Positions 1 through 64,000 of a stretch of 64,000 nucleotides of DNA are shown here, one piece after another. Below the pieces are notes generated by a model that was not told the DNA's origin, made no database searches, and saw only the letters and a list, made by a program, of their open reading frames with translations. The position numbers and the translations under genes were made by a program. The DNA is from Tahibacter aquaticus (GTDB taxonomy: Bacteria > Pseudomonadota > Gammaproteobacteria > Xanthomonadales > Rhodanobacteraceae): contig NZ_SNZH01000020.1 of NCBI RefSeq assembly GCF_004363655.1, forward strand, positions 1 through 64,000. The letters run 5' to 3'. Each line of letters begins with the position of its first letter. Within the stretch, counting starts at the first letter, position 1.

Positions 1-2
1 TG

Positions 3-3000
3 CAGATGCAGCACCGCCAGATCGTGCCGTCGCTGCATTCGCGCACGCTCAATCCGCATATCGATTTCGCCGGTAGTCCGTTCACCGTCAACCAGCACCT
101 GACCGACTGGGCCGCCCCGGTGATCGACGGCCGCAGCCTGCCGCGCATCGCGGGCATTTCCTCGTTCGGTGCCGGCGGGTCGAACGCGCATGTCATCGTC
201 GAGGAATATGTCGCCGCCGCGCTGGCGTCGCCGCCGCACGCCGAGGTGGCGATACTGCTGTCGGCGCGCACGCTGCAGCAGCTGCGCGAACAGGTGCAAA
301 GCCTGCTGGAATTTGTTGCCGCCGCACCGCAGACCGATCTGGTGGCAATGGCGCATACGCTGCAGATCGGCCGCGAGGCCATGGACGAACGCCTCGGCCT
401 GGTCGTCGCCAGCACGGCGGAACTGCTGGAAAAATTGCAATTGTGGCTGGCCGGCGACGCCGATATCGACACGGTGCACCAGGGCCAGATCCAGCGCCAC
501 CGCGACACCCTGGCCTTGTTCAGCAGCGACGCCGACCTGCAGCAGACCGTCGAGCGCTGGCTGACGGGCGGCAAGCTCGGCAAGGTCGTCGAGCTGTGGA
601 GCAAGGGCCTGGACGTGCGTTGGGCCGCGCTGTACGGCGCGCCGGCGCCGGCGCGCATCAGCCTGCCGACCTATCCGTTCGCGCGTGAGCGCTATTGGAT
701 CGACGCGGCAGCAGGCGGTGCAGCGGCTACGGCAGCGGCGGCCGGCAGCATGCTGCACCCGCTGCTGCATGCCAATGTGTCGGACCTGAGCCGGCAGTGC
801 TATCGCAGCGTATTTGGCGGCGGCGAGCCCTGGCTGGCGGATCATCGCGTACTGCTGGGCGGCGTCGAACAGCGCGTGCTGCCGGCCGTGGCCTACCTGG
901 AAATGGCCCGCGCCGCCATCGAACAGGCCGTGCCGGCCGCCTGGCGCAGCGGCGTGCTGGAACTGCGCCACTGCGCCTGGGCGCAGCCGCTCAGCGTGCA
1001 GGACGCCACCAGCGTGAGCATCGTGCTGAATGCCGCGGACGACGGCCGCATCGACTACAGCATCGTCAGCGGCGACGGCGGCGACAACCCGCTCGAACAC
1101 AGCGCCGGCCAGGCCATCTACGTACAGGAAACCATTCCGGAAATCGTGGACATCGCGCAATTGCAGCAGCGCATGGATCGCAACGGCTGGCCTGCTGCGG
1201 AACTGTATGCGGCGCTGGAAGGCTTGGGCCTGCGCTATGGGCCGGCGCACAAAGCTGTGCGCGAGGTGCTGCGCGGCGATGGCGAAGTGCTGGCACGGCT
1301 GGAACTGCCGGACTGCGTGCGCGCCGATGCCGACGCCTATGTATTGCATCCCAGCCTGCTCGATGCCGCGCTGCAATCGGCGCTGGCGCTGTCCGGCGAC
1401 ACGGTGTCGGCACGGCTGCCGTTTGCACTCGACACCTTGCGCATATTCGGCAAGGCGTCGGCGACGATGTGGGCCTGGCTGCGCTATGCCGCCGGCAGCA
1501 GCAACGACGATGCCGTAGCCCGGCTCGATATCGACCTGTGCGACGAGCGCGGCCTGATTGCGGTGCAGCTGCGCGGTTTTTCGACGCGTAGCTTGACGGC
1601 AGCGCCCGCGCAGACGACGGGGCAGGGCCTGTTGGCCGCGGTGCCGCAGTGGCGCGCGATCGCCGCAGGAACGACGGCGACAGACTGGCCGCAACACCTG
1701 GTCGTGCTGTGCGAGATGCCGCATCTCGCCACGGCCGAGCTGCAAGCCTTGCTGCCCGGCAGCGAATGCAGCGCCGTGTCGGCCGGTGCCGAAGGCGACC
1801 TGGCGCAGCGCTACAGCGCGCACGCCATCGCCGGCTTCGAACGGATCCGCGACTTGCTCGCGGCCAGGCCGAGCGGTCCGCTGTTGCTGCAGTGGGTCAT
1901 TGCGGACAGCGCAGAACACGCGCTATCTGCCGGCGTGGCGGCGCTGCTGAAATCCGCCGCGCTGGAAAATCCACTGTTCCACGGACAGGTCGTGGTGACC
2001 GGCCAGGGCGTAACCGCGGCAGCGCTGGCGCAGCAGCTGCAGCGGGCCCAGGCGCATCCGCGCGAAGCGCTGCTGCGCTTTGCCCCGGATGGCTCTATGC
2101 AGGGCCTGCACTGGGAGGAGCTGTCCATCCCTGCGGAAACCAGTGCGGCTTTCAAGCCCGACGGCGTCTATCTGATCACCGGCGGCATGGGTGGCCTGGG
2201 CATGCTGTTCGCGCGCGCTATTGCTGCGCAGGCGCCGGCCGCACGCATCGTGCTGACCGGCCGTGGCGAGCTGGATGAAGTGCGCCGCCAGCGCCTGGCC
2301 GAACTGAATTCGGCAGGCGGGGCAGGCGTGCACTATCGCGCGCTGGATCTGCTCGATGCGCCACAGGTCGTCGCACTGGTTGCCGAGGTCGTGCGCGAGT
2401 TCGGTGCGCTCGACGGCGTGCTGCATAGCGCCGGCATGCTCGCCGACGGTTTCCTGCGGCACAAATCCACGGCGGACTTCCGCGCCGTGCTGGCGCCGAA
2501 AGTGGCCGGAACGGTCAATCTCGATCACGCCACGCGCAATAACGACCTGCAGTTCTTCGCGCTGTTTTCCTCGCTCGCCGGCGCCTTCGGCAATGTCGGC
2601 CAGGCCGACTACGCCACAGCCAACGCCTTCCTCGACGGCTTCGCGCAGTACCGCAACCAGCGTGTCGCTGCGGGCGAGCGGCGCGGCCTGAGCCTGTCGG
2701 TCAACTGGCCGCTGTGGCAGGACGGCGGCATGCAGTTGCCGGCGCCGCTGCAGGAGCAGATCGCCCAGGCCACCGGCATGCGCACGCTGTCCAGCGTCAA
2801 CGGATTGCGCGCCTTCGCCCATCTGCTGGCACAGGGCATGGGCCGTGGCCTGGTGATGCAAGGCGATCTGGCGGCGATGCGCCGCACGGTGTTCGGCCAG
2901 GGCGAGACGGCGCTGGCCACGCCAGCTGCACGCCTGCCGGCCGTGTCGCGGGCGAGCGCGCCCGCCATCGCCACAAGCGCCAGCCCGGACCTGCTGCAAC

Positions 3001-6000
3001 TCACCGAGGAATATCTGCGCCAGCAGTTCGCCGCCTCGCTGAAACTGCCGCCGCAGCGCATCGATGTGCAGCTGCCGCTGGAAAACTACGGTATCGATTC
3101 CATCCTCGCGATGCGCCTGACCACCTTGCTGGAGCAGACTTTCGGCTCGCTGTCCAAGACCTTGTTCTTCGAATACCAGAGCATCGCCGCGCTGGCGAAA
3201 TACCTGGCCAAGGCGTTTCCGCAGGTCATAGCGCGCGTTACCGCGAGCGCGCCAGCGCTCGCCGGGCCGGCCGTTGCACACGCCGTTGCAGCACCGCCCA
3301 CCGCGCCGAAATTCGCGCCGCGCCGCGCCTTCGGCACGGCAACCGAATCGCGCGGACGTGCCGTCGCCATCGTCGGCCTGGCCGGCAAGTACCCGCTGGC
3401 CGACGACGTCGACAGCTTCTGGGACGTGCTGCGCGAAGGCCGCGACTGCATCAGCGAGATTCCCGCCGAACGCTGGGATCACGCGCTGTACTTCGATGCG
3501 GACCGCAACAAGCCCGGCAAGAGCTACAGCAAGTGGGGCGGCTTCATCTCGGATATCGACAAATTCGATCCGCTGTTCTTCAACATTGCGCCGAAAGAAG
3601 CGGAACTGCTGGACCCGCAGGAACGCCTGTTCCTGGAAACCGCCTGGCAGACCGTCGAGGACGCCGGCTACAGCAAGCAGAGCCTGGCCGGTACGCGTAC
3701 CGGCGTCTACGTCGGCGTGATGTGGGGCCAGTACGAGCTGTACGGCGTCAATTCGCTGGCTGCGGGCCATGTCGGCGTGCCGAGTTCGTCGCAGGCTTCG
3801 ATCGCCAATCGCGTGTCGTATTTCTTCAACCTGCACGGGCCGAGCATCGCGATCGACACCATGTGCTCGTCGTCGCTGACGGCGATCCACCTGGCCTGCG
3901 AGGAAATCCGCCGCGGCACCATCGACGCAGCGATTGCCGGCGGCGTGAATGTGTCGGTGCATCCGCACAAATACCTGACCCTGAGCCAGGGCAAGTTCGC
4001 CGCCAGCGACGGCCGCTGCCGCAGCTTCGGCGCGGGCGGCGATGGCTACGTGCCCGGCGAAGGCGTCGGCGCGGTGCTGCTCAAGCCGCTGGAGCATGCG
4101 CTGCGCGACGGCGACCATATCTACGGCGTGGTGCGCGCCAGCAGCATCAACCACGGCGGCAAGACCAACGGCTATACCGTGCCGAACCCGAACGCCCAGG
4201 CTGAGCTGATCCGCGATGCCTTGAACCAGGCGCAGATCGAACCGCAGTCGCTGGGCTATATCGAAGCGCACGGCACCGGCACCGCGCTGGGCGATCCGAT
4301 CGAGATCACCGCGCTGGCCAAGGCCTTCGGCGACGCGGGCGAGGCGCAGCAGTACTGCGCCATCGGTTCGGTAAAGTCGAATATTGGACATCTGGAATCT
4401 GCCGCCGGCATCGCGGCGATGACCAAGGTGCTGCTGCAGCTCAAGCATGCGCAGCGCGTGCCGTCGCTGCATGCGGAACCGGCCAATCCGAATATCGATT
4501 TCAGCCAGTCGCCGTTCTACGTGCAGACCACGCTGGCGCCCTGGCCGCGCCGCGATGGCCAGCCTCGGCGCAGCGGCATCAGCTCGTTCGGCGCCGGCGG
4601 TGCGAACGCGCACATGGTGGTGGAGGAATACCGCGATACGCGCGCCGCCAGCCCCGCCGCCGCTACCAGCCATGTCTTCGTACTGTCGGCGCGCAGTGCG
4701 CGCAGCCTGGTGCGGCATGCGCGGCGCATGGCTGAATTCCTTCAGCGTCACGCGCAGCTGGCGCCCGAGCAGGTTGCCTATACCTTGCAGGTCGGCCGCA
4801 GCGCGATGAATGCGCGCCTGGCCTTCGTCGCCGCCGACCTGGCCGCCTTCGTCGCCGCACTGCAGGGCTGGATTGCCGCGCAGGACGGCGGCGAGCGCGC
4901 AGTTGCCGCGCCCGATGCGGGCGACACCCAGGGCCTGCTCTACGGCAACAGCCTCGACGGCAACCACGACACGGCCTTGCTGGTCGACGGTGCCGCCGGC
5001 CGCGCCTTCCTGCACGAACTGCTGCACAGCCGCGACCTGCCCAAGCTGGCGCGCCTGTGGACGCTCGGCGCAGAAATCGACTGGTCGCTGCTGCATGCAA
5101 CCGGCACCGCGCGGCGCGTGTCGCTGCCGACGTATCCGTTCGAGCGCCAGCGCTACTGGATCGATACGACGCCGCTGGCCGCTGTGCGCGCACCGCTCGA
5201 GGCGGTGACGCCGGCTGCCACGCTGGCGCAGGCTGCATTGCCTGTCGTGGCGGAACTGCCGACGTGCCTGCATTACGGCGTGAGCTGGCACGCGGCGCCC
5301 TTGCCGGCGCAGGGCGCGGCTGCCCACGGCACCTTGCTGGTTCTCGACAGCACCGACACGGTATTCCGCGCGCTGGCCGCGCAGCTCGGCTCTGCCGCAC
5401 CGCTGGTGCGGGTCAGGTTCGCCGCTGCGTATCGCGAGCAGGGGCCGGCCGAATTCGACGTGCGAGCCGGCGAAGAGCAGGATTTCCGCCAGCTGTTTGC
5501 CGCACTCAATGAGCGCGGCCTGCTGCCGGATGTGATCCTGCATCGCTGCAGCGACGGCGTGACGCTGGACCAGTCCCTGCCGGGCACGTCGAGCTTGCAC
5601 GATCCGGTATTTGCCCTGCTGCACGTGGCCAAGGCGCTGATGGGCCTGGCCGCGGCGACGCGCTACGTCGTTATCGCTGACGCAGCGGCGCCGCAGCACC
5701 AGGCCCTGGCGGCCTTCCTGAAAACTCTCGCGCTGGAGCAGCCACGCTTCAGCGGCAAGGTCGTCAGCATCGACGGCGATGCCGGCCTGACCCTGGCCGG
5801 CGAAGTCGCGATCGCAGTCGCCGAAATTGCCGATGTCCGCGCCGCGGTCGAAGAAGTGCGCTATCGCGCGGTTGGCAGCAGCATCGAGCGCTGTGTGCGG
5901 CAGATTGCGCAACGCGCAGCGCCCGCGGCGGCGCTGGACCGCGTGCCGCTGAAGCAGGGCGGCGTGTACCTGATCACCGGTGGCCTCGGCGGACTGGGTC

Positions 6001-9000
6001 TGCTGTTCGGCGAATACCTGGCGCAGCATTACGCTGCGCGGCTGGTGCTGGTCGGCCGTTCCGCCTCGACCGCACAGCACGAACAGCGGCTGGCGCGGTT
6101 GCGCCAGCACGCGTCGGAAATCGTCTACATGCAGGCCGACGTCTCGCGTGCCGAGGATGCCGAGCGCGTCGTGCGCGAAATCAAGGCGCGCTACGGCAGG
6201 CTCAGTGGCGTCATCCACGCGGCCGGCGTCACCCGCGACGGCTACGTGCTGAAAAAGACCGCCGCCGATCTGCGCGCGGTGTTCGATCCCAAGATCGGCG
6301 GTGCGATCCAGCTCGACCGCGCCACACGCAATGAACAACTGGACCTGTTCATTTTGTTTGCGTCGATCGCCGGCGTGAACGGCAATGTCGGCCAGAGCGA
6401 CTACGCCTACGCCAACCAGTTCCTCGATGCCTTTGCCGAGCGGCGCGAACGCCAGCATGCAGCAGGCCTGCGCGCCGGCCGCACCCTGTCCATCGACTGG
6501 CCGCTGTGGCGCGACGGCGGCATGCAGGTGTCGGCCGAACATCTGGCGCTGCTGCAGGCGCGCACCGGCCTGGCGCCGCTGCCGACCGGGCAGGGCCTGC
6601 GCCTGTTCGAGGAAATGCTGAGTTGCGATACCGCCCAGGGCATTGCCCTGTACGGCCTCGCGTCGCGCCTCGATGCGTATATCCGCGGCACGGGCAAGCC
6701 AGTCGCGAATCTCGCCGCCGCCGCCGCCGTGCCGGCTGCCGTCGCGACAGTCGCCGCCGAAACGCGTTCCACCGCAGGCACGGACCTGCTGGCCCGGACC
6801 CTGGCCTACGTGAAGGCGCTGATCGGCGACGAGATCAAGCTGGCGCCGGAGCACATCGATGCGCGCGAACGGCTGGAATCCTTCGGCATGGACTCGGTCG
6901 CGATCAGCAAGGTCAATGCGGCGCTGGAACGCGATCTGGGCGAGCTGCCCAAGACCTTGCTGTACGAGCACGAGACAGTGGCCGAAGTCAGCGCTTTCCT
7001 GGTGCGGCAGTATGCCGAGCCTATGCGCGTGCTCTTCGCTGCGCAGATGCCTGCGGGCGTGGCTGCCGTCGAAACCATCGAGGCCATAGGGGGCGCGCCG
7101 CCGCTGCAAATTCAATCCGCAGCGGTCGAGTCCATGGCCATCGAGACCGCCGTCGTCGAGCCCTTAGCCGTCGAAGCGGCATCGGCCCAAGCACCCGCGC
7201 GGCCCGTGGGCGTCGTTGCTGCGGGCGAACCGGCCAGCCTGTCGGCGCTGCTCGCGGCGCAGTCGGCCACGCAGAAGATCGCCATCATCGGCGTGCACGG
7301 CCACTATCCCCAGTCGCGCGACCTGGACGAGTTCTGGCAGCTGCTGCGCGACGGCCGCGACGCGACGCAGACCGTGCCGCCCGAGCGCTGGGACGCCGAC
7401 GCCTGCTACGACGCCGATCCCGCGGCCGCCGGCAACGGCAAGATCTACTGCCGCAGCGGTGGATTTTTGGCAGATGTAGATAAATTCGATCCTGCGCTGT
7501 TCAGGATCCAGCGCGAGGAGGCCAAGATCATGGACCCGCAGGAGAGGCTGTTCCTGCAATCGGTCTGGACCGCACTGGAAGACGCCGGCTATACCCGCGA
7601 CGATCTGCGCGCCAGGCATGCCAAGGGCAAGAGTGCCGATGTCGGCGTCTTCGTCGGCGTGACGACCAATTCGTACGCCCAGCTTGCCGAGGACGCTCGC
7701 CGCCAGGGCAACATGCTGACGCCCAGCGCCATGCCCTGGTCCATCGCCAACCGCGTGTCGTATTTCTTCGACTTCAAGGGCCCCAGCCTGCCGGTGGATA
7801 CGGCCTGCTCGTCCTCGCTGGTCGCGGTACACATGGCCTGCGAAAGCCTGCGCCGCGGCGAATGCCAGGTCGCGGTGGCCGGCGGCGTGAATCTCTACCT
7901 GCATCCGTCGAAATACCTGTCGCTGTGCCAGCGCGGCATGCTCGCCAGCGGCGGCAAGACGCGCAGCTACGGCGCCGGTGACGACGGCTTCATTCCGGGC
8001 GAAGGCGTGGGCTGTTTCATTCTCAAGCCACTGGAACAGGCCATCGCCGACAACGACCGCATCCACGGCGTCATCCTGGGCAGCGCGTTCGATCACAGCG
8101 GCCGTTCCAACGGCTATTCCGCGCCGAATCCGAATTCGCAGGCGGAACTGATCGCACGCACGCTGGCCGCGGCCGAGGTCGACCCGGAAACCATCGGCTG
8201 CGTCGAAGGCCATGGCACCGGCACGCCGCTGGGCGACAGCCTCGAAGTGCTGGCCCTGTCGCAGGCATTCCGCCGTGGCACGACAAGGACCGGCTACTGC
8301 TCGCTCGGCAGCGTCAAGTCCAACGTCGGCCATGCCGAATCGGCCGCCGGCATCGCCAGCATGACCAAGGCCCTGCTGCAGTTGAAGCACGGCGAGTTTG
8401 CGCCCAGCCTGCATTCGGCCGAACCCAACCCCGATCTGGACCTGGCCACATCACCGTTCTATCTGCAGCAGTCGCTGGCGGCCTGGCCGCGCAGCGGCAA
8501 CACGCCGCGCCGTGCCTTGGTGAATTCCTTTGGCGCCGGTGGCGTGAATGCCTGTCTGGTGCTGGAAGAACACGTCGCCGGCGCCGTTCCCGCCGCGGCA
8601 CACGCACCGCAGGTGCTGGCGCTGTCGGCGGACAGCGAAGACGCGCTGCGTGACTACGCGCAGCGCTTCGCCGATTTCCTCGACGCGCAGCCGCAGGTCG
8701 ATCTTGCGGCGCTGTGCCACACCGTGCAGGTCGGCCGCGAAGCGATGAAGGAACGCCTGGCACTGGTCGCGACGCAGCCGGCGGAACTGGCCGCGCGCCT
8801 GCGCGACTGGCTGGCGCAAGGGCAGGGCGACGGAATGTATCGCGGCCGGGTCGAGGCACGCCGCAGCGCGCGCCGCGTCGCCGCGGCGGACGAAGCGACG
8901 GCATCGCCGCTGCAGCGTGCGCAAGGCTGCGCCCAGCGCTGGGTTGCGGGCGAAGACCCGGCCTGGCCGCGCCTGTATGGAGCCGTGCCGCCGCCACGCA

Positions 9001-9968
9001 TTGCTGCGCCGACCTATCCGTTCGCGCAGGAGCGCTGCTGGATCGTCGACGAAGCCGGCAGCGCACCTGCCGCGGCTGAATCGGCCACGGTCGAGCGCCT
9101 GCATCCGCTGGTCTCGTACAACTCGTCCACGTTGCGCGATATCAGTTTCGACTCGTGGATTTCCAGTGCACTGCTGGCGGAGTTCCAGCTGTCACTGCAA
9201 GGCGCGCGCGTGCTGCCCGCTGCGGCCATCCTCGAACTGGCCTGCGCCTGCGCCAGCCTGGCCGGCGACCGGCGCATCCGCGGCGTGCGCGATATCGTCT
9301 GGAGCCAGCCGCTGCGCGTGCAGTCGGACGTGCAGCTGGTGCGCACCTACGTCAAGGACATCGGCGACAGCATCGAGTACGTAGTTACTTCGCTCGATGA
9401 CGGCAGCCACAAGACCGTGCATTCGGAAGGGCGGCTGCTGCTGGGTTCGCGCCATGCGGCGAGCATTGATGCGCCGCATTCGATCGCCAGCCTCAAAGCA
9501 CAGGGTGTGCCGCTCGATGCGGCCACGCACTACCAGCGCCTGGAATCGCGCGGCATCGCCTGCGGAACGGCTTTTCGCAGTGTGCAGGAGCTTTGGTGCG
9601 GCGGCGGCGGCGCACTGGCCCGGCTGGCCCTGGCGCAGGCGCCGGAGAGCCGTGCGGAGCGCTTCGTGCTGCATCCGGCGCTGATCGACGGCGCATTCCA
9701 GGCTGCCCTTGCGCTGCTCGACGGCGTGCAGGTGCGCACGGCCTATGTGCCGTTCGCGCTGGAGGAACTGAGCATCGTGCGCCGTGTTGCGCGCGCCTGC
9801 TACGCGCATGCGCAGGCAGTGCCGGCCAGCCGCGGCCACGACGATGTGCGCAGCTTCGATATCTACCTGCTCAACGAGCAGGGCGATGTGCTGGTCACGT
9901 TCAAGGGGCTGGCGCTGAAAGCACTGCAGCACGTGGATTCAATCAACCCGCTGGCGCAGGCCGGCTGA
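3..9968 (+). CDS. trans-AT type I polyketide synthase, 5'-partial
   Basis: Multimodular PKS that enters from the left edge; at least 3320 residues are visible, numbered here from the ATG at position 6. Domains in order: the C-terminal end of a KS (to about 69); DH (about 250-535, with DHR and a later DAALQ motif); KR (about 720-905, TGGMGGLG); ACP (phosphopantetheine Ser about 1032 in GIDS); KS (about 1118-1545, Cys 1287 in DTMCSSS); KR (about 1987-2180); ACP (Ser about 2297 in GMDS); KS (about 2424-2855, Cys 2601 in DTACSSS); and a terminal DH-like domain (about 3032-3310). No AT domain follows any KS, which is the trans-AT signature; a discrete AT lies at 14595. The terminal DH has no active-site His where HxxxGxxxxP is expected, and no ACP follows it. 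The protein must therefore work with further subunits, probably encoded upstream. It acts in the cytoplasm. Confidence 0.95.
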   Translation, partial: QMQHRQIVPSLHSRTLNPHIDFAGSPFTVNQHLTDWAAPVIDGRSLPRIAGISSFGAGGSNAHVIVEEYVAAALASPPHAEVAILLSARTLQQLREQVQSLLEFVAAAPQTDLVAMAHTLQIGREAMDERLGLVVASTAELLEKLQLWLAGDADIDTVHQGQIQRHRDTLALFSSDADLQQTVERWLTGGKLGKVVELWSKGLDVRWAALYGAPAPARISLPTYPFARERYWIDAAAGGAAATAAAAGSMLHPLLHANVSDLSRQCYRSVFGGGEPWLADHRVLLGGVEQRVLPAVAYLEMARAAIEQAVPAAWRSGVLELRHCAWAQPLSVQDATSVSIVLNAADDGRIDYSIVSGDGGDNPLEHSAGQAIYVQETIPEIVDIAQLQQRMDRNGWPAAELYAALEGLGLRYGPAHKAVREVLRGDGEVLARLELPDCVRADADAYVLHPSLLDAALQSALALSGDTVSARLPFALDTLRIFGKASATMWAWLRYAAGSSNDDAVARLDIDLCDERGLIAVQLRGFSTRSLTAAPAQTTGQGLLAAVPQWRAIAAGTTATDWPQHLVVLCEMPHLATAELQALLPGSECSAVSAGAEGDLAQRYSAHAIAGFERIRDLLAARPSGPLLLQWVIADSAEHALSAGVAALLKSAALENPLFHGQVVVTGQGVTAAALAQQLQRAQAHPREALLRFAPDGSMQGLHWEELSIPAETSAAFKPDGVYLITGGMGGLGMLFARAIAAQAPAARIVLTGRGELDEVRRQRLAELNSAGGAGVHYRALDLLDAPQVVALVAEVVREFGALDGVLHSAGMLADGFLRHKSTADFRAVLAPKVAGTVNLDHATRNNDLQFFALFSSLAGAFGNVGQADYATANAFLDGFAQYRNQRVAAGERRGLSLSVNWPLWQDGGMQLPAPLQEQIAQATGMRTLSSVNGLRAFAHLLAQGMGRGLVMQGDLAAMRRTVFGQGETALATPAARLPAVSRASAPAIATSASPDLLQLTEEYLRQQFAASLKLPPQRIDVQLPLENYGIDSILAMRLTTLLEQTFGSLSKTLFFEYQSIAALAKYLAKAFPQVIARVTASAPALAGPAVAHAVAAPPTAPKFAPRRAFGTATESRGRAVAIVGLAGKYPLADDVDSFWDVLREGRDCISEIPAERWDHALYFDADRNKPGKSYSKWGGFISDIDKFDPLFFNIAPKEAELLDPQERLFLETAWQTVEDAGYSKQSLAGTRTGVYVGVMWGQYELYGVNSLAAGHVGVPSSSQASIANRVSYFFNLHGPSIAIDTMCSSSLTAIHLACEEIRRGTIDAAIAGGVNVSVHPHKYLTLSQGKFAASDGRCRSFGAGGDGYVPGEGVGAVLLKPLEHALRDGDHIYGVVRASSINHGGKTNGYTVPNPNAQAELIRDALNQAQIEPQSLGYIEAHGTGTALGDPIEITALAKAFGDAGEAQQYCAIGSVKSNIGHLESAAGIAAMTKVLLQLKHAQRVPSLHAEPANPNIDFSQSPFYVQTTLAPWPRRDGQPRRSGISSFGAGGANAHMVVEEYRDTRAASPAAATSHVFVLSARSARSLVRHARRMAEFLQRHAQLAPEQVAYTLQVGRSAMNARLAFVAADLAAFVAALQGWIAAQDGGERAVAAPDAGDTQGLLYGNSLDGNHDTALLVDGAAGRAFLHELLHSRDLPKLARLWTLGAEIDWSLLHATGTARRVSLPTYPFERQRYWIDTTPLAAVRAPLEAVTPAATLAQAALPVVAELPTCLHYGVSWHAAPLPAQGAAAHGTLLVLDSTDTVFRALAAQLGSAAPLVRVRFAAAYREQGPAEFDVRAGEEQDFRQLFAALNERGLLPDVILHRCSDGVTLDQSLPGTSSLHDPVFALLHVAKALMGLAAATRYVVIADAAAPQHQALAAFLKTLALEQPRFSGKVVSIDGDAGLTLAGEVAIAVAEIADVRAAVEEVRYRAVGSSIERCVRQIAQRAAPAAALDRVPLKQGGVYLITGGLGGLGLLFGEYLAQHYAARLVLVGRSASTAQHEQRLARLRQHASEIVYMQADVSRAEDAERVVREIKARYGRLSGVIHAAGVTRDGYVLKKTAADLRAVFDPKIGGAIQLDRATRNEQLDLFILFASIAGVNGNVGQSDYAYANQFLDAFAERRERQHAAGLRAGRTLSIDWPLWRDGGMQVSAEHLALLQARTGLAPLPTGQGLRLFEEMLSCDTAQGIALYGLASRLDAYIRGTGKPVANLAAAAAVPAAVATVAAETRSTAGTDLLARTLAYVKALIGDEIKLAPEHIDARERLESFGMDSVAISKVNAALERDLGELPKTLLYEHETVAEVSAFLVRQYAEPMRVLFAAQMPAGVAAVETIEAIGGAPPLQIQSAAVESMAIETAVVEPLAVEAASAQAPARPVGVVAAGEPASLSALLAAQSATQKIAIIGVHGHYPQSRDLDEFWQLLRDGRDATQTVPPERWDADACYDADPAAAGNGKIYCRSGGFLADVDKFDPALFRIQREEAKIMDPQERLFLQSVWTALEDAGYTRDDLRARHAKGKSADVGVFVGVTTNSYAQLAEDARRQGNMLTPSAMPWSIANRVSYFFDFKGPSLPVDTACSSSLVAVHMACESLRRGECQVAVAGGVNLYLHPSKYLSLCQRGMLASGGKTRSYGAGDDGFIPGEGVGCFILKPLEQAIADNDRIHGVILGSAFDHSGRSNGYSAPNPNSQAELIARTLAAAEVDPETIGCVEGHGTGTPLGDSLEVLALSQAFRRGTTRTGYCSLGSVKSNVGHAESAAGIASMTKALLQLKHGEFAPSLHSAEPNPDLDLATSPFYLQQSLAAWPRSGNTPRRALVNSFGAGGVNACLVLEEHVAGAVPAAAHAPQVLALSADSEDALRDYAQRFADFLDAQPQVDLAALCHTVQVGREAMKERLALVATQPAELAARLRDWLAQGQGDGMYRGRVEARRSARRVAAADEATASPLQRAQGCAQRWVAGEDPAWPRLYGAVPPPRIAAPTYPFAQERCWIVDEAGSAPAAAESATVERLHPLVSYNSSTLRDISFDSWISSALLAEFQLSLQGARVLPAAAILELACACASLAGDRRIRGVRDIVWSQPLRVQSDVQLVRTYVKDIGDSIEYVVTSLDDGSHKTVHSEGRLLLGSRHAASIDAPHSIASLKAQGVPLDAATHYQRLESRGIACGTAFRSVQELWCGGGGALARLALAQAPESRAERFVLHPALIDGAFQAALALLDGVQVRTAYVPFALEELSIVRRVARACYAHAQAVPASRGHDDVRSFDIYLLNEQGDVLVTFKGLALKALQHVDSINPLAQAG

Positions 9969-10020
9969 TGACATTCGGCAGCCCTGCCGCGGAAATGGTT
10001 TGCCCAGGAGGCGTCAAGTA

Positions 10021-11868
10021 ATGTGTGGAATTGCCGGTTGGCTAAGTTTCTCCAGCGATCTGCGCGAACGGCGCGACGTGATTTCCGCCATGACCCAGAC
10101 TCTGGCGCTGCGCGGTCCCGACGCGGGCGGCGTCTGGGTGGACCGGCATATCGGCCTGGGCCACCGCCGCCTGGCGGTGATCGATCTGTCCGGCGGCGTG
10201 CAGCCGATGATCGAGGCCGAAGGCGAGCGCACCATCGCCTGCCTGAGCTATAACGGCGAAGTATACAATTTCGTCGAAGTGCGCGAGGAACTGGAGCGTC
10301 TGGGCCACCGCTTCGCCACGCGCAGCGACACGGAAGTGGTGCTGCGCGGCTATCTGCAATGGGGCGAAGGCGTGACCGAACGCCTCAACGGCATGTTCGC
10401 CTTCGCGATCTGGGATGCACGCAGCGAAACCCTGCTGCTGGCGCGCGATTTCATGGGTATCAAGCCGCTGTACTACTTTCCGCTGGGCGGCGGGGTGCTG
10501 TTCGGTTCCGAACCCAAGGCCATACTGGCCCATCCCGACGTGCGCGCGCGCGCCGACGGCGACAGCCTGCGCGAAATCTTCGTGCTGGCGAAGAATCCGG
10601 AACGCACGCCGTATGCGGGCATGCACGAAGTGAGGCCGGGGCAGGTGATCCGCTTCGACCGCCACGGCATGCGCAAGCGCCAGTTCTGGAGCCTGGCCTC
10701 GCATACCCACGAAGACGACCTGCCGCGCACCATCGAGCGCGTCGCCGAGCTGCTGGGCAATTCCGTGCGCCAGCAGATCGTCAGCGACGTGCCACTGTGC
10801 ACCTTGCTGTCCGGCGGGCTGGACTCCTCGGCGATCACCGCGCTCGCGCACCAGATCACCTCGCGCGACGGCAATGCGACGCGTTCGTTCTCGGTCGATT
10901 TCACCAGCCACGGCGACGGCTTTGCCGACAGCGGACCGCACAAGTCGCGCGACACGCCTTTCGTGCGCGAATTCGTCGCCCATACCGGCTGCAATCACAC
11001 GGAAATCGTGCTCGACAGCCGCGAACTGAACGACGCGGCGCTGAACCGCGCGGTGCTGCAGGCCAGCGACATGCCGCTGAACCTGTCCGGCGACATGTGC
11101 TCGTCGCTGTATCAGCTGTTCCGCGCCATCCGCAACGAATCGACCGTGGCACTGTCCGGCGAATCGGCGGACGAGATCTTCGGCGGCTATGCCTGGTTTC
11201 ACGAGCCGCATGTCGTCGACGGCAGGAAGTTTCCCTGGCTGTCCGGCACCGGCACGGTGTTCAACGGCGCGGAGATCCTCAACCGCGATGTGCGCGAGCA
11301 ACTCAAGCTGAGCGAATTCCACGACGAAAGCTATGCCCAGGCGATTGCCGAAACGCCCCGGCTGGACGGAGAAAGCGGCACCGATGCGCGCATGCGCGAA
11401 CTGAGCTACCTGCACCTGACGCGCTTCCTGCAGTTCATGCTCGACCGCAAGGACCGCATGAGCATGGCGGTAGGCCTGGAAGTGCGCGTGCCGTTCTGCG
11501 ATCCGCACCTGGTCGACTATGTATTCAATATTCCCTGGCAGATGAAATCCTTCGACGGCCGCGAGAAAAGCGTGCTGCGCGCGGCCACCCGCGACCTGCT
11601 GCCGGCCTCGATCGTGGAACGGCAGAAGAGCCCGTATCCGTCGACGCAAGACCCGAGCTACGAGCAGGCCTTGCGCGCCCGCGTCAGCGAACTGGCCCAG
11701 GACGCTGGCCATCCGGCCGCACCGCTGTTCAACAAGCGCTATATCGAGCGCCTGCTGGCGCGGCCGGCGAATGCGGGCCGCTCGCTGCACTACGAGCGTG
11801 CCGACCTGGAGCGTGTGCTGTCGGTTGGCGCCTGGATCAAGGAATACAACGTCTCGGTAAGTCTGTAG
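10021..11868 (+). CDS. asparagine synthase-like glutamine amidotransferase
   Basis: 615 residues. The start is the ATG that gives Met-Cys-Gly-Ile-Ala, because AsnB-type enzymes need Cys2 as the N-terminal nucleophile of the glutaminase domain; AGGAGG at 10006-10011 sits 9 bases upstream. The N-terminal half is an Ntn glutaminase (RGPDAGG motif). The C-terminal half is the ATP-PPi synthetase domain with SGGLDSSA near residue 270. The family transfers glutamine-derived nitrogen onto an adenylated carboxylate. Inside a trans-AT PKS cluster such proteins are thought to amidate the polyketide acid or another intermediate instead of making asparagine. It starts 52 bases after the PKS stop and is probably co-transcribed with it. 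The substrate cannot be read from the sequence. Confidence 0.9.
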   Translation: MCGIAGWLSFSSDLRERRDVISAMTQTLALRGPDAGGVWVDRHIGLGHRRLAVIDLSGGVQPMIEAEGERTIACLSYNGEVYNFVEVREELERLGHRFATRSDTEVVLRGYLQWGEGVTERLNGMFAFAIWDARSETLLLARDFMGIKPLYYFPLGGGVLFGSEPKAILAHPDVRARADGDSLREIFVLAKNPERTPYAGMHEVRPGQVIRFDRHGMRKRQFWSLASHTHEDDLPRTIERVAELLGNSVRQQIVSDVPLCTLLSGGLDSSAITALAHQITSRDGNATRSFSVDFTSHGDGFADSGPHKSRDTPFVREFVAHTGCNHTEIVLDSRELNDAALNRAVLQASDMPLNLSGDMCSSLYQLFRAIRNESTVALSGESADEIFGGYAWFHEPHVVDGRKFPWLSGTGTVFNGAEILNRDVREQLKLSEFHDESYAQAIAETPRLDGESGTDARMRELSYLHLTRFLQFMLDRKDRMSMAVGLEVRVPFCDPHLVDYVFNIPWQMKSFDGREKSVLRAATRDLLPASIVERQKSPYPSTQDPSYEQALRARVSELAQDAGHPAAPLFNKRYIERLLARPANAGRSLHYERADLERVLSVGAWIKEYNVSVSL

Positions 11869-11891
11869 CAATGCAAATCGTTGCAGGTAAC

Positions 11892-11918
11892 TCGTACAGA
11901 CATTGCCTATTTGTACGA
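11892..11918. promoter_or_regulatory. inverted repeat, possible operator
   Basis: TCGTACA at 11892-11898 and TGTACGA at 11912-11918 form perfect 7-base arms around a 13-base spacer. The repeat lies between the amidotransferase stop and a plausible sigma70 promoter for the next gene, so a regulator site is possible. No matching regulator is encoded in the window. Confidence 0.4.
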
Positions 11919-11956
11919 ATAGATCATTCAGCCGGCGAACTTTTTGGAAAACAGTC

Positions 11957-11985
11957 TTGACGATAACTTTGCCATCGCGTCTACT
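11957..11985 (+). promoter_or_regulatory. candidate sigma70 promoter for the hydrolase gene
   Basis: TTGACG at 11957-11962 and TCTACT at 11980-11985 are separated by 17 bases in an AT-richer patch upstream of the 12112 start. The -35 is good and the -10 is mediocre, so this is a candidate only. Confidence 0.4.
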
Positions 11986-11989
11986 TCCG

Positions 11990-12068
11990 CACTCGCCTGC
12001 GTGGCGAGTGTCGTCACGGTCGGGCCTTCGCGCATTTTTTTGCCTTTTCGGTTCCCGCCGGGGAACCG
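11990..12068 (+). promoter_or_regulatory. two perfect hairpins in the hydrolase leader
   Basis: First hairpin: CACTCGCC (11990-11997), loop TGCGT, GGCGAGTG (12003-12010). Second hairpin: CGGTTCCC (12049-12056), loop GCCG, GGGAACCG (12061-12068). A run of seven T lies between them at about 12034-12040. The second hairpin ends about 44 bases before the start codon. The arrangement could be an attenuator or an mRNA-stability element; neither stem is followed directly by a U tract, so a simple terminator is not proven. Confidence 0.4.
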
Positions 12069-12111
12069 CAATGCGGCGGTGCGCGGCAAGACTCCAGGGG
12101 GGAGTCAAGGA

Positions 12112-12819
12112 ATGAGCTGGAACCCGGTGCAAGCGCGGTCCACGGTGTTCGCCCCCGAAGTCGAGGTGCTGCGCACCGCCCGCGGTTCCATGACGAACTA
12201 CAACTATCTCGTCATCGACCCGGCCACCCGCCGGGCGGTACTGGTCGATCCGGCCTGGCAGACCGAGGTGATCGAAGAGGCGCTGCTGCAGGCGCGCGCC
12301 GAACTCGATGGCATCCTGCTGACCCATTCGCACCCCGACCATATCGACCTGGCCAAGCCGCTGGCACAGAAGTACGGCTGTCCGCTGTGGATGTCCCGGC
12401 AGGAAATCGCCGCATCGGGTTTCCGCGCGCCGGAACTGGTCGGCATCGAGGAAAGCGCCTGGTGGGTAGGACAGATGCTGATACGGCCGCTGCTCACGCC
12501 GGGCCACACGCCGGGCTGTGTCTGCTACCTGATCGGCGACAACCTTTTCACCGGCGACGTGCTGTTTGCGGAAGGCTGCGGCATCTGTCCCGGCGTCGAT
12601 GCCGCGCACCAGATGTTCGACAGCCTGCAGCGGCTGAAACGCGAACTGCGCCCGCAGACGCGGATATATCCCGGCCATTCCTTCGGCAAGAAGCCTGGCC
12701 AGCTGTTTGCGGACGTGTTGCAGGAAAATATCTATTTGCAGTTTCGTGACAAGCAGGGATTTGCGGCATTCCGCCTCAGGCCGGGACAGAGCCGCGCCAA
12801 ACTTTTCGAATTCCACTAG
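12112..12819 (+). CDS. metallo-beta-lactamase-fold hydrolase (PksB/BaeB-like)
   Basis: 235 residues, starting at ATG 12112 behind a GGGGGGAG ribosome site. It carries the zinc motif THSHPDH, a downstream GHTPG motif and a C-terminal PGH, typical of glyoxalase II-like enzymes. Homologues such as BaeB/PksB are regular members of trans-AT PKS clusters, where they hydrolyse stalled acyl groups from carrier proteins or thioesters. That role is inferred here from family and position. The gene sits between the amidotransferase and the beta-branching enzyme, all on the plus strand, and may have its own promoter and structured leader. Confidence 0.85.
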   Translation: MSWNPVQARSTVFAPEVEVLRTARGSMTNYNYLVIDPATRRAVLVDPAWQTEVIEEALLQARAELDGILLTHSHPDHIDLAKPLAQKYGCPLWMSRQEIAASGFRAPELVGIEESAWWVGQMLIRPLLTPGHTPGCVCYLIGDNLFTGDVLFAEGCGICPGVDAAHQMFDSLQRLKRELRPQTRIYPGHSFGKKPGQLFADVLQENIYLQFRDKQGFAAFRLRPGQSRAKLFEFH

Positions 12820-12892
12820 CGCGAAAACGGACCACGGCCGCGCCGCCATGGTCCGCTCTCGTGCGAGATGTCATCCATAGTCGGGGAAGTGC

Positions 12893-14152
12893 ATGCGAGC
12901 AGTAGGAATAGAGTCAATGAATGTGTTCGCCGGCACGGCCAGTGTCGACGTCGAGAAGCTGGCGATGCATCGCGGCCTGGACATGACGCGCTTTTCCAAT
13001 CTGCTGATGAAGGAAAAGACAGTCGCGCTGCCGTACGAAGATCCGATCACCTTCGGCGTGAATGCGGCCAAGCCGCTGATCGACGCGCTGAGCCCGGAGG
13101 AGAAGGACCGCATCGAGGTGGTCATCACCTGTACCGAGTCGGCCTTCGATTTCGGCAAGTCGATGAGCACGTATTTCCACAGCCTGCTGGGCCTGAACCG
13201 CAACTGCCGCCTGTTCGAGCTGAAAAACGCCTGCTATTCCGGTATCGCCGGCCTGCAGACGGCGATCAACTTCATCCTCTCGGGTGTGTCGCCGGGTGCC
13301 AAGGTATTGCTGATCGCGACCGATATCTCGCGTTTCATGGTGGAAGAGGGCGGCGAAGGACTGACCGAAGACTGGTCGTTCTTCGAACCCAGCAGCGGCG
13401 CTGGCGCAGTCGCCGCGCTGATCAGCGAGATTCCCCACGTATTCCAGGTCGATGTCGGCGCCAGCGGCTACTACGGCTACGAAGTCATGGACACCTGCCG
13501 GCCCGCGCCGGACAAGGAAGCCGGCGATGCCGACCTGTCGCTGCTGTCGTACCTGGACTGCTGCGAGAAGGCTTTCCTCGAATACCAGAAACGCGTCGAG
13601 GGCGCGGATCTTTCCGCCACCTTCGGCTACCTCGCCATGCACACGCCGTTCGGCGGCATGGTCAAGGGCGCGCACCGCAACATCATGCGCAAGATCGCCA
13701 AGGCGCGGCCGGCCGAGATCGAAGCCGATTTCGACCGGCGCGTACAGCCCAGCCTCAACTACTGCCAGCGCGTCGGCAACATCATGGGTGCCAGCACGCT
13801 GATGGCGATTGCCAGCGCGATCGACCACGGCGATTTCGGCACGTCGCAGCGCATCGGCTGCTTCTCCTACGGCTCGGGCTGCTGCTCCGAATTCTTTAGC
13901 GGCGTCGCCGGGCAGGAAGGGCAGTCGCGACTGCGCGCCCAGAACATCAAGCAGCACCTCGACCGGCGCTACGAGCTGACGATGGAGGAATACGACGAAC
14001 TGCTGGTGACCAACAACACGGTCAAGTTCGGTACGCGCAACGTAGTGCTGGACGCGGAATTCATTCCCCAGGCCCGCACCGCCCATGGCAAGCCGACGCT
14101 GTTCCTCAAAGAGATCAAGGAATTCCACCGGGAATACGACTGGGTCAGCTGA
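12893..14152 (+). CDS. HMG-CoA synthase-like beta-branching enzyme
   Basis: 419 residues, of the usual size for PksG/HMG-CoA-synthase family enzymes. The N terminus MRAVGIESMNVFAG matches the normal start of the family; GGGGAAG lies just upstream. The catalytic Cys is in the KNACYSG motif, and a Glu lies in CTESAFDFGKS. In trans-AT systems this enzyme adds an acetyl unit, delivered on a discrete donor ACP, to a beta-ketothioester, which starts installation of a beta-methyl or related branch. The adjacent free-standing ACP (14221) fits the donor role. The KS-decarboxylase and two enoyl-CoA hydratase-like partners of the full cassette are not in this window. Confidence 0.93.
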   Translation: MRAVGIESMNVFAGTASVDVEKLAMHRGLDMTRFSNLLMKEKTVALPYEDPITFGVNAAKPLIDALSPEEKDRIEVVITCTESAFDFGKSMSTYFHSLLGLNRNCRLFELKNACYSGIAGLQTAINFILSGVSPGAKVLLIATDISRFMVEEGGEGLTEDWSFFEPSSGAGAVAALISEIPHVFQVDVGASGYYGYEVMDTCRPAPDKEAGDADLSLLSYLDCCEKAFLEYQKRVEGADLSATFGYLAMHTPFGGMVKGAHRNIMRKIAKARPAEIEADFDRRVQPSLNYCQRVGNIMGASTLMAIASAIDHGDFGTSQRIGCFSYGSGCCSEFFSGVAGQEGQSRLRAQNIKQHLDRRYELTMEEYDELLVTNNTVKFGTRNVVLDAEFIPQARTAHGKPTLFLKEIKEFHREYDWVS

Positions 14153-14220
14153 ACCGGCATTTCATCCGCCCGGCGGTACCTGTCCAGGTCTCGCCCCGCA
14201 TCATCGACAGAGGAATCATC

Positions 14221-14475
14221 GTGAACAAAGAAGAGATTTTTGCATTGATCACCAAGCATGCCGGCGAAGTCATTCCGCGCCTGGAACAGCACGACTTCCA
14301 GTGGACCGACTCGCTGCGCGCACTCGGCGCGAACTCGATCGACCGCTCCGAGATCGTGATGATGACGCTGGAAGTGATGGAGCTGGATATTCCGCTGGCC
14401 GAGACCATCCGCGCCGAGAACATCGGCGAGCTGGCCGCGCTGCTGCACAGCAAAAGCGTCGGCGCGCAGGCCTGA
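14221..14475 (+). CDS. discrete acyl carrier protein
   Basis: 84 residues with a GTG start at 14221 and AGAGGAA 6 bases before it. It has a typical four-helix ACP sequence; the phosphopantetheine attachment serine is in GANSIDRSE. It lies 68 bases after the HMG-CoA-synthase-like gene and before the AT gene. It is therefore most likely the dedicated donor ACP loaded with malonyl/acetyl for beta-branching (AcpK/PksE-neighbour type). It acts in the cytoplasm. Whether it also serves the PKS, which lacks a terminal ACP, cannot be told from sequence. Confidence 0.92.
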   Translation: MNKEEIFALITKHAGEVIPRLEQHDFQWTDSLRALGANSIDRSEIVMMTLEVMELDIPLAETIRAENIGELAALLHSKSVGAQA

Positions 14476-14594
14476 GCCGCGTGTTCCGCCGCGGTTTCGC
14501 GTGGCGGGCACGATCGGCCGAGAACACCATTTCCGTATCGATTTCAGTCACCGGTATCCATCGATGCCGGGCAGTGCAGGTGAAGGAGTAGGGC

Positions 14595-15737
14595 ATGAAG
14601 ACGTGCATGTTTCCGGGCCAGGGCTCGCAGGTACGCGGCATGGGCGGCGCGCTGTTCGACGAGTTTCCCGAACTGACCGCGCAGGCCGATGCAATACTCG
14701 GCTATTCGATCAAGCAGCTTTGCCTGGAAGATCCGCGCAAGGAACTGGACAACACGCGCTTCACCCAGCCGGCGCTGTTCGTCGTCAACGCGCTTTCGTA
14801 CTACAAGCGCCTGAAAGACACGGATGCGAAGCCGGACTATCTGGCCGGCCACAGCCTGGGCGAGTTCAATGCCCTGCTGGCGGCGGAGGTCTTCAGTTTC
14901 GAGACCGGCCTGAAGCTGGTGCAGAAGCGCGGCCAGCTCATGAGCCAGGTTTCCGGCGGCGGCATGGCCGCAGTGCTGAATTCCACGCCGGATCAGATCG
15001 AGGCGGTGCTGAAAGAAAATGGCCTGACGAATGTCGAGCTGGCAAATTTCAACACGCCGACTCAGATCGTGATCTCCGGCCTCAAGGACGAAGTCACCGC
15101 TGCGCAGCCGCTGCTGCAGAAAGGCCGCGTGCTGTTTTTCCCGCTCAATACCAGCGGCGCGTTCCACACGCGTTTTCTCAGCGAAGCCCAGCAGGAATTC
15201 CGTGCCTTCCTGCAGACCTTCGAGCTGGCCGCACCGAAGATTCCGGTGATTTCCAATGTCACCGCGCTGCCGTACGAAAGCGATGCCGTGGTCGAGACCC
15301 TGGCGCGCCAGATCGCCAGTCCGGTGAAATGGTCCGATAGCGTGCAGTATCTGCTTGGCCTGGGCAGCGCCGACGATCCCATGCAGTTCGACGAAGCCGG
15401 CCACGGCGACGTGCTGACGCGCCTGGTCAAGTCGATTCGCGACTATCTGGCCAAGAACGCATCCAAGGCACAGGAAACTGCCGCACCGAAAGCGGCACCG
15501 GCCGCAACCGCGGCCGTAGCCACGGTATCTGCCGTCGCTGGCGGATCGACCGCGGAGCAGAAAGTCGCCGCCTGGAACCAGCGTCATGCGGTCGGCACCA
15601 AGGTGCGCTCAAGCCTGATGAACGATGCGACCCTGGAAACGCGGACTGAAGCGCTTGTGCTGTTCGGCCACCGCCCGGCCGTGTATGTAAAAGGCTACAA
15701 CGGCTACTTCGATATCGACGAGATTGCACCGGCCTGA
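14595..15737 (+). CDS. discrete trans-acting malonyl acyltransferase
   Basis: 380 residues; AAGGAG at 14583-14588 gives the start. A FabD-type AT domain occupies about 1-290, with FPGQGSQ at the N terminus, the catalytic Ser in GHSLGEF and the histidine in GAFHTRF. It should load malonyl units onto the ACPs of the AT-less PKS. After an Ala/Pro-rich linker (about 295-325) the protein carries a further segment of about 55 residues (WNQRHAVGTKV to NGYFDIDEI). This extension resembles a short domain seen on AT proteins of other trans-AT clusters and is of unclear function. The gene belongs to the 12.9-16.6 kb plus-strand group. Confidence 0.93.
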   Translation: MKTCMFPGQGSQVRGMGGALFDEFPELTAQADAILGYSIKQLCLEDPRKELDNTRFTQPALFVVNALSYYKRLKDTDAKPDYLAGHSLGEFNALLAAEVFSFETGLKLVQKRGQLMSQVSGGGMAAVLNSTPDQIEAVLKENGLTNVELANFNTPTQIVISGLKDEVTAAQPLLQKGRVLFFPLNTSGAFHTRFLSEAQQEFRAFLQTFELAAPKIPVISNVTALPYESDAVVETLARQIASPVKWSDSVQYLLGLGSADDPMQFDEAGHGDVLTRLVKSIRDYLAKNASKAQETAAPKAAPAATAAVATVSAVAGGSTAEQKVAAWNQRHAVGTKVRSSLMNDATLETRTEALVLFGHRPAVYVKGYNGYFDIDEIAPA

Positions 15738-15834
15738 CCGGCGCGACAGCACAACATGACCGGCGCGCACGCCGTCGCGTGCCGGTTGCACCAGAACTGG
15801 CGGCTCGACTACAGACTAATTTCGGGGAAATACA

Positions 15835-16572
15835 ATGGAAGGCGTTTCGTCTACCGGTCCGGCACCGGCGCGTAAAAAAGGGCGTATCAAACGATTCCTG
15901 CTGCGCAGCCTGCTGGTTCTCGTCGCCGCGGCCGTAGTTGCGCATCTGGGTTACAAGTATACCGGCTCCGACGAATGGCACGCGCTGCCGGAAAAGGACG
16001 GCGTCAAGGTGTTCTGGCAGAAGCCGGCCGGCACGACGATCGTGAAATACAAGGGCACGACCCGCTTCCGCTCGTCGCTGACCAGCATCACGCGTTTCAT
16101 GCAAGACCCGACCACCTGCGACGATGTCGGCTGCACGGACTATGTCGTGCTCGACAACGTCAGCCCGCAGGTCCAGTACATGTCCTTCGTGTACAACTAC
16201 AAGCCGTTCAACAAGCGCCAGTTCGTGGTCAAGGTCGACGTGTCGCAGGATGCCGCGACCAAGGCCGTCAAGGTTCACTACCTTGGCGATCCGGATCGCA
16301 TTCCGCCGAACGACTGCTGCATCCGCGTGCCGCACATGAACAACCTGTGGACCTTCAAGCCGGCGGCGAACGGCGAGATCGACGTGGAATACATCGTCGA
16401 CATGTACGAAGGCGGCATGATTCCCTACTTCGTATACAGCACCATCCACGAAAAGACGGCGTATATCGCGCTGCGCAACATCGGCAACTTTGTCGTCAGC
16501 GACAAGTTCAAGGAAAAGTACGGCGACCCGTCGGTCAGGCTTGCCTATATCGAAGAGCCGAACGCGGGCTGA
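15835..16572 (+). CDS. membrane-anchored START-like lipid-binding protein
   Basis: 245 residues. A basic N terminus (RKKGRIKRF) is followed by one hydrophobic helix at about 22-41, then a soluble domain resembling START/Bet v1-like lipid-transfer proteins (DGVKVFWQKP, VEYIVDMYEGG, YIALRNIGNF). The topology suggests a single anchor with the domain in the periplasm. It is the last plus-strand gene before a strong terminator, so it is probably part of the biosynthetic operon. A hydrophobic-ligand pocket could hold the lipophilic product or a lipid, but that is inference. The gene could also be a bystander conserved membrane protein. Confidence 0.75.
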   Translation: MEGVSSTGPAPARKKGRIKRFLLRSLLVLVAAAVVAHLGYKYTGSDEWHALPEKDGVKVFWQKPAGTTIVKYKGTTRFRSSLTSITRFMQDPTTCDDVGCTDYVVLDNVSPQVQYMSFVYNYKPFNKRQFVVKVDVSQDAATKAVKVHYLGDPDRIPPNDCCIRVPHMNNLWTFKPAANGEIDVEYIVDMYEGGMIPYFVYSTIHEKTAYIALRNIGNFVVSDKFKEKYGDPSVRLAYIEEPNAG

Positions 16573-16626
16573 TCCGGCAGAACCCGCAGACAGCAAGCGC
16601 TATTGCAGCAAGGCAGGAAAACCAGG

Positions 16627-16661
16627 GCCGCGCCAACCGACATCGGCTGGCGCGGCTTTTT
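16627..16661 (+). terminator. Rho-independent terminator
   Basis: Arms 16627-16639 and 16644-16656 pair over 13 bases with one A/C mismatch around the loop ACAT, and five T follow (16657-16661). It lies 55 bases after the START-like gene stop and closes the plus-strand accessory operon. It also separates that operon from the convergent ATP-grasp gene. Confidence 0.85.
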
Positions 16662-16675
16662 ACTGTGCGGGCCTG

Positions 16676-17896
16676 TCAGGCCACTTCTTCGACCGCCGCG
16701 GCCGGAACCACGGCTGGCTCGGATTGCGGCACCGAATCGAGACTGACCTTTTCCATCATCTCGATCACGCTGGCGCGCACCTGGGCCGAGGTATCGCCGC
16801 GGAACGAATATTTCAGCGACATGCGTTCGCGCTGCTCGTACTTGTGGCCGAGCCGCGGATGCCACAACGAATAGGCGCAGTTGTCGTCGCTGAGCGGCTC
16901 GTAGCGGATGCCGGTGAAAATGCCCGGTACGTGCTCGACGCTGTTGATCATGAGCCAGCCGCCGACCGTGTTTTCGCGCACCTTGCGCAGCTTCGGCGAC
17001 TGGCCGAGCTGCGAGGCGATATGGAATTCCAGCAGATCGAAGTTATAGACGTCGGTGAAATTGCGATACACCTCGCCGCCGCCGACGCGGCCGCCGATTT
17101 CGAGGAACACCAGTTCGTCCTTCGGCGTGCGAATGATTTCCAGGTGATAGACACCTTCGCGCAGCGGCAGGGCGGCGATGATGTCGTGGGTGAACGCGAC
17201 CAGGCGCTGCTTGAGTACCGGATCGTCGACGCCGACCGAACCGACCGGCAGGCCGAGCACGTAGTGATCGAAACAGGTATTGATATACGCGTGGGGAATC
17301 GACACTACGCCTTCTGAGTTATAGGCGCCGTCGACATGGAAGATCTCGCCTTCGACGAATTCCTCGAGCATGGCGCCATCGGCGAGTTCGTGCCGGTGCG
17401 CTTCGTACTCGGCGCGGGTATGGCAGAGGTAGACACCGCCGGAGGCGGTACCGTCGGGGCATTTGATCACGCAGGGAATGAACGGACCGGCTTCCAGCTC
17501 TGCCTGGTCGAGGTCGCGGATCACGCGCACGCCGCGCGGTGCCAGCCATTCCTTCATGGTGCGCTTGCTGCGGAATGCGTCGACTTCGGCAGGACGCGGG
17601 CCCGGAATATTGAAGGCCTGGCGGATATAGGCAGCCGGCAGCACGGTGCGCTCGTCGACAGCGACGACGCGCTCGAACGGGAATTGCTGGTAGACGCCCT
17701 GCAGCAGCTGCATCAGCTCGCGGGGATCTTCGCTGGTCGGCAAGGTCAGGCCGGCGATCTCGTCCGCGGCGAGATAGTTCTTCACGTACTTCAGGCCGCT
17801 GGGATTGCAGACGTACCAGATTTCGTGTTCCTCGTTATTGAGGTACAGGCGATTGGACGGCCAATCGGCCCAAATATTCAGGAAAAGTATCTTCAC
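16676..17896 (-). CDS. ATP-grasp ligase
   Basis: 406 residues from a GTG start at 17896 (VKILFLN, read as Met), with AGGAAA about 10 bases upstream. A longer frame with an upstream ATG exists, but its extra 32 residues are not protein-like. The fold follows carbamoyl-phosphate-synthase-type ATP-grasp enzymes: an N-terminal pre-ATP domain, a CVIKCPDGTASGG phosphate-binding loop, an MLEEFVEGEIFHVDG strand and the metal-binding LEIGGRVGGG. Such enzymes join a carboxylate to an amine via acyl phosphate. It is divergent from the first NRPS and convergent with the START-like gene. It could build or tailor an amide in the product, but the substrate is unknown. Confidence 0.85.
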   Translation of the reverse strand: MKILFLNIWADWPSNRLYLNNEEHEIWYVCNPSGLKYVKNYLAADEIAGLTLPTSEDPRELMQLLQGVYQQFPFERVVAVDERTVLPAAYIRQAFNIPGPRPAEVDAFRSKRTMKEWLAPRGVRVIRDLDQAELEAGPFIPCVIKCPDGTASGGVYLCHTRAEYEAHRHELADGAMLEEFVEGEIFHVDGAYNSEGVVSIPHAYINTCFDHYVLGLPVGSVGVDDPVLKQRLVAFTHDIIAALPLREGVYHLEIIRTPKDELVFLEIGGRVGGGEVYRNFTDVYNFDLLEFHIASQLGQSPKLRKVRENTVGGWLMINSVEHVPGIFTGIRYEPLSDDNCAYSLWHPRLGHKYEQRERMSLKYSFRGDTSAQVRASVIEMMEKVSLDSVPQSEPAVVPAAAVEEVA

Positions 17897-18151
17897 GAAG
17901 CGGTTTCCTATTCGCGGGTTAGCGGAACGACGTGGGCCGAGGTCATCGCATGGACAGCGAGCCGCGACATACAGCGTCGATGGCCCGGCCATGGGAGTGG
18001 CGATTGTGACCTCTGCAACGGGCGCTTGCCAGTGTCTTATGCCAAAAGCAAGTTGTATATTCGAAGCAAATGCGATTTCGTGCAGGTTGGTCCACGCGCG
18101 TCTAGCGGGAAGGCGTTACTTTTCATCGGCGGCATAGGCATGCTTTTCCAT

Positions 18152-18194
18152 TTTCAGGACTGGCCCGTCCCGCTTTTGGGACGAGACAGTCCTG
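18152..18194 (+). promoter_or_regulatory. palindromic upstream activator element, copy A
   Basis: Nested inverted repeats: outer arms CAGGACTG (18155-18162) and CAGTCCTG (18187-18194), inner arms CGTCCC and GGGACG. The first 23 bases (18152-18174) recur exactly at 23058-23080. Both copies lie 82-83 bases upstream of a -24/-12 promoter GG. This is the expected layout of an enhancer-binding-protein site for sigma54 promoters. Confidence 0.75.
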
Positions 18195-18232
18195 CCTCTG
18201 AATCAAACGGCTGTTTTGTCCGCAGTTTACTT

Positions 18233-18249
18233 GTGGCATAGTGTTTGCT
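18233..18249 (+). promoter_or_regulatory. sigma54-type -24/-12 promoter for NRPS 1
   Basis: TGTGGCATAGTGTTTGCT has GG at 18235-18236 and GC at 18247-18248, exactly 12 bases apart as sigma54 requires, and matches TGGCAY-N5-TTGCW. The expected transcript start is near 18260. A second copy with the same upstream element lies before the exporter genes. Confidence 0.75.
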
Positions 18250-18259
18250 TCGAGGTTTT

Positions 18260-18739
18260 CACAGTTGGCGTCGTAGCAGAATTGCAACGTGCGCGTTCCC
18301 GCGATGGGCCGGGCATTTTTTTTGAACACGAGGGCGCTGCGGGTGCATAGAGATCGAATCCGCATCCGACAGCTGCGCCCACGGGCGGCAGGGTCGGGGC
18401 GGGCCTGCATCGCCGCGCCTGCATGCCGCAGTGGACGTGCCGCGTTGGACTTTGACGGCTGCCCGCAGCGCAGCGTGCGTTGGCTCGCCGCTGCTGTACC
18501 GCGTCGTCCGATTGCGCATCCACACCTCGCTTCGTCGCGTTCGATGACACATGCCGCACCGTGCTGCGTCGGCCTGCCGCGCCGCATCGGCAGGGTTTCA
18601 GCTGACGCACCAGCGCTTTTTTCGGCATGGCCGCGGCGTGCGTTTGCCGGCTTTTTTTTGCGAGGAACCGCCCGATGAGCTGATCCGGCGCGTGCCGCGA
18701 TCGTCGTCCGAGGCATTCAGTAGTTCACTGGAGGGCAAT
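18260..18739 (+). other. long untranslated leader of NRPS 1
   Basis: About 480 bases separate the predicted sigma54 start site from the NRPS start codon. There is no convincing gene here. T-runs occur at about 18306-18319 and 18650-18659. No clean terminator hairpin is visible. An open frame in phase with the NRPS begins at 18551, but its extra residues are compositionally unlike the docking domain that follows. Confidence 0.4.
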
Positions 18740-21700
18740 GTGGAACAGGTCTGGGAGTTGCTAAGCGAGCTGGCGAGCAAGGACATCAAGCTCGCCGTCG
18801 AAGACGGCAAGTTGAGCTGCTATGCGCCGAAAGGTTCATTGACTACCGAACTGACGAACGGCATTGCCCGGTTCAAGCCGGCGATCATGGACATCCTGCG
18901 AAACGGCGACGGCAAGCAGTCCGCCGCGCGCGGTGTCGGCGAGTTTCCTTTGTCGGTGGGCGAGAATTCGCATTACATCCTGCAGCAGCTCAATCCCCAG
19001 CGCAGTCACGCCGTTCCCATCTGCATCAAGATCGGTGCCGCGATCGACGCAGGCCTTCTGGCCCAGGCCTGGGACCGCGTCATCGACCGCTTCCCGCTGC
19101 TCAAGACGCGCTTCGTCGAACACGAAGGCACGCTGTCGCATCAGCTGGACGAGCGCTGCCGCTCCGCCATCCGGCACGAAACACTACCGCTGCAGACCGA
19201 TGCCGAACTGGTCGCGCATTTCCAGGCCAAGGTGCTGGAACCGTTCGATCTGCAGCAGGGCCCGTTGTCGCGCATAACCCTGTTCACCTGGGCCGGCGGA
19301 CAGACCGGCCTGTTCATCCTGATCCATCACATCATCTTCGATGGTTTCTCCACCGGTATCCTGCTGCGCGCGCTGTTTGCTGCCTACCGCGATGTTGCCG
19401 GGGGAATCGCGCCGCCGCCGGCGCGTGACGCATCGGGCTTCGCGCCGTTCGTGGACTGGGAAGCGCAGATGCTGGCCTCGGCCGAAGGCGCGCAGCATTC
19501 GGATTTCTGGAAAGAGCAGCTGCGCGGCGAACTGCCGGGCTTCAAGCTGCTGCCCGACGCGCCGCAGCCGCTGCCGCCGGGCTACAAGGCGGAAATCATC
19601 GTCGATGTGCTGCCGGAGCCGACCAGCCAGTGGCTGCGCGATTTCGCCAGGACACATTCCCTGCAGCCTTCGGCGCTGTTCCTGGCCGTATTCCAGCTGC
19701 TGCTGTACAAATATTCGAACCAGAAAGATATCGTCGTGGTGATGCCGGTCATCGTGCGGCCCGACGCGCAGTTTGCCGACGAGATCGGCTATTTCTTCAA
19801 TATCGTGCCGATCCGCGCGCAGTTCGAAAAACCGCTGACGCTACCGGATTTCCTGCGCAAGACGCAGATGACGATGCTGGATGCGGTGTTCCATTCCGCC
19901 TATCCGTTCCCGCTGATGATGAATCGGCAGAAGGTCGAGGGAAATACCGAATTCAAGGTGTATTACGCCTACCAGGAATTCGCCAATCTGGACGATGGCG
20001 AATTCCGCGGCCTGCGCGACGAGTTCGGCCTGGCGCCGGTGAACGGTTTCCGCCAGGAGGCGGAAGGCGACTTCGATCTCGCCTTCGAGGTATTCAACGA
20101 CGGCGACGCGTTCCGCATTCATCTGCAGAGCAATCCCGAGCTGTACCCGAACGAGACCATCCGCGCGCTGCTGGCACACTTCCGCGTGCTGCTGGAGGAA
20201 ATCGGCAAGGATCCGCAGCGCCTGCTCGGTCACTATCCGATCGCGACCGTCGAAGACCGCGAACTGGTGCGCGGCTGGAACGCCACCGATGCGCCGTTTC
20301 CGCAGGATCGCTGCATCCACGATTTCTTTCTCGACCAGGTTGCTGCCGGTCCCGACCGGCCGGCAACGTCCTGTCGCGAGCGCCGCCTGAGCTATGCCGA
20401 ACTGGAGCAGGAGACCGGCTTGCTGGCGCTGCATCTGCAGTCGCTGGGCATAGGCCCCGATGCGATCGTCGCGCTGTGCGTGGAGCGCTCGGTCGACATG
20501 ATGATCGGCATCATGGGCATCGTGCGTGCCGGCGGCGCCTATATGCCGATTGATCCGGAGTATCCGGACGACCGCGTCGGCTACATGCTGGAAGACTCGG
20601 CCACACGCGTGATACTGACCGAGGCGAAGTTCCGCGATCGCCTGGCCGCGCTGGCCGGTGCGGGTATCAGCGTCGTCACGCTGGACCAGCAATGGCCGGC
20701 CCTGCGCAGCGATGCCGCTGCGCGCCTGCAGGGCGGCGAACAGCTGCGCCGCGAGGTGCAGCCGGACAATGTCGCCTACGTGATCTATACCTCGGGCTCA
20801 ACCGGCAAGCCCAAGGGCGTGCTGGTCGAGCATCGCGCCCTGGTCAACCGCATCCACTGGATGCAGAACAGCTACGGCCTGGGCAGCGCCGACGTCGTCG
20901 TACAGAAAACTCCGTATTGCTTCGACGTGTCGGTCTGGGAATTCTTCTGGCCGCCGATGACCGGTGCATCGCTGGTATTCGCCGTGCCGAACGGCCATTC
21001 CGACGTGCAGTACCTGGAAGGGCTGATCAACCGCAGCGGCGTCACGACCCTGCACTACGTGCCGTCGATGCTGCACGCGTTCCTCGACAACGCCAAGGGC
21101 CAGTGCCCCGGCGTGCGGCTGATCTTCTGCAGCGGCGAAGCGCTGGACCGCACCTCGGTCGACCGCTATCGCGCGGTATTCCCGAATGCCGCCTTGCACA
21201 ATCTGTACGGCCCCACCGAGGCGGCGATCGACGTCACCTTCTACGACTGCACGCGCATCGCCTATCCGTTCGTGCCGATCGGCGCGCCGATCGACAACAC
21301 GCAGATCCATATCGTCGACGAGGCGAACAATCAGCAGCCCGTCGGCGTGCCTGGCGAGCTGCATATCGCCGGCGTGAACCTCGCGCGCGGCTATCTGAAC
21401 CGCGCAGAGCTGACGCAGGAACGCTTCATCGCCAATCCGTTCGATCCCGGCACGCGCATGTACAAGACGGGCGATCTCGCGCGCTGGCTGGACGACGGCA
21501 ATATCCAGTATCTCGGCCGCATCGACGCGCAGGTCAAGATCGGCGGCGTGCGCATCGAGACCGGCGAGATCGAGTCGCACCTGAACCGGCATGCGGCGAT
21601 CAGCGAAAGCGTGGTGATCGCGCGTGGACCGGACGGCTACAAGCAGCTGATCGCGTTCTACCGCACCCACGACTCGACCCGCGACGACATGGTCAAGCTG

Positions 21701-22954
21701 GCGCACAAGGATCTGCGCGCCCACCTGTTGGAAACCTTGCCCGAATACATGATTCCCGCGGCCTTCGTCAGCGTCGCGTCGATTCCGGTGACGTCCAATG
21801 GCAAGGCCGACCGGCGCGCGCTGGAACGTATCGACGTCGGCCTGGAATCGAGCCAGGAATACATCGCGCCGCGCAGCGACACCGAACGTGCACTGGCCGA
21901 GATCTGGGCGCATGTGTTCAAGGAAAAAGGGTTCGTGCTGGAACAGGCGCAGATCGGCGTCAACGACAATTTCTTCGAGCTTGGCGGCAATTCGCTGCTC
22001 GCCACCCAGCTGCTGTACCGCATCCGTGCGCAGCTCGGCGTGGAGCTGCCCGTGCGTGCACTGTTCGACCAGGTGACCATCGGCCAGCTCGCCGAACTGG
22101 TCGAGAGCCTGCGCAAGGAAGCCGCACCGGCCGCGCCCGCGGACCTCGTCGTGACAATACAGGCCGGCGGCGACAGCACGCCGCTATTTGCGCTGCCCGG
22201 CGTCGGCGGCAACGTGCTGAGCCTGCGCGAACTGAGCCGCGCGCTCGGCCCGGAGCAACCGTTCCATGCCGTGCAGGCGATCGGGCTCGACGGCACGGCG
22301 GCGCCGCCGGACAGCGTGGAAACCACGGCGGCGGCGAACATCGCCGCGATTCGTGCGCTGCAGCCACGCGGGCCGTATCGCCTGGCCGGTCATTCCTACG
22401 GCGGCGTCGTCGCCTATGAGATGGCGCGGCAGCTGCTGGAGCAGGGCGAGACGGTGGACTACCTGGCCCTGCTCGACGCGGCCACGCCGGCCGTGCTGTA
22501 CGCCCAGCGCGCAGCGGACGAGTTCGAGGATATGCGCCAGCTCTGCGGGGAAATGGCCGAGCAGTCGGGCAGGGCGTTTGCCGTCAGCGCGGCCGAGCTG
22601 CGGGCGATGCCTGTGGAGCAGCTGATCGCCGTCCTCGGCGAGCACGGCATCGCGCTGGACCGCGCGCAATACGAGACGCTGTACCGCGTATTCCAGGCCA
22701 GCCGGCGCTGCTATCAGGCCTACCAGCCGCGTGCCTTGCCGCGGCAGATCGACGTGCTGCTGTTCCGTGCCACCCAGGTGCAGGCCAGCGCGGCGGCATT
22801 GCCGCACGACTATGGCTGGAACGCCGTGCTCGGGCACGCCGTACACGTACACGATCTCGACGCCGATCATTATTCGCTGCTGCGGGGTACAGCGGTGCAG
22901 GCGCTGGCCCAGGTACTGGTACCGGCCGGCGCCGCCGCGACACCCGCGCTCTGA
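18740..22954 (+). CDS. NRPS, C-A-T-TE, predicted serine-activating
   Basis: 1404 residues from a GTG start with GGAGGG at 18730-18735. The start is chosen because the protein then opens with a TubC-like docking domain (VEQVWELLSELA, about 1-48), as the second NRPS does. Next come a condensation domain (about 70-495, active HHIIFDG at 196), an adenylation domain (about 525-1030, YTSGSTGKPKG), a thiolation domain (Ser about 1085 in GGNS) and a thioesterase (from about 1147, GHSYGG with Ser about 1219). The specificity-pocket residues read D-V-W-H-F-S-L-I-D-K by motif alignment, close to the serine code. The TE marks it as a product-releasing module. A sigma54 promoter lies upstream. Confidence 0.93.
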   Translation: MEQVWELLSELASKDIKLAVEDGKLSCYAPKGSLTTELTNGIARFKPAIMDILRNGDGKQSAARGVGEFPLSVGENSHYILQQLNPQRSHAVPICIKIGAAIDAGLLAQAWDRVIDRFPLLKTRFVEHEGTLSHQLDERCRSAIRHETLPLQTDAELVAHFQAKVLEPFDLQQGPLSRITLFTWAGGQTGLFILIHHIIFDGFSTGILLRALFAAYRDVAGGIAPPPARDASGFAPFVDWEAQMLASAEGAQHSDFWKEQLRGELPGFKLLPDAPQPLPPGYKAEIIVDVLPEPTSQWLRDFARTHSLQPSALFLAVFQLLLYKYSNQKDIVVVMPVIVRPDAQFADEIGYFFNIVPIRAQFEKPLTLPDFLRKTQMTMLDAVFHSAYPFPLMMNRQKVEGNTEFKVYYAYQEFANLDDGEFRGLRDEFGLAPVNGFRQEAEGDFDLAFEVFNDGDAFRIHLQSNPELYPNETIRALLAHFRVLLEEIGKDPQRLLGHYPIATVEDRELVRGWNATDAPFPQDRCIHDFFLDQVAAGPDRPATSCRERRLSYAELEQETGLLALHLQSLGIGPDAIVALCVERSVDMMIGIMGIVRAGGAYMPIDPEYPDDRVGYMLEDSATRVILTEAKFRDRLAALAGAGISVVTLDQQWPALRSDAAARLQGGEQLRREVQPDNVAYVIYTSGSTGKPKGVLVEHRALVNRIHWMQNSYGLGSADVVVQKTPYCFDVSVWEFFWPPMTGASLVFAVPNGHSDVQYLEGLINRSGVTTLHYVPSMLHAFLDNAKGQCPGVRLIFCSGEALDRTSVDRYRAVFPNAALHNLYGPTEAAIDVTFYDCTRIAYPFVPIGAPIDNTQIHIVDEANNQQPVGVPGELHIAGVNLARGYLNRAELTQERFIANPFDPGTRMYKTGDLARWLDDGNIQYLGRIDAQVKIGGVRIETGEIESHLNRHAAISESVVIARGPDGYKQLIAFYRTHDSTRDDMVKLAHKDLRAHLLETLPEYMIPAAFVSVASIPVTSNGKADRRALERIDVGLESSQEYIAPRSDTERALAEIWAHVFKEKGFVLEQAQIGVNDNFFELGGNSLLATQLLYRIRAQLGVELPVRALFDQVTIGQLAELVESLRKEAAPAAPADLVVTIQAGGDSTPLFALPGVGGNVLSLRELSRALGPEQPFHAVQAIGLDGTAAPPDSVETTAAANIAAIRALQPRGPYRLAGHSYGGVVAYEMARQLLEQGETVDYLALLDAATPAVLYAQRAADEFEDMRQLCGEMAEQSGRAFAVSAAELRAMPVEQLIAVLGEHGIALDRAQYETLYRVFQASRRCYQAYQPRALPRQIDVLLFRATQVQASAAALPHDYGWNAVLGHAVHVHDLDADHYSLLRGTAVQALAQVLVPAGAAATPAL

Positions 22955-23057
22955 GCGCAAGCACCGGCGCGCCGCCGTCGATTGCCGCGCGCCGGCTGCG
23001 CCGATCGAGGTGTCGCGCGCCGTTCCTTTTTTGCCTGGGTGACAGCAGCTGCCTCAG

Positions 23058-23090
23058 TTTCAGGACTGGCCCGTCCCGCTATCGGGACGG
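23058..23090 (+). promoter_or_regulatory. palindromic upstream activator element, copy B
   Basis: Identical over 23 bases to 18152-18174, followed by the inner palindrome half GGGACGGG. The inner inverted repeat CCCGTCCC/GGGACGGG is longer here, while the outer arm seen in copy A is lost. It sits 82 bases upstream of the promoter GG. Confidence 0.75.
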
Positions 23091-23137
23091 GTGTCGCAAG
23101 TAACTTTATAAGTCGCTGTTTTCCGGACAAGTATCCA

Positions 23138-23154
23138 TTGGCACAAGGATTGCT
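23138..23154 (+). promoter_or_regulatory. sigma54-type -24/-12 promoter for the exporter operon
   Basis: TTGGCACAAGGATTGCT: GG at 23140-23141 and GC at 23152-23153, spaced 12, very close to the TTGGCACG-N4-TTGCW consensus. The predicted transcript start (about 23165) is immediately next to the ATG at 23166, so the mRNA may be leaderless or the true start codon may lie downstream. Confidence 0.8.
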
Positions 23155-23165
23155 CTCAGCAGCGC

Positions 23166-24416
23166 ATGGACTACGCCCGCCCCAAATCAAAAAGCTTCCT
23201 CAGCAAGCGTGCCGTCATCGTGGCCGTTGCCGTCTGCGCACTGCTGGGCGGCGGCATCACGCTGGCGCGAATCGACTTCAGCACCCAGCGCGTGGAACGC
23301 CGCAAGGTCACCATCGACACGGTCAAGCGCGGCACCCTCGAAGTGAAGGTGCATGCGAACGGCCAGCTCCTGCCGCGCAATGTCGAGTACATCGCCTCGC
23401 AGGTGACCGGCCGCGTCGCCAAGGCGCTGGTCAAGCCGGGCGATGTCGTCAAGACCGGCGACGTGCTGGTCGAACTGGGCAATCCCCAGCTGGTTGCCAG
23501 CGCGGACGAGGCCAAGTCTGCCTGGGAAGGTGCCGTCAACGAAGCCAAGGCCGCCGAGGCGGAACAGCGCGCCAACCTGCTGAACCAGGAGGCCGTGCTG
23601 ACCCAGGCCAAGTTCGCCATGCAGCGGGCGCAGGGCCGCCTGACGGCGGAAACGAAGCTGTTCGGCCGCGGTATCGTGTCGGAGATCGACTACGACAACA
23701 GCAAGCTCACCGTGGCCCAGACCACCGAGCAGTTCGCGCTTGAGCAGAACCGCTTCAAGGCGATACGCGACAACGTCAAGGTGCAGCTCGACGTCAAGCA
23801 GTCGCGTGTCGACGAGCTGGCCAAGGCGCTGGACCGCGCCCGCGACCAGGTCGGCAATCTGCGCATCGTCGCGGGCATCGACGGCGTCGTGCAGGAGATC
23901 TCGGTCGATGTCGGCCAGCAGCTGCAGCCCGGCGCGCCGATAGGCCGCATCGCCCAGCCCGACCAGCTGTATGCGGAACTGCGTGTGCCGGCGCGCGAGG
24001 CGACCGAGGTGCAGATTGGCCAGAACGTCGTCGTCGATACGCGCAATGGCACGGTCGACGGTACGGTGACGCGTGTCGACCCGGCCGTCACCGACGGCAC
24101 CGTGATCGTCGATGTCGACCTGAAGGGCGGCATTCCCGCCGGTGCGCGGCCGCAGCTGCCGGTGGAGGGCGTGGTGTATCTGAGCCAGCTGCCCGATACC
24201 TTGTACGTAGGCCGGCCCGCCTATGTGAAATCCAACGCGGCGATCGCCGTATACAAGCTGGAGTCCGGCGGCGCCTATGCGACGCGCGTGCCGATCCAGG
24301 CCGGCAAGGTTTCGCTCGATTTCCTGCAGGTGCTGGCCGGTCTGGAAGCAGGCGATCGCATCATCACCTCCGAAACGGGCGAGTGGCAGAGCAAGGAACG
24401 AATCCTGCTCAACTGA
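23166..24416 (+). CDS. MacA/HlyD-like periplasmic adaptor (membrane fusion protein)
   Basis: 416 residues. A short basic N terminus precedes one hydrophobic anchor (about 17-36). A beta-barrel/lipoyl half (VTGRVAKALVKPGDVV) is followed by a long coiled-coil hairpin (about 115-225) and a second lipoyl half with IDGVVQEISVDVGQQL. Family members link an inner-membrane ABC or RND pump to an outer-membrane channel. It is followed by a permease and an ATPase gene, so it should be the adaptor of the exporter for the cluster product. No good ribosome site precedes the ATG, which matches the nearly leaderless transcript predicted from the sigma54 promoter. Confidence 0.9.
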   Translation: MDYARPKSKSFLSKRAVIVAVAVCALLGGGITLARIDFSTQRVERRKVTIDTVKRGTLEVKVHANGQLLPRNVEYIASQVTGRVAKALVKPGDVVKTGDVLVELGNPQLVASADEAKSAWEGAVNEAKAAEAEQRANLLNQEAVLTQAKFAMQRAQGRLTAETKLFGRGIVSEIDYDNSKLTVAQTTEQFALEQNRFKAIRDNVKVQLDVKQSRVDELAKALDRARDQVGNLRIVAGIDGVVQEISVDVGQQLQPGAPIGRIAQPDQLYAELRVPAREATEVQIGQNVVVDTRNGTVDGTVTRVDPAVTDGTVIVDVDLKGGIPAGARPQLPVEGVVYLSQLPDTLYVGRPAYVKSNAAIAVYKLESGGAYATRVPIQAGKVSLDFLQVLAGLEAGDRIITSETGEWQSKERILLN

Positions 24417-24522
24417 GCGGCAGTCCGTGCGCAACGGTGCCGGCAGGGCCGCTTGCGCAGCAACGCAGCTGTTTTTGAATTTTCCTGACTTTTTTCAATT
24501 CAATCCAAAAGTGAGCTAGTCA

Positions 24523-26952
24523 ATGCTGACGAACCTGTGGTTCGACCTGAGATACGCTCTGCGCCTGTTGCGCAAGACGATGACGCATTCGCTGCTGTCC
24601 GCGCTGGTGGTCGCCCTCAGCGTCGGCCTGGCGCTGTTCGTCTTCGTGATGGACTATGCGATCGCATTCAGGCCGCTGCCGTTCAGCGACTCGGGCAACT
24701 GGCTCAGCGTACAGATCTCGCCGAAGGCGACCGAGCGCGCGCGTCCGCGCCTGGATTCGTATACCTACCAGGAACTGCTCAACCGGCGCCGCGCAGTCAA
24801 CCATATCGGCGCATTCGCCGGACGCGAGGCGGTGCTCAGCGAGGGCGAGGAGAGCAATACCCTGCGCGCCGCGCTGATCAGCCCTGGCCTGTTCACGGCC
24901 ATGGCGGTGCAGCCCCAGCTGGGCCGGCTGTTCACTGCCACCGACGGGCAGAACGGTTCGGCCCCGGTCGTCATCCTGAGCCACGAGGCCTGGCAGAAAT
25001 ACTTCGCTGCGGACGCGTCCATCGTCGGCAAGCAGGTGCGCATCGACGCGCAGCCGATGCAGGTCGTGGCAGTGATGCCGAAAGGCTTCTACGCGTTCCA
25101 GGACTTCGAGGTCTGGTTTCCCCTGTCGCCGCAGCCGCTGGCCGCGCCGCTGGATTCGGCGCCGGTCCTGTCGGCGTTCGTGCGGCTGGAGCCGGGCCAG
25201 GACGCCGACACCGTCATGAACGAGCTGCAGCCGGTCGTGGACGAGGTCAACAAGCGCTACAGCGCCAATTTCGATGCGACGCGGCAGGTCGCCCTGTTTC
25301 CGGCCTATCGCATCTACAGCCATGCCAACATGCCGGTGATCATCGTGTCCGGCTTCATCGCGATCGCAGTGCTGCTGCTGGGATCGGTCAATATCAGCAT
25401 GATCTTCTATGCGCGCCTGCTGGAACGCAGCCGCGAGCTGGCACTGCGCTCGGCGCTGGGCTCCTCGCGCGCACGCCTGCTGCGCCAGTGCCTGCTGGAG
25501 TCGGTCGTCATCATTGCGCTGGGGCTGGTCGTCGGCATAGGGCTGGCGATGATCGGCATCCAGTGGGGCCAGAGCATCCGCGATTTCCCGTCGCAGGTAC
25601 TGGCCTCGGGTTTCCCACCGGACTATCCGGAGATGCGCGTGGTCGATCTGTTCGCGGCGATTCTCGCTGCCGCGGTGATCTGGCTGGCCAGCACGCTGAT
25701 TCCCGCCTGGCGTATCTCGCGGCAGGATGCGGCCAAGGTGATCGCCAGCGGCGGCAAGGGTGTTTCGTCCGGCCGCGGCAGTTCCAAGAGCGCGATGATC
25801 CTGGTCGGCGTGCAGGTGATCATTTCCTGCATGCTGCTGGTGATCTGCGCGAGCCTGGTGGTGGCAGTCGGCGACGAGGCAGGCAAGGCCAAGGGCGTGG
25901 CTACGGCTGGCGTGCATGTGTCGACCGAACCTACCGTGTTCGGCAGCCAGTACGCCGACGCGGCAGCGCGCACCAACTACTGGAACGAATTGTCCGGCGC
26001 CATCGGCCGGCGCCTGCCCGGTTCCAGCGCGACGTTCGCGACAGCCGTGCCGACGCGTCCGATCGAGGAAGCAGTGGCGATCGAGAACCGCGAGGTCGCG
26101 GCGAGCGAAGGCGCGCTGACATTGCCGGTCACTGCCGTGGCGGACAATTACTTCGAGGTGCTCGGCATCAGCCTGCGCGCCGGCCGTCTGTTCGACAGCA
26201 CCGACTCGGCAACCGCGCTGAACGTCGCCGTGATCGACGAGCACACCGCCAAGCGCTACTGGCCCGACCAGGATCCGCTGGGCAAGCGCATCCAGATCGA
26301 CCCAGCGGGCAACGGTCCCTGGCTGACCATCGTCGGCGTCGTTTCGCACGTCGCCGGGCAGCCGTACAGCGGCGATGCCGGTGTGATCTACCGGTCCACG
26401 CGCCAGGCCGCGCCGGCGGCGTTCCACGTCATCGTCAAGGCGCCCGCGGCCACGGCCAACGCCGCTGCCGCGATCCGCGAAGCAGCCTTTACGGTCGACC
26501 GCGATCTGCCGCTGCACAACCTGCAGAAACTCGACGACCTGCTGGCCGCGCTGGATATCGGCTTCGCGTCGATCATTCCGGTGTTCAGCGTGATCGTCGG
26601 CATCACCGTGCTGCTGGCGGCGAGCGGTCTGTTCGGACTGATCAGCCGTTCGGTCGCCCAGCGCACCCAGGAAATCGGCGTTCGCCGCGCCCTCGGCAGC
26701 ACTACCGCGCGGATCACCGCGATCTTCGTGCGCCAGGGCGCGATCTATCTCGCCATTGCGCTGATCGGCGGCTTCCTCGGCGTGGTGATGACGAACATGC
26801 TCGCGTCGGTAATACCCAACGCGCTGGACCGCGTCGCCGTGGTGATCGTCGGCGTGCTGGTGGTCATGTTCGTGGTGATCTTCTCGGCCTCGTATTTCCC
26901 GACGCGCAGGGCAGTGCGGCTGGAGCCGGGCGAGGCATTGCGCTACGAGTAA
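24523..26952 (+). CDS. MacB/FtsX-type ABC transporter permease
   Basis: 809 residues, twice the size of a simple FtsX permease. The layout is a transmembrane helix at about 22-45, a MacB-type periplasmic domain (about 50-270), an FtsX transmembrane block (about 280-400), another helix (about 425-448), a second periplasmic domain and a second FtsX block (about 685-800, with QEIGVRRALGS). This double MacB_PCD-FtsX arrangement is that of ADOP-like permeases, which act without an in-protein ATPase; the ATPase is the next gene but one hairpin away (27074). It likely exports the polyketide-peptide product, or gives self-resistance. Confidence 0.9.
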   Translation: MLTNLWFDLRYALRLLRKTMTHSLLSALVVALSVGLALFVFVMDYAIAFRPLPFSDSGNWLSVQISPKATERARPRLDSYTYQELLNRRRAVNHIGAFAGREAVLSEGEESNTLRAALISPGLFTAMAVQPQLGRLFTATDGQNGSAPVVILSHEAWQKYFAADASIVGKQVRIDAQPMQVVAVMPKGFYAFQDFEVWFPLSPQPLAAPLDSAPVLSAFVRLEPGQDADTVMNELQPVVDEVNKRYSANFDATRQVALFPAYRIYSHANMPVIIVSGFIAIAVLLLGSVNISMIFYARLLERSRELALRSALGSSRARLLRQCLLESVVIIALGLVVGIGLAMIGIQWGQSIRDFPSQVLASGFPPDYPEMRVVDLFAAILAAAVIWLASTLIPAWRISRQDAAKVIASGGKGVSSGRGSSKSAMILVGVQVIISCMLLVICASLVVAVGDEAGKAKGVATAGVHVSTEPTVFGSQYADAAARTNYWNELSGAIGRRLPGSSATFATAVPTRPIEEAVAIENREVAASEGALTLPVTAVADNYFEVLGISLRAGRLFDSTDSATALNVAVIDEHTAKRYWPDQDPLGKRIQIDPAGNGPWLTIVGVVSHVAGQPYSGDAGVIYRSTRQAAPAAFHVIVKAPAATANAAAAIREAAFTVDRDLPLHNLQKLDDLLAALDIGFASIIPVFSVIVGITVLLAASGLFGLISRSVAQRTQEIGVRRALGSTTARITAIFVRQGAIYLAIALIGGFLGVVMTNMLASVIPNALDRVAVVIVGVLVVMFVVIFSASYFPTRRAVRLEPGEALRYE

Positions 26953-26964
26953 CGCAAATCGGAC

Positions 26965-26989
26965 GCCGCCGCGGCCAGGCCGCGGCGGC
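26965..26989. other. perfect intercistronic hairpin
   Basis: Twelve-base arms (26965-26976 and 26978-26989) flank a single A, which makes a near-perfect GC palindrome 12 bases after the permease stop. No T-run follows, so it is more likely an mRNA-processing or stability element between permease and ATPase cistrons than a terminator. Confidence 0.5.
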
Positions 26990-27073
26990 ACAGGCACATT
27001 GGCGGCACCGTCGCCGCCATCCAGCGTGATACACAACGCACCGCCCAGACATGCCGGTGCACAGGAGATCGTC

Positions 27074-27796
27074 ATGAGCAAGCAACACCTGATCGAATTG
27101 CAGGCCGTCAAGAAGATCTTCTACACGGACGACCTGGAGACCTGGGCGCTCAACAATATTCATCTCACCATCGACGCGGGTGAATACGTGTCGATCAGCG
27201 GCCCGTCGGGCTGCGGCAAATCCACGCTGCTGTCGGTGATGGGGCTGCTCAGCTCCTTCACCGAAGGCAAGTACCTGCTCAACGGCGCGGAAGTGTCGAG
27301 TCTCGGCGAGGCCGAGCAGGCGCGCGTGCGCAACCAGGAAATCGGCTTCATCTTCCAGGCCTTCAACCTGATCGGCGACATGAGCGTGTTCGAGAATGTC
27401 GAACTGCCGCTGACCTTCCGCAACGACCTCTCGCGCAAGCAGCGTCACGAAATGGTGGTCGAGGCACTGGAGCAGGTGGAGATCGGTCATCGCCAGAAGC
27501 ACTATCCAGCAGAACTGTCGGGCGGCCAGCAGCAGCGCGTCGCCATTGCGCGCGCGCTGGTTGGCAAGCCCAAGGTGCTGCTGGCCGACGAACCGACCGG
27601 CAATCTCGATTCGAAGAATGCGCAGATCGTGATGGACCAGCTCGCCGCCCTGCATCGCAAGGGCAGCACCATCGTGATGGTCACGCACGATCCGCGTTCC
27701 GCCGAGCAGGCGCAGCGCCAGGTATCGCTGTTCGACGGCAAGCTCGTCGACGATCGCACGATGTCGCAGGGCGTGCGCATGGCGGCACACGGCTAG
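27074..27796 (+). CDS. ABC transporter ATPase (MacB/LolD-like)
   Basis: 240 residues, with AGGAGAT just before the ATG at 27074. Walker A GPSGCGKST (about 44-52), Q-loop FQAFNL, signature LSGGQQQR (about 146) and Walker B VLLADEPTGNLDS are all intact. This is the class of ATPase that pairs with FtsX-fold permeases. It completes a tripartite export operon (adaptor, permease, ATPase) lying between the two NRPS genes, and should power product export. Confidence 0.93.
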   Translation: MSKQHLIELQAVKKIFYTDDLETWALNNIHLTIDAGEYVSISGPSGCGKSTLLSVMGLLSSFTEGKYLLNGAEVSSLGEAEQARVRNQEIGFIFQAFNLIGDMSVFENVELPLTFRNDLSRKQRHEMVVEALEQVEIGHRQKHYPAELSGGQQQRVAIARALVGKPKVLLADEPTGNLDSKNAQIVMDQLAALHRKGSTIVMVTHDPRSAEQAQRQVSLFDGKLVDDRTMSQGVRMAAHG

Positions 27797-27893
27797 TGTC
27801 CTGACGCGGCCGCGCCGGCGTTTGCCGGCCGCGGCCTGGCGGGCACGCCACTCGCCGAGGGGGCGGCGAGCGAATCAGCAGACGGGGAGCTGC

Positions 27894-30800
27894 GTGGCGA
27901 CGGTAATCGAACTATTGCGTGCTCTCGCTGGCCAGCGGATACGGCTGTCGCTGGAAGACGGCCAGCTGAACTGCTACGCCCACAAGGGTGCGCTGACGCC
28001 GCCGCTGAAGGCTGCGATCGCGCAGCACAAGACCGAGCTGGTGGCGCTGCTGCAGGCGCGCCGCCAGGCGGAAGCGCCCGTGCCCACGCCCCAGGCCGGC
28101 GGCGACGGCGACGGCGAGCGGGGCTTTGCCCTGTCAGTGGGCGCACGCGCGCTATACCTGCTGCAGCGGCTCGACCCCGCCTCCAGTGCGTACAATATTC
28201 CCCTTTGCATTAAATTACACGGTGCGGTCGACCTGGCGGTGCTGCAGCAGGCCTGGAGCGCCGTGCTCGATCGCTATCCGATACTCACGACGCACGTCAT
28301 CGACGAAAACGGCGTTGCTCGTCTGCTGGCACACCCGCGCTGCCGCAGCAGTGTCGATAGCCACGAACCCGCGCCCGCGGACGACGCCCAGTTGCTGCCG
28401 TTCCTGCGCCGGCGTGCCAGCCTGCCATTCGATCTGCAGAACGGTCCGCTGGTGCGCATCGCGCTGTTGCGCCAGGACGCGATGCGTTCGGTGCTGCTGA
28501 TCACCGTGCACCACCTGATCTTCGACGGCAGTTCCGCCGTGCTGCTGCTGAAAGCCCTGCTGGCCAACTACCGCTGTCTGCTGCAGGGAAAGCCGTTGTC
28601 TGGCGTTGCCGCGCCGTCGGGCAATGCCGACTTCGTCGCGGCCGAAGCTGCCCTGCTGGCCTCGCCCGACGGTGCCAAGCAGGCCAGCTACTGGCAGCGG
28701 CAGCTCGACGGAATTCCCTCGGGTTTCGAACTGGTGCCGCAGCTGCCGCTACCGGCTGCCGGCGGCGGCGAGCAGGGTTCCACGCTGACCGAAACCCTGC
28801 CGCAGGATCTGTCGGCCTGGCTGCGCCAGGCCGCGCGCGACTACGGCGCAACGCCTTCGGCCATCCTGCTGTCGGCCTTTGCGGTACTGCTGCATCGCTA
28901 CAGCGGCGAGGACGATATCGTCATCGGCATGCCGGTGTCGGCCCGCAGCAAGCAGCACTACGCCACCGATATCGGCTACTTCGTCAACATGGTGCCGTTG
29001 CGTATCCGCTGCAGCGGTCCGCGCCGCTTTGTGGATTTCCTGCACGACACGCAGGCGACGATGCTGGAAGCGCTGTACCACAGCACGTATCCGTTCGCGC
29101 TGATGCGCGACGGTCCGCGCCATCGCGTTGCCGGCGAGAACGGCATCTTCCAGGTCTCCTACGCGCTGCAGGATTTCCTGCATCCGGCCGAATTCGCCCG
29201 TGCAGCGGACGAGCCGGGGCCCGATATCGAATACCTCGGCAGCATCGTGCAGGAAGGCGATTCCGATCTCGCCCTGGAAGTATTCGATGCGGGCACGTCG
29301 CTGGTGCTGCAGCTGAAGTACGGTGTGCAGCGCTACGCGCGCGCCAGCGTGGTCCGGCTGCTGGCGCACTACTGCCGCCTGCTGCAGTCGATCCGTGCCG
29401 ATCCCCTGAGCGAGATCGGTACCTTCGCCTTCCTGTCGGAGACGGAAGAGCAGCGCGTGCTGCACGTGTTCAACGATACGCATGCCGCGTATCCGAAGCA
29501 GGCGTGCATTCACGATCTGTTCGTGCAGCAGGCGCTGGCGCAGCCGCAGCGCATCGCGCTGGTACACGGCAGCGATACGCTGACCTATGCGGGGCTGGAA
29601 GCGACCAGCCGCGATCTCGCCATCTACCTGCAGGCAAAGGGCGTAGGTGCTGGCAGCAGGGTAGGGCTGTGCCTGGATCGTTCGCCGCCGCTGCTGGTCG
29701 GCCTGCTCGGCATCCTGCGCGCCGGCGCCGTTGCGGTGCCGCTGGATCCGGACTATCCGCAGGAGCGCCTCGCCTACCTGCTGCAGGACAGCGGTGCGGC
29801 CCTGCTGCTGACCCAGCGCCAGTTCTTGGCGCGACTGCAGCCAGGCCTGCCGCCCACCGTGCGCCTGCTGTGCTGGGACGATGCCGCAATGGCGCGCGAG
29901 CAGGACATCGCGGCGCTCAAGGCGAGCGGTGCCGAACTGCAGCACACGGCTGGAGCGGGCGATCCGGCGTACCTGATCTATACCTCGGGTTCCACCGGCT
30001 TGCCCAAAGGCGTACTGGTCGAACACCGCAGCCTGGTCAACCACAACGTGTTCGCGCGCGCGCAGTACGTCATCGGCGCGGACGACACGCAGATCCTGTT
30101 TTCCAGCCTGAGCTTCGATCTGTTCCTGGAAGAGGTGTTCTGCATTCTCAACAGCGGCGCGAAACTGGTACTGGCGCCGAAGGAAGATCTGCTGTCGCTG
30201 CAGCGGCTGCAGGCACTGATCGCTGCGCAGAAGGTCAGCGTGCTGAATCTGCCGACGGCGTTCCTGCATGAGCTGCTGGGTGCAGGCATGGACCTGGCCG
30301 GCATCCGCTGCGTCATCGTCGGCGGCGAGAAACTCGACTATGCCAAGGCGTGCGAGTTCGTCGAGCGCTTTCCCCGCATCGCCCTGCACAACACCTACGG
30401 CCCGACCGAAACCACCATCATCAGCACGGCGATAGAAGTGACGGCGGCCTCGCTGCAGGGCCGCGACAGCGTGCCGATCGGGCGGCCTATCGCGAATACC
30501 CAGATTTACTTGCTCGATCGCTATGGCAATCCGCAGCCGCCCGGCGTGGCGGGCGAGTTGTGCATCGCCGGCGACGGCGTCTCGCGCGGCTACTGGGGCA
30601 AGCCCGAGCTTACCCGCGAGCGCTTCGTCGCCAATCCCTTCGTGCGCGGCACGCGCCTGTACCGCAGCGGCGACCTGGCGCGCTGGCTCGACGACGGTAC
30701 GCTGGAATACCTGGGCCGCATCGACGCGCAGCTGAAGCTGCGCGGCTTTCGCATCGAACCCGGCGAGATCGAAGCACGCCTGCATACCCATGCGCAGATC

Positions 30801-32732
30801 GATATTGCCGTCGTTGTCGCGCGTGGCGAAGGTGCGAACCGGCAGCTGGTCGCGTTCTACCGCGGCCGCGACGGCGCCCAGCCGCCCGCGGACGAACTGC
30901 GCGCCTATCTGCAGCAGACCTTGCCCGGCTACCTGATTCCTCAGGGCTTTGTGCATCTGTCCATGATTCCACATACGCCAGCCGGCAAGGTCGACCGGCG
31001 TGCTCTGGAACGGCTGGACGTGGTGCTGGAATCGAACCGGCAGCAGGTGGCTGCTCGCACGCCGATCGAGCGGCAGCTGGTGGACATCTGGGCGCAGGTG
31101 CTGAAACTGACCACTGCATCCATCGGCGTGCACGACAGTTTCTTCGACCTCGGCGGACATTCCCTGCTCGCGACGCAGCTGCTGGCGCGGATCCGCGAAC
31201 AGTTCGGCAGGGACCTGCCGCTGCGGACCTTGTTCGACGGTGCCGACATTGCCGCCATCGCGGACTGGCTCGGTGCGACGGGCGGCGGTGCGCGGCGAAT
31301 GCTGGTGCCGGTCGACCGCCAGGCCTGGCCACGGCTGCCGCTGAGCTATGCGCAGGAACGGCTCTGGTTCATTCATCAGCTCGACCCCGACGGCAGCGGC
31401 TACAACGTTCCCGGTGCCGTGCGCATTGCCGGCGAGCTGGATATCGAGCAGCTGCAGCAGGCGTTCGGACTGATCGTCCAGCGCCACGAAAGCCTGCGTA
31501 CGGTGTTCCGCAGCGAGCAGGGCCAGCCCTGCCAGCAGGTGCTGGACACGGTGGATTTCCGCCTCGGCCGCATCGACCTGACCGCGCAGGCGGCCGGCGC
31601 GCGGGAAGCACGGGCACGTGCGCTGTGCGAAGCCGAAGCCGCAACGCCGTTCGATCTGGCAAGCGGCCCGCTGATCCGCGGCCAGGTGATCCGGCTGGCC
31701 GCCGACGACCACGTGCTGATGCTGAACCTGCATCACATCGTCAGCGACGGCTGGTCCATCGGCGTGCTCGTCAGCGAACTGGGCCAAATGCTCGATGCAT
31801 TGCGCGCGGGCAGGGCACCTGCATTGGCGCCGTTGCCCGTCCAGTACGTCGACTATGCGATTGGCCAGCGCGAGTGGCTGCAGCGCGACGGCGTGTTGCA
31901 GGGCCAGCTCGGCTATTGGCGCGACCAGCTTGCCGGCGCGCCGGATCTGCTGGATCTGGCGACGGACTATCCGCGCCCTGCCGTGCAGAGTTCCGCCGGC
32001 GCGACGCAGGAATTCGTCATCGATGCGGCCCTGGCCGCGGCGTTGAAACGGCTGGCCGCGCAACACAACTGCACCCTGTTCATGCTGCTGCTCGCGCTGG
32101 TGAAAACCCTGCTGTACCGCTATACGGCGCAGGAAGACCTGTGCATTGGCACGCCGGTGGCGAATCGCCGGCAAGCCGAGACCGAAGGCCTGAACGGAAC
32201 ACGAGGAAATCCTCTGATCGACAGACGACCGTGCGCAGGACGCGCACAGGAACGAGGCCGCGTCAGGCGCGGCCGGAGCGTCCGGGAATCAGGCGATCGG
32301 AGGTCGGAACGGTGTGTCGGGCCGGCTGTCGCCCAGAGTGCGCTCGGGCCAGGGCACGACCGGTTGCGAGACGTGCGGGGCGTCGATCAGGATCCACAGC
32401 GTCGGAGGCAGGCCCGGACACGTGCCGCCAACGTGGTTATGACCCAGCGTCAGCAGATCCTTGAGCGCATCGCCGCTGTGCTGATGCCCGTGTTCGTCGT
32501 CGGCCGGCGTGTGCTGGCCCGACGCCGTTGCATCGTCAGGCGGGCTTGGCATCGCTTCCGCGCGAGCCGGTGCCGCATGCCGGTGACTGTGATCATGTGC
32601 CTGGGCTGCGGTTCCCAGCAGCAGGAAACCCAGCAGCAGCGACCAGAACACCAGCCGTCCCGCCAGCGCATGGCGCTGCGGGCGAATCATTGCTGGCGGC
32701 ACGCGGTAAAAGGGCATGGCGCTCGATGGTAG
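27894..32732 (+). CDS. NRPS, C-A-T-C with truncated final C domain
   Basis: GTG start at 27894 with GGGGAG 4 bases upstream, the same start arrangement as the first NRPS. A TubC-like docking domain (about 1-50) is followed by C (HHLIFDG at about 206), A (about 538-1040, YTSGSTGLPKG), T (Ser about 1090 in GGHS) and a second C domain (from about 1148, HHIVSDG at about 1280). The NRPS sequence stops abruptly at about residue 1437 (near base 32202), after the ANRRQAETEGL motif where a conserved Gly-Phe-Phe-Val-Asn stretch should follow. The remaining residues are Arg-rich, resemble no domain, and run antisense to the gene at 32289. The tail is readthrough after a deletion or rearrangement. The A-domain pocket (about D-L-E-N-I-G-T-I-I-K) matches no code I recognise. 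Confidence 0.85.
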   Translation: MATVIELLRALAGQRIRLSLEDGQLNCYAHKGALTPPLKAAIAQHKTELVALLQARRQAEAPVPTPQAGGDGDGERGFALSVGARALYLLQRLDPASSAYNIPLCIKLHGAVDLAVLQQAWSAVLDRYPILTTHVIDENGVARLLAHPRCRSSVDSHEPAPADDAQLLPFLRRRASLPFDLQNGPLVRIALLRQDAMRSVLLITVHHLIFDGSSAVLLLKALLANYRCLLQGKPLSGVAAPSGNADFVAAEAALLASPDGAKQASYWQRQLDGIPSGFELVPQLPLPAAGGGEQGSTLTETLPQDLSAWLRQAARDYGATPSAILLSAFAVLLHRYSGEDDIVIGMPVSARSKQHYATDIGYFVNMVPLRIRCSGPRRFVDFLHDTQATMLEALYHSTYPFALMRDGPRHRVAGENGIFQVSYALQDFLHPAEFARAADEPGPDIEYLGSIVQEGDSDLALEVFDAGTSLVLQLKYGVQRYARASVVRLLAHYCRLLQSIRADPLSEIGTFAFLSETEEQRVLHVFNDTHAAYPKQACIHDLFVQQALAQPQRIALVHGSDTLTYAGLEATSRDLAIYLQAKGVGAGSRVGLCLDRSPPLLVGLLGILRAGAVAVPLDPDYPQERLAYLLQDSGAALLLTQRQFLARLQPGLPPTVRLLCWDDAAMAREQDIAALKASGAELQHTAGAGDPAYLIYTSGSTGLPKGVLVEHRSLVNHNVFARAQYVIGADDTQILFSSLSFDLFLEEVFCILNSGAKLVLAPKEDLLSLQRLQALIAAQKVSVLNLPTAFLHELLGAGMDLAGIRCVIVGGEKLDYAKACEFVERFPRIALHNTYGPTETTIISTAIEVTAASLQGRDSVPIGRPIANTQIYLLDRYGNPQPPGVAGELCIAGDGVSRGYWGKPELTRERFVANPFVRGTRLYRSGDLARWLDDGTLEYLGRIDAQLKLRGFRIEPGEIEARLHTHAQIDIAVVVARGEGANRQLVAFYRGRDGAQPPADELRAYLQQTLPGYLIPQGFVHLSMIPHTPAGKVDRRALERLDVVLESNRQQVAARTPIERQLVDIWAQVLKLTTASIGVHDSFFDLGGHSLLATQLLARIREQFGRDLPLRTLFDGADIAAIADWLGATGGGARRMLVPVDRQAWPRLPLSYAQERLWFIHQLDPDGSGYNVPGAVRIAGELDIEQLQQAFGLIVQRHESLRTVFRSEQGQPCQQVLDTVDFRLGRIDLTAQAAGAREARARALCEAEAATPFDLASGPLIRGQVIRLAADDHVLMLNLHHIVSDGWSIGVLVSELGQMLDALRAGRAPALAPLPVQYVDYAIGQREWLQRDGVLQGQLGYWRDQLAGAPDLLDLATDYPRPAVQSSAGATQEFVIDAALAAALKRLAAQHNCTLFMLLLALVKTLLYRYTAQEDLCIGTPVANRRQAETEGLNGTRGNPLIDRRPCAGRAQERGRVRRGRSVRESGDRRSERCVGPAVAQSALGPGHDRLRDVRGVDQDPQRRRQARTRAANVVMTQRQQILERIAAVLMPVFVVGRRVLARRRCIVRRAWHRFRASRCRMPVTVIMCLGCGSQQQETQQQRPEHQPSRQRMALRANHCWRHAVKGHGARW
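32289..32717 (-). CDS. His-rich secreted protein of unknown function
   Basis: 142 residues from the upstream ATG, or 133 from ATG 32690. A hydrophobic segment (FWSLLLGFLLLGTAAQA) reads as a signal peptide, followed by HDHSHRH and further His clusters (DEHGHQH, LGHNH). The C terminus is Pro-rich. His-rich secreted proteins of this size are often encoded near metal-efflux genes and may bind Zn, Cu or Ni, but no transporter is adjacent here. It runs antisense to the open tail of the broken NRPS and probably came in with the sequence that replaced the NRPS end. Confidence 0.7.
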   Translation of the reverse strand: MPFYRVPPAMIRPQRHALAGRLVFWSLLLGFLLLGTAAQAHDHSHRHAAPARAEAMPSPPDDATASGQHTPADDEHGHQHSGDALKDLLTLGHNHVGGTCPGLPPTLWILIDAPHVSQPVVPWPERTLGDSRPDTPFRPPIA

Positions 32733-32834
32733 ATGGGGTTGCGCATGGCGCGCAATTCAGGTGGTGGACCGGGCCCCAGCCAGGCTGCCGCGTAGTTGCG
32801 CCGGCGCATGTCGCAGGCTGGCCGGGCAGCGCAG

Positions 32835-33776
32835 CTAGGTGGCGGGCACGAAACTGCGGGGGTTGGCCAACGCGAAATGAATAGCCGCAGTCACGGCCAC
32901 CGCCTGCGCGGTATTGCATTGCTCGGCCGTGGCCCGGGGACTGTCGGGGTAGACCTCGGTCGTCGTCTTGTAGGGCGCCGCGGTGATGCCGGCACACAGG
33001 CCGAGCTGCCGCACCGGGTAGTTGATGACGCCCGGCGAGACGACAGGCGAACCGATGATCTCGCCGTTTCGATCGGCCGGTGCGATATGGGTGACGCGTG
33101 CTACGGCAGCAATGATCGCCTGCTGGAACTCGGCCTGCGGGTTCTCGCTGTCGCCGACCAGGTAGAAGCCATCGGGGATTTCGCCAGGGCTGGACTCTTC
33201 GCCATCACGGGCGGCCTTCGCCGGCCGGAACTCGGACTCGTCCGTGTCCGTGGTTTCATGCAGATCGATATGGACCAGCACGCGATCGCGAATCGGCGCG
33301 ACCAGGCGCATCAGCGCCGCGGCTTCCTCTGCCGGACTGCCGTCGCGGAACGAGCGGTTGGGGTCGATGGCATCGCGATTCCAGCGGTGAATCCGCTCGT
33401 AAGCCCAGGGACTGATACAGGGGGCAACGAGCAGATTGAGCCGACCCGCATAGTCTGCCGCGTGCTGCTCGACGAACTGCAGAGCGCCGTGTACGCCGCT
33501 GGTTTCGTAGCCGTGCACGCCGCCGGTCACCAGCACCCAGGGCAAGTCGTCGCGCCAGTCGCGACTCTTGATGGCAAAAAGCGGAAAGGTGTCGGGTGCG
33601 TAGTCGAGGCGGCCATATTCCACTACGTCGAAGTGCGAGCGCAGCCGTTCGATCGTACTCAGTACATCCGCCGCGTAACTGCGCTGGCGGGTCTGCCGCG
33701 ACAGCCATTCGGCTTTCTCCGCGTCGCCCCAGGCCTGGCCGGGCGTGCCGATGGGGTAGGGAGCTTGGTCAGTCAT
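32835..33776 (-). CDS. M14-family zinc metallopeptidase
   Basis: 313 residues from ATG 33776. It carries the zinc ligands of the carboxypeptidase A superfamily: HGYE in TGGVHGYETSG (HxxE) and a later His in IDLHETTD. The length and the lack of a signal peptide suggest a cytosolic enzyme close to the succinylglutamate desuccinylase/carboxypeptidase-like branch. The substrate is unknown; family members cleave C-terminal residues or amide bonds. It is a single gene between the His-rich protein and a divergent methyltransferase. Confidence 0.85.
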   Translation of the reverse strand: MTDQAPYPIGTPGQAWGDAEKAEWLSRQTRQRSYAADVLSTIERLRSHFDVVEYGRLDYAPDTFPLFAIKSRDWRDDLPWVLVTGGVHGYETSGVHGALQFVEQHAADYAGRLNLLVAPCISPWAYERIHRWNRDAIDPNRSFRDGSPAEEAAALMRLVAPIRDRVLVHIDLHETTDTDESEFRPAKAARDGEESSPGEIPDGFYLVGDSENPQAEFQQAIIAAVARVTHIAPADRNGEIIGSPVVSPGVINYPVRQLGLCAGITAAPYKTTTEVYPDSPRATAEQCNTAQAVAVTAAIHFALANPRSFVPAT

Positions 33777-33981
33777 CGCGTTGCTCGCTGGAGCCGTGTT
33801 GCGGCAGGGCCGCACACTGTAGCATCGGGGCGAAATGCCAGCGGCTTGCCCAATGAGATGCCGGGCCGGACAGAGCAATCGCTTCTGCCGGGTTGCTGGG
33901 ACAATGCCTCTTTGCCCTTTTCGCCGCCGTCTCTGATGGCGCCCCAGGAGATTTCCTATCGAGCCGCACTATTCCGGTCCT

Positions 33982-34803
33982 TTGCTTACCCTGGCAGCGG
34001 CCGAGGCACTCCTGGCCGCTCGCGATGCACGGGCAGGCAGCTGGACCGGCTCGCTGGACTTGCAGCGCTCGCACGGCGACGCCGTACTGGAGACCGACGC
34101 CTGGCAATGGCGCGGCCAGCACTATCCCTATCCGCAGCGCCTGAAAGACCGCACCATCTATTACTGGGACGGCACCGGCTTTGCGTCGGTGTCGCGCTTC
34201 TCCGCCTCGCTGATCAAGCTGGTGCCCAGCGAATGGGGCGCGCCGACGTTCGAGATCGACGGCATCAAGATGCTTCCCACCGCCAAGGAATCGCCCTTCG
34301 AGGATGCGCGTCGCAAGGTGGCGCTGATCGAGCCACACGGCAAGGTAGTACTCGATACCTGCGGCGGCCTGGGCTACTTCGCCGCCTGTTGTGTCGAAGC
34401 GGGTGTTGCACGCGTTCATTCGTTCGAGAAAAACGCCGACGTACTCTGGCTGCGCACGCTTAACCCGTGGTCGCCCGATCCCGCAGTGCCCGCCATCGGC
34501 AGCCGGCTGCAGCTTGTGCATGCCGACGTGTCGCAGGCGATTGCACAGATTGCCGATGCCTCGGTGGATGCCTTGCTGCACGATCCGCCGCGCTTCGGTA
34601 TTGCCGGCGAGCTGTATTCGCAGGCGTTCTACGGCCAGCTGGCGCGCGTGCTGCGCCGGGGAGGCCGCCTGTTCCACTACACCGGCAGTCCGAACAAGCT
34701 CACCAGCGGCCGCGATGTGCCGCGCGAGGTGGAGAAACGGCTGGAGAAGGCCGGCTTCAAGGCACAGCTCGCCCTGGACGGCGTGCTGGCGACACGGCGC
34801 TGA
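33982..34803 (+). CDS. SAM-dependent methyltransferase
   Basis: 273 residues from a TTG. The Rossmann methyltransferase core shows VVLDTCGGLGYFAA (SAM-binding loop I) at about 113-126 and LLHDPPRF, resembling the DPPR/NPPY catalytic motif. The C-terminal FHYTGSPNKLTSGRDVP is typical of predicted archaeal/bacterial methyltransferases of the COG2521 type. The open frame continues upstream without ATG or GTG to an ATC codon at 33958, which has CAGGAG 7 bases before it and would add EPHYSGP to the N terminus. The true start may therefore be a rare ATC. The substrate is unknown. Confidence 0.8.
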   Translation: MLTLAAAEALLAARDARAGSWTGSLDLQRSHGDAVLETDAWQWRGQHYPYPQRLKDRTIYYWDGTGFASVSRFSASLIKLVPSEWGAPTFEIDGIKMLPTAKESPFEDARRKVALIEPHGKVVLDTCGGLGYFAACCVEAGVARVHSFEKNADVLWLRTLNPWSPDPAVPAIGSRLQLVHADVSQAIAQIADASVDALLHDPPRFGIAGELYSQAFYGQLARVLRRGGRLFHYTGSPNKLTSGRDVPREVEKRLEKAGFKAQLALDGVLATRR

Positions 34804-34901
34804 ATTCCGTCCTCGCGCCCTATACCGCCCCGGCTGGCGCATACTGCGAGCGGCTTGCTGCGACTGCAGCAGACGACCACGACACGCACTGAGGAGCAGA
34901 C

Positions 34902-35018
34902 ATGAGCAAGGGCATGGACCAGAAAAAATCGCTGAAAAAGAAGCCGGCCAAGACAATGAAGGAAAAGAAAGACGAAAAGAAGGGCAAGAAGGCGGCGAAG
35001 GCGTTTGCACCGCAGTAA
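34902..35018 (+). CDS. 38-residue lysine-rich small protein
   Basis: ATG at 34902 with GAGGAG at 34891-34896, a strong and well-spaced ribosome site. The product begins MSKGMDQKKSLKKKPAKT and is almost half Lys, with almost no hydrophobic residues. I recall very similar short proteins (MSKGMD-K-rich) scattered in pseudomonads and xanthomonads; their function is unknown. It could be a nucleic-acid-binding or ribosome-associated peptide. It lies 98 bases after the methyltransferase gene. Confidence 0.7.
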   Translation: MSKGMDQKKSLKKKPAKTMKEKKDEKKGKKAAKAFAPQ

Positions 35019-35076
35019 CCGTGCTGATGGGGTCTGCGGGCGAATGTCTGCGAGACCTTCGGGTTCGCCAGAAATA

Positions 35077-35100
35077 TTTCCACAAGAATTTTTGTGGAAA
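35077..35100. other. perfect inverted repeat
   Basis: TTTCCACAA (35077-35085) and TTGTGGAAA (35092-35100) around six bases. The repeat sits 58 bases after the small lysine-rich gene. It may be a terminator-like hairpin without a U-run, or a regulator site. The rest of 35101-35353 shows no gene. Confidence 0.45.
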
Positions 35101-35353
35101 CTCGGCGGAGCGGGGCGGCGTATCGCCGCCCTGGTGTCACCAGTGGCACGAGCGGATATGTGCGCATCGCTCGCGTCCTGACGAAACGAAACAGATGCAC
35201 CCTGATCTGCTTGCACGGCTGAGGCTTGTGCTTCGACAGCGACTACGGTGTGATACCGGCCCGACTTCGGAGCGCACCATGGATGACCCTTCGACCAGCC
35301 GGATCAGGCAGCGCGTTGCTCACGCGGAAACCTGGCGAGAGCGGCTCGGCAGG

Positions 35354-36676
35354 ATGACTCCCACGCGCAGAGCCTGCCGTAGCCCGTCAGTGGCGCGGGA
35401 ACATCAATGCAATGAGCGCGACGGTTTCCGCTTGAGGTTCACTGCATTGCTCGCGTTGCTGTGTCTGAGTGCAGTTTCGACCGCGGTAGCCGCTGCGCCG
35501 GCCAAGCCGGGCGCGCCGCTCGACGCAATCGCGCGTGAAGTGGCATCGCCGGCCTGCAAGGCAATGAAAAATCGGGTTAGTGCCTTTCCCGGCAATGCCC
35601 CTGTGTTCCTGCGCAGCTACGATGGCGCGGAGGGCAGGGGAGAGATCGACATGCCGGCGCTGCGCACCGCGGCGTTCACCTATGACAATGCGCTTGCCGT
35701 CATGGCATTGCTGGCCTGCGGACATCGCGCTGAAGCCTTGCGCATTGGTGCGGCACTGGAGCGCGCAGCGCTGCACGACACCCGTCTGCGCAACACCTAT
35801 CGCGCGGGAGCCATAGGCGAGAAGGTGCTGGCCAATGGCTGGTGGGATACAGCGCAGAACCGCTGGGTCGAAGATGCGTACCAGTCCGGCACAGCCACAG
35901 GCAACGTCGCCTGGACTGCGCTTGCCATGCTGGCGTTACACGATGCGACCGCCGACGCCCGCTGGCAGGATGCAGCCGTTAAGCTCGCAACCTGGGTGGT
36001 CGTCAATACACGTGCTCCGGGCGTTGAAAGTGGTTTCAGTGGAGGCGTCGATGGTTTCGACGCCGCGCCGGTAAAGCTCGGCTGGAAATCCAGCGAACAT
36101 GCCATTGACCTCATTGCCTTGTTCGGACGGCTTGCCGATTCGAAAGCGGCGGGCGACTGGCGCGAACAGGCGGCACATGCGCGTCGCTTTCTCGATAGCC
36201 AATGGGACGACAGCAGCGGGCATTTCCTGATCGGAACCTTGCCTGACGGACGCACGCCGAACCGCGCGACCTCTGCACTCGACGTGCAGTGGTGGTCGCA
36301 ACTGCTGCCGGACGCGCCGAGCCGCTGGCGTCATGCGATTCTCTATGCCGAGCGCGTACACGCGGTCGGCGCGGGATTCGATTTCAACGACGATCGCGAC
36401 GGCGAATGGCTTGAAGGCACGGCTCAGGCGGCGCTTGCGTATCGCGTCGTCGGCCAGGAGGCTGCAGCGCGTCGCTGCCTCGTCGAAATAGCCACTCAGT
36501 TCAGCGCTGGCGGGTATGTGTTTGCGACGCGCGAGCCAAGGATCACCACCGGGCTGGCAATTGGCCCAACCAGCACATCGGCGGACGCCTATTACTATCG
36601 CCGGCCACATCTTGGCGCCACCGCGTGGGCAGCCCTTGCTGCGCTGGACCGGAATCCTTTTCGTACTCAACGCTGA
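35354..36676 (+). CDS. secreted six-hairpin glycosidase-like protein
   Basis: 440 residues from ATG 35354. ATG 35279 and TTG 35432 are in frame too, and none has a clear ribosome site. A hydrophobic stretch (FTALLALLCLSAVSTAVAAAP) at about 28-48 reads as a signal peptide with cleavage after AVAAA. The mature part has repeated helix pairs with aromatic motifs (NGWWDTAQNRW, TGNVAWTALAMLALH, DVQWWSQLL, TAQAALAYRVVG), the pattern of (alpha/alpha)6-barrel carbohydrate enzymes. Catalytic residues cannot be assigned, so activity on a glycan is inference. It may act in the periplasm. Confidence 0.7.
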   Translation: MTPTRRACRSPSVAREHQCNERDGFRLRFTALLALLCLSAVSTAVAAAPAKPGAPLDAIAREVASPACKAMKNRVSAFPGNAPVFLRSYDGAEGRGEIDMPALRTAAFTYDNALAVMALLACGHRAEALRIGAALERAALHDTRLRNTYRAGAIGEKVLANGWWDTAQNRWVEDAYQSGTATGNVAWTALAMLALHDATADARWQDAAVKLATWVVVNTRAPGVESGFSGGVDGFDAAPVKLGWKSSEHAIDLIALFGRLADSKAAGDWREQAAHARRFLDSQWDDSSGHFLIGTLPDGRTPNRATSALDVQWWSQLLPDAPSRWRHAILYAERVHAVGAGFDFNDDRDGEWLEGTAQAALAYRVVGQEAAARRCLVEIATQFSAGGYVFATREPRITTGLAIGPTSTSADAYYYRRPHLGATAWAALAALDRNPFRTQR

Positions 36677-36718
36677 TCTGGCAACAGCCCTCTCGGCACC
36701 GGCTCAAAACAAGCTCTG

Positions 36719-37549
36719 CTATACAGCGTGGTGGGGCGCGTGCCGGTCGAGTCCCGCCGGCGTGACCTTCGCTATCTGAAACCGTGCCAGCTGCTCATCG
36801 TAGTCCCAGCGCTCCACCTGGCAGGCGCGTGGTCGGGCAGCGGCGTCGTAACGGATCAGGTTGACGGAATTCGGGGCGCCGCGACGTATGCGCGTGGACA
36901 CGGCGGTGCCCGCCTGGACGGCCCAGGCATTCCTGCTCGATTCTGCACCGCGATCACTCAAGGCCTGCACATAGGGCAGGTGGATATGACCGCCGAGGAT
37001 CAGATCCATGCCCGCGTCAGTCCACTGCGACAGCGCAGCATCGGCGTTATGCAGACGGTTTTCTTCATCCTCCGGCAGGATCACCCATGCTGGCTGGTGC
37101 GTGACTACAACACGAAGCTGATCCGGTCGTGCCTGTCGCAGCCTTGCGGCGACGCGTGCGATCTGTTCTGTCCCGACGACACCGTTCTTGTGCCGCGTAG
37201 GGCGCGTCGTGTTGACTCCGATCAACAGCAGGGAGCCGACATCCAATACCGGCTCCAGCTCTTCACCGAAGGCGGCGCGATAATTGCCGTACGGGTAAAA
37301 CAGTCGTGCCACGAGATTGAACAGCGGAATATCGTGATTACCGGGTACAACCAGAACCGGCAGCGGACGCCAGGTTTCGACGAACACGCGGGCTGCGTCG
37401 AACTGGTCGCGGCGCGCGCGCTGGGTGATATCGCCCGAGAGCACTACGGCATCGGGCCTGCATTCCGCAATGAGCGCATGGACGGCGGCAACGCAGGCGG
37501 GACGTTCCGTACCGAAATGCGGGTCCGACACGTGCACCAGCAGACTCAC
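36719..37549 (-). CDS. calcineurin-like metallophosphoesterase
   Basis: 276 residues. All metallophosphoesterase motifs are present: DPHFG (DxH) at about 9-13, SGDITQ (GD), PGNHD (GNHD) at about 71-75, VVTHQP and GGHIHLPY (GHxH). It resembles the CpdA/Icc branch of phosphodiesterases, but the natural substrate is not certain. Its start overlaps the stop of the upstream lipid-kinase gene by 4 bases (ATGA), so the two are translated as a coupled pair, which suggests a joint role in phospholipid or phosphate-ester metabolism. Confidence 0.9.
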   Translation of the reverse strand: MSLLVHVSDPHFGTERPACVAAVHALIAECRPDAVVLSGDITQRARRDQFDAARVFVETWRPLPVLVVPGNHDIPLFNLVARLFYPYGNYRAAFGEELEPVLDVGSLLLIGVNTTRPTRHKNGVVGTEQIARVAARLRQARPDQLRVVVTHQPAWVILPEDEENRLHNADAALSQWTDAGMDLILGGHIHLPYVQALSDRGAESSRNAWAVQAGTAVSTRIRRGAPNSVNLIRYDAAARPRACQVERWDYDEQLARFQIAKVTPAGLDRHAPHHAV

Positions 37550-38478
37550 GGTGCAGACGTCTGGCGTGGAATCAGCAGGCGCAACCGTTGCGGTGCGATG
37601 CGAAATTCCAGTGGCAGCCGCAACTGCGTAACCTCGCCATCCATCGCGACCTTGACGCGGCGCCCGCGCGGCAGGCGCATGGACACGGTCATGCGCTGGA
37701 ACGGAAACGTCACGACATTCTCTGCTTCACCAAGGCGTCCAACGGCACCGCGCAGCAGCAAACCGAACATTGCCGTACGGCTCATTGGCCGCAACGCGAT
37801 CGCGGCGAGCTGTCCGTGGCGGACGTCTTCCGCCTCCGCAATCCCCACCTGATCCAACTGCAGCGGATTGTTGCCGATGAACAAGGTCGGCGTGCGCAAC
37901 ACCCGCGTCTGGCCGTCATGCTCGATCTGCACGACCCAGCGGCGATGATCACGCAGCAATGCCATGGCGCTTGACCACAGAGCCACCAAACGATTGCGGC
38001 CGAACTGTTGCTTGTACGCTTCACGCTCCTCGAGCACTTTCGGATAGAGACCGAAGCTGGCGTTGACCAGGAAAACGCGATCGTTGACCAGCCCGACCTG
38101 AGCCGGTTGGGGTACTGCCTCTAGCAGAGCCCGCGTGGCCGCCTCGGCATCGGCGGGAATACCGTGGGCGCGGCCGAAATAGTTGAAGGTGCCTTGCGGC
38201 ACGACACCGAAACGCAGACCGCTGGGCAATACCTGCTGTGCTACTGCATTCAGCGTACCGTCGCCACCTGCAGCGACGACAATTCCGTCGGACGATTGCG
38301 CCTGCGCAACGGCGGCTGCGGCGACTCGCGGTAAGTCGTCGGGCTTTTCGACGCGAAATACGTGATACGGGCGGCCTGCTTCCGAAAGCACGCGGCGGAT
38401 ATCGGCCTCGGCCTGGTTCTTGTCGCCGTGGCCGGAACCTGCGTTGAGCACCACGAACACTGTTCCTGACTCCGACAT
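37546..38478 (-). CDS. diacylglycerol kinase-family lipid kinase
   Basis: 310 residues, the usual size of DgkB/YegS-type kinases. The N-terminal NAGSGHGDK and the nucleotide-binding GGDGTLNAV motif (about 90-98), then GTFNYFGRAHGIP, identify the DAGK catalytic fold. The C-terminal beta-sandwich holds VKVAMDGEV, with the second conserved DGE. The family phosphorylates diacylglycerol, sphingosine-like lipids or phosphatidylglycerol with ATP at the membrane surface. It is the first gene of a two-gene minus-strand operon and marks the left edge of the accessory island. Confidence 0.9.
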   Translation of the reverse strand: MSESGTVFVVLNAGSGHGDKNQAEADIRRVLSEAGRPYHVFRVEKPDDLPRVAAAAVAQAQSSDGIVVAAGGDGTLNAVAQQVLPSGLRFGVVPQGTFNYFGRAHGIPADAEAATRALLEAVPQPAQVGLVNDRVFLVNASFGLYPKVLEEREAYKQQFGRNRLVALWSSAMALLRDHRRWVVQIEHDGQTRVLRTPTLFIGNNPLQLDQVGIAEAEDVRHGQLAAIALRPMSRTAMFGLLLRGAVGRLGEAENVVTFPFQRMTVSMRLPRGRRVKVAMDGEVTQLRLPLEFRIAPQRLRLLIPRQTSAP

Positions 38479-38678
38479 TGCTAGTTCCTTGGCATCGGTG
38501 CTTCACCAACAACGCACTCAGAGGGTTACTACCGCGCTACTACAGGCGCCGGAAGAAGCGTCTCGATGGTTCCGGTTGTTTCGGAAATGGCGAGCGTGTT
38601 CCTGGTGTCGACAAACAGATTCCAGGCTTTCGCTATGCGCCTGTTTTTGCTGTTGTTATGCCGACAGGGATGGCAGGT

Positions 38679-38743
38679 TCGGACACATTTAGCGAATCGG
38701 TCAGCTTTACCGAGAATCGGACAGATTCAGCGAGAACCGACAT
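38679..38743. repeat. tandem 18-20-base repeats, IS21-like end remnant
   Basis: Three imperfect direct repeats of the form TCGGACAGATTCAGCGAGAA at 38679-38696, 38697-38716 and 38717-38736, plus a fourth start (CCGACATG). IS21-family ends carry such multiple terminal repeats beginning with TGT on the outer side; here TGTCGG is on the minus strand at about 38742. No transposase is adjacent. The stretch 38479-38678 and 38744-38890 shows no gene. Confidence 0.5.
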
Positions 38744-38894
38744 GCTTGCAAGCCTGATGCAGTTATTCAGTTGATATATTTGACATAATATATATATGCG
38801 ATCACATCTATCCTGGGCTTTCGATCCAAGTGTGTCGTTGCTCGTTAAGGTTGGCACTAGCGCGGTAACTCTGTCTGTCGTCCTGACTGAGGTT

Positions 38895-38977
38895 TGCTGC
38901 ATTCGGCGGGAAATCGTGCTGCATTCGCCGAGATAACTATGCAGCAGCGTGGATTTGGCCGAGAAAAGTATGCAGCA
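38895..38977. repeat. cluster of four TGCTGCAT/ATGCAGCA repeats
   Basis: TGCTGCATTCGGC at 38895 and TGCTGCATTCGCC at 38917 are direct repeats with a 22-base period. Two 20-base copies in the other orientation (38927-38946 and 38958-38977, GCCGAG...ATGCAGCA, 18 of 20 identical) follow. The arrangement is like a transposon end with multiple transposase sites, or a regulator-binding array upstream of the small gene at 39045. Confidence 0.5.
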
Positions 38978-39044
38978 CGATGGCAAATCCCTCGTAGCGC
39001 CGATAGCCATCCGTGCAACACAGTTTTTCCAGGTAGTCGCGGCG

Positions 39045-39410
39045 ATGCTAACGGCGTCAATCCGCAGGAAGATCCCATACGTCACCGCCCATTCTGTTAC
39101 GGGTGTTCTGGCCAAGAACCCTTCCGCAAGCCTACGGGAAATCCGCAGTTCACTGGGGGGCGGCTCGTTGCGCGACATTTCGCGAATGGTCGCCGCTGTG
39201 CGTGGGAGAACCATACGCGATTTGCGGCAGACGTTGGCTCAGGACGGCGATCTGGGCGCGGCGGTCGTGGACGTGCTTGGGCAGCTGGTCCTCCGCGTGG
39301 AGCAGCTGCAGGCCGAGATCGCGGCCCTGCGCGTGGCACTGCCTGCCCGCGACTCGTTTCTACCCGAAGCGACACAACGAGAAAAACGGTACAGGGAAGG
39401 CGATCAGTAA
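39045..39410 (+). CDS. small KfrA-like DNA-binding protein
   Basis: 121 residues from ATG 39045; in-frame starts at 38949 (GTG) and 38970 (ATG) fall inside the repeat cluster and look less likely. The segment YVTAHSVTGVLAKNPSASLREIRSSLGGGS resembles the N-terminal helix-turn-helix of plasmid KfrA proteins. A coiled coil follows (VLGQLVLRVEQLQAEIAALRVALPA). It is shorter than normal KfrA, so it may be truncated. Probable role: DNA binding and autoregulation in the mobile region. It is a distant relative of the full-length protein at 41294. Confidence 0.55.
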   Translation: MLTASIRRKIPYVTAHSVTGVLAKNPSASLREIRSSLGGGSLRDISRMVAAVRGRTIRDLRQTLAQDGDLGAAVVDVLGQLVLRVEQLQAEIAALRVALPARDSFLPEATQREKRYREGDQ

Positions 39411-39479
39411 GTAAGGGAGTCTGGTGCGCGGGATCCCGCCCTCGTTTTCGTGCCGCCCTCACTGAGGCGACGCGCGGGT

Positions 39480-40298
39480 TCAGCGAGCGAGCCACGGGCT
39501 GGAGCGTTCACCCGGGGGCTCGGATCGAGGTTCGTCGGGCAGCTTGACGGACGTGACCTCAATGGTCACCGTCAGTCCCGTGAGTCGGGCGATCGATACC
39601 ACGCCATTTTCGTGCAGCCGGATTTTCTGATCCGCAGGAACGCCGGGATACGCGCCGACGGTATGGTAGTCCACGGCATAGGCGATCAACCGGGCTGCCG
39701 GGCGCAAGTCCGCTTCGTCGATCTCAACTAACTGGGTGAGCAGGACACAGACCATGCCTAGCGCCATAGCCGCAGCACCGTGCATCAGCAGGCGCAGACC
39801 CCGGGCTTCCCATTCGTTCGGTGGGGTGATCAAGGGTTTGAGCAGTTGAGTCGGCACGTGCAGCAACAACGCCATCGCTAGGCCGAGGAACCCTACCACC
39901 GTGGCGATAACGGCGGCAAAGGCCAGCCACAGCGGTGGGTAGAACAGCAGCGCAAGGATCGCGACGGTAAGGTCAAAATCGTGCGGCGGCAGTTGCAACG
40001 CGTTGGCGACGAGGTGACGGGCCTTGATGGCCGCGACGAACCCGACGAGCAGGTGAGCGAACGCGAGCAGCGCCAACCCGATCGGGCTGCGCCAAATCAC
40101 AACCAGTGCAGGGGCGATCGCCGCCAGGAAGCCGGCCGCCCCCACCGCCATTCCCAGGCTGAGGAGGCTGGTGGCGATCAGAGAGTAGCGGTCGAAGTAG
40201 CTGGCCAGGGCGCCGGCCACCACGATCACGAACCCGATTACATAGCAATGCCACCAGAGCGGTTTCTCACGTAAGCGGGAGCGCCAGTACGTCAACAT
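39480..40298 (-). CDS. multi-pass membrane protein, unknown function
   Basis: 272 residues from ATG 40298. About five or six hydrophobic helices: HCYVIGFVIVVAGALASYF, an Ala/Gly-rich helix near 45-65, further ones near 70-90, 110-150, and 172-190. A hydrophilic C-terminal domain of about 80 residues follows. The same reading frame continues upstream of the ATG into a coiled-coil sequence (see 40299-40672), so this is probably the 3' part of a longer coiled-coil plus membrane protein whose 5' part was frameshifted. It may still be translated alone. Function not recognised. Confidence 0.65.
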   Translation of the reverse strand: MLTYWRSRLREKPLWWHCYVIGFVIVVAGALASYFDRYSLIATSLLSLGMAVGAAGFLAAIAPALVVIWRSPIGLALLAFAHLLVGFVAAIKARHLVANALQLPPHDFDLTVAILALLFYPPLWLAFAAVIATVVGFLGLAMALLLHVPTQLLKPLITPPNEWEARGLRLLMHGAAAMALGMVCVLLTQLVEIDEADLRPAARLIAYAVDYHTVGAYPGVPADQKIRLHENGVVSIARLTGLTVTIEVTSVKLPDEPRSEPPGERSSPWLAR

Positions 40299-40672
40299 GC
40301 GATTTTCCTCCGGACTTAGGGGGCGGAACGTTTCCGTTTGTTCCCTTTTATACGGGATAGGGGCATTGGCTGGCGCCGACTGGCCCCGCAGGGTCTCGAG
40401 GTCGGCATCCTTGGCGCGCAGCGTGCGCTCATGCAGCTCGACCTGGGATTGCAGCGCGGCATGCGCCGCCTGCAGGTCGACGCTGAGCGCAGTGGCCTGC
40501 GCTGCGCCCGGTCGCGTTGCATTTGCAGGTCGATCTGCTGGCGCAGCTGGCGGATGAGCTGCGCCCCGTCCGCAAGACGCGAGAGCGCCTTCGGTGCCGA
40601 AGGTCCGCTTCGAACGCCGAGATCTTGCGCTACGTGAGTCAGCTCATTCAGCGCGGCGCTGCGATCATGCAT
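40299..40672 (-). pseudogene. frameshifted coiled-coil N-terminal part of the membrane protein
   Basis: From ATG 40672 (minus strand) the frame reads MHDRSAALNELTHVAQ and on to LRQQIDLQMQRDRAQ. It then degenerates into Cys/Arg-rich nonsense. A second frame starts exactly there, reads ATALSVDLQAAHAALQSQ and the heptad-like sequence that follows, and runs without a stop into the membrane protein at 40298. At the junction the five bases CTGCG are duplicated in tandem (plus strand, about 40497-40506). Removing one copy restores a single open frame. The ATG overlaps the stop of the upstream gene by one base (TGATG), so the original genes were coupled. Confidence 0.65.
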
Positions 40673-41079
40673 CACCAATCAGCATCGTCTCCACCGAAGT
40701 CTTTTCGCGCTGCAGCAATGACCTCCCCTGGTTTCGACTGCAGCAAATCAGCCGGTCTCGCTCCGTCAAGTCTCTGCGTCGGTGAAAAGCACCAGAACGC
40801 GGCTGCCCATCCATGCTCTTCGTCAGGCAAGGAAGCCAATAGATCCGACATTGCCGGATGGACTCCTCCAGGGACCGACGTGAACTGGAATGCTGGATAA
40901 AGGAACTCGTTGCCTAGCCTGACTGCGAAAAGAGTCCGTTCACGTCGATGCTGTTCAATGCTCCCTTGCGCTTCGTCGCAGCCACCTAACCGTACAGCGA
41001 CCTCGGCAGCTGTGAACCACCGTTCATTGACGAGCAATGCGTCACGAAATTCTCGCGTCGAGTCTGGCTGAAGATTCAC
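40672..41079 (-). CDS. antitoxin-like protein (MbcA/ParS-type C terminus)
   Basis: 135 residues. The N-terminal half has a helix-turn-helix-like TAAEVAVRLGG. The C-terminal half (LASLPDEEHGWAAAFWCFSP, RLDGARPADLL, VIAAARKDFG) matches the toxin-binding/DUF2384-like pattern of antitoxins and related small proteins in mobile DNA. No RES-type toxin is next to it. The downstream partner, overlapped by one base, is the broken coiled-coil/membrane gene. It may therefore belong to an eroded two-gene system; the assignment is by motif resemblance only. Confidence 0.6.
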   Translation of the reverse strand: MNLQPDSTREFRDALLVNERWFTAAEVAVRLGGCDEAQGSIEQHRRERTLFAVRLGNEFLYPAFQFTSVPGGVHPAMSDLLASLPDEEHGWAAAFWCFSPTQRLDGARPADLLQSKPGEVIAAARKDFGGDDADW

Positions 41080-41293
41080 AGCTCTCTCAAGACTATTCCC
41101 TCGCGGCCGAACGAGGTGCCCGAAGCATATTGCCGGATGTCATCGTTCCTTGTCGCGTGGAGTCTAAGGGGCGTTGCCGGGATGGTGTCCGTGCTCCGAA
41201 TAGCGCCGAGTTTGCACAACTGACACCCCACTCGGCTTTGTTCCTAGGCGGAAAGCACCACCGGTATGTGCAAACCACGATAGGTGGGCCGGG

Positions 41294-42205
41294 TTACCGG
41301 GATTGCTTCGGTGAACGTGCGCGGATTACCGGCTTGCGGGTTTTCGGCGCTTGAGAGGACGGTGGGCGCGTATTGGTCGTAAGGAGCTGATGGAGACGAG
41401 CATTCTCCGCACCGGCGGCCTGGTGCGACGCTATCATTCCGGCCAGTTGACGCTCAGCGTCCATGTAGGCTCGACGAATTCGCTCCAGCTCACCCGTCGT
41501 GTTGCGAAGTTGCTCTTCGCGGCGCTGCAATGCAGCTAGGTGGCGCGCGGTCTCCTGGCGAGCACGATCCACCTCCTGCAGCCATCGATCTTCCTGCGCG
41601 CGGGAATGCGCGTCTCGCCGTTCCCGTTCTGCCGCCACATCGTGCGTCAGCTGGCGCAGCTCTGCCGTCAAGTGGCTGATCGAGGTCTGGAGCACTTCGC
41701 CGCGCGCCAGCGCGTCCCGGCGTTGGCCCGCAATTTCTTCCAACTGAGTCGCTTGGGCTTCGACCAGGCGATCGAGGTCGTCCATGCGAGCCAGTGTGGC
41801 GTCCCGTTGTATTTCCGCGCTTTGCGCTCGATCGACCGCACCTTGCTCTCGAGCCTGAGCGTTCCGGACGGCAATATCGTTGGCCTGGCGCGACCGCTCC
41901 AACTCCTCCTGAGCACTGGCATAGGCCGCTGTAGCGACTTTATCGGCATGTTCGATCGCCAGACGCCACAACGCCCCGGCCGCTTCGCCGAAAGCCGCGG
42001 GCGCCTCCGGCACCGCGAGTCGGCGTTCCTGCTGAACGAGCCGTTCCCCCAAGGCCGCCCACCACACGTCTAACAGCCGGATCAGTGTATTGGGTGAGCC
42101 CGTTCCCAGGGCCGCGCGAACGCGCTCGATGGTCGGACGCTCACCGGCGCGCAGTAGCGAGTCCGCGGCCATATTGACCTGGTCTTGGGTGATGCCGCGT
42201 GCCAT
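41294..42205 (-). CDS. KfrA-like DNA-binding coiled-coil protein
   Basis: 303 residues from ATG 42205. N-terminal KfrA-type domain (GITQDQVNMAADSLLRAG, GTGSPNTLIRLLDVW, about 1-50) followed by a very long coiled coil (about 90-275, Glu/Arg/Gln-rich heptads) and a basic tail (TRKPVIRARSPKQSR). KfrA proteins of plasmids and integrative elements bind operator DNA, repress their own genes and may aid segregation. It is divergent from the integrase gene across a 103-base gap holding a perfect palindrome, so it is probably the repressor of both. Confidence 0.8.
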   Translation of the reverse strand: MARGITQDQVNMAADSLLRAGERPTIERVRAALGTGSPNTLIRLLDVWWAALGERLVQQERRLAVPEAPAAFGEAAGALWRLAIEHADKVATAAYASAQEELERSRQANDIAVRNAQAREQGAVDRAQSAEIQRDATLARMDDLDRLVEAQATQLEEIAGQRRDALARGEVLQTSISHLTAELRQLTHDVAAERERRDAHSRAQEDRWLQEVDRARQETARHLAALQRREEQLRNTTGELERIRRAYMDAERQLAGMIASHQAAGAENARLHQLLTTNTRPPSSQAPKTRKPVIRARSPKQSR

Positions 42206-42248
42206 TTGACGCCTCCGATGTCCGCGCCCTACTCTGCTGTCCGTGTAC

Positions 42249-42273
42249 CCACGATAAGTGATGATTATCGTGG
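42249..42273. promoter_or_regulatory. palindromic operator between kfrA-like and integrase genes
   Basis: CCACGATAA (42249-42257) and TTATCGTGG (42265-42273) around seven bases, 44 bases from the KfrA-like start and 36 from the integrase start. The flanks are AT-rich, fitting overlapping divergent promoters. It is the likely binding site of the KfrA-like protein. A half-related CCACGATA recurs at 41275-41282. Confidence 0.65.
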
Positions 42274-42308
42274 CTATATGGTCCAATTCGTAGTAAATAA
42301 TACATCGT

Positions 42309-43391
42309 ATGAAGCAGAAAAAAGCCCTCCCTGCCCTCGCCTCGCCGGCCGCTCAACTGCTGCTGCCCACGCAGCTGGCCGAACAGGCCGCGAACGCCGT
42401 ACGCGAACTTCTGGCTGAAGCCGCGGCCGCCAACACGACACGCAGTTACGCCAGCGCCCTGCGCTACTGGGCCGGCTGGCACCGGGCACGCTTCGGCATC
42501 GAACTCAACCTGCCCGTCGCCGAAGCCGTCGTCATGCAGTTCGTCATCGACCATGTCGCTCGCCGCGGCAAGTACGGGCTGGCCTGGGAACTGCCAACGG
42601 CGGTCGACCAGGCCCTAGTGGCCGCCGGCCTCAAGGCCAAGCCGGGCCCCTGGAAGCTCACCAGTGTCGTGCACCGCGTTGCCGTCCTGTCGACGGCGCA
42701 TCGGCTGAGGCGGCTGCCCAACCCGTGTGAGGAACCGGCGGTGCGCACCGTGCTGGGCCGAGCCCGCCGAGCTTCTGTCAAGCGCGGCGAACGTCCGGCC
42801 AAGAAGACGGCGATCACCAAGACCGAACTCGAGGCCATGCTCGCGACCTGTGAGGACTCTCTTGAAGGGCGGCGTGATCGCGCCCTGCTCTGCTTTGGTT
42901 TCGCCAGCGGCGGACGCCGGCGCAGTGAGATCGCGGCAGCCGATGTGCGCGACCTGCGCCGGATTGGCGAGAAGGCCTACATCTACCGGCTGGAGCACAG
43001 CAAGACCCAACAGGCCGGAGTGACGGCCACTTCGACCCCGGATAAGCCGGTACTCGATCGGGCCGCTTTGGCGCTCGAGGAGTGGCTGGATGCGTCTGGG
43101 ATCACGGAGGGGGCGATTTTCCGGCGGCTGTGGAAACAGCGGGTCGGCCCTGCCCTCTCTCCCGCTGCGGTCGGCGAGATCGTGCAGCGGAGGGCGCGCT
43201 TGGCCGGGCTGGAGGGGGATTTTGGGGGGCACAGCCTGCGCTCGGGGTTCGTGACCGAAGCTAGTCGCCGAGGCGTGGCGCTGCCGGCGATTATGCAGAT
43301 GACCGAGCACCGCTCTGTCAGCAGCGTCCTCGGCTACTTCCACACAGGCACTGCTTCAGCCAATCCGGCCGCCCGCTTGCTGGAGGAATAG
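42309..43391 (+). CDS. tyrosine-type site-specific integrase
   Basis: 360 residues. An N-terminal core-binding domain (about 35-135, NTTRSYASALRYWAGWH) is followed by a catalytic domain with the full residue set: Arg in FASGGRRRSEIAA, Lys in LEHSKTQ, HSLRSGF (His-x-x-Arg), the second His in TEHRSV and Tyr in VLGYFHTG. It should catalyse integration or excision of a mobile element. It stands divergent to a KfrA-like repressor and 238 bases before the Argonaute operon, and suggests that the region moves as an island. No attachment repeat could be identified by eye. Confidence 0.9.
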   Translation: MKQKKALPALASPAAQLLLPTQLAEQAANAVRELLAEAAAANTTRSYASALRYWAGWHRARFGIELNLPVAEAVVMQFVIDHVARRGKYGLAWELPTAVDQALVAAGLKAKPGPWKLTSVVHRVAVLSTAHRLRRLPNPCEEPAVRTVLGRARRASVKRGERPAKKTAITKTELEAMLATCEDSLEGRRDRALLCFGFASGGRRRSEIAAADVRDLRRIGEKAYIYRLEHSKTQQAGVTATSTPDKPVLDRAALALEEWLDASGITEGAIFRRLWKQRVGPALSPAAVGEIVQRRARLAGLEGDFGGHSLRSGFVTEASRRGVALPAIMQMTEHRSVSSVLGYFHTGTASANPAARLLEE

Positions 43392-43629
43392 CCGGTCGGC
43401 ACCCGCCTGTGCCAGAGATGGATGCTGTCGCAGCCGCTGAGATCGACTCCTGATGCAATCAGCATTGCGGCGGCGCGTAAACGGTTCTGAGGGCCACTCT
43501 CCCGCGCCGACGCGCGCCTTACAAATTAACAGGTGCTAGATTCGTCGGGCACCATCCAGCACGAGCTGCGGGTGCAGACGCCCACTCCGTTCCACCTTAA
43601 TCCGCAGCTTACTCAGGAAGAGCCTGGCC

Positions 43630-45045
43630 GTGAGACAACTGGAAATTGAGAACGAGCTCAGAGATGTGGTCAGTCGCATCGTCACGCAGGTGGAGCTATC
43701 GACCAAGCAAGGCAGGCTAGACGTCAATCTTTCCCTGGAGGATGCCCTGATTCCGATCCTGCGGGCGGCCTACAACCTGCCACAGCTTGTGAATCTAAAT
43801 CGACGGCAGAAAAACTTCCCCGGCATTGATCTGGGCGATGACCATGATCGCGTGGCGTTCCAAGTCACCTCGACCACCTCCCTGGAGAAGATCAAGAAGA
43901 CCTTGACTACTTTCATGGACAATCAGTTCTTCAACACATTTGACGAGCTGTTTGTGTTGACGCTGACCAAGAAGCAGTCCTCCTACAGTCAAGCCTCACT
44001 GGATCAGATCACACACGGCCGGCTTGGATTTATCGCCCAGAAGCATGTCATCGATCTGGGCGATGTGCTTGCTAAGGTGGCCGGTCTTCGCATCCCTGCC
44101 CAAGAGAGGGTGCTGAACGATTTCAAGATCATCTTGGGCGACGTGAAGGCCTATCTGGATTTTACCTCCAGCGACACGCCCTCCTCCCACGCGCTGACCA
44201 CGAATTTGATTCAACTACGACCGCCCACAACGCTGTACGTGGCGGAGTTGGCACTGGACGACAAGCATGTTATTCACGAGGCGCGGCAGAGGCTAGGCTT
44301 TAAGAAACATAGCGCCGGAAAATCGCTCTCGGTGAAGTTGGCCCTCCTGTTGAACGGGTGTGATGACGATGCCTGGGTCCGGTTTGAGGACCGGATCTTC
44401 GCCTTCGACGACATCACCTGCAGCGGACTGGTCGCGGTGGTAGATGTCGGGTCGATCGAGACACTGAACCTTGAGGACCTGCTGGCCTCTGGCGTAGAAG
44501 ACAACGTAAACCTTGCCAAACAGTTGCTCGCCGCCTATGTGAAACAGGCCTTGAAGTCGCATAGCGTGTTCTTTTATCGCGAAGACCGAAGCTTCTTTTT
44601 CAAGCCGCATGACCCTGATGACACCCAGCGCAAGGAAATATGGCGTGGGAAAAAAAAGTCCACCCGACGGGTTTACGAACGGCTGATCTCACAAAAGGAT
44701 CCTACTAAAACAGCCCACCACGTCCACCTCGCCTTCGAGCTCTCCTATATCCCCATTGCGGGGGTCTGGTATGCCATGGTGGTGCCCAGTTGGCTCTACA
44801 CCTACGATGGTCATCGTAAATCACGCTTCCACGACAAGCTGCTTTCTAAGCAGAAACGATTGGAATTCAATCAAACCGTTCGCAACATCGTCAGGTTCCT
44901 CGCCTACTTCCTCAGCTCGACTGACACGCCCGGCCAGGATGGGCGATTGTTCGGCGAGCTGATCGAGCTCACCTGCGATGATGCGCTAGTCGAAGGTCAA
45001 GCACTCGGCGTTGACAGCCAGGAGGGCAACGATGATGAAGGTTAA
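43630..45045 (+). CDS. SMEK-like/APAZ partner protein of short prokaryotic Argonaute
   Basis: 471 residues, GTG start with AGGAAG 9 bases upstream. The N-terminal domain (about 1-165) has a helical region and then FPGIDLGD...RVAFQVTSTTS..KIKKT (about 63-91), like SMEK-type domains of conflict proteins and reminiscent of restriction-endonuclease folds; Gln-Val-Thr stands where a Glu-x-Lys would be. The C-terminal part (about 195-450) has APAZ traits: PSWLYTYDG at 386-394 and RLEFNQTVRNIVRFLAYFL at about 410-428. APAZ proteins pair with short Argonautes and supply the effector. The stop overlaps the next gene by 14 bases. The region is less GC-rich than its neighbours, so it was probably acquired. 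Alternative: a DUF4365-like nuclease-APAZ. Confidence 0.75.
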   Translation: MRQLEIENELRDVVSRIVTQVELSTKQGRLDVNLSLEDALIPILRAAYNLPQLVNLNRRQKNFPGIDLGDDHDRVAFQVTSTTSLEKIKKTLTTFMDNQFFNTFDELFVLTLTKKQSSYSQASLDQITHGRLGFIAQKHVIDLGDVLAKVAGLRIPAQERVLNDFKIILGDVKAYLDFTSSDTPSSHALTTNLIQLRPPTTLYVAELALDDKHVIHEARQRLGFKKHSAGKSLSVKLALLLNGCDDDAWVRFEDRIFAFDDITCSGLVAVVDVGSIETLNLEDLLASGVEDNVNLAKQLLAAYVKQALKSHSVFFYREDRSFFFKPHDPDDTQRKEIWRGKKKSTRRVYERLISQKDPTKTAHHVHLAFELSYIPIAGVWYAMVVPSWLYTYDGHRKSRFHDKLLSKQKRLEFNQTVRNIVRFLAYFLSSTDTPGQDGRLFGELIELTCDDALVEGQALGVDSQEGNDDEG

Positions 45046-46450
45046 GGTGCTCAAGGAGCCGCTGCTCGAGTTCGGCAACGGAACGCACATCTGTCCCAGG
45101 ACGGGCATCGAGACGTTGGGGGTGTACGACAAGCGCGATGAGCTGCGGCGAAGCGAGCTGCGCATTGGGATCGTGGGTCGGGGCGAAGGCGTCGACCTTC
45201 TTGATGAATGGCTAGATCACTGCAAGCGGGGGATCCCGTCCAAGGTTGACAACAAGTTTCCCAACTTGTTCAAAGGCTTTGGCGGAATCAGCGAGCATTA
45301 TGGATTTTTTACCCGCTTGCTCTCGTCGCCTCAGTACACCCGAACGCTGCAGAAATCCGAGATCAACAAGATTGCCAAGATTACCTCGCGCGAAGACCGG
45401 GTCGTAAAATGTGTAGATCTCTATTACGAGCAGGCCAGGTTCATTTCGGAGAATCGGTCGGTCGATGTGATCATCTGTGTAGTTCCCAATGACCTGTTCG
45501 ATTCGCTGACCAAGTCCAGTGGTGCCGAGGATACTGAGCTGGTGGACCGCTATATGGAACACAATTTCCGCCGCTTGCTGAAAGCGCGATGCATGCACTT
45601 GGGCATTCCGCTGCAGCTGGTTCGCGAGAAGACGATCCTGTCGGTTAAGCCGTCGATCGACCAGCAAGACTTGGCCACGAAAGCCTGGAACTTCTGCACC
45701 GCGTTGTACTACAAAGGAAATCGGACGGTCCCGTGGCGCCTGGTGGAAGATAAGTTCAAGCCAAGGACCTGCTACATCGGTATTGGTTTCTACAAAAGTC
45801 GTGACGGAGAGACGATCTCTACGAGCTTGGCGCAGGTATTCGATGAGTTCGGGCACGGCGTGATCCTGCGCGGCGCCCCTGTGTCTATAGACAAAAATGA
45901 CCGGCATCCCTACATGGAGGAAGGCCAAGCTCACGATCTGCTCCATAGCGCCTTGGCAGAGTACGAGAATGCGCTTATGCAGAAACCTGCGCGTGTCGTC
46001 ATCCATAAGTCCAGTCGGTTCAGAGACACCGAGATTGCAGGATTCAGCCAAGTGCTAGACGCAAAGGGCATCGCCACACGAGATTTCGTTTCGATTACCT
46101 CGACAGATATTCGGCTCTTCAGTGCTAAGGAGTATCCGCCTGCTCGAGGAACACTCCTTAGCCTGACAGAGCGCGAAGGCGTGCTGTATACCAAAGGGAT
46201 CGTCGAATTCTATAAAACGTATCCAGGGATGTATATCCCTTCTCCCCTGCGTATAGAGATGTTCGACAGCGACTCCTCGTTGGAGGACATAGCAAAAGAG
46301 ATCCTGGGGTTAACGAAAATGAATTGGAACAATACTCAGCTAGACGGTCGACTGCCAATTACATTGGAGTGTGCCAATAAGGTTGGCGACATAATGAAGT
46401 ATGTAGACGCGTCACAAAAACCACAGGTCAGTTTTAGTTTTTATATGTAG
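45032..46450 (+). CDS. short prokaryotic Argonaute (MID-PIWI)
   Basis: 472 residues from ATG 45032 (or 45035), with AGGAGGG at 45020-45026; it overlaps the upstream gene and is translationally coupled to it. There is no N or PAZ domain. The MID domain (about 140-230) has GIPLQLVREKT and a downstream Lys-containing ALYYKGNRTVPW, the guide 5'-end pocket region. The PIWI domain (about 245-472) reads CYIGIGFYKS where active PIWI has an Asp (here Gly), with RVVIHKSSRF and a C-terminal LPITLECANKVGDIM. The catalytic tetrad is thus lost, as in all short pAgos. The family uses guide RNA to sense invading DNA and then triggers its APAZ partner, often killing the cell (abortive infection). Confidence 0.9.
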   Translation: MMKVKVLKEPLLEFGNGTHICPRTGIETLGVYDKRDELRRSELRIGIVGRGEGVDLLDEWLDHCKRGIPSKVDNKFPNLFKGFGGISEHYGFFTRLLSSPQYTRTLQKSEINKIAKITSREDRVVKCVDLYYEQARFISENRSVDVIICVVPNDLFDSLTKSSGAEDTELVDRYMEHNFRRLLKARCMHLGIPLQLVREKTILSVKPSIDQQDLATKAWNFCTALYYKGNRTVPWRLVEDKFKPRTCYIGIGFYKSRDGETISTSLAQVFDEFGHGVILRGAPVSIDKNDRHPYMEEGQAHDLLHSALAEYENALMQKPARVVIHKSSRFRDTEIAGFSQVLDAKGIATRDFVSITSTDIRLFSAKEYPPARGTLLSLTEREGVLYTKGIVEFYKTYPGMYIPSPLRIEMFDSDSSLEDIAKEILGLTKMNWNNTQLDGRLPITLECANKVGDIMKYVDASQKPQVSFSFYM

Positions 46451-46817
46451 CACACTTTTGGTCGCGAGGATCTCTGACCTCTAAGGATAATTTTGGTTAC
46501 AGTGATTGCGCTTCGTGAGCAAGTCGAGAGGTGCGCACCCCGGCCATCATGCCCCTTGGTCGGCAGTCGCTCCGAGCCGAACCGCCGGCCGCGCGCTCGC
46601 GTCGGGCAGGTAGGCATCTTCCCGCCGCATTTTCGCCAGTCACGCCACGCGGCGTCTTGGCGGAGCATTGCCTAGGCCATCTTGCTTGTGTCGTGGAATC
46701 TCATCCATTGCGAGTTGAGCAAGATGCGGGGAAGCACGAAATTCCGCGGACTACAGGTTGTGGCCTTCCATATTGGGACATGTCGGAAAGACATGCTGCA
46801 GAATTAGCGTGTGAACC
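46451..46817. other. no gene recognised downstream of pAgo
   Basis: 367 bases without a convincing gene on either strand. It is GC-mixed and holds no clear terminator after the pAgo stop. It likely marks the junction between the defence operon and the eroded helicase/IS21 segment. Confidence 0.5.
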
Positions 46818-47600
46818 TTAGCCCTTGTGATGCCGACGCGCAGAATCTTCCTGCTCCGCCGGCCAGTACGGTGGCTCATCATCCCACCAAACGAATGACG
46901 ACACGCAACGCTGTCCGTTGTGCCTGCCCTCGCGGATCACGAACACGCCGTCGAACTGCTTGCCCTTTGACTTGTGAATGGTCATCACCTGCACGCCTGG
47001 CGGGTCGTCGACGCCGCCGAGAATCTGGTCTTGCGCCAGAGCCATGTCGAGCGTCTCTCGCGCGTCTGTGTAGCAGCCATCCCGCCCCCAGATCGCCCCA
47101 AGCTCCGCATTGATCCGCCTGCCACGATTGAAAGCGACCAGGTAATCCAAGTTCTTCGCGGCAGTGAGCAGTTCCTGGTCCCCTGAGTCTCGAAGAAGGC
47201 GCTTCACAAAGGACCAGTCCCTCGCTGGATCACCCGTTAACGGCGACTCTCGCACCGCATCGATTACGCCCGCCACCGCCTGAACGAATCCGGCGCGAGG
47301 TTCACGCCCTTCCCGAGCGCGCGCGGCCCACAGCCGCCACTGAGCGGCTGCCGCAAGGCCGGCCGCCGCCTTCGAAGTTGCGGCGAGGAGTTCAAGTCCA
47401 AGCGCGATGTCTTCTTTGCGCGTGGCCTCTGACTTCGGCTCCAGCAGAAACGCCGCGAATCGCGCCGTCAGCATCGCCTCGGCTTCGTCGAACGCGAGCT
47501 TGTGACGCACAGGCTTGGGTTCAGTGTTCAGCGCCGCAGAAATCTTCGCCGCGGACGCACCCGAATGCGTCAGGACGCCAATGGGGGCGAACGACCGCCG
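46818..47600 (-). pseudogene. UvrD/Rep-type helicase fragment
   Basis: The frame from about 47600 down to 46818 contains PIGVLTHSGASAAKISAAL and VQVMTIHKSKGKQFDGVFVI, which is superfamily 1 helicase motif V. The expected final motif (a VGITRAR-like stretch) is missing: the protein stops soon after PYWPAEQED. The N-terminal ATPase half is also missing, because IS21-like transposase sequence lies directly upstream. It is thus a fragment broken at both ends. Such helicases partner with nucleases in defence systems, which suits the island, but the original system cannot be named. Confidence 0.65.
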
Positions 47601-47980
47601 GTCCCTGCGCAGCACCGACCAGGATGAAAGCGGCGGCCACGGGTTCTGGCGCGCGCAGGTAGGTCTGCCGCTCCAGTTCCGCGTCAGTGAGCGCCGGATC
47701 TGGCGGCCAGGTCGGCTAGAGGCCGCGAAACGCTGGAGCACGCGCACCACTGTCGAACGTACAACGCCCAACGCGCGCGCTGGCTGAGCCCTTCCTCAAG
47801 ATGTAACCGCAACAACTCACGAATCTGTCGCACGGAAGCCTCGCTTGAGCCATGGGAACCTCGCGGCAAAACCACTAGGTGACCAAGCGCCAACCGAGCG
47901 TCCGCACGGGGACCATGGATCAGAACAGCGGCGATGGCGAGTGGACTCACATGCTCCGGAACGTTGGACTCACATGCTCC
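47600..47980 (-). mobile_element. IS21-family remnant (istA 5' fragment plus end repeats)
   Basis: On the minus strand VRQIRELLRLHLEEGLSQRA, then in other frames ALGVVRSTVVRVLQRFAAS and LTDAELERQTYLRAPEPVA, together reproduce the start of an IstA transposase; at least two frameshifts separate the parts. Two direct repeats TGGACTCACATGCTCC (47942-47957 and 47965-47980, period 23) lie just upstream, as expected for the left end of IS21 elements. The rest of istA and istB are missing and helicase sequence begins directly. It is non-functional. Confidence 0.7.
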
Positions 47981-48113
47981 TCGAACCACGATGGCAGCAT
48001 TGCGCCCGAAGCGGGCTTGCGTGAGGACCGCGCCAATATGTCAGTCGCCAGTGGAACGCCCCGCTGCCAGGCCGCGGCGCTTGGTGCAGAACCAAGCGCG
48101 CGAAGAGATTGCC

Positions 48114-48551
48114 TTACTTTACGATGAGCTTGCCCTTCATGATCGCCCAGTGGCCCGGGAACGAGCAGAAGAACGAATAGTCTCCGCCGACCTTTAACGC
48201 CGAACCGGGGAATGTGGCCGCGGTCGAAGCACCGCCGCCGACCACCGAGGTATGCCCCAGCACGCGCGCGTCGCCGGCCGGCACATAGTTTGCGGCGGCA
48301 CCCGCCGTTGTCCCAGCTGTGCCTATCGCTTGCACGTCGCCGGTGGCCGCAATTACCACGTTGTGGCCCATGGAGGCGGCCGGCAGCTTGCCAATGTGTG
48401 TCAGGTTGATGGTGATGGTCTTGCACGAGGCCGAGACCGTCACCTCAGCTTTGTCGAACTTCATCGCGTCGTCGCCCTTGAGGTCGATGACGCAGTTCTC
48501 CGCGTGAACGGTTCCGGTCAACAGCAATCCCGCCAAAAGTAAAATGCGCAT
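48114..48551 (-). CDS. azurin
   Basis: 145 residues from ATG 48551, with GGGAGAAA before it. A signal peptide (MRILLLAGLLLTGTVHA) is followed by the mature AENCVIDLKGDD. Copper ligands are intact: His in SMGHNVV, then Cys, His and Met in FFCSFPGHWAIM. Azurin is a periplasmic type-1 copper electron carrier that can feed nitrite reductase. It is divergent from hemN across a 140-base gap with two FNR-type boxes, so it is probably induced under low oxygen with the denitrification genes downstream. Together with hemN it is the first gene of the anaerobic block right of the island. Confidence 0.95.
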   Translation of the reverse strand: MRILLLAGLLLTGTVHAENCVIDLKGDDAMKFDKAEVTVSASCKTITINLTHIGKLPAASMGHNVVIAATGDVQAIGTAGTTAGAAANYVPAGDARVLGHTSVVGGGASTAATFPGSALKVGGDYSFFCSFPGHWAIMKGKLIVK

Positions 48552-48606
48552 TAGCTTTCTCCCGTTGTGATTATCAAAAGTAGACGGTAGTAACGACTGC
48601 GATGCC

Positions 48607-48620
48607 TTGACGTAAATCAA
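48607..48620. promoter_or_regulatory. FNR/DNR-type box 1 (azurin/hemN)
   Basis: TTGACGTAAATCAA matches TTGAY-N4-RTCAA on both arms. It lies 56 bases from the azurin start and 72 from hemN. Confidence 0.75.
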
Positions 48621-48641
48621 GGCGAGGTTTGAATCAATGGC

Positions 48642-48655
48642 TTGATCCGCGTCAA
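48642..48655. promoter_or_regulatory. FNR/DNR-type box 2 (azurin/hemN)
   Basis: TTGATCCGCGTCAA, a full FNR-like palindrome, ends 36 bases before the hemN start. With box 1 it gives each divergent gene its own site. Confidence 0.75.
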
Positions 48656-48691
48656 TGTGAGCCGGGATTTGTGATGGCAAGGTGATGTCCC

Positions 48692-50086
48692 ATGACCATT
48701 CCCTTCGACCCCGATCTCCTCCGCCGCTACGATCGGCCCGGCCCGCGCTATACGTCGTATCCGACGGCGCCCCAGTTCGGCAGTTCCTTCAAGGCCGCGG
48801 AGATGCGAGCGCAGATCGGGCGCAGCAATGAGGATCCCATTCCGCGGGATCTCTCGCTGTATCTACATATTCCCTACTGCGCGAGCCCCTGCTTCTACTG
48901 CGGCTGTAATCGCATTATCACGCGCGATAAGGGCAAGGGCGAAGCGTACCTGTCGCGCCTGCTGCGCGAGATCGACCTCACCGCGCCCCTGCTCGATCGC
49001 GGCCGCGAGGTGGTGCAACTTCACCTGGGTGGAGGTACACCGAATTTCCTGACACCTGCCCAGCTCGGCACGTTGATGGATAGCCTGGGCCGCCAGTTTC
49101 ATTTCGCATCGCGTCGCGTCCGGGACTTTTCGATCGAACTCGACCCGCGCTTCGTGACGCCGCAGGAGATCGCCGACCTCGCGGAGCTCGGATTCAATCG
49201 CGCGAGCCTCGGCGTGCAGGATTTCGACCCCGCCGTACAGCAGGCCGTCAACCGCATCCAGAGTATCGAGCAGACGCTGACGATCATCGACGCCTGCCGC
49301 GACCAGGGCATGCGATCAGTGAATGTCGATCTGATCTACGGCCTGCCCAAGCAGACGCTCAAGGGCTTTGGCAAGACGCTCGATACCGTAATCGCGGTCG
49401 CGCCGGAGCGCTTGGCGATCTACGGGTACGCGCACTTGCCCGAGTTGTTCCGCGCGCAGCGTCAGATCGAAACGGCCGATCTTCCCACGTCCGAGGACAA
49501 GCTCGCTTTGCTGCAGCTTGCTACCGCGAAGCTGGGCGCGGCTGGCTATCTCTACATCGGCATGGATCACTTCGCGCGCCCCGAAGATGAGCTGGCTCGA
49601 GCGCAAGCGCAGGGCACCCTGCACCGCAACTTCATGGGCTACACCACGCACGCGCATACCGATCTGGTCGGTATGGGCGTGAGCGCGATCAGTCGCGTCG
49701 GCGACAGCTACTGGCAAAACTATCGCGACATCGTGGGCTGGGACGCCGCCGTCGACGCGGGCCATCTGCCAGTCTGGCGAGGACTGACGCTCAGCACAGA
49801 CGATCTTCTGCGCGAAGACGTCATCCAGCAGCTGATGTGCCACGGCGAGGTCGATGTCGCGCAAACCGAAACGCGGCACAAGATCCACTTTTCTCACTAT
49901 TTCGAGGCCGATCTCGCGCGCTTGGCTCCTTTGCAAGCCGATGGACTGGTCGAGGTGTCCCCAAAGGCCATCCAGGCCACCTCCCGAGGTCGACTGGTGT
50001 TGCGCATCATCGCCATGTGCTTCGATGCTTTCCTCCACCGCCCTGCCGCTGCAAGCGAGCCCCCACGCTATTCGCGCGTGATCTGA
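48692..50086 (+). CDS. hemN: oxygen-independent coproporphyrinogen III dehydrogenase
   Basis: 464 residues, the normal HemN length. The radical-SAM cluster motif is CASPCFYCGC (CxxxCxxC plus the extra Cys of HemN) at about 67-76, with HLGGGTPNFL and VDLIYGLPKQT further on. The enzyme decarboxylates coproporphyrinogen III to protoporphyrinogen IX without oxygen, and supports haem supply for NO reductase and cytochromes under anaerobiosis. FNR boxes lie directly upstream. Other HemN-like proteins (HemW) lack this N-terminal RYDRPGPRYTSYPTAPQF, so hemN is favoured. Confidence 0.95.
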   Translation: MTIPFDPDLLRRYDRPGPRYTSYPTAPQFGSSFKAAEMRAQIGRSNEDPIPRDLSLYLHIPYCASPCFYCGCNRIITRDKGKGEAYLSRLLREIDLTAPLLDRGREVVQLHLGGGTPNFLTPAQLGTLMDSLGRQFHFASRRVRDFSIELDPRFVTPQEIADLAELGFNRASLGVQDFDPAVQQAVNRIQSIEQTLTIIDACRDQGMRSVNVDLIYGLPKQTLKGFGKTLDTVIAVAPERLAIYGYAHLPELFRAQRQIETADLPTSEDKLALLQLATAKLGAAGYLYIGMDHFARPEDELARAQAQGTLHRNFMGYTTHAHTDLVGMGVSAISRVGDSYWQNYRDIVGWDAAVDAGHLPVWRGLTLSTDDLLREDVIQQLMCHGEVDVAQTETRHKIHFSHYFEADLARLAPLQADGLVEVSPKAIQATSRGRLVLRIIAMCFDAFLHRPAAASEPPRYSRVI

Positions 50087-50447
50087 TGTCGCCGCAGCTG
50101 CGCTGGACCGGTGTGGCCTGACGTCGGCTCGGGAGCCGTCTCTGTCGTCCTGTATCTCCGATAATGGCGATGCTCTGACCTTCTGCAGCATCTGCGCATT
50201 ATCGAGCGCGTGCATGGCTAAAGGGCTCGACCAAGTCCAAGCGCCCGATCTGCACGTGGTGGTCAAGCATGTCGGTTCGTTCGCGCCGGGCGCGCAGCTG
50301 TTTCGCGAAGTCGGTCGCGGGAGTCGCGAGCGCCTCGATCAGCCTGCTATCAGCTTGCTAGCGGTATGCCGCGCAGCTAGAGTTGGCCCGCCCCAATGTC
50401 ACAATGCGGCGTCGTTTCCGAGCCTTTTGCTGAGGGTCCTGGTGCCC

Positions 50448-50461
50448 TTGACCTAGGTCAT
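50448..50461. promoter_or_regulatory. FNR/DNR-type box upstream of NO reductase
   Basis: TTGACCTAGGTCAT, one mismatch from TTGAC-N4-GTCAA, 53 bases before the NO reductase start. The rest of the 428-base gap 50087-50514 shows no convincing gene. Confidence 0.65.
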
Positions 50462-50514
50462 GGCGGACTTTCACCCGACCGTAGAAAGTGGCTACGACAA
50501 AACTGGAGACCCTC

Positions 50515-52836
50515 ATGAGCAACACCCGCAAGCTGTGGTTGGGGCTGGCCACACTCCTGATCGCCTCGTTCGCCGTATTGCTATGGGCTGGCGGCGAAAT
50601 TTTTCGCGCGGCTCCCCCGATGCCCGAGCAAGTGGTGTCCAGTGACGGCCGAGTCATATATAGCCGGCAGGACATCGAGACCGGACGCCAAGTCTGGCAG
50701 TCGATCGGCGGCATGCAGCTCGGTTCCATCTGGGGCCATGGCGGGTATGTCGCGCCCGATTGGAGTGCGGACTGGTTGCACCGGGAAGCGATGACGCTGC
50801 TCGATCGCTGGGCGCGCGATGAAGGAGCGGCAACGTACGCGGAGCTGGGCGAGGAAAAGCAGGCTACCTTGAAAGGCCGTTTGCGCAAGCAGATGCGCAC
50901 TAACACGTACGACCCCACCTCGAAGACGATCACGGTCTCGACGGAACGCGCCGAGGCGATGGCCAACGTCGCCGCACATTACGTCAGCCTGTTCGGCAAT
51001 GACCCAGCGACCGCCGAACTGCGCGAAGCCTACGCGATGCGCAACAACACGGTCGACACCCTTGAGCACCGACGTGCGCTTACCGGCTTCTTCTGGTGGA
51101 CTGCGTGGGCCGCGGGCACAGAACGTCCCGGTACCGAAGGCCACACCTTCGCACCCGAGCGCGGGGGCGTCACGCCGAAGTTGGTGACATACACGAACAA
51201 CTGGCCGGCCGAACCGCTGATCGATAACACACCGCCACCAGCGCTGTGGGTCTGGTCGGCCTTTAGCGTGCTGTTCCTACTGGCCGGCATCGCCGCTTTG
51301 GGCTGGCATCATGCCGTGACACATGCACGCGGCGAGGAAGCCCACGTCCTCCCGGCGACCGATCCGTTCGCGGCACTGCGATTGACGCCCTCGATGCGTG
51401 CGACCGCTAAGTTTTTTTGGTTGGTCCTCGTCTTGTTCCTGGTGCAGATCGGGCTCGGCGCCATCACCGCGCATTACCAGGTTGAAGGGCAGCAAGCCTA
51501 CGGCTTTGCACTCTCCGAATATCTGCCCTACTCACTCTCGCGAACCTGGCATACGCAGCTTTCTGTCCTGTGGATCGCCGTCGCGTGGCTCGGCACGGGC
51601 CTATACATTGCACCAGCCCTGTCGGGACATGAGCCGAAGTTTCAGCGCTTCGGCGTCAACTTCCTGTTCGTGAGCCTGCTGATCATCGTGGTCGGTTCGT
51701 TCACCGGCCAATGGTTTGCGGTCATGCAAAAGCTAGGGCTCAAGCACAATTTCTGGTTCGGCCATCAGGGCTGGGAGTACGCCGATATGGGGCGCTTCTG
51801 GCAGATATACCTCTTCATCGGTTTGTTGCTGTGGCTGAGCCTAGTCGGCCGTGCTCTGTGGCCCGTCCTGCGTGGCCCCACTACCGATACCAAGTCGATC
51901 GTCGGCTTGATGTTCCTGTCGACCGTCTGCATCGGCCTGTTCTTCGCGTCCGCGTTAATGTGGGGCGAGCACACGCATATCTCAGAGGTTGAGTACTGGC
52001 GTTGGTGGCTCGTTCACCTGTGGGTGGAGGGCTTCTTCGAGGTATTCGCGACCGCGGTGATGGCGTTGATATTCACACGTCTAGGCTTGGTCAAGGCATC
52101 GAGTGCGACCGTGGCGGTGTTGTTCGCGACGATCATATTCATGTCCGGCGGCGTACTGGGCACGCTGCACCACTTGTATTTCGTCGGCACGCCCACGGCT
52201 GTCGTCGCCCTGGGTGCGAGTTTCAGTGCGCTGGAGGTCGTGCCGCTGGCCTATATCGGCTTCGAGGCGTATCACACGTGGAAGCTCGGCCGCGCCACTC
52301 CGTGGATGCAACGCTATCGCTGGCCGATCCTGTTCTTCATCTCGGTATCGTTTTGGAATCTGGTGGGTGCGGGATTGTTTGGTTTCCTGATCAATCCGCC
52401 GCTGTCGCTGTACTACATGCAGGGTCTGAACCTCACACCGCTGCATGGCCACACCGCACTCTTCGGTGTCTACGGCATGCTGGGCATCGCCCTGGTGCTG
52501 TTCTGCATGCGCGGACTGCGCGGGCAGATGCGATGGGATACGCGTGCGTTGAAACTCGCGTTCTGGGCTCTCAACATCGGCTTGGCGCTGATGGCACTGC
52601 TGACGCTCTTGCCCATCGGTACGATGCAGCTGCTGGCTGCCATTGAGCACGGCTACGCGTACGCGCGTTCGGCTGAGTTCATGCAGCGTCCTATCATCGA
52701 TCTGCTGGTGTGGATGCGGGTGCCGGGGGACACGATCTTCAGCATCGGTGCCGTCGCGCTCGCGTGGTTCGTGTTCCGGCTTTGGGTGGCGCCGCGTCAA
52801 GTAGCACTCCCGGACGCCGAGACCGACCAGGCGTGA
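50515..52836 (+). CDS. norB: quinol-dependent nitric oxide reductase (qNor)
   Basis: 773 residues from ATG 50515 with TGGAGA upstream. A long N-terminal part that replaces the NorC subunit (one helix, then a periplasmic domain with GGMQLGSIWGHGGYVAPDWSADWLHREA) is fused to the 12-helix NorB core. Metal ligands appear in EHTHISEVEYWRWWLVHLW and VEGFFEVF, and further on HGHTALFGVYGML. The enzyme reduces NO to N2O in the inner membrane with electrons from quinol, which detoxifies NO made by NirK (54805). It is the first gene after an FNR-like box, followed by SirB-like and NnrS genes. Confidence 0.95.
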   Translation: MSNTRKLWLGLATLLIASFAVLLWAGGEIFRAAPPMPEQVVSSDGRVIYSRQDIETGRQVWQSIGGMQLGSIWGHGGYVAPDWSADWLHREAMTLLDRWARDEGAATYAELGEEKQATLKGRLRKQMRTNTYDPTSKTITVSTERAEAMANVAAHYVSLFGNDPATAELREAYAMRNNTVDTLEHRRALTGFFWWTAWAAGTERPGTEGHTFAPERGGVTPKLVTYTNNWPAEPLIDNTPPPALWVWSAFSVLFLLAGIAALGWHHAVTHARGEEAHVLPATDPFAALRLTPSMRATAKFFWLVLVLFLVQIGLGAITAHYQVEGQQAYGFALSEYLPYSLSRTWHTQLSVLWIAVAWLGTGLYIAPALSGHEPKFQRFGVNFLFVSLLIIVVGSFTGQWFAVMQKLGLKHNFWFGHQGWEYADMGRFWQIYLFIGLLLWLSLVGRALWPVLRGPTTDTKSIVGLMFLSTVCIGLFFASALMWGEHTHISEVEYWRWWLVHLWVEGFFEVFATAVMALIFTRLGLVKASSATVAVLFATIIFMSGGVLGTLHHLYFVGTPTAVVALGASFSALEVVPLAYIGFEAYHTWKLGRATPWMQRYRWPILFFISVSFWNLVGAGLFGFLINPPLSLYYMQGLNLTPLHGHTALFGVYGMLGIALVLFCMRGLRGQMRWDTRALKLAFWALNIGLALMALLTLLPIGTMQLLAAIEHGYAYARSAEFMQRPIIDLLVWMRVPGDTIFSIGAVALAWFVFRLWVAPRQVALPDAETDQA

Positions 52837-52862
52837 GCCGTATCAATCGCTGACGTGTTCTC

Positions 52863-53267
52863 ATGATCGAGTTCTATTCGCAGATCAAATGGGTGCATGT
52901 CTCCGCGGTGGTATGCAGTGGGATGTTGTTCCTAGTTCGCGGATTACTGATGCTGGGCGGACGCGGCGCGTGGGTGCGCCGCACTACCGTCCGCTATCTG
53001 AGTTACACCATCGACAGTGTGCTGCTTACCGCAGCGCTGATGCTCGCCACAATGTTGCCGTCGGCGCTATTCAGTAATGGCTGGTTGGGTGTGAAGCTCG
53101 CGCTATTGGTCGTGTACATCGCTCTCGGAGTCGTGGCATTGCGCGACGGCGGGTCACCCCGCCGTCGTGCGCTGTGCTTCGCCTCCGCGCTCGTCGTCTT
53201 TGGCCTGATCGTGTCTATCGCGAGAACCCATCATCCGCTGGGCCTGTTTGCACCGTGGTTCACATGA
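52863..53267 (+). CDS. SirB-like small membrane protein
   Basis: 134 residues with four predicted helices (near 10-30, 47-66, 70-90, 105-125) and the SirB-family start MIEFYSQIKWVHVSAVVCSG with the conserved WVH and later RTHHPLG. The function of the family is not established; members often lie beside denitrification and NnrS genes. It is 26 bases after the NO reductase, so it is in the same operon. The conserved His residues might bind haem or metal. Confidence 0.8.
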   Translation: MIEFYSQIKWVHVSAVVCSGMLFLVRGLLMLGGRGAWVRRTTVRYLSYTIDSVLLTAALMLATMLPSALFSNGWLGVKLALLVVYIALGVVALRDGGSPRRRALCFASALVVFGLIVSIARTHHPLGLFAPWFT

Positions 53268-53282
53268 TCGATGCACGCGCGC

Positions 53283-53296
53283 CTGACCTGGATCAG
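53283..53296. promoter_or_regulatory. weak FNR-like palindrome before NnrS gene
   Basis: CTGACCTGGATCAG has the right spacing but imperfect arms. It is 34 bases before the NnrS start, close enough that it could act as an internal promoter site. Low certainty. Confidence 0.35.
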
Positions 53297-53330
53297 GGTG
53301 TTACGAGCGCGTCTGCGCGATGCTACCGGG

Positions 53331-54563
53331 ATGGACATGGCACGCACATCCAACGCCTATCTGCCCTCCGCAGCGCAACTTGCCGCAGCCCCTCACCGAC
53401 TGATGTTCTTCATCGGCGCGCTGAACGTCCTCGCCGCTATGGCGTGGTGGACCGCCTGTCTGATCGATGCGCGCTGGCACGTGTTCGGCATCGCAGCGCC
53501 TCCCGTCCCTGCTGGGTGGGCGCATGCCTTCGTCATGCAGTACCAAGTACTGCCGCCTTTCATCTTCGGTTTCCTGTTGACCGTGTTTCCGCGCTGGATG
53601 GGACAGGCCGAGCTCACACGATGGCACTATCTGCCGGTGGGATTGGCGCTGCTTAGCGGGCAGGTGCTGTTTCTCGTCGGCTTGGCTGGGATTCCTGTGC
53701 TCATCCATGTAGGCGTCATCAACACGCTAGCTGGATGGATTGCGGCGCTGGTGATCTTGCTACGCCTGCTGTGGCAGGACGCTGGAATGACTTGGCACGC
53801 TGTATCGTGTGCCGCCGCATTGGTACTGGGCCTGGTGGGTCTCACCCTGTTCTTCGCCTTCCTGCACAGCGGTGATGCACGCCTGCTGTTCGCTTCGATC
53901 AAGATCGGCAGCTTCGGCCTGCTGCTGCCGATCTACGTCACTGTCGCGCACCGCATGTTTCCGTTCTTCGCCGGCAACCTGTGCGTGGGATACGTGGCCT
54001 GGCGTCCGTTGTGGTTTTTGGGCGCGTTCTGGGCACTGGCCTTGGCGCATCTGGCGCTGGAACTGCGTCATGCGTATGCCTGGCTGTGGCTCGCCGATGT
54101 TCCCTTGCTGGCGCTGTGCAGCCTGTGGCTGTGGCGCACATGGCCACGCGGCAATATTCCTCCACTCTTGCGCGTATTGTTCCTGGGCTACGCGTGGCTG
54201 CCGCTGGCGCTGGCGCTCTACGCGTTGCAGAGCATCGGATACCTGCTGGACGGCCATTTCATCCTGGGCCGCGGACCCGCGCACGCGCTGTTCATCGGCT
54301 TCTTCGGCAGCCTGCTCGTCGCCATGGTGACCCGCGTCACGCAAGGGCATTCAGGACGACCTCTCGAGCTGGGGCGTGTGGCCGCGTTCGCTTTCGTCCT
54401 CATCCAGGTGGTTGCTGCGGTGCGCGTCGCCGCCGAAGTCCTACCCGATGCGCCCTTATGGCAGGCACTCGCGGCCGCCGGTTGGGTGATCGCGTTCCTG
54501 CCATGGGTGTTACGCTCCGCCTGGATCTACCTGACACCGCGCTCCGACGGGCGGGCCGGTTGA
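53331..54563 (+). CDS. nnrS: NnrS family membrane protein
   Basis: 410 residues from ATG 53331 (ATG 53337 also possible). About twelve hydrophobic helices with the NnrS signatures [51 protein letters not shown] and [25 protein letters not shown]. NnrS is a haem- and copper-containing inner-membrane protein linked to NO stress and denitrification in many proteobacteria; its exact activity is unsettled. It sits 63 bases after the SirB-like gene and before NirK. Confidence 0.9.
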
Positions 54564-54724
54564 GCACGCCAATCCAGCAACCCCGCCAGCGACCTGCGCG
54601 ACCGGCGTGGGCCGTTCTATCCATGCGCACTGCCGATCGGTTCGAATTCGACAATACGGCGCAGCGACCTGTGCTCCGCGCCGACCTCGGCCCAAATTTT
54701 TCTTCCGCAGCAACTGCGCACCGC

Positions 54725-54738
54725 TTGAGCTGGATCAA
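54725..54738. promoter_or_regulatory. FNR/DNR-type box upstream of nirK
   Basis: TTGAGCTGGATCAA, a near-consensus palindrome centred about 73 bases before the nirK start codon. Confidence 0.7.
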
Positions 54739-54804
54739 GGCAGATTTCCGCACCTGTGCCGAAGCTGTACCAAACGTCATCTGTTGCAGATAGAGGAAAA
54801 TGTC

Positions 54805-56340
54805 ATGAACGCGATCTTTCCCGTCTTCACGCTCCTGCTGTGCGGAATGTTCACGCTGGCCGGATGTTCCCGCGGAACCTCTGCTGAGCCGCCCACGCCG
54901 GGCAACGCATCCGCTGTGGCGGGTGCCGCTGCGGATACCGGCGGGTCCCGCAAAGGTGATTTCGGCCCACCGCAAGGAGAGCCGATCAAAGCCGTCCTGA
55001 CTTCCCCGCCCAACGTACCGCCGCCGACGGGCCGCTCCGCGCCGGCCAAGGTCATCGTGGAACTGGAAGTCATCGAAAAGGAACTGCCGATCGCCGAGGG
55101 AACCACGTATACATTCTGGACATTCGGCGGCACCGTTCCCGGCAGTTTCATCCGCGTGCGCCAGGGTGACACGGTCGAGTTCCATCTGAACAATCATCCT
55201 GATTCCAAGATGCCGCACAACATCGACCTGCACGGAGTTACCGGACCCGGCGGCGGCGCAGCGTCGAGTTTCACCGCACCGGGCCATAGCTCGCAGTTCA
55301 CGTTCAAGGCACTGAATCAGGGATTGTTCGTCTATCACTGCGCGACCGCACCGGTGGGCATGCACGTAGCCAACGGCATGTACGGACTCATCCTGGTCGA
55401 ACCACCACAGGGCCTGCCGCCGGTGGACAAGGAGTTCTACGTGATGCAGGGCGATTTCTATACCGTGGGCAAATTCCGCGAGAAGGGATTCCAGGCGTTC
55501 GACATGCAGAAGGCGATCGACGAGAACGCCACCTATGTGCTGTTCAACGGCTCGGAGACGGCGCTCACCGGCGATAACGCGCTGAAGGCGTCCGTGGGAC
55601 AGAATGTGCGTCTGTATGTTGGCAACGGCGGCCCGAACCTGGTGTCGAGCTTCCATGTGATCGGCGAGATCTTCGACAAGGTCTGGTACGAGGGCGGCAC
55701 ACGCTACCAGGAGAACGTGCAGACAACGCTGGTACCCGCGGGTGGCGCGATAATCGCCGACTTTCATCTCGAAGTTCCCGGAAGCTACGTGTTGGTCGAC
55801 CATTCGATTTTCCGCGCCTTCAACAAGGGTGCGCTGGGCATACTCAAGATCGACGGACCCGAGAACCTCAGCATCTATTCCGGCAAGGAAGTCGATTCCG
55901 TGTATCTCGGCGACAAGGCAGCCAGCCTGGCGTCGGTGAGTACCGCCGCGACCTCCAACGCAGCAGGAACGCTGTCGCTCGAGGAACAGGTCGCCGCCGG
56001 CAAGTCGCTGTATTCGGGGACCTGCTCGGTCTGTCACCAGGACAACGGCGCCGGGCTTCCGGGCGTATTCCCGCCGCTGGCGAAATCCGACTATCTCGCG
56101 ACGCAGCCGAAGGAGCAGATCGTGCGCGTCGTGCTCAACGGCCTGAGCGGCGCCGTCAAGGTCAACGGGCAGGACTACAACTCCGTGATGCCGCCCATGA
56201 GTCAGCTCAGGGACGACGAAATCGCCAACATCCTTAGCTTCGTACAGACAAGCTGGGGAAACAGCGGCGAGCGCGTCCGCAAGGAAGACGTCACCGCCGT
56301 CCGCGCTGCCACGCCACGCGCCGAAGGCGCGGCGCATTGA
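54805..56340 (+). CDS. nirK: copper nitrite reductase with C-terminal cytochrome c domain
   Basis: 511 residues from ATG 54805, with GAGGAAA upstream. The N-terminal lipobox TLAGC suggests a lipoprotein. Two cupredoxin domains carry the copper ligands: PHNIDLHG, then [16 protein letters not shown] (type-1 His/Cys/His/Met plus type-2 His), FHVIGEIF and LVDHSIF. After a linker, a class-I cytochrome c domain begins at about 400 with CSVCH and ends with a VMPPMSQL Met ligand. It reduces nitrite to NO in the periplasm, and the tethered haem likely delivers electrons. nirV follows 4 bases later. Cytochrome-fused NirK is a minority form. Confidence 0.95.
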
Positions 56341-56344
56341 GACG

Positions 56345-57124
56345 ATGATGCGACTCGCTGCCTTGCTCATGACGGTACTTCTTCCCAGCGCGGCTGCGGG
56401 TGACTTTGTGCGTTTGCCGGGGCAAGCCGCGTTCACGTCGATTCTCAAATACACCGACAGCGACGGAAAAGTACCCATTGCGCCGTTCGAACTGATGACC
56501 ACGCCGGTCACCAACGCGCAGTTCCTCGCCTTCGTTGTCACGCATCCTGAATGGCGCCGCGGCACGGCCCCGAGCGTTTTCGCTGAAGCCCGCTACCTGT
56601 CGCATTGGGGTGGCCCGTTGTCGCTGGGCGCTGCGGCGGAGGCTGCGCAACCGGTGACGCACGTGAGCTGGTTTGCCGCGCGCGCCTATTGCGAAGCCAA
56701 CAATGCGCGCTTGCCCACCTGGTCGGAATGGGAGTACGCCGCCGCGGCCGACGCGACCCGCGCCGACGCGCGCAAGGACCCAGCCTGGCGCGATCGCATC
56801 CTCGGCTGGTACGCGAAACCGGCCAACGTCCCGCTGGCCCGCGTTGGGCAGGGCTCGCCGGATCTGCACGGCGTGCACGATCTGCATGGCCTGGTCTGGG
56901 AATGGGTGGACGACTACGCCGCCATGCTGGTTTCGGCCGACAACCGCAACCAGGCTGATCCCGACGTGCTCACGTTCTGTGGCGCCGGCGCACTCGCTAC
57001 CGACGACCGGGAAAACTACGCCGTGCTGATGCGTATCGCGATGCTGTCGGCGCTGGAAGCACACAACACCACGGGCAGTCTCGGCTTTCGCTGCGCCCGT
57101 GGTGCTTCGGGAGACGTGCAATGA
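56345..57124 (+). CDS. nirV: NirV-like formylglycine-generating-enzyme-fold protein
   Basis: 259 residues with a signal peptide (MMRLAALLMTVLLPSAAAG). The FGE-sulfatase fold shows as TTPVTNAQFLAFV, VTHVSWFAARAYCEANNARLPTWSEWEYAA, LHGLVWEWVDDY and NTTGSLGFRCAR. It follows nirK by four bases, the standard position of nirV, whose role in nitrite reductase maturation is proposed but not established. No Cys pair for formylglycine chemistry is evident. It overlaps the next gene by 4 bases (ATGA). Confidence 0.88.
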   Translation: MMRLAALLMTVLLPSAAAGDFVRLPGQAAFTSILKYTDSDGKVPIAPFELMTTPVTNAQFLAFVVTHPEWRRGTAPSVFAEARYLSHWGGPLSLGAAAEAAQPVTHVSWFAARAYCEANNARLPTWSEWEYAAAADATRADARKDPAWRDRILGWYAKPANVPLARVGQGSPDLHGVHDLHGLVWEWVDDYAAMLVSADNRNQADPDVLTFCGAGALATDDRENYAVLMRIAMLSALEAHNTTGSLGFRCARGASGDVQ

Positions 57125-57714
57125 AAAGACGAACGCTTTTTCTCATTTTTGTCGCGCTGGCCTGCGCATGCACCGGAACACTGACTGCCGCCGACCTGCG
57201 CGCCATTCCCGGCGATTCGGTGTATCGATTCGACGCCACCTTGTCCGACCAGTCGGGAACCGAGTTTCATCTTGGCGAGCGCCGCGGCCGACCGCTCCTG
57301 GTCGCCATGTTCTATACCTCATGCCGCTACGTGTGCCCCTTGATCATCGACAGCGTTAAAGGCGTGGAGCATGCGCTGAACGAAACCGAACCTGCCCATC
57401 TGAGATTTCTGCTTATCAGTCTGGACCCTGCCCGCGACGACACGGCGGCGCTGAAGTCCGTGTTCGACAAACGCAAACTCGATGCCGCCCACTGGACCCT
57501 GGCACGCACCAGCGAAAGTAACGTGCGCACGCTCGCGGCCCTGTTGGGCGTGCGTTATCGCGCCTTGGCGGACGGCGAATTCAACCACACCAGCGCACTC
57601 GTCCTGCTCGACCGCGAAGGTCGCCGGATAGCCAGCAGCGAGGCACTGGGGGCGACACCGGATCCCAAATTCATGGCTGCCGTGCGGAATGCGCTGGAGA
57701 TATCCACAAAGTAG
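57121..57714 (+). CDS. Sco1/SenC-type copper chaperone
   Basis: 197 residues; a signal peptide (LFLIFVALACACTGTLTAA) and a thioredoxin-like domain with CRYVC (CxxxC) at about 75-79 and the copper-binding His in FNHTS. Sco proteins deliver copper or reduce thiols in copper-site assembly. Being coupled to nirK-nirV, this one probably helps NirK metallation in the periplasm. It is the last gene of the nirK operon. Confidence 0.9.
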   Translation: MKRRTLFLIFVALACACTGTLTAADLRAIPGDSVYRFDATLSDQSGTEFHLGERRGRPLLVAMFYTSCRYVCPLIIDSVKGVEHALNETEPAHLRFLLISLDPARDDTAALKSVFDKRKLDAAHWTLARTSESNVRTLAALLGVRYRALADGEFNHTSALVLLDREGRRIASSEALGATPDPKFMAAVRNALEISTK

Positions 57715-57847
57715 CGTTGAAAGTGCGCTCGCTGCAGCGGAACAGGGCGGGCCGTCTTCCGCGGCTCTAGGCGGCTTGATTTTGGGTCGGATTAGGCAGC
57801 TACCGCCCGTAGCAGAGTCAATCCCGAGAGACATTCAGGACCATGGC

Positions 57848-58279
57848 ATGAAAGTAGTGATAGCCGTCGACGGCAGCGAACACAGCAACCGCGCCGTGGA
57901 CTATGTGGCCTTGCACTGGTTGCCCGCAGACCCCTCGCCACGAATCGTGCTGTGTTACGCCGATCCCGAGCCAGTGCCGCTAGCACCGGCGCACGGCGGT
58001 GATGAAGATGATGCCGAATTGGCCAGTTACCACGCGGGTAATGCCGACATCGCCTTGCGCTACGGAAATGCTGTGTTCGCGAGCGTCGGCCTGGAGACGG
58101 TGGAACATCGACTGGTCGGACCGCCCGTCGCTGGGATCCTAAGCCTCGCCAGACAAAGCGGTGCTGATGTCATCGTACTCGGCGCGCACGGCAGCGCCTC
58201 GCACAGTCCCCGCTCCCTGGGCACCGTGGTAGAAAATGTGCTGGCTGAAAGCACAGTGCCGGTGCTGGTTGTGCCCTGA
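57848..58279 (+). CDS. universal stress protein (UspA family)
   Basis: 143 residues from ATG 57848. The Usp fold is clear: KVVIAVDGSEHSNRAV at the start and VIVLGAHGSASHSPRSLGTVVENVLAESTVPVLVV at the end, which holds the ATP-binding G-2x-G-9x-G(S/T)-like pattern. A single domain. Usp proteins near denitrification genes are commonly induced under oxygen limitation; no FNR box was seen directly before this one. Its biochemical role here is unknown. Confidence 0.88.
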   Translation: MKVVIAVDGSEHSNRAVDYVALHWLPADPSPRIVLCYADPEPVPLAPAHGGDEDDAELASYHAGNADIALRYGNAVFASVGLETVEHRLVGPPVAGILSLARQSGADVIVLGAHGSASHSPRSLGTVVENVLAESTVPVLVVP

Positions 58280-58635
58280 CTACGCGGCGTAGAAAAGCGT
58301 AGTCCACGAAGATCGAATTCAGTCAGGAAGATTCGGAACCCCCAAAATTGCGCGCCCGCGCCTCTGTGGCGAGGAAAGCGAGGATTGCCCCCCGTTCTGG
58401 CGCATGAGCAGCGACGATGCGTTGGAACGCTCATTGGGGTGAGATCGCCCTTGAACTTCCCCCTTCGTAGACCGTACCGGCAGCGCGCAGCGCGAAACGA
58501 ATCAATGATTGGCTGATCTTGCTCCGGGCGTCCTGTTTCGCCCGGGCCTAGTGCGCGCGACGAAGGCCAGGACGGCCTGATCGGAGTTCTCTGCACTCGC
58601 AACGATCCGTCTGTTCCGTCGCCTGTCCTGGGTTC
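58280..58635. other. no gene recognised
   Basis: About 350 bases between the Usp and DUF2249 genes. On the minus strand a stretch (about 58320-58520) reads like a decayed protein end, but I could not identify it. Nothing else is evident except the FNR-type box that follows. Confidence 0.4.
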
Positions 58636-58649
58636 TTGACCTACATCAG
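58636..58649. promoter_or_regulatory. FNR/DNR-type box upstream of DUF2249 operon
   Basis: TTGACCTACATCAG, one mismatch in the right arm, centred 41 bases before the start codon at 58684. Confidence 0.6.
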
Positions 58650-58683
58650 CGCGCTGCAATGCTGAAGATGGTGCACTGGTTGC

Positions 58684-58950
58684 ATGAACTCTTCCCTCCA
58701 GCGGCCCGGCGAAACCGTACTTGAGCTGGACCTGAGAGCGCTGCCGCCGCCACAGCCGCTGGTACAAGCGCTCGCGGCGGTGGACACGATGGCGCCCGGC
58801 ACGGTTCTGCGAATACTCACGCCGCTCCTGCCCTTGCCGCTGCTGGAAGCCTTGACAGCGCGCGGGCTGACGCACCGGATCGTGCCGCAGAAAGGTCATG
58901 GTGCCTGTGTGATGGTCGAACGGACAGATCATGGCGCGACTGGCGATTGA
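58684..58950 (+). CDS. DUF2249 domain protein
   Basis: 88 residues, start ATG 58684. A TusA-like alpha/beta fold is suggested by VLELDLRALPPPQPLVQALAAV, LRILTPLLPLPLLEAL and a C-terminal CVMVER. DUF2249 proteins are usual companions of NO reductase and denitrification genes; proposed roles include redox or persulfide chemistry but none is established. It lies 35 bases after an FNR-type box and overlaps the next gene by 20 bases, which indicates an operon. Confidence 0.8.
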   Translation: MNSSLQRPGETVLELDLRALPPPQPLVQALAAVDTMAPGTVLRILTPLLPLPLLEALTARGLTHRIVPQKGHGACVMVERTDHGATGD

Positions 58951-60181
58951 GGACGCGCCGGCGCCCTCGACACCGCGTCGTTTCCTGCTCGCGGCGCCTT
59001 ACTGGGGTATGGCTGCCGGCGCGCTACTTCTGACCGATGCGGCCGCGCTGCTGCACACGCGCTGGCATCCGGCAACGCTGGCGGCCACTCACGCCTTTAC
59101 GCTGGGCGTTATGGGCAACCTGCTCGTGGGCAGCCTGCTGCAGTTTCTTCCAGCGGCGGCCGGCGTGCGCCTACGCGGTGCCGCCTGCGGGGGCCTGCTC
59201 TGCCTACTGTTCAACTGCGGCATACTGCTTTTGACCAGCGGACTGTATCTGCTGAAGCCTCTGTTGCTGACTGCGGCGGCGGCGGCGCTCGCACTGGCCT
59301 TTTCGCTGCTGGCCGTCATGACCGGCCCGGGGCTGCTCACGGCCTGCGGACAGGGCCTGCTGCGCGCAGGGCTCAGCGCCGCCCTGCTGGCGGCGCTGGT
59401 CACTGCGGCCGGCGGCGTCCTGCTCGCCCTCGCCCTTAGCAACTGGCTGGCTGCGCCGTGGTCAGTTCCCGTGCTGACCGATGTCCACGCCGCCTGGGGC
59501 ATCGCCGGGTGGGTGCTGCTGACCCTGGGCAGCGTTTCTCGCGTGGTCATGCCCATGTTCCTGGGCACGGCCGTCACGCCGCCCAGACTGCAAATGGCCT
59601 GGACCGCGGCAACTGTGTTGCTGCTCGTAGCCGCTTCGATCCTGCTGCTCGCCGGTGGATCCGCCATGCCCCTGCGCCTGAGCGTCGCCGGCGCGGCGCT
59701 CGCATTCGCCAGCGCCGCGTTACAGCAACAGCTACGCACCGCACCTGCGCGCAACGCGCCGCTACGCGCTTGGTGGCGAAGCGGGCTGCTCGCGCTTACC
59801 GCATTTGCGCTTGTCTTGCCGTGGCAACTGCGCGGCGATCTGCTAGCCGGCGTACTCGGGATCGCCGTCGCTTTGCCCTTGCTGACGGTGGGCATGCAGC
59901 TGGAAATCGTCGCCTTCCTCGGCTGGCTCGATCTGCACCGGCGCTACGGCCACGGCACGCGCTTGCCCAGCGTGCACCGGCTGTTGCCGGACGCTGACAA
60001 ATGGCGCGTGCTTTGCGGCTTTCTTGCCGCGGTGCCACTGCAACTGGCGGCCGTACTAGAGCCTTCGACCGGGCTCGCGCGTGCGGCCGGGCTGGCGTTG
60101 CTAATTGCCTACACGCTGCTGTGGCATGCGCTGGGCGGCGTACGCCGGCGCAGCGCGCGCTTCGTGGCCCAGAAGGCATGA
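58931..60181 (+). CDS. NnrS-like multi-pass membrane protein
   Basis: 416 residues and about twelve hydrophobic helices. Motifs PYWGMAAGALLLTDAAALLHTRWH, shortened here, THAFTLGVMGNLLVGSLLQF, TDVHAAWGIAGW and SRVVMPMFLGT recall a branch of NnrS/cytochrome-oxidase-like conserved membrane proteins found with denitrification genes. The His residues in ATHAF and DVHAAW may bind haem or copper. It overlaps the DUF2249 gene at its start and the chorismate-mutase-like gene at its end (4 bases), so the three are translated together. Precise function unknown. Confidence 0.75.
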   Translation: MARLAIEDAPAPSTPRRFLLAAPYWGMAAGALLLTDAAALLHTRWHPATLAATHAFTLGVMGNLLVGSLLQFLPAAAGVRLRGAACGGLLCLLFNCGILLLTSGLYLLKPLLLTAAAAALALAFSLLAVMTGPGLLTACGQGLLRAGLSAALLAALVTAAGGVLLALALSNWLAAPWSVPVLTDVHAAWGIAGWVLLTLGSVSRVVMPMFLGTAVTPPRLQMAWTAATVLLLVAASILLLAGGSAMPLRLSVAGAALAFASAALQQQLRTAPARNAPLRAWWRSGLLALTAFALVLPWQLRGDLLAGVLGIAVALPLLTVGMQLEIVAFLGWLDLHRRYGHGTRLPSVHRLLPDADKWRVLCGFLAAVPLQLAAVLEPSTGLARAAGLALLIAYTLLWHALGGVRRRSARFVAQKA

Positions 60182-60513
60182 AAGTGCGCCAATCCGCACC
60201 ACTTCCGCTGGCCATGCTGCGTGCGCTGGTCGATGCGCTCGATGACGGCCTCATTACGCTGCTGGCCGCACGTCGCATGCTGGTTGGGGCGATAGCGGTG
60301 GTAAAGGCAGAGGCGCATATCGCCACGTGCGATCCCGCGCGCGAGTGCTACGTGCACAACCGCGCACTGCGGCTGGCGCGTCGCCTGGGTGTGCCGGCGA
60401 CGACGGCGCGCGCCGTGATCGAAGCCGCTATCGCCGATGCGCGAGGGCAACAGAACCCGCCGCTCGCTGCTGGCCCCGAGAGGCCGGCATCGCAGACGTG
60501 CTGCGACCGATGA
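60178..60513 (+). CDS. chorismate mutase type II-like protein
   Basis: 111 residues from ATG 60178. The helical AroQ-type pattern is visible: MLRALVDALDDGLITLLAARRML, abbreviated, then DPARECYVHNR and GVPATTARAVIEAAI. AroQ enzymes convert chorismate to prephenate in the cytoplasm. Here the usual Arg/Lys/Glu active-site residues cannot be fully confirmed by eye. The location in a low-oxygen operon with DUF2249 and an NnrS-like protein is odd for aromatic biosynthesis, so it may have a different role, such as quinone metabolism. Confidence 0.65.
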   Translation: MKVRQSAPLPLAMLRALVDALDDGLITLLAARRMLVGAIAVVKAEAHIATCDPARECYVHNRALRLARRLGVPATTARAVIEAAIADARGQQNPPLAAGPERPASQTCCDR

Positions 60514-60584
60514 ACGCGAGCGCCCCCACCTGCCGTAGCACGTGACTCCGCACTCTCCCCAATTGCGACTTGTCGCCGATCGCA

Positions 60585-60598
60585 TTGACTCAGATCAG
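60585..60598. promoter_or_regulatory. FNR/DNR-type box upstream of fabA/fabB-like genes
   Basis: TTGACTCAGATCAG, one mismatch from consensus, centred 63 bases before the FabA-like start. Confidence 0.6.
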
Positions 60599-60654
60599 CG
60601 CGGCAAAGCGGGCGTGTCGCGCAGACTTGCTCCTTATCCCTCAACAGGCTGGCC

Positions 60655-61170
60655 ATGACGCGTCCCTCCTCGCTGGACTTCCAGCAGATTCTGGCCTGTG
60701 CCCGCGGCGAGCTGTTCGGCATCGGCAATGCACGCCTACCTGCGCCGCCCATGCTGATGTTCGATCGCATTACCGCCATCGACGATCACGGCGGCAACTA
60801 CGGCAAGGGGCTGTTGCGCGCTGAACTCGACATACGTCCCGACCACTGGTTCTTCAATTGCCATTTTGATACCGACCCGGTCATGCCCGGCTGTCTGGGT
60901 CTGGATGCGATGTGGCAGCTCGCTGGCTTCTTCCTGCCCTGGCTGGGCGAGCCCGGCCGCGGCCGTGCGCTGGGCGTGGGCGAGGTGAAGTTCGCCGGCC
61001 AAGTGCTGCCCAGCGCACGCTTGGTGCACTACGAGATTCATATCAGCCGGGTGATCCGAAGCCGACTCAAGATGGTTGTGGCCGACGGCAATACCTTCGT
61101 TGACGGACGACCGATCTACTCCTCACGGAACCTGCGCGTAGGCCTGTTCCAGACCACGGAGGGTTTCTGA
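60655..61170 (+). CDS. fabA: FabA-type 3-hydroxyacyl-ACP dehydratase/isomerase
   Basis: 171 residues, the FabA size. The catalytic His is in [23 protein letters not shown] (written in parts: [19 protein letters not shown]), with the matching Asp in GLDAMW. FabA dehydrates 3-hydroxydecanoyl-ACP and isomerises the double bond, the entry to anaerobic unsaturated fatty acid synthesis. The FabB-like gene starts one base after its stop. The pair stands behind an FNR-type box, so it may be a second, low-oxygen copy of the desaturation pathway. Confidence 0.9.
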
Positions 61171-61171
61171 C

Positions 61172-62380
61172 ATGCGACGCGTCGTCGTAACCGGGATGGG
61201 CGTGGTTTCCTGCCTGGGCAATGTGGCCGACGCCGTTTCGCATGCGCTGCGCGACGGCGTCAGCGGCATCTGCGCCATGCCCGAATACGCCGCACAGGGC
61301 CTGCGCAGCTGCATCGCCGGCCTGCCGCGTGTCGACCTTGCCGCAGCCGTGGACCGTCGCCTGCGACGCTTCATGGGCGATGCGGCCGCTTACAGCTATG
61401 TCGCCCTGCGTGATGCAATCGCCGATGCGGGCCTGGGGGCGGACTGCGTCAGCCATCCGCGCACCGGTGTGATTGCCGGCTCCGGCGGCGGCTCGGCCCA
61501 GTGGCAGATCGAGACCGGCGACCTACTGCGCAAGAAAGGCGTGCGCCGGGTCGGTCCGTACATGGTGCCGCGAACGATGTGTTCCACCGTATCGGCCGCA
61601 CTGGCCACGGCGTTCGGGGTGCTCGGTGTCAGCTATTCCATCGCCGCCGCCTGCGCGACCTCGGCGCATTGCATAGGCGCCGCGGCGGACCTGATCCGGC
61701 GCGGGACGCAGGACGTGATGTTCGTCGGCGGCGGCGAGGAACTGCATTGGGGCATGACTGCCCAGTTCGATGCGATGGGGGCGCTGTCCAGTGCCTACAA
61801 CGCTGCGCCGGCACGGGCCTCGCGCCCCTACGATAGCGGCCGCGATGGCTTCGTCATTGCCGGCGGCGCTGGCATGCTGGTGCTGGAGGACTACGCTCAC
61901 GCCGCCGCGCGTGGTGCGCGCATCCATGCTGAGCTGGTCGGCTATGGCGTTACTTCCGATGGTGCAGACATGGTTGCGCCGAACGGGCTGGGCGCCGTGC
62001 GCTGCATGCAGATGGCGCTGGCCGGCGTGCGCAAGCCAGTCGACTATCTCAATACACACGGTACGGCGACGCCGCTGGGCGACCTCATCGAGCTACAGGC
62101 CGTGCGCGAAGTCTTCGGCGCGGCCGTGCCGCCGCTGTCCTCGACCAAGTCGCTGAGTGGGCATTCGCTCGGCGCTGCCAGCGTGCACGAGGCCATCTAC
62201 AGCCTGCTGATGTTGCGCGACGGATTCATCGCCGGCTCGGCCAATATCGATAGCCTGGATCCGCAGGCCGCGGCCTTTCCGATCGTGCGTGCGAGCCGCC
62301 CGGCGATGCTGAACACGGTCATGTCCAACAGCTTCGGATTCGGCGGCACCAACGCGACGCTGGTGTTCACGCGTGCCTGA
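61172..62380 (+). CDS. fabB: FabB-type 3-oxoacyl-ACP synthase I
   Basis: 402 residues. A KAS fold with the active-site Cys in AAACATSAH, His in [11 protein letters not shown], Lys/His in [14 protein letters not shown] and C-terminal FGFGGTNAT. It condenses malonyl-ACP with acyl-ACP; paired with FabA it elongates the cis-3-decenoyl intermediate to unsaturated fatty acids without oxygen. GAGGG lies in the end of the preceding gene as ribosome site. Its neighbours are denitrification genes instead of the PKS cluster far to the left, so membrane adaptation is a better guess than secondary metabolism. Confidence 0.9.
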
Positions 62381-62400
62381 GCGGCCGATTTCTACCGCAG

Positions 62401-62414
62401 CTGACTTCGATCAA
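62401..62414. promoter_or_regulatory. FNR/DNR-type box upstream of the Cys-tailed small gene
   Basis: CTGACTTCGATCAA, perfect right arm and one mismatch in the left, 67 bases before ATG 62482. Confidence 0.5.
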
Positions 62415-62481
62415 GGCGCCAGCGCCGGTAGTGGCCGAAGCTGCCGGCAGATCCCCGACCACGCAGAAGGATAGTTCTCAT

Positions 62482-62706
62482 ATGACTACGACCGCGACTC
62501 CCGCGCTGGCCGAACAGGCGCAGCGCGCTTTGACGGCGCATGACCGCAATGCCGAAGTGACGCTGGATGCCGACGGAGGCTTCGTCGTGCGCACCGAGCT
62601 GACCGAGGCCGAGGTGCGGCGCCTGCTCCAGGCCGCTGCACTGCCGGTGGCGGTGCGCACGGTGCCCGCACGCAGCGATTGCTGCGGCGGCTGTGGCGGC
62701 GCCTGA
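62482..62706 (+). CDS. small protein with C-terminal Cys/Gly cluster
   Basis: 74 residues from ATG 62482, with AAGGA about 12 bases upstream. The body is mostly helical (LAEQAQRALTAHDRNAEVTL, TEAEVRRLLQAAALP) and the last residues are RSDCCGGCGGA. The Cys pair plus third Cys might bind a metal or an Fe-S cluster, or be a thiol-redox tail. The gene stands alone behind an FNR-type box, so it is probably induced with denitrification. I do not recognise the family. Confidence 0.7.
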   Translation: MTTTATPALAEQAQRALTAHDRNAEVTLDADGGFVVRTELTEAEVRRLLQAAALPVAVRTVPARSDCCGGCGGA

Positions 62707-62812
62707 ACCCGCCCGCTTTGCGCGGTGCCGGGTGACGGCCTGTCGCGGCTGGCGACAGAAAGCAGGTCATGCCCGGCGCCGCGCTTTTTGTGATTCCCTG
62801 CGAAGGCTTTCC

Positions 62813-63361
62813 ATGCCCATGAAAAACCGTAGACGCCTACTCGCTTTTCTCGTCCTGTCCGGCATCACGGCTCATGCCGCAGCCGCTGCAGCGGAGCCGT
62901 CGTCCGAGGACCACACGGCCCATGCGGCCCACGGGACGCCAGCAACGCAGGACTCGCACGCAGCGCCTGCGGCGCCTGATGCCGCCGCGCCGACTAACCC
63001 TCCGGCGAAGCGCTGGGCCAGCGACGCGGCCTTGCGCGAAGGCATGGGACGGGTGCAAGCCGCGCTCAAGGAACTGCGTCATCACGAGCTGGGCCATATG
63101 CCGCTGGCGGCGGTGCGGGAGCAGGCAGCGCAGATCGAAGCGGCAATCCGCTTCCTGTTCGCCAACTGCAGGCTCGCGCCGGACGCGGATGCTGCCCTGC
63201 ATCCGATCCTGCTGCCGCTGCTGCAGTCCGCCAAGCACCTGCAAAGCGAGCCCGCGGACCGCGCCACGGTCGCGGCGCTGCGTGCAGCCGTGGCGCCATA
63301 TCCGCGCCAGTTCGACGATCCGGGCTGGCCAGCGACACCGGATTCCGCTGCGGCGCAATGA
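62813..63361 (+). CDS. DnrO-like His-rich secreted protein
   Basis: 182 residues from ATG 62813 (ATG 62819 also possible). A signal peptide (RRLLAFLVLSGITAHAAAAA) is followed by a His-rich segment (EDHTAHAAHGTPATQDSHAA) and a helical domain (KRWASDAALREGMGRVQAAL to FLFANCRLAPDADAALHPIL, ending in RQFDDPGW). I recall proteins named DnrO with this same layout in Xanthomonas-type denitrifiers. It probably acts in the periplasm and may bind metal. It overlaps the next gene by 4 bases (ATGA). Confidence 0.75.
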   Translation: MPMKNRRRLLAFLVLSGITAHAAAAAAEPSSEDHTAHAAHGTPATQDSHAAPAAPDAAAPTNPPAKRWASDAALREGMGRVQAALKELRHHELGHMPLAAVREQAAQIEAAIRFLFANCRLAPDADAALHPILLPLLQSAKHLQSEPADRATVAALRAAVAPYPRQFDDPGWPATPDSAAAQ

Positions 63362-63663
63362 GTAGCACGGCGGAGAACAGCTACGTCCAGGCCTGGCAGT
63401 GCATAGGCTGCGGCCGCATCGAGGCGCCGCAGCCCTGCATCGGCGTCTGCCGTGACCGCAAAGTGCTGCTGGTCGGCAAGGAAGACCACGAGGCAGCGCT
63501 AGCCGAAATCCAGCGGCTGCGCACGGCACTGACGTGCGCCTCGGCCATGCTGCGGCGCTTCGGTATGGCCACGCCGCATGTGGGACAGTGGGAAAATTCC
63601 TATCGCGCGTTGCAATTGCAGGTGCGTGAGGTGCTGGCCGTGCTCAGCGCTGGCGCCACCTGA
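63358..63663 (+). CDS. small four-Cys protein, probable metal binder
   Basis: 101 residues. Near the N terminus WQCIGCGRIEAPQPCIGVC places four Cys as CxxC...CxxxC, a zinc- or Fe-S-like knuckle. The rest is helical (DHEAALAEIQRLRTALTCAS, then QLQVREVLAVL). It is translationally coupled to the DnrO-like gene. Function not recognised; a regulatory or assembly role beside denitrification is possible. The downstream gap to ubiD (63664-63793) holds nothing notable. Confidence 0.75.
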   Translation: MSSTAENSYVQAWQCIGCGRIEAPQPCIGVCRDRKVLLVGKEDHEAALAEIQRLRTALTCASAMLRRFGMATPHVGQWENSYRALQLQVREVLAVLSAGAT

Positions 63664-63793
63664 GCGGACGTGCATGCACCGCCGCCTGTGCCACTGGGTG
63701 TTCGCTGCCAACCTGACGAATTGCGTCTATGCAACGCTGCCGTTACGGCAGCGTGATCGCGACCCATCAGCATGAAAACGCAGCGGCCTGTGC

Positions 63794-64000
63794 TCAGCCC
63801 GCCGGCGTCCGCAGGTCGTGCATCAGCTTCTGCCATATCGCATCGACGCGGCTCTCCACCCCGACATCGGGCATGATCGGTCGACCCCAGCTGCGCGTGG
63901 TTTCCTGCGGCCATTTGTTGGTCGCGTCCAGACCGAGCTTGGAGCCCAGCCCCGCCGTCGGGCTGGCGAAGTCGAGATAGTCGATCGGCGTGTTTTCCAC
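63794..64000 (-). CDS. ubiD: UbiD-type decarboxylase, C-terminal part only
   Basis: The window ends inside this minus-strand gene; 68 residues of its C terminus are visible. [20 protein letters not shown], then [20 protein letters not shown] and a final helix match the end of 3-octaprenyl-4-hydroxybenzoate carboxy-lyase. The enzyme uses prenylated FMN to decarboxylate the ubiquinone precursor. The assignment rests on this short but characteristic stretch; the upstream part lies outside the window. Confidence 0.85.

Follow-up and report, generated by a model that had tools for sequence, protein, structure and literature searches.

The window analysed here covers the opening 64 kb of contig C20 in the Tahibacter aquaticus genome, a 7.27-Mb assembly of 82 contigs that is rated 100% complete. 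Positions 1-32201 have the appearance of a trans-AT PKS/NRPS hybrid cluster, comprising a PKS with KS, DH and KR but without AT, a glutamine-dependent amidotransferase, a SolJ-like metallo-hydrolase, an HMG-CoA-synthase-like enzyme, a free acyltransferase, an NRPS with a terminal thioesterase (NRPS1), a MacB-type exporter, and a second NRPS (NRPS2). The contig edge coincides with the start of the window and lies inside the PKS, so that the left end of the cluster is also absent from C20. The SolJ-like metallo-hydrolase raised the question of membership in the solanimycin cluster family, which was rejected because the gene content published for that family is different (PMC9765074). The Tahibacter cluster described in PMC13291983 is a PUFA-synthase-like pathway. 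Elsewhere in the genome, six contigs of 3-15 kb (C37, C38, C42, C46, C48, and C50) consist mostly of NRPS modules and end inside modules; these are pieces of another large, fragmented NRPS cluster of the same genome (G000).

The NRPS2 open reading frame extends from 27822 to 32732, and a Pfam domain search of it recovers TubC_N, C, A, T, and a partial second C domain, and no thioesterase (TE). The truncated synthetase itself, with its TubC_N docking domain, occupies 27822-32201 on the forward strand. Module 1 is complete, and module 2 is reduced to 285 of the 456 C-domain positions, with no A or T. Of the attributes of a functional terminal synthetase, orthology to the NRPS2 of relatives is present up to the break, and a full set of complete C-A-T modules and a terminal TE are lacking. 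The partial condensation domain (31335-32199, forward strand) matches positions 5-289 of 456 of PF00668 with 244 bits, the Pfam match covering 31335-32192; its last third is absent, and its HHxxxDG motif is kept, as HHIVSDG read directly in the translation. Around the break the translation reads ...ANRRQAETEGLNGTRGNP..., and the residues after TEGL are not condensation-domain sequence. The first-pass annotation had placed the end of NRPS similarity near 32202, after TEGL and where a GFFVN-type segment should follow, which proves right within a few bases, as DNA identity to the orthologue in a congener ends at 32199. The remainder of the frame (32203-32732, forward strand) is a spurious open tail, antisense to a His-rich gene. 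That the frame stays open only through this overlap, as had also been proposed, is borne out: the tail lies opposite the His-rich gene (32289-32717, reverse strand) with the codons of the two in register, the His-rich gene has no TTA, CTA, or TCA codon, and when the bases of the antisense stretch were shuffled, only 1.5% of the results remained open.

The architecture that NRPS2 has lost is preserved in relatives. The locus in congener G006, the metagenome-assembled genome (MAG) Lysobacterales bin79 (L101/L077, JAAFHE010000098.1, G006:C832), and that in the Lysobacterales MAG UWPOB_LYSO1 (L103, JAFLDZ010000002.1) both have exporter genes and an ABC ATPase before NRPS2, and an NRPS2 that starts TubC-C-A-T-C as in the window, with 75% and 53% protein identity, respectively, over the shared part. 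By blastn, the L077 DNA is 82% identical over 25046-32199 and then diverges. At the break L077 reads ...AETEGLIGMFVNTLVLRT... and the window reads ...AETEGLNGTRGNP...; past the break, the L077 protein continues through ...AETEGLIGMFVNTLVLRT... into A, T, and the first thioesterase residues before the contig ends. The L077 thioesterase start, too short for a Pfam match, was recognised by visual comparison with NRPS1 and L103. The L103 gene, on a 583-kb contig, is complete at 2476 aa (TubC-C-A-T-C-A-T-TE, with the TE at residues 2224-2471), and is followed downstream by genes for TonB and seryl-tRNA synthetase; beyond the break point it continues for 1,035 residues, which the window NRPS2 lacks. 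Unlike the window, L103 and L077 thus both extend past the break, L103 with a terminal thioesterase and L077 to a contig end inside the thioesterase. The gene of T. caeni (L078/L102) also runs through the break point, up to its contig end. Comparison with complete homologous clusters, which the first-pass annotation had proposed as a check, therefore recovers the rest of C, A, T, and TE in L103 and, to its contig end, in L077. The expected loss of the rest of C plus A-T was correct and incomplete, because the thioesterase was lost too.

The module that NRPS2 lacks is matched over its full length by NRPS1 (18551-22954), which has the order C-A-T-TE and, at 44% identity to the A-T-TE of L103, is the best match to it in the same genome. 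This full-length match hints at a common origin of NRPS1 and NRPS2 by duplication.

The sequence to the right of the break belongs to a different kind of locus. A search with the 1.7 kb right of the junction against 61 genomes revealed 68-73% DNA identity, from 32193/32194 rightwards, to loci in G005 (L079), in another genus (L084), and on contig C4 of the same genome (L081), with homology to G007 (L080) starting slightly later. All four of these intact loci carry the His-rich gene followed by czcC, czcB, and czcA, which specify a heavy-metal RND efflux system. The window retains the His-rich gene intact (32289-32717, reverse strand; 142 aa) as a CopL/CzcI-like leader gene with homologues directly before czcCBA in G005, G007, G015, and G000:C4. 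Against the CopL family model (NF033807) the window protein has no match, and the G005 homologue scores 17.6 bits, below the cut-off of 40. Next to the leader gene, the intercistronic region (32203-32288, reverse strand) contains a GC-rich hairpin (GGCCGCG...CGCGGCC) and a ribosome-binding-site-like GAGG before a GTG, as identified in a five-locus alignment. The region folds more stably than its shuffles (z = -2.94), and a hairpin with changed sequence is also present in related loci; the region may serve regulation or processing between the cistrons of the efflux operon. The GTG and two further codons (M-F-R; 32194-32202, reverse strand) are the remnant of czcC, the outer-membrane efflux gene, and align with the intact czcC starts of L079, L081, and L084 (M-S-R in L079 and L081). 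No tblastn match to the CzcC, CzcB, or CzcA proteins was found anywhere in the 64-kb window. The right side of the junction is accordingly a second broken operon, of the CzcCBA type, and two genes are cut at one point, a finding that goes beyond the first-pass annotation. Contig C4 carries a complete paralogous His-rich-czcCBA operon (L081, 10398-10841) and, some 2 kb from it, one more His-rich homologue, which is partial (G000:C4:12983-13210).

The first ordinary gene right of the lesion is an intact AstE/AspA-type (succinylglutamate desuccinylase/aspartoacylase-like) gene (32835-33878, reverse strand; PF24827 match), which most relatives also carry, with DNA identities of about 70-83%. Its neighbours, and its order with the following methyltransferase gene (33982-34803), vary among congeners, indicating a rearranging region around it.

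The junction between the two operons can be placed at 32193-32202 from blastn boundaries, junction sequences, and alignment. NRPS homology ends at 32199 and efflux-operon homology begins at 32193/32194, with an overlap of CGGAA at 32195-32199. This pentamer is common to the L077 NRPS and the junction; on the efflux side, the only guide to the ancestor is a set of diverged relatives, of which L079 and L081 have CGGGA. The 5-bp overlap suggests that the two sides may have been joined through short homology. Overlaps of this length are typical of illegitimate recombination.

Neither of the halves cut off at the junction was found in the assembly. With 2.4 kb of L077 past the break as query, the best matches were only short A-domain pieces at 71-74% DNA identity, and the L077 protein past the break reached about 37-44% among the best own-genome matches, which is the level of any NRPS module. 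The retained part of NRPS2 reaches 82% DNA and 75% protein identity to L077, so that an orthologous missing piece would have been detected. Four PF00975 thioesterase matches are present in the genome, none of them an orphan end of NRPS2. On the efflux side, the missing czcC is represented only by a 70% paralogue in the complete C4 operon with its own His-rich gene, all other matches being at or below 41%. Two candidate locations were considered and rejected. A half C domain at the start of contig C48 (C48:1-588, PF00668 positions 253-455) overlaps the retained part with a different sequence and belongs to another gene, and contig C9, reached by way of the amidohydrolase gene beside the AstE-like gene in G006, carries no NRPS or czc junction piece. 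The first-pass annotation had left open whether the right end of the cluster was lost by deletion or rearrangement or had been moved elsewhere, and had proposed a search of the genome for the missing NRPS half. Loss is upheld, with deletion as its best-supported form, given that the missing NRPS part and the missing efflux genes are both absent from the rest of the assembly; a moved end is disfavoured.

Substitution patterns were examined for signs of relaxed selection on the retained NRPS2, and none were found. Over 1,288 retained codons shared with T. caeni, the ratio of nonsynonymous to synonymous changes was 0.55 in the window lineage versus 0.53 in the G006 lineage (Fisher p = 0.84), and it was 0.24 for the partial C domain alone. 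The lack of decay implies that the deletion is recent, or that the join is false.

The reading favoured here, with a probability of about 0.73, is that one deletion fused NRPS2, in the middle of its second C domain, to the start of czcC. The ancestral order, from left to right, would have been convergent, with NRPS2 on the forward strand, possibly other genes, and then czcA, czcB, czcC, and the His-rich gene on the reverse strand. A single event, ending at the 5-bp overlap CGGAA, would have taken about 1,035 aa from the NRPS end (what remained of C, then A, T, and TE) and, on the efflux side, czcA, czcB, and all but the first codons of czcC. Its size is estimated at about 9 kb or more from 1,035 NRPS codons (L103) plus about 1,920 czcCBA codons (L081); the ancestral spacing was not found. 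Counting against this model, the NRPS regions of the genome are badly assembled, with several contigs of 3-15 kb made up of NRPS modules, the unrelaxed constraint on the retained part demands that the event be recent, and no relative was found with the inferred NRPS2-czc order: among 148 family genomes, searched by way of the His-rich gene that only six of them carry (the window's included), none was seen with NRPS2 beside a czc operon in an intact arrangement.

What distinguishes a deletion from a chimera, an inversion, or a translocation is that each of the latter would leave the halves somewhere, and their absence favours the deletion. An assembly error, in which NRPS2 and a czc operon, both intact in the living strain, were joined into a chimera, is nonetheless an unlikely reading that deserves attention, given the division of the genome into 82 contigs, the many NRPS fragments that end at contig edges, and the lack of decay in the retained NRPS2. 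Given the completeness rating of 100%, a chimeric join should have left both halves, which include a non-repetitive thioesterase and three efflux genes, elsewhere among the contigs, and they are absent. The two sides of the junction also have only about 5 bp in common, and between the junction region and the other own-genome loci compared the longest exact match is 19 bp, on one side only; an assembly graph would not usually make a join over so short a match. It is more doubtful still that the right end of NRPS2 was moved by translocation or inversion. Gene order on the right flank does vary among congeners, the neighbours of the AstE-like gene differing in L082, L083, and L085, and the gene that neighbours it in L082 sits on C9 in the window's genome. 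Such a move, however, predicts a reciprocal junction, with the NRPS end beside the remainder of czcC, and neither piece was found in the genome. That czcCBA was lost first and the NRPS end later, with the second breakpoint falling by chance on czcC, is very improbable; the pieces need not have gone together and nothing direct speaks for two losses, while the two homologies stop inside one and the same stretch of 5-9 bp, for which one event is the simpler explanation.

If the deletion is real, its effect on the cluster can be predicted from the domain content. From what is established about NRPS biochemistry, the two-lobed enzyme is not expected to form when a C domain lacks its last third. The remaining TubC-C-A-T-half C protein would probably be able to load and join one amino acid, and without a working second condensation domain or a release domain of its own, the chain would stall on the only T domain. 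Because a half C domain is followed by no A, T, or TE, the assembly line is predicted to halt there, and the pathway is probably no longer able to finish its product by the usual route. A far less probable outcome is that the shortened NRPS2 still serves a working pathway, in which the amino acid on the sole complete module would leave it in trans, by release or by transfer, with NRPS1, a close own-genome relative of the lost module with the order C-A-T-TE, as one candidate for the task. The lack of relaxed constraint is compatible with such release, and the outcome of the deletion would then be a shortened natural product and not a dead cluster.

As an instance of biosynthetic gene decay the case is clear but ordinary, and it is not a new system; misassembly is the main remaining doubt. 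It provides a base-resolution example of a cluster end apparently lost in one step along with an unrelated operon, and product predictions for this cluster cannot take a complete second NRPS for granted. The combination of one junction and two missing halves also offers a clean sequence test of real deletion versus misassembly in NRPS-rich draft genomes.

Compared with CzcCBA/Ihp-type HME-RND operons that have a His-rich CopL/CzcI-like leader, the window keeps the His-rich gene, the intercistronic region, and the czcC start codon, and lacks the body of czcC, czcB, and czcA. With regard to NRPS2, solanimycin clusters include two strains in which SolH is without its final thioesterase domain and others in which SolF is short by about 500 aa (PMC9765074). 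These NRPS ends set a precedent for natural end loss in another cluster with another product, whereas the break in the window lies inside a C domain and takes the rest of C together with A-T-TE.
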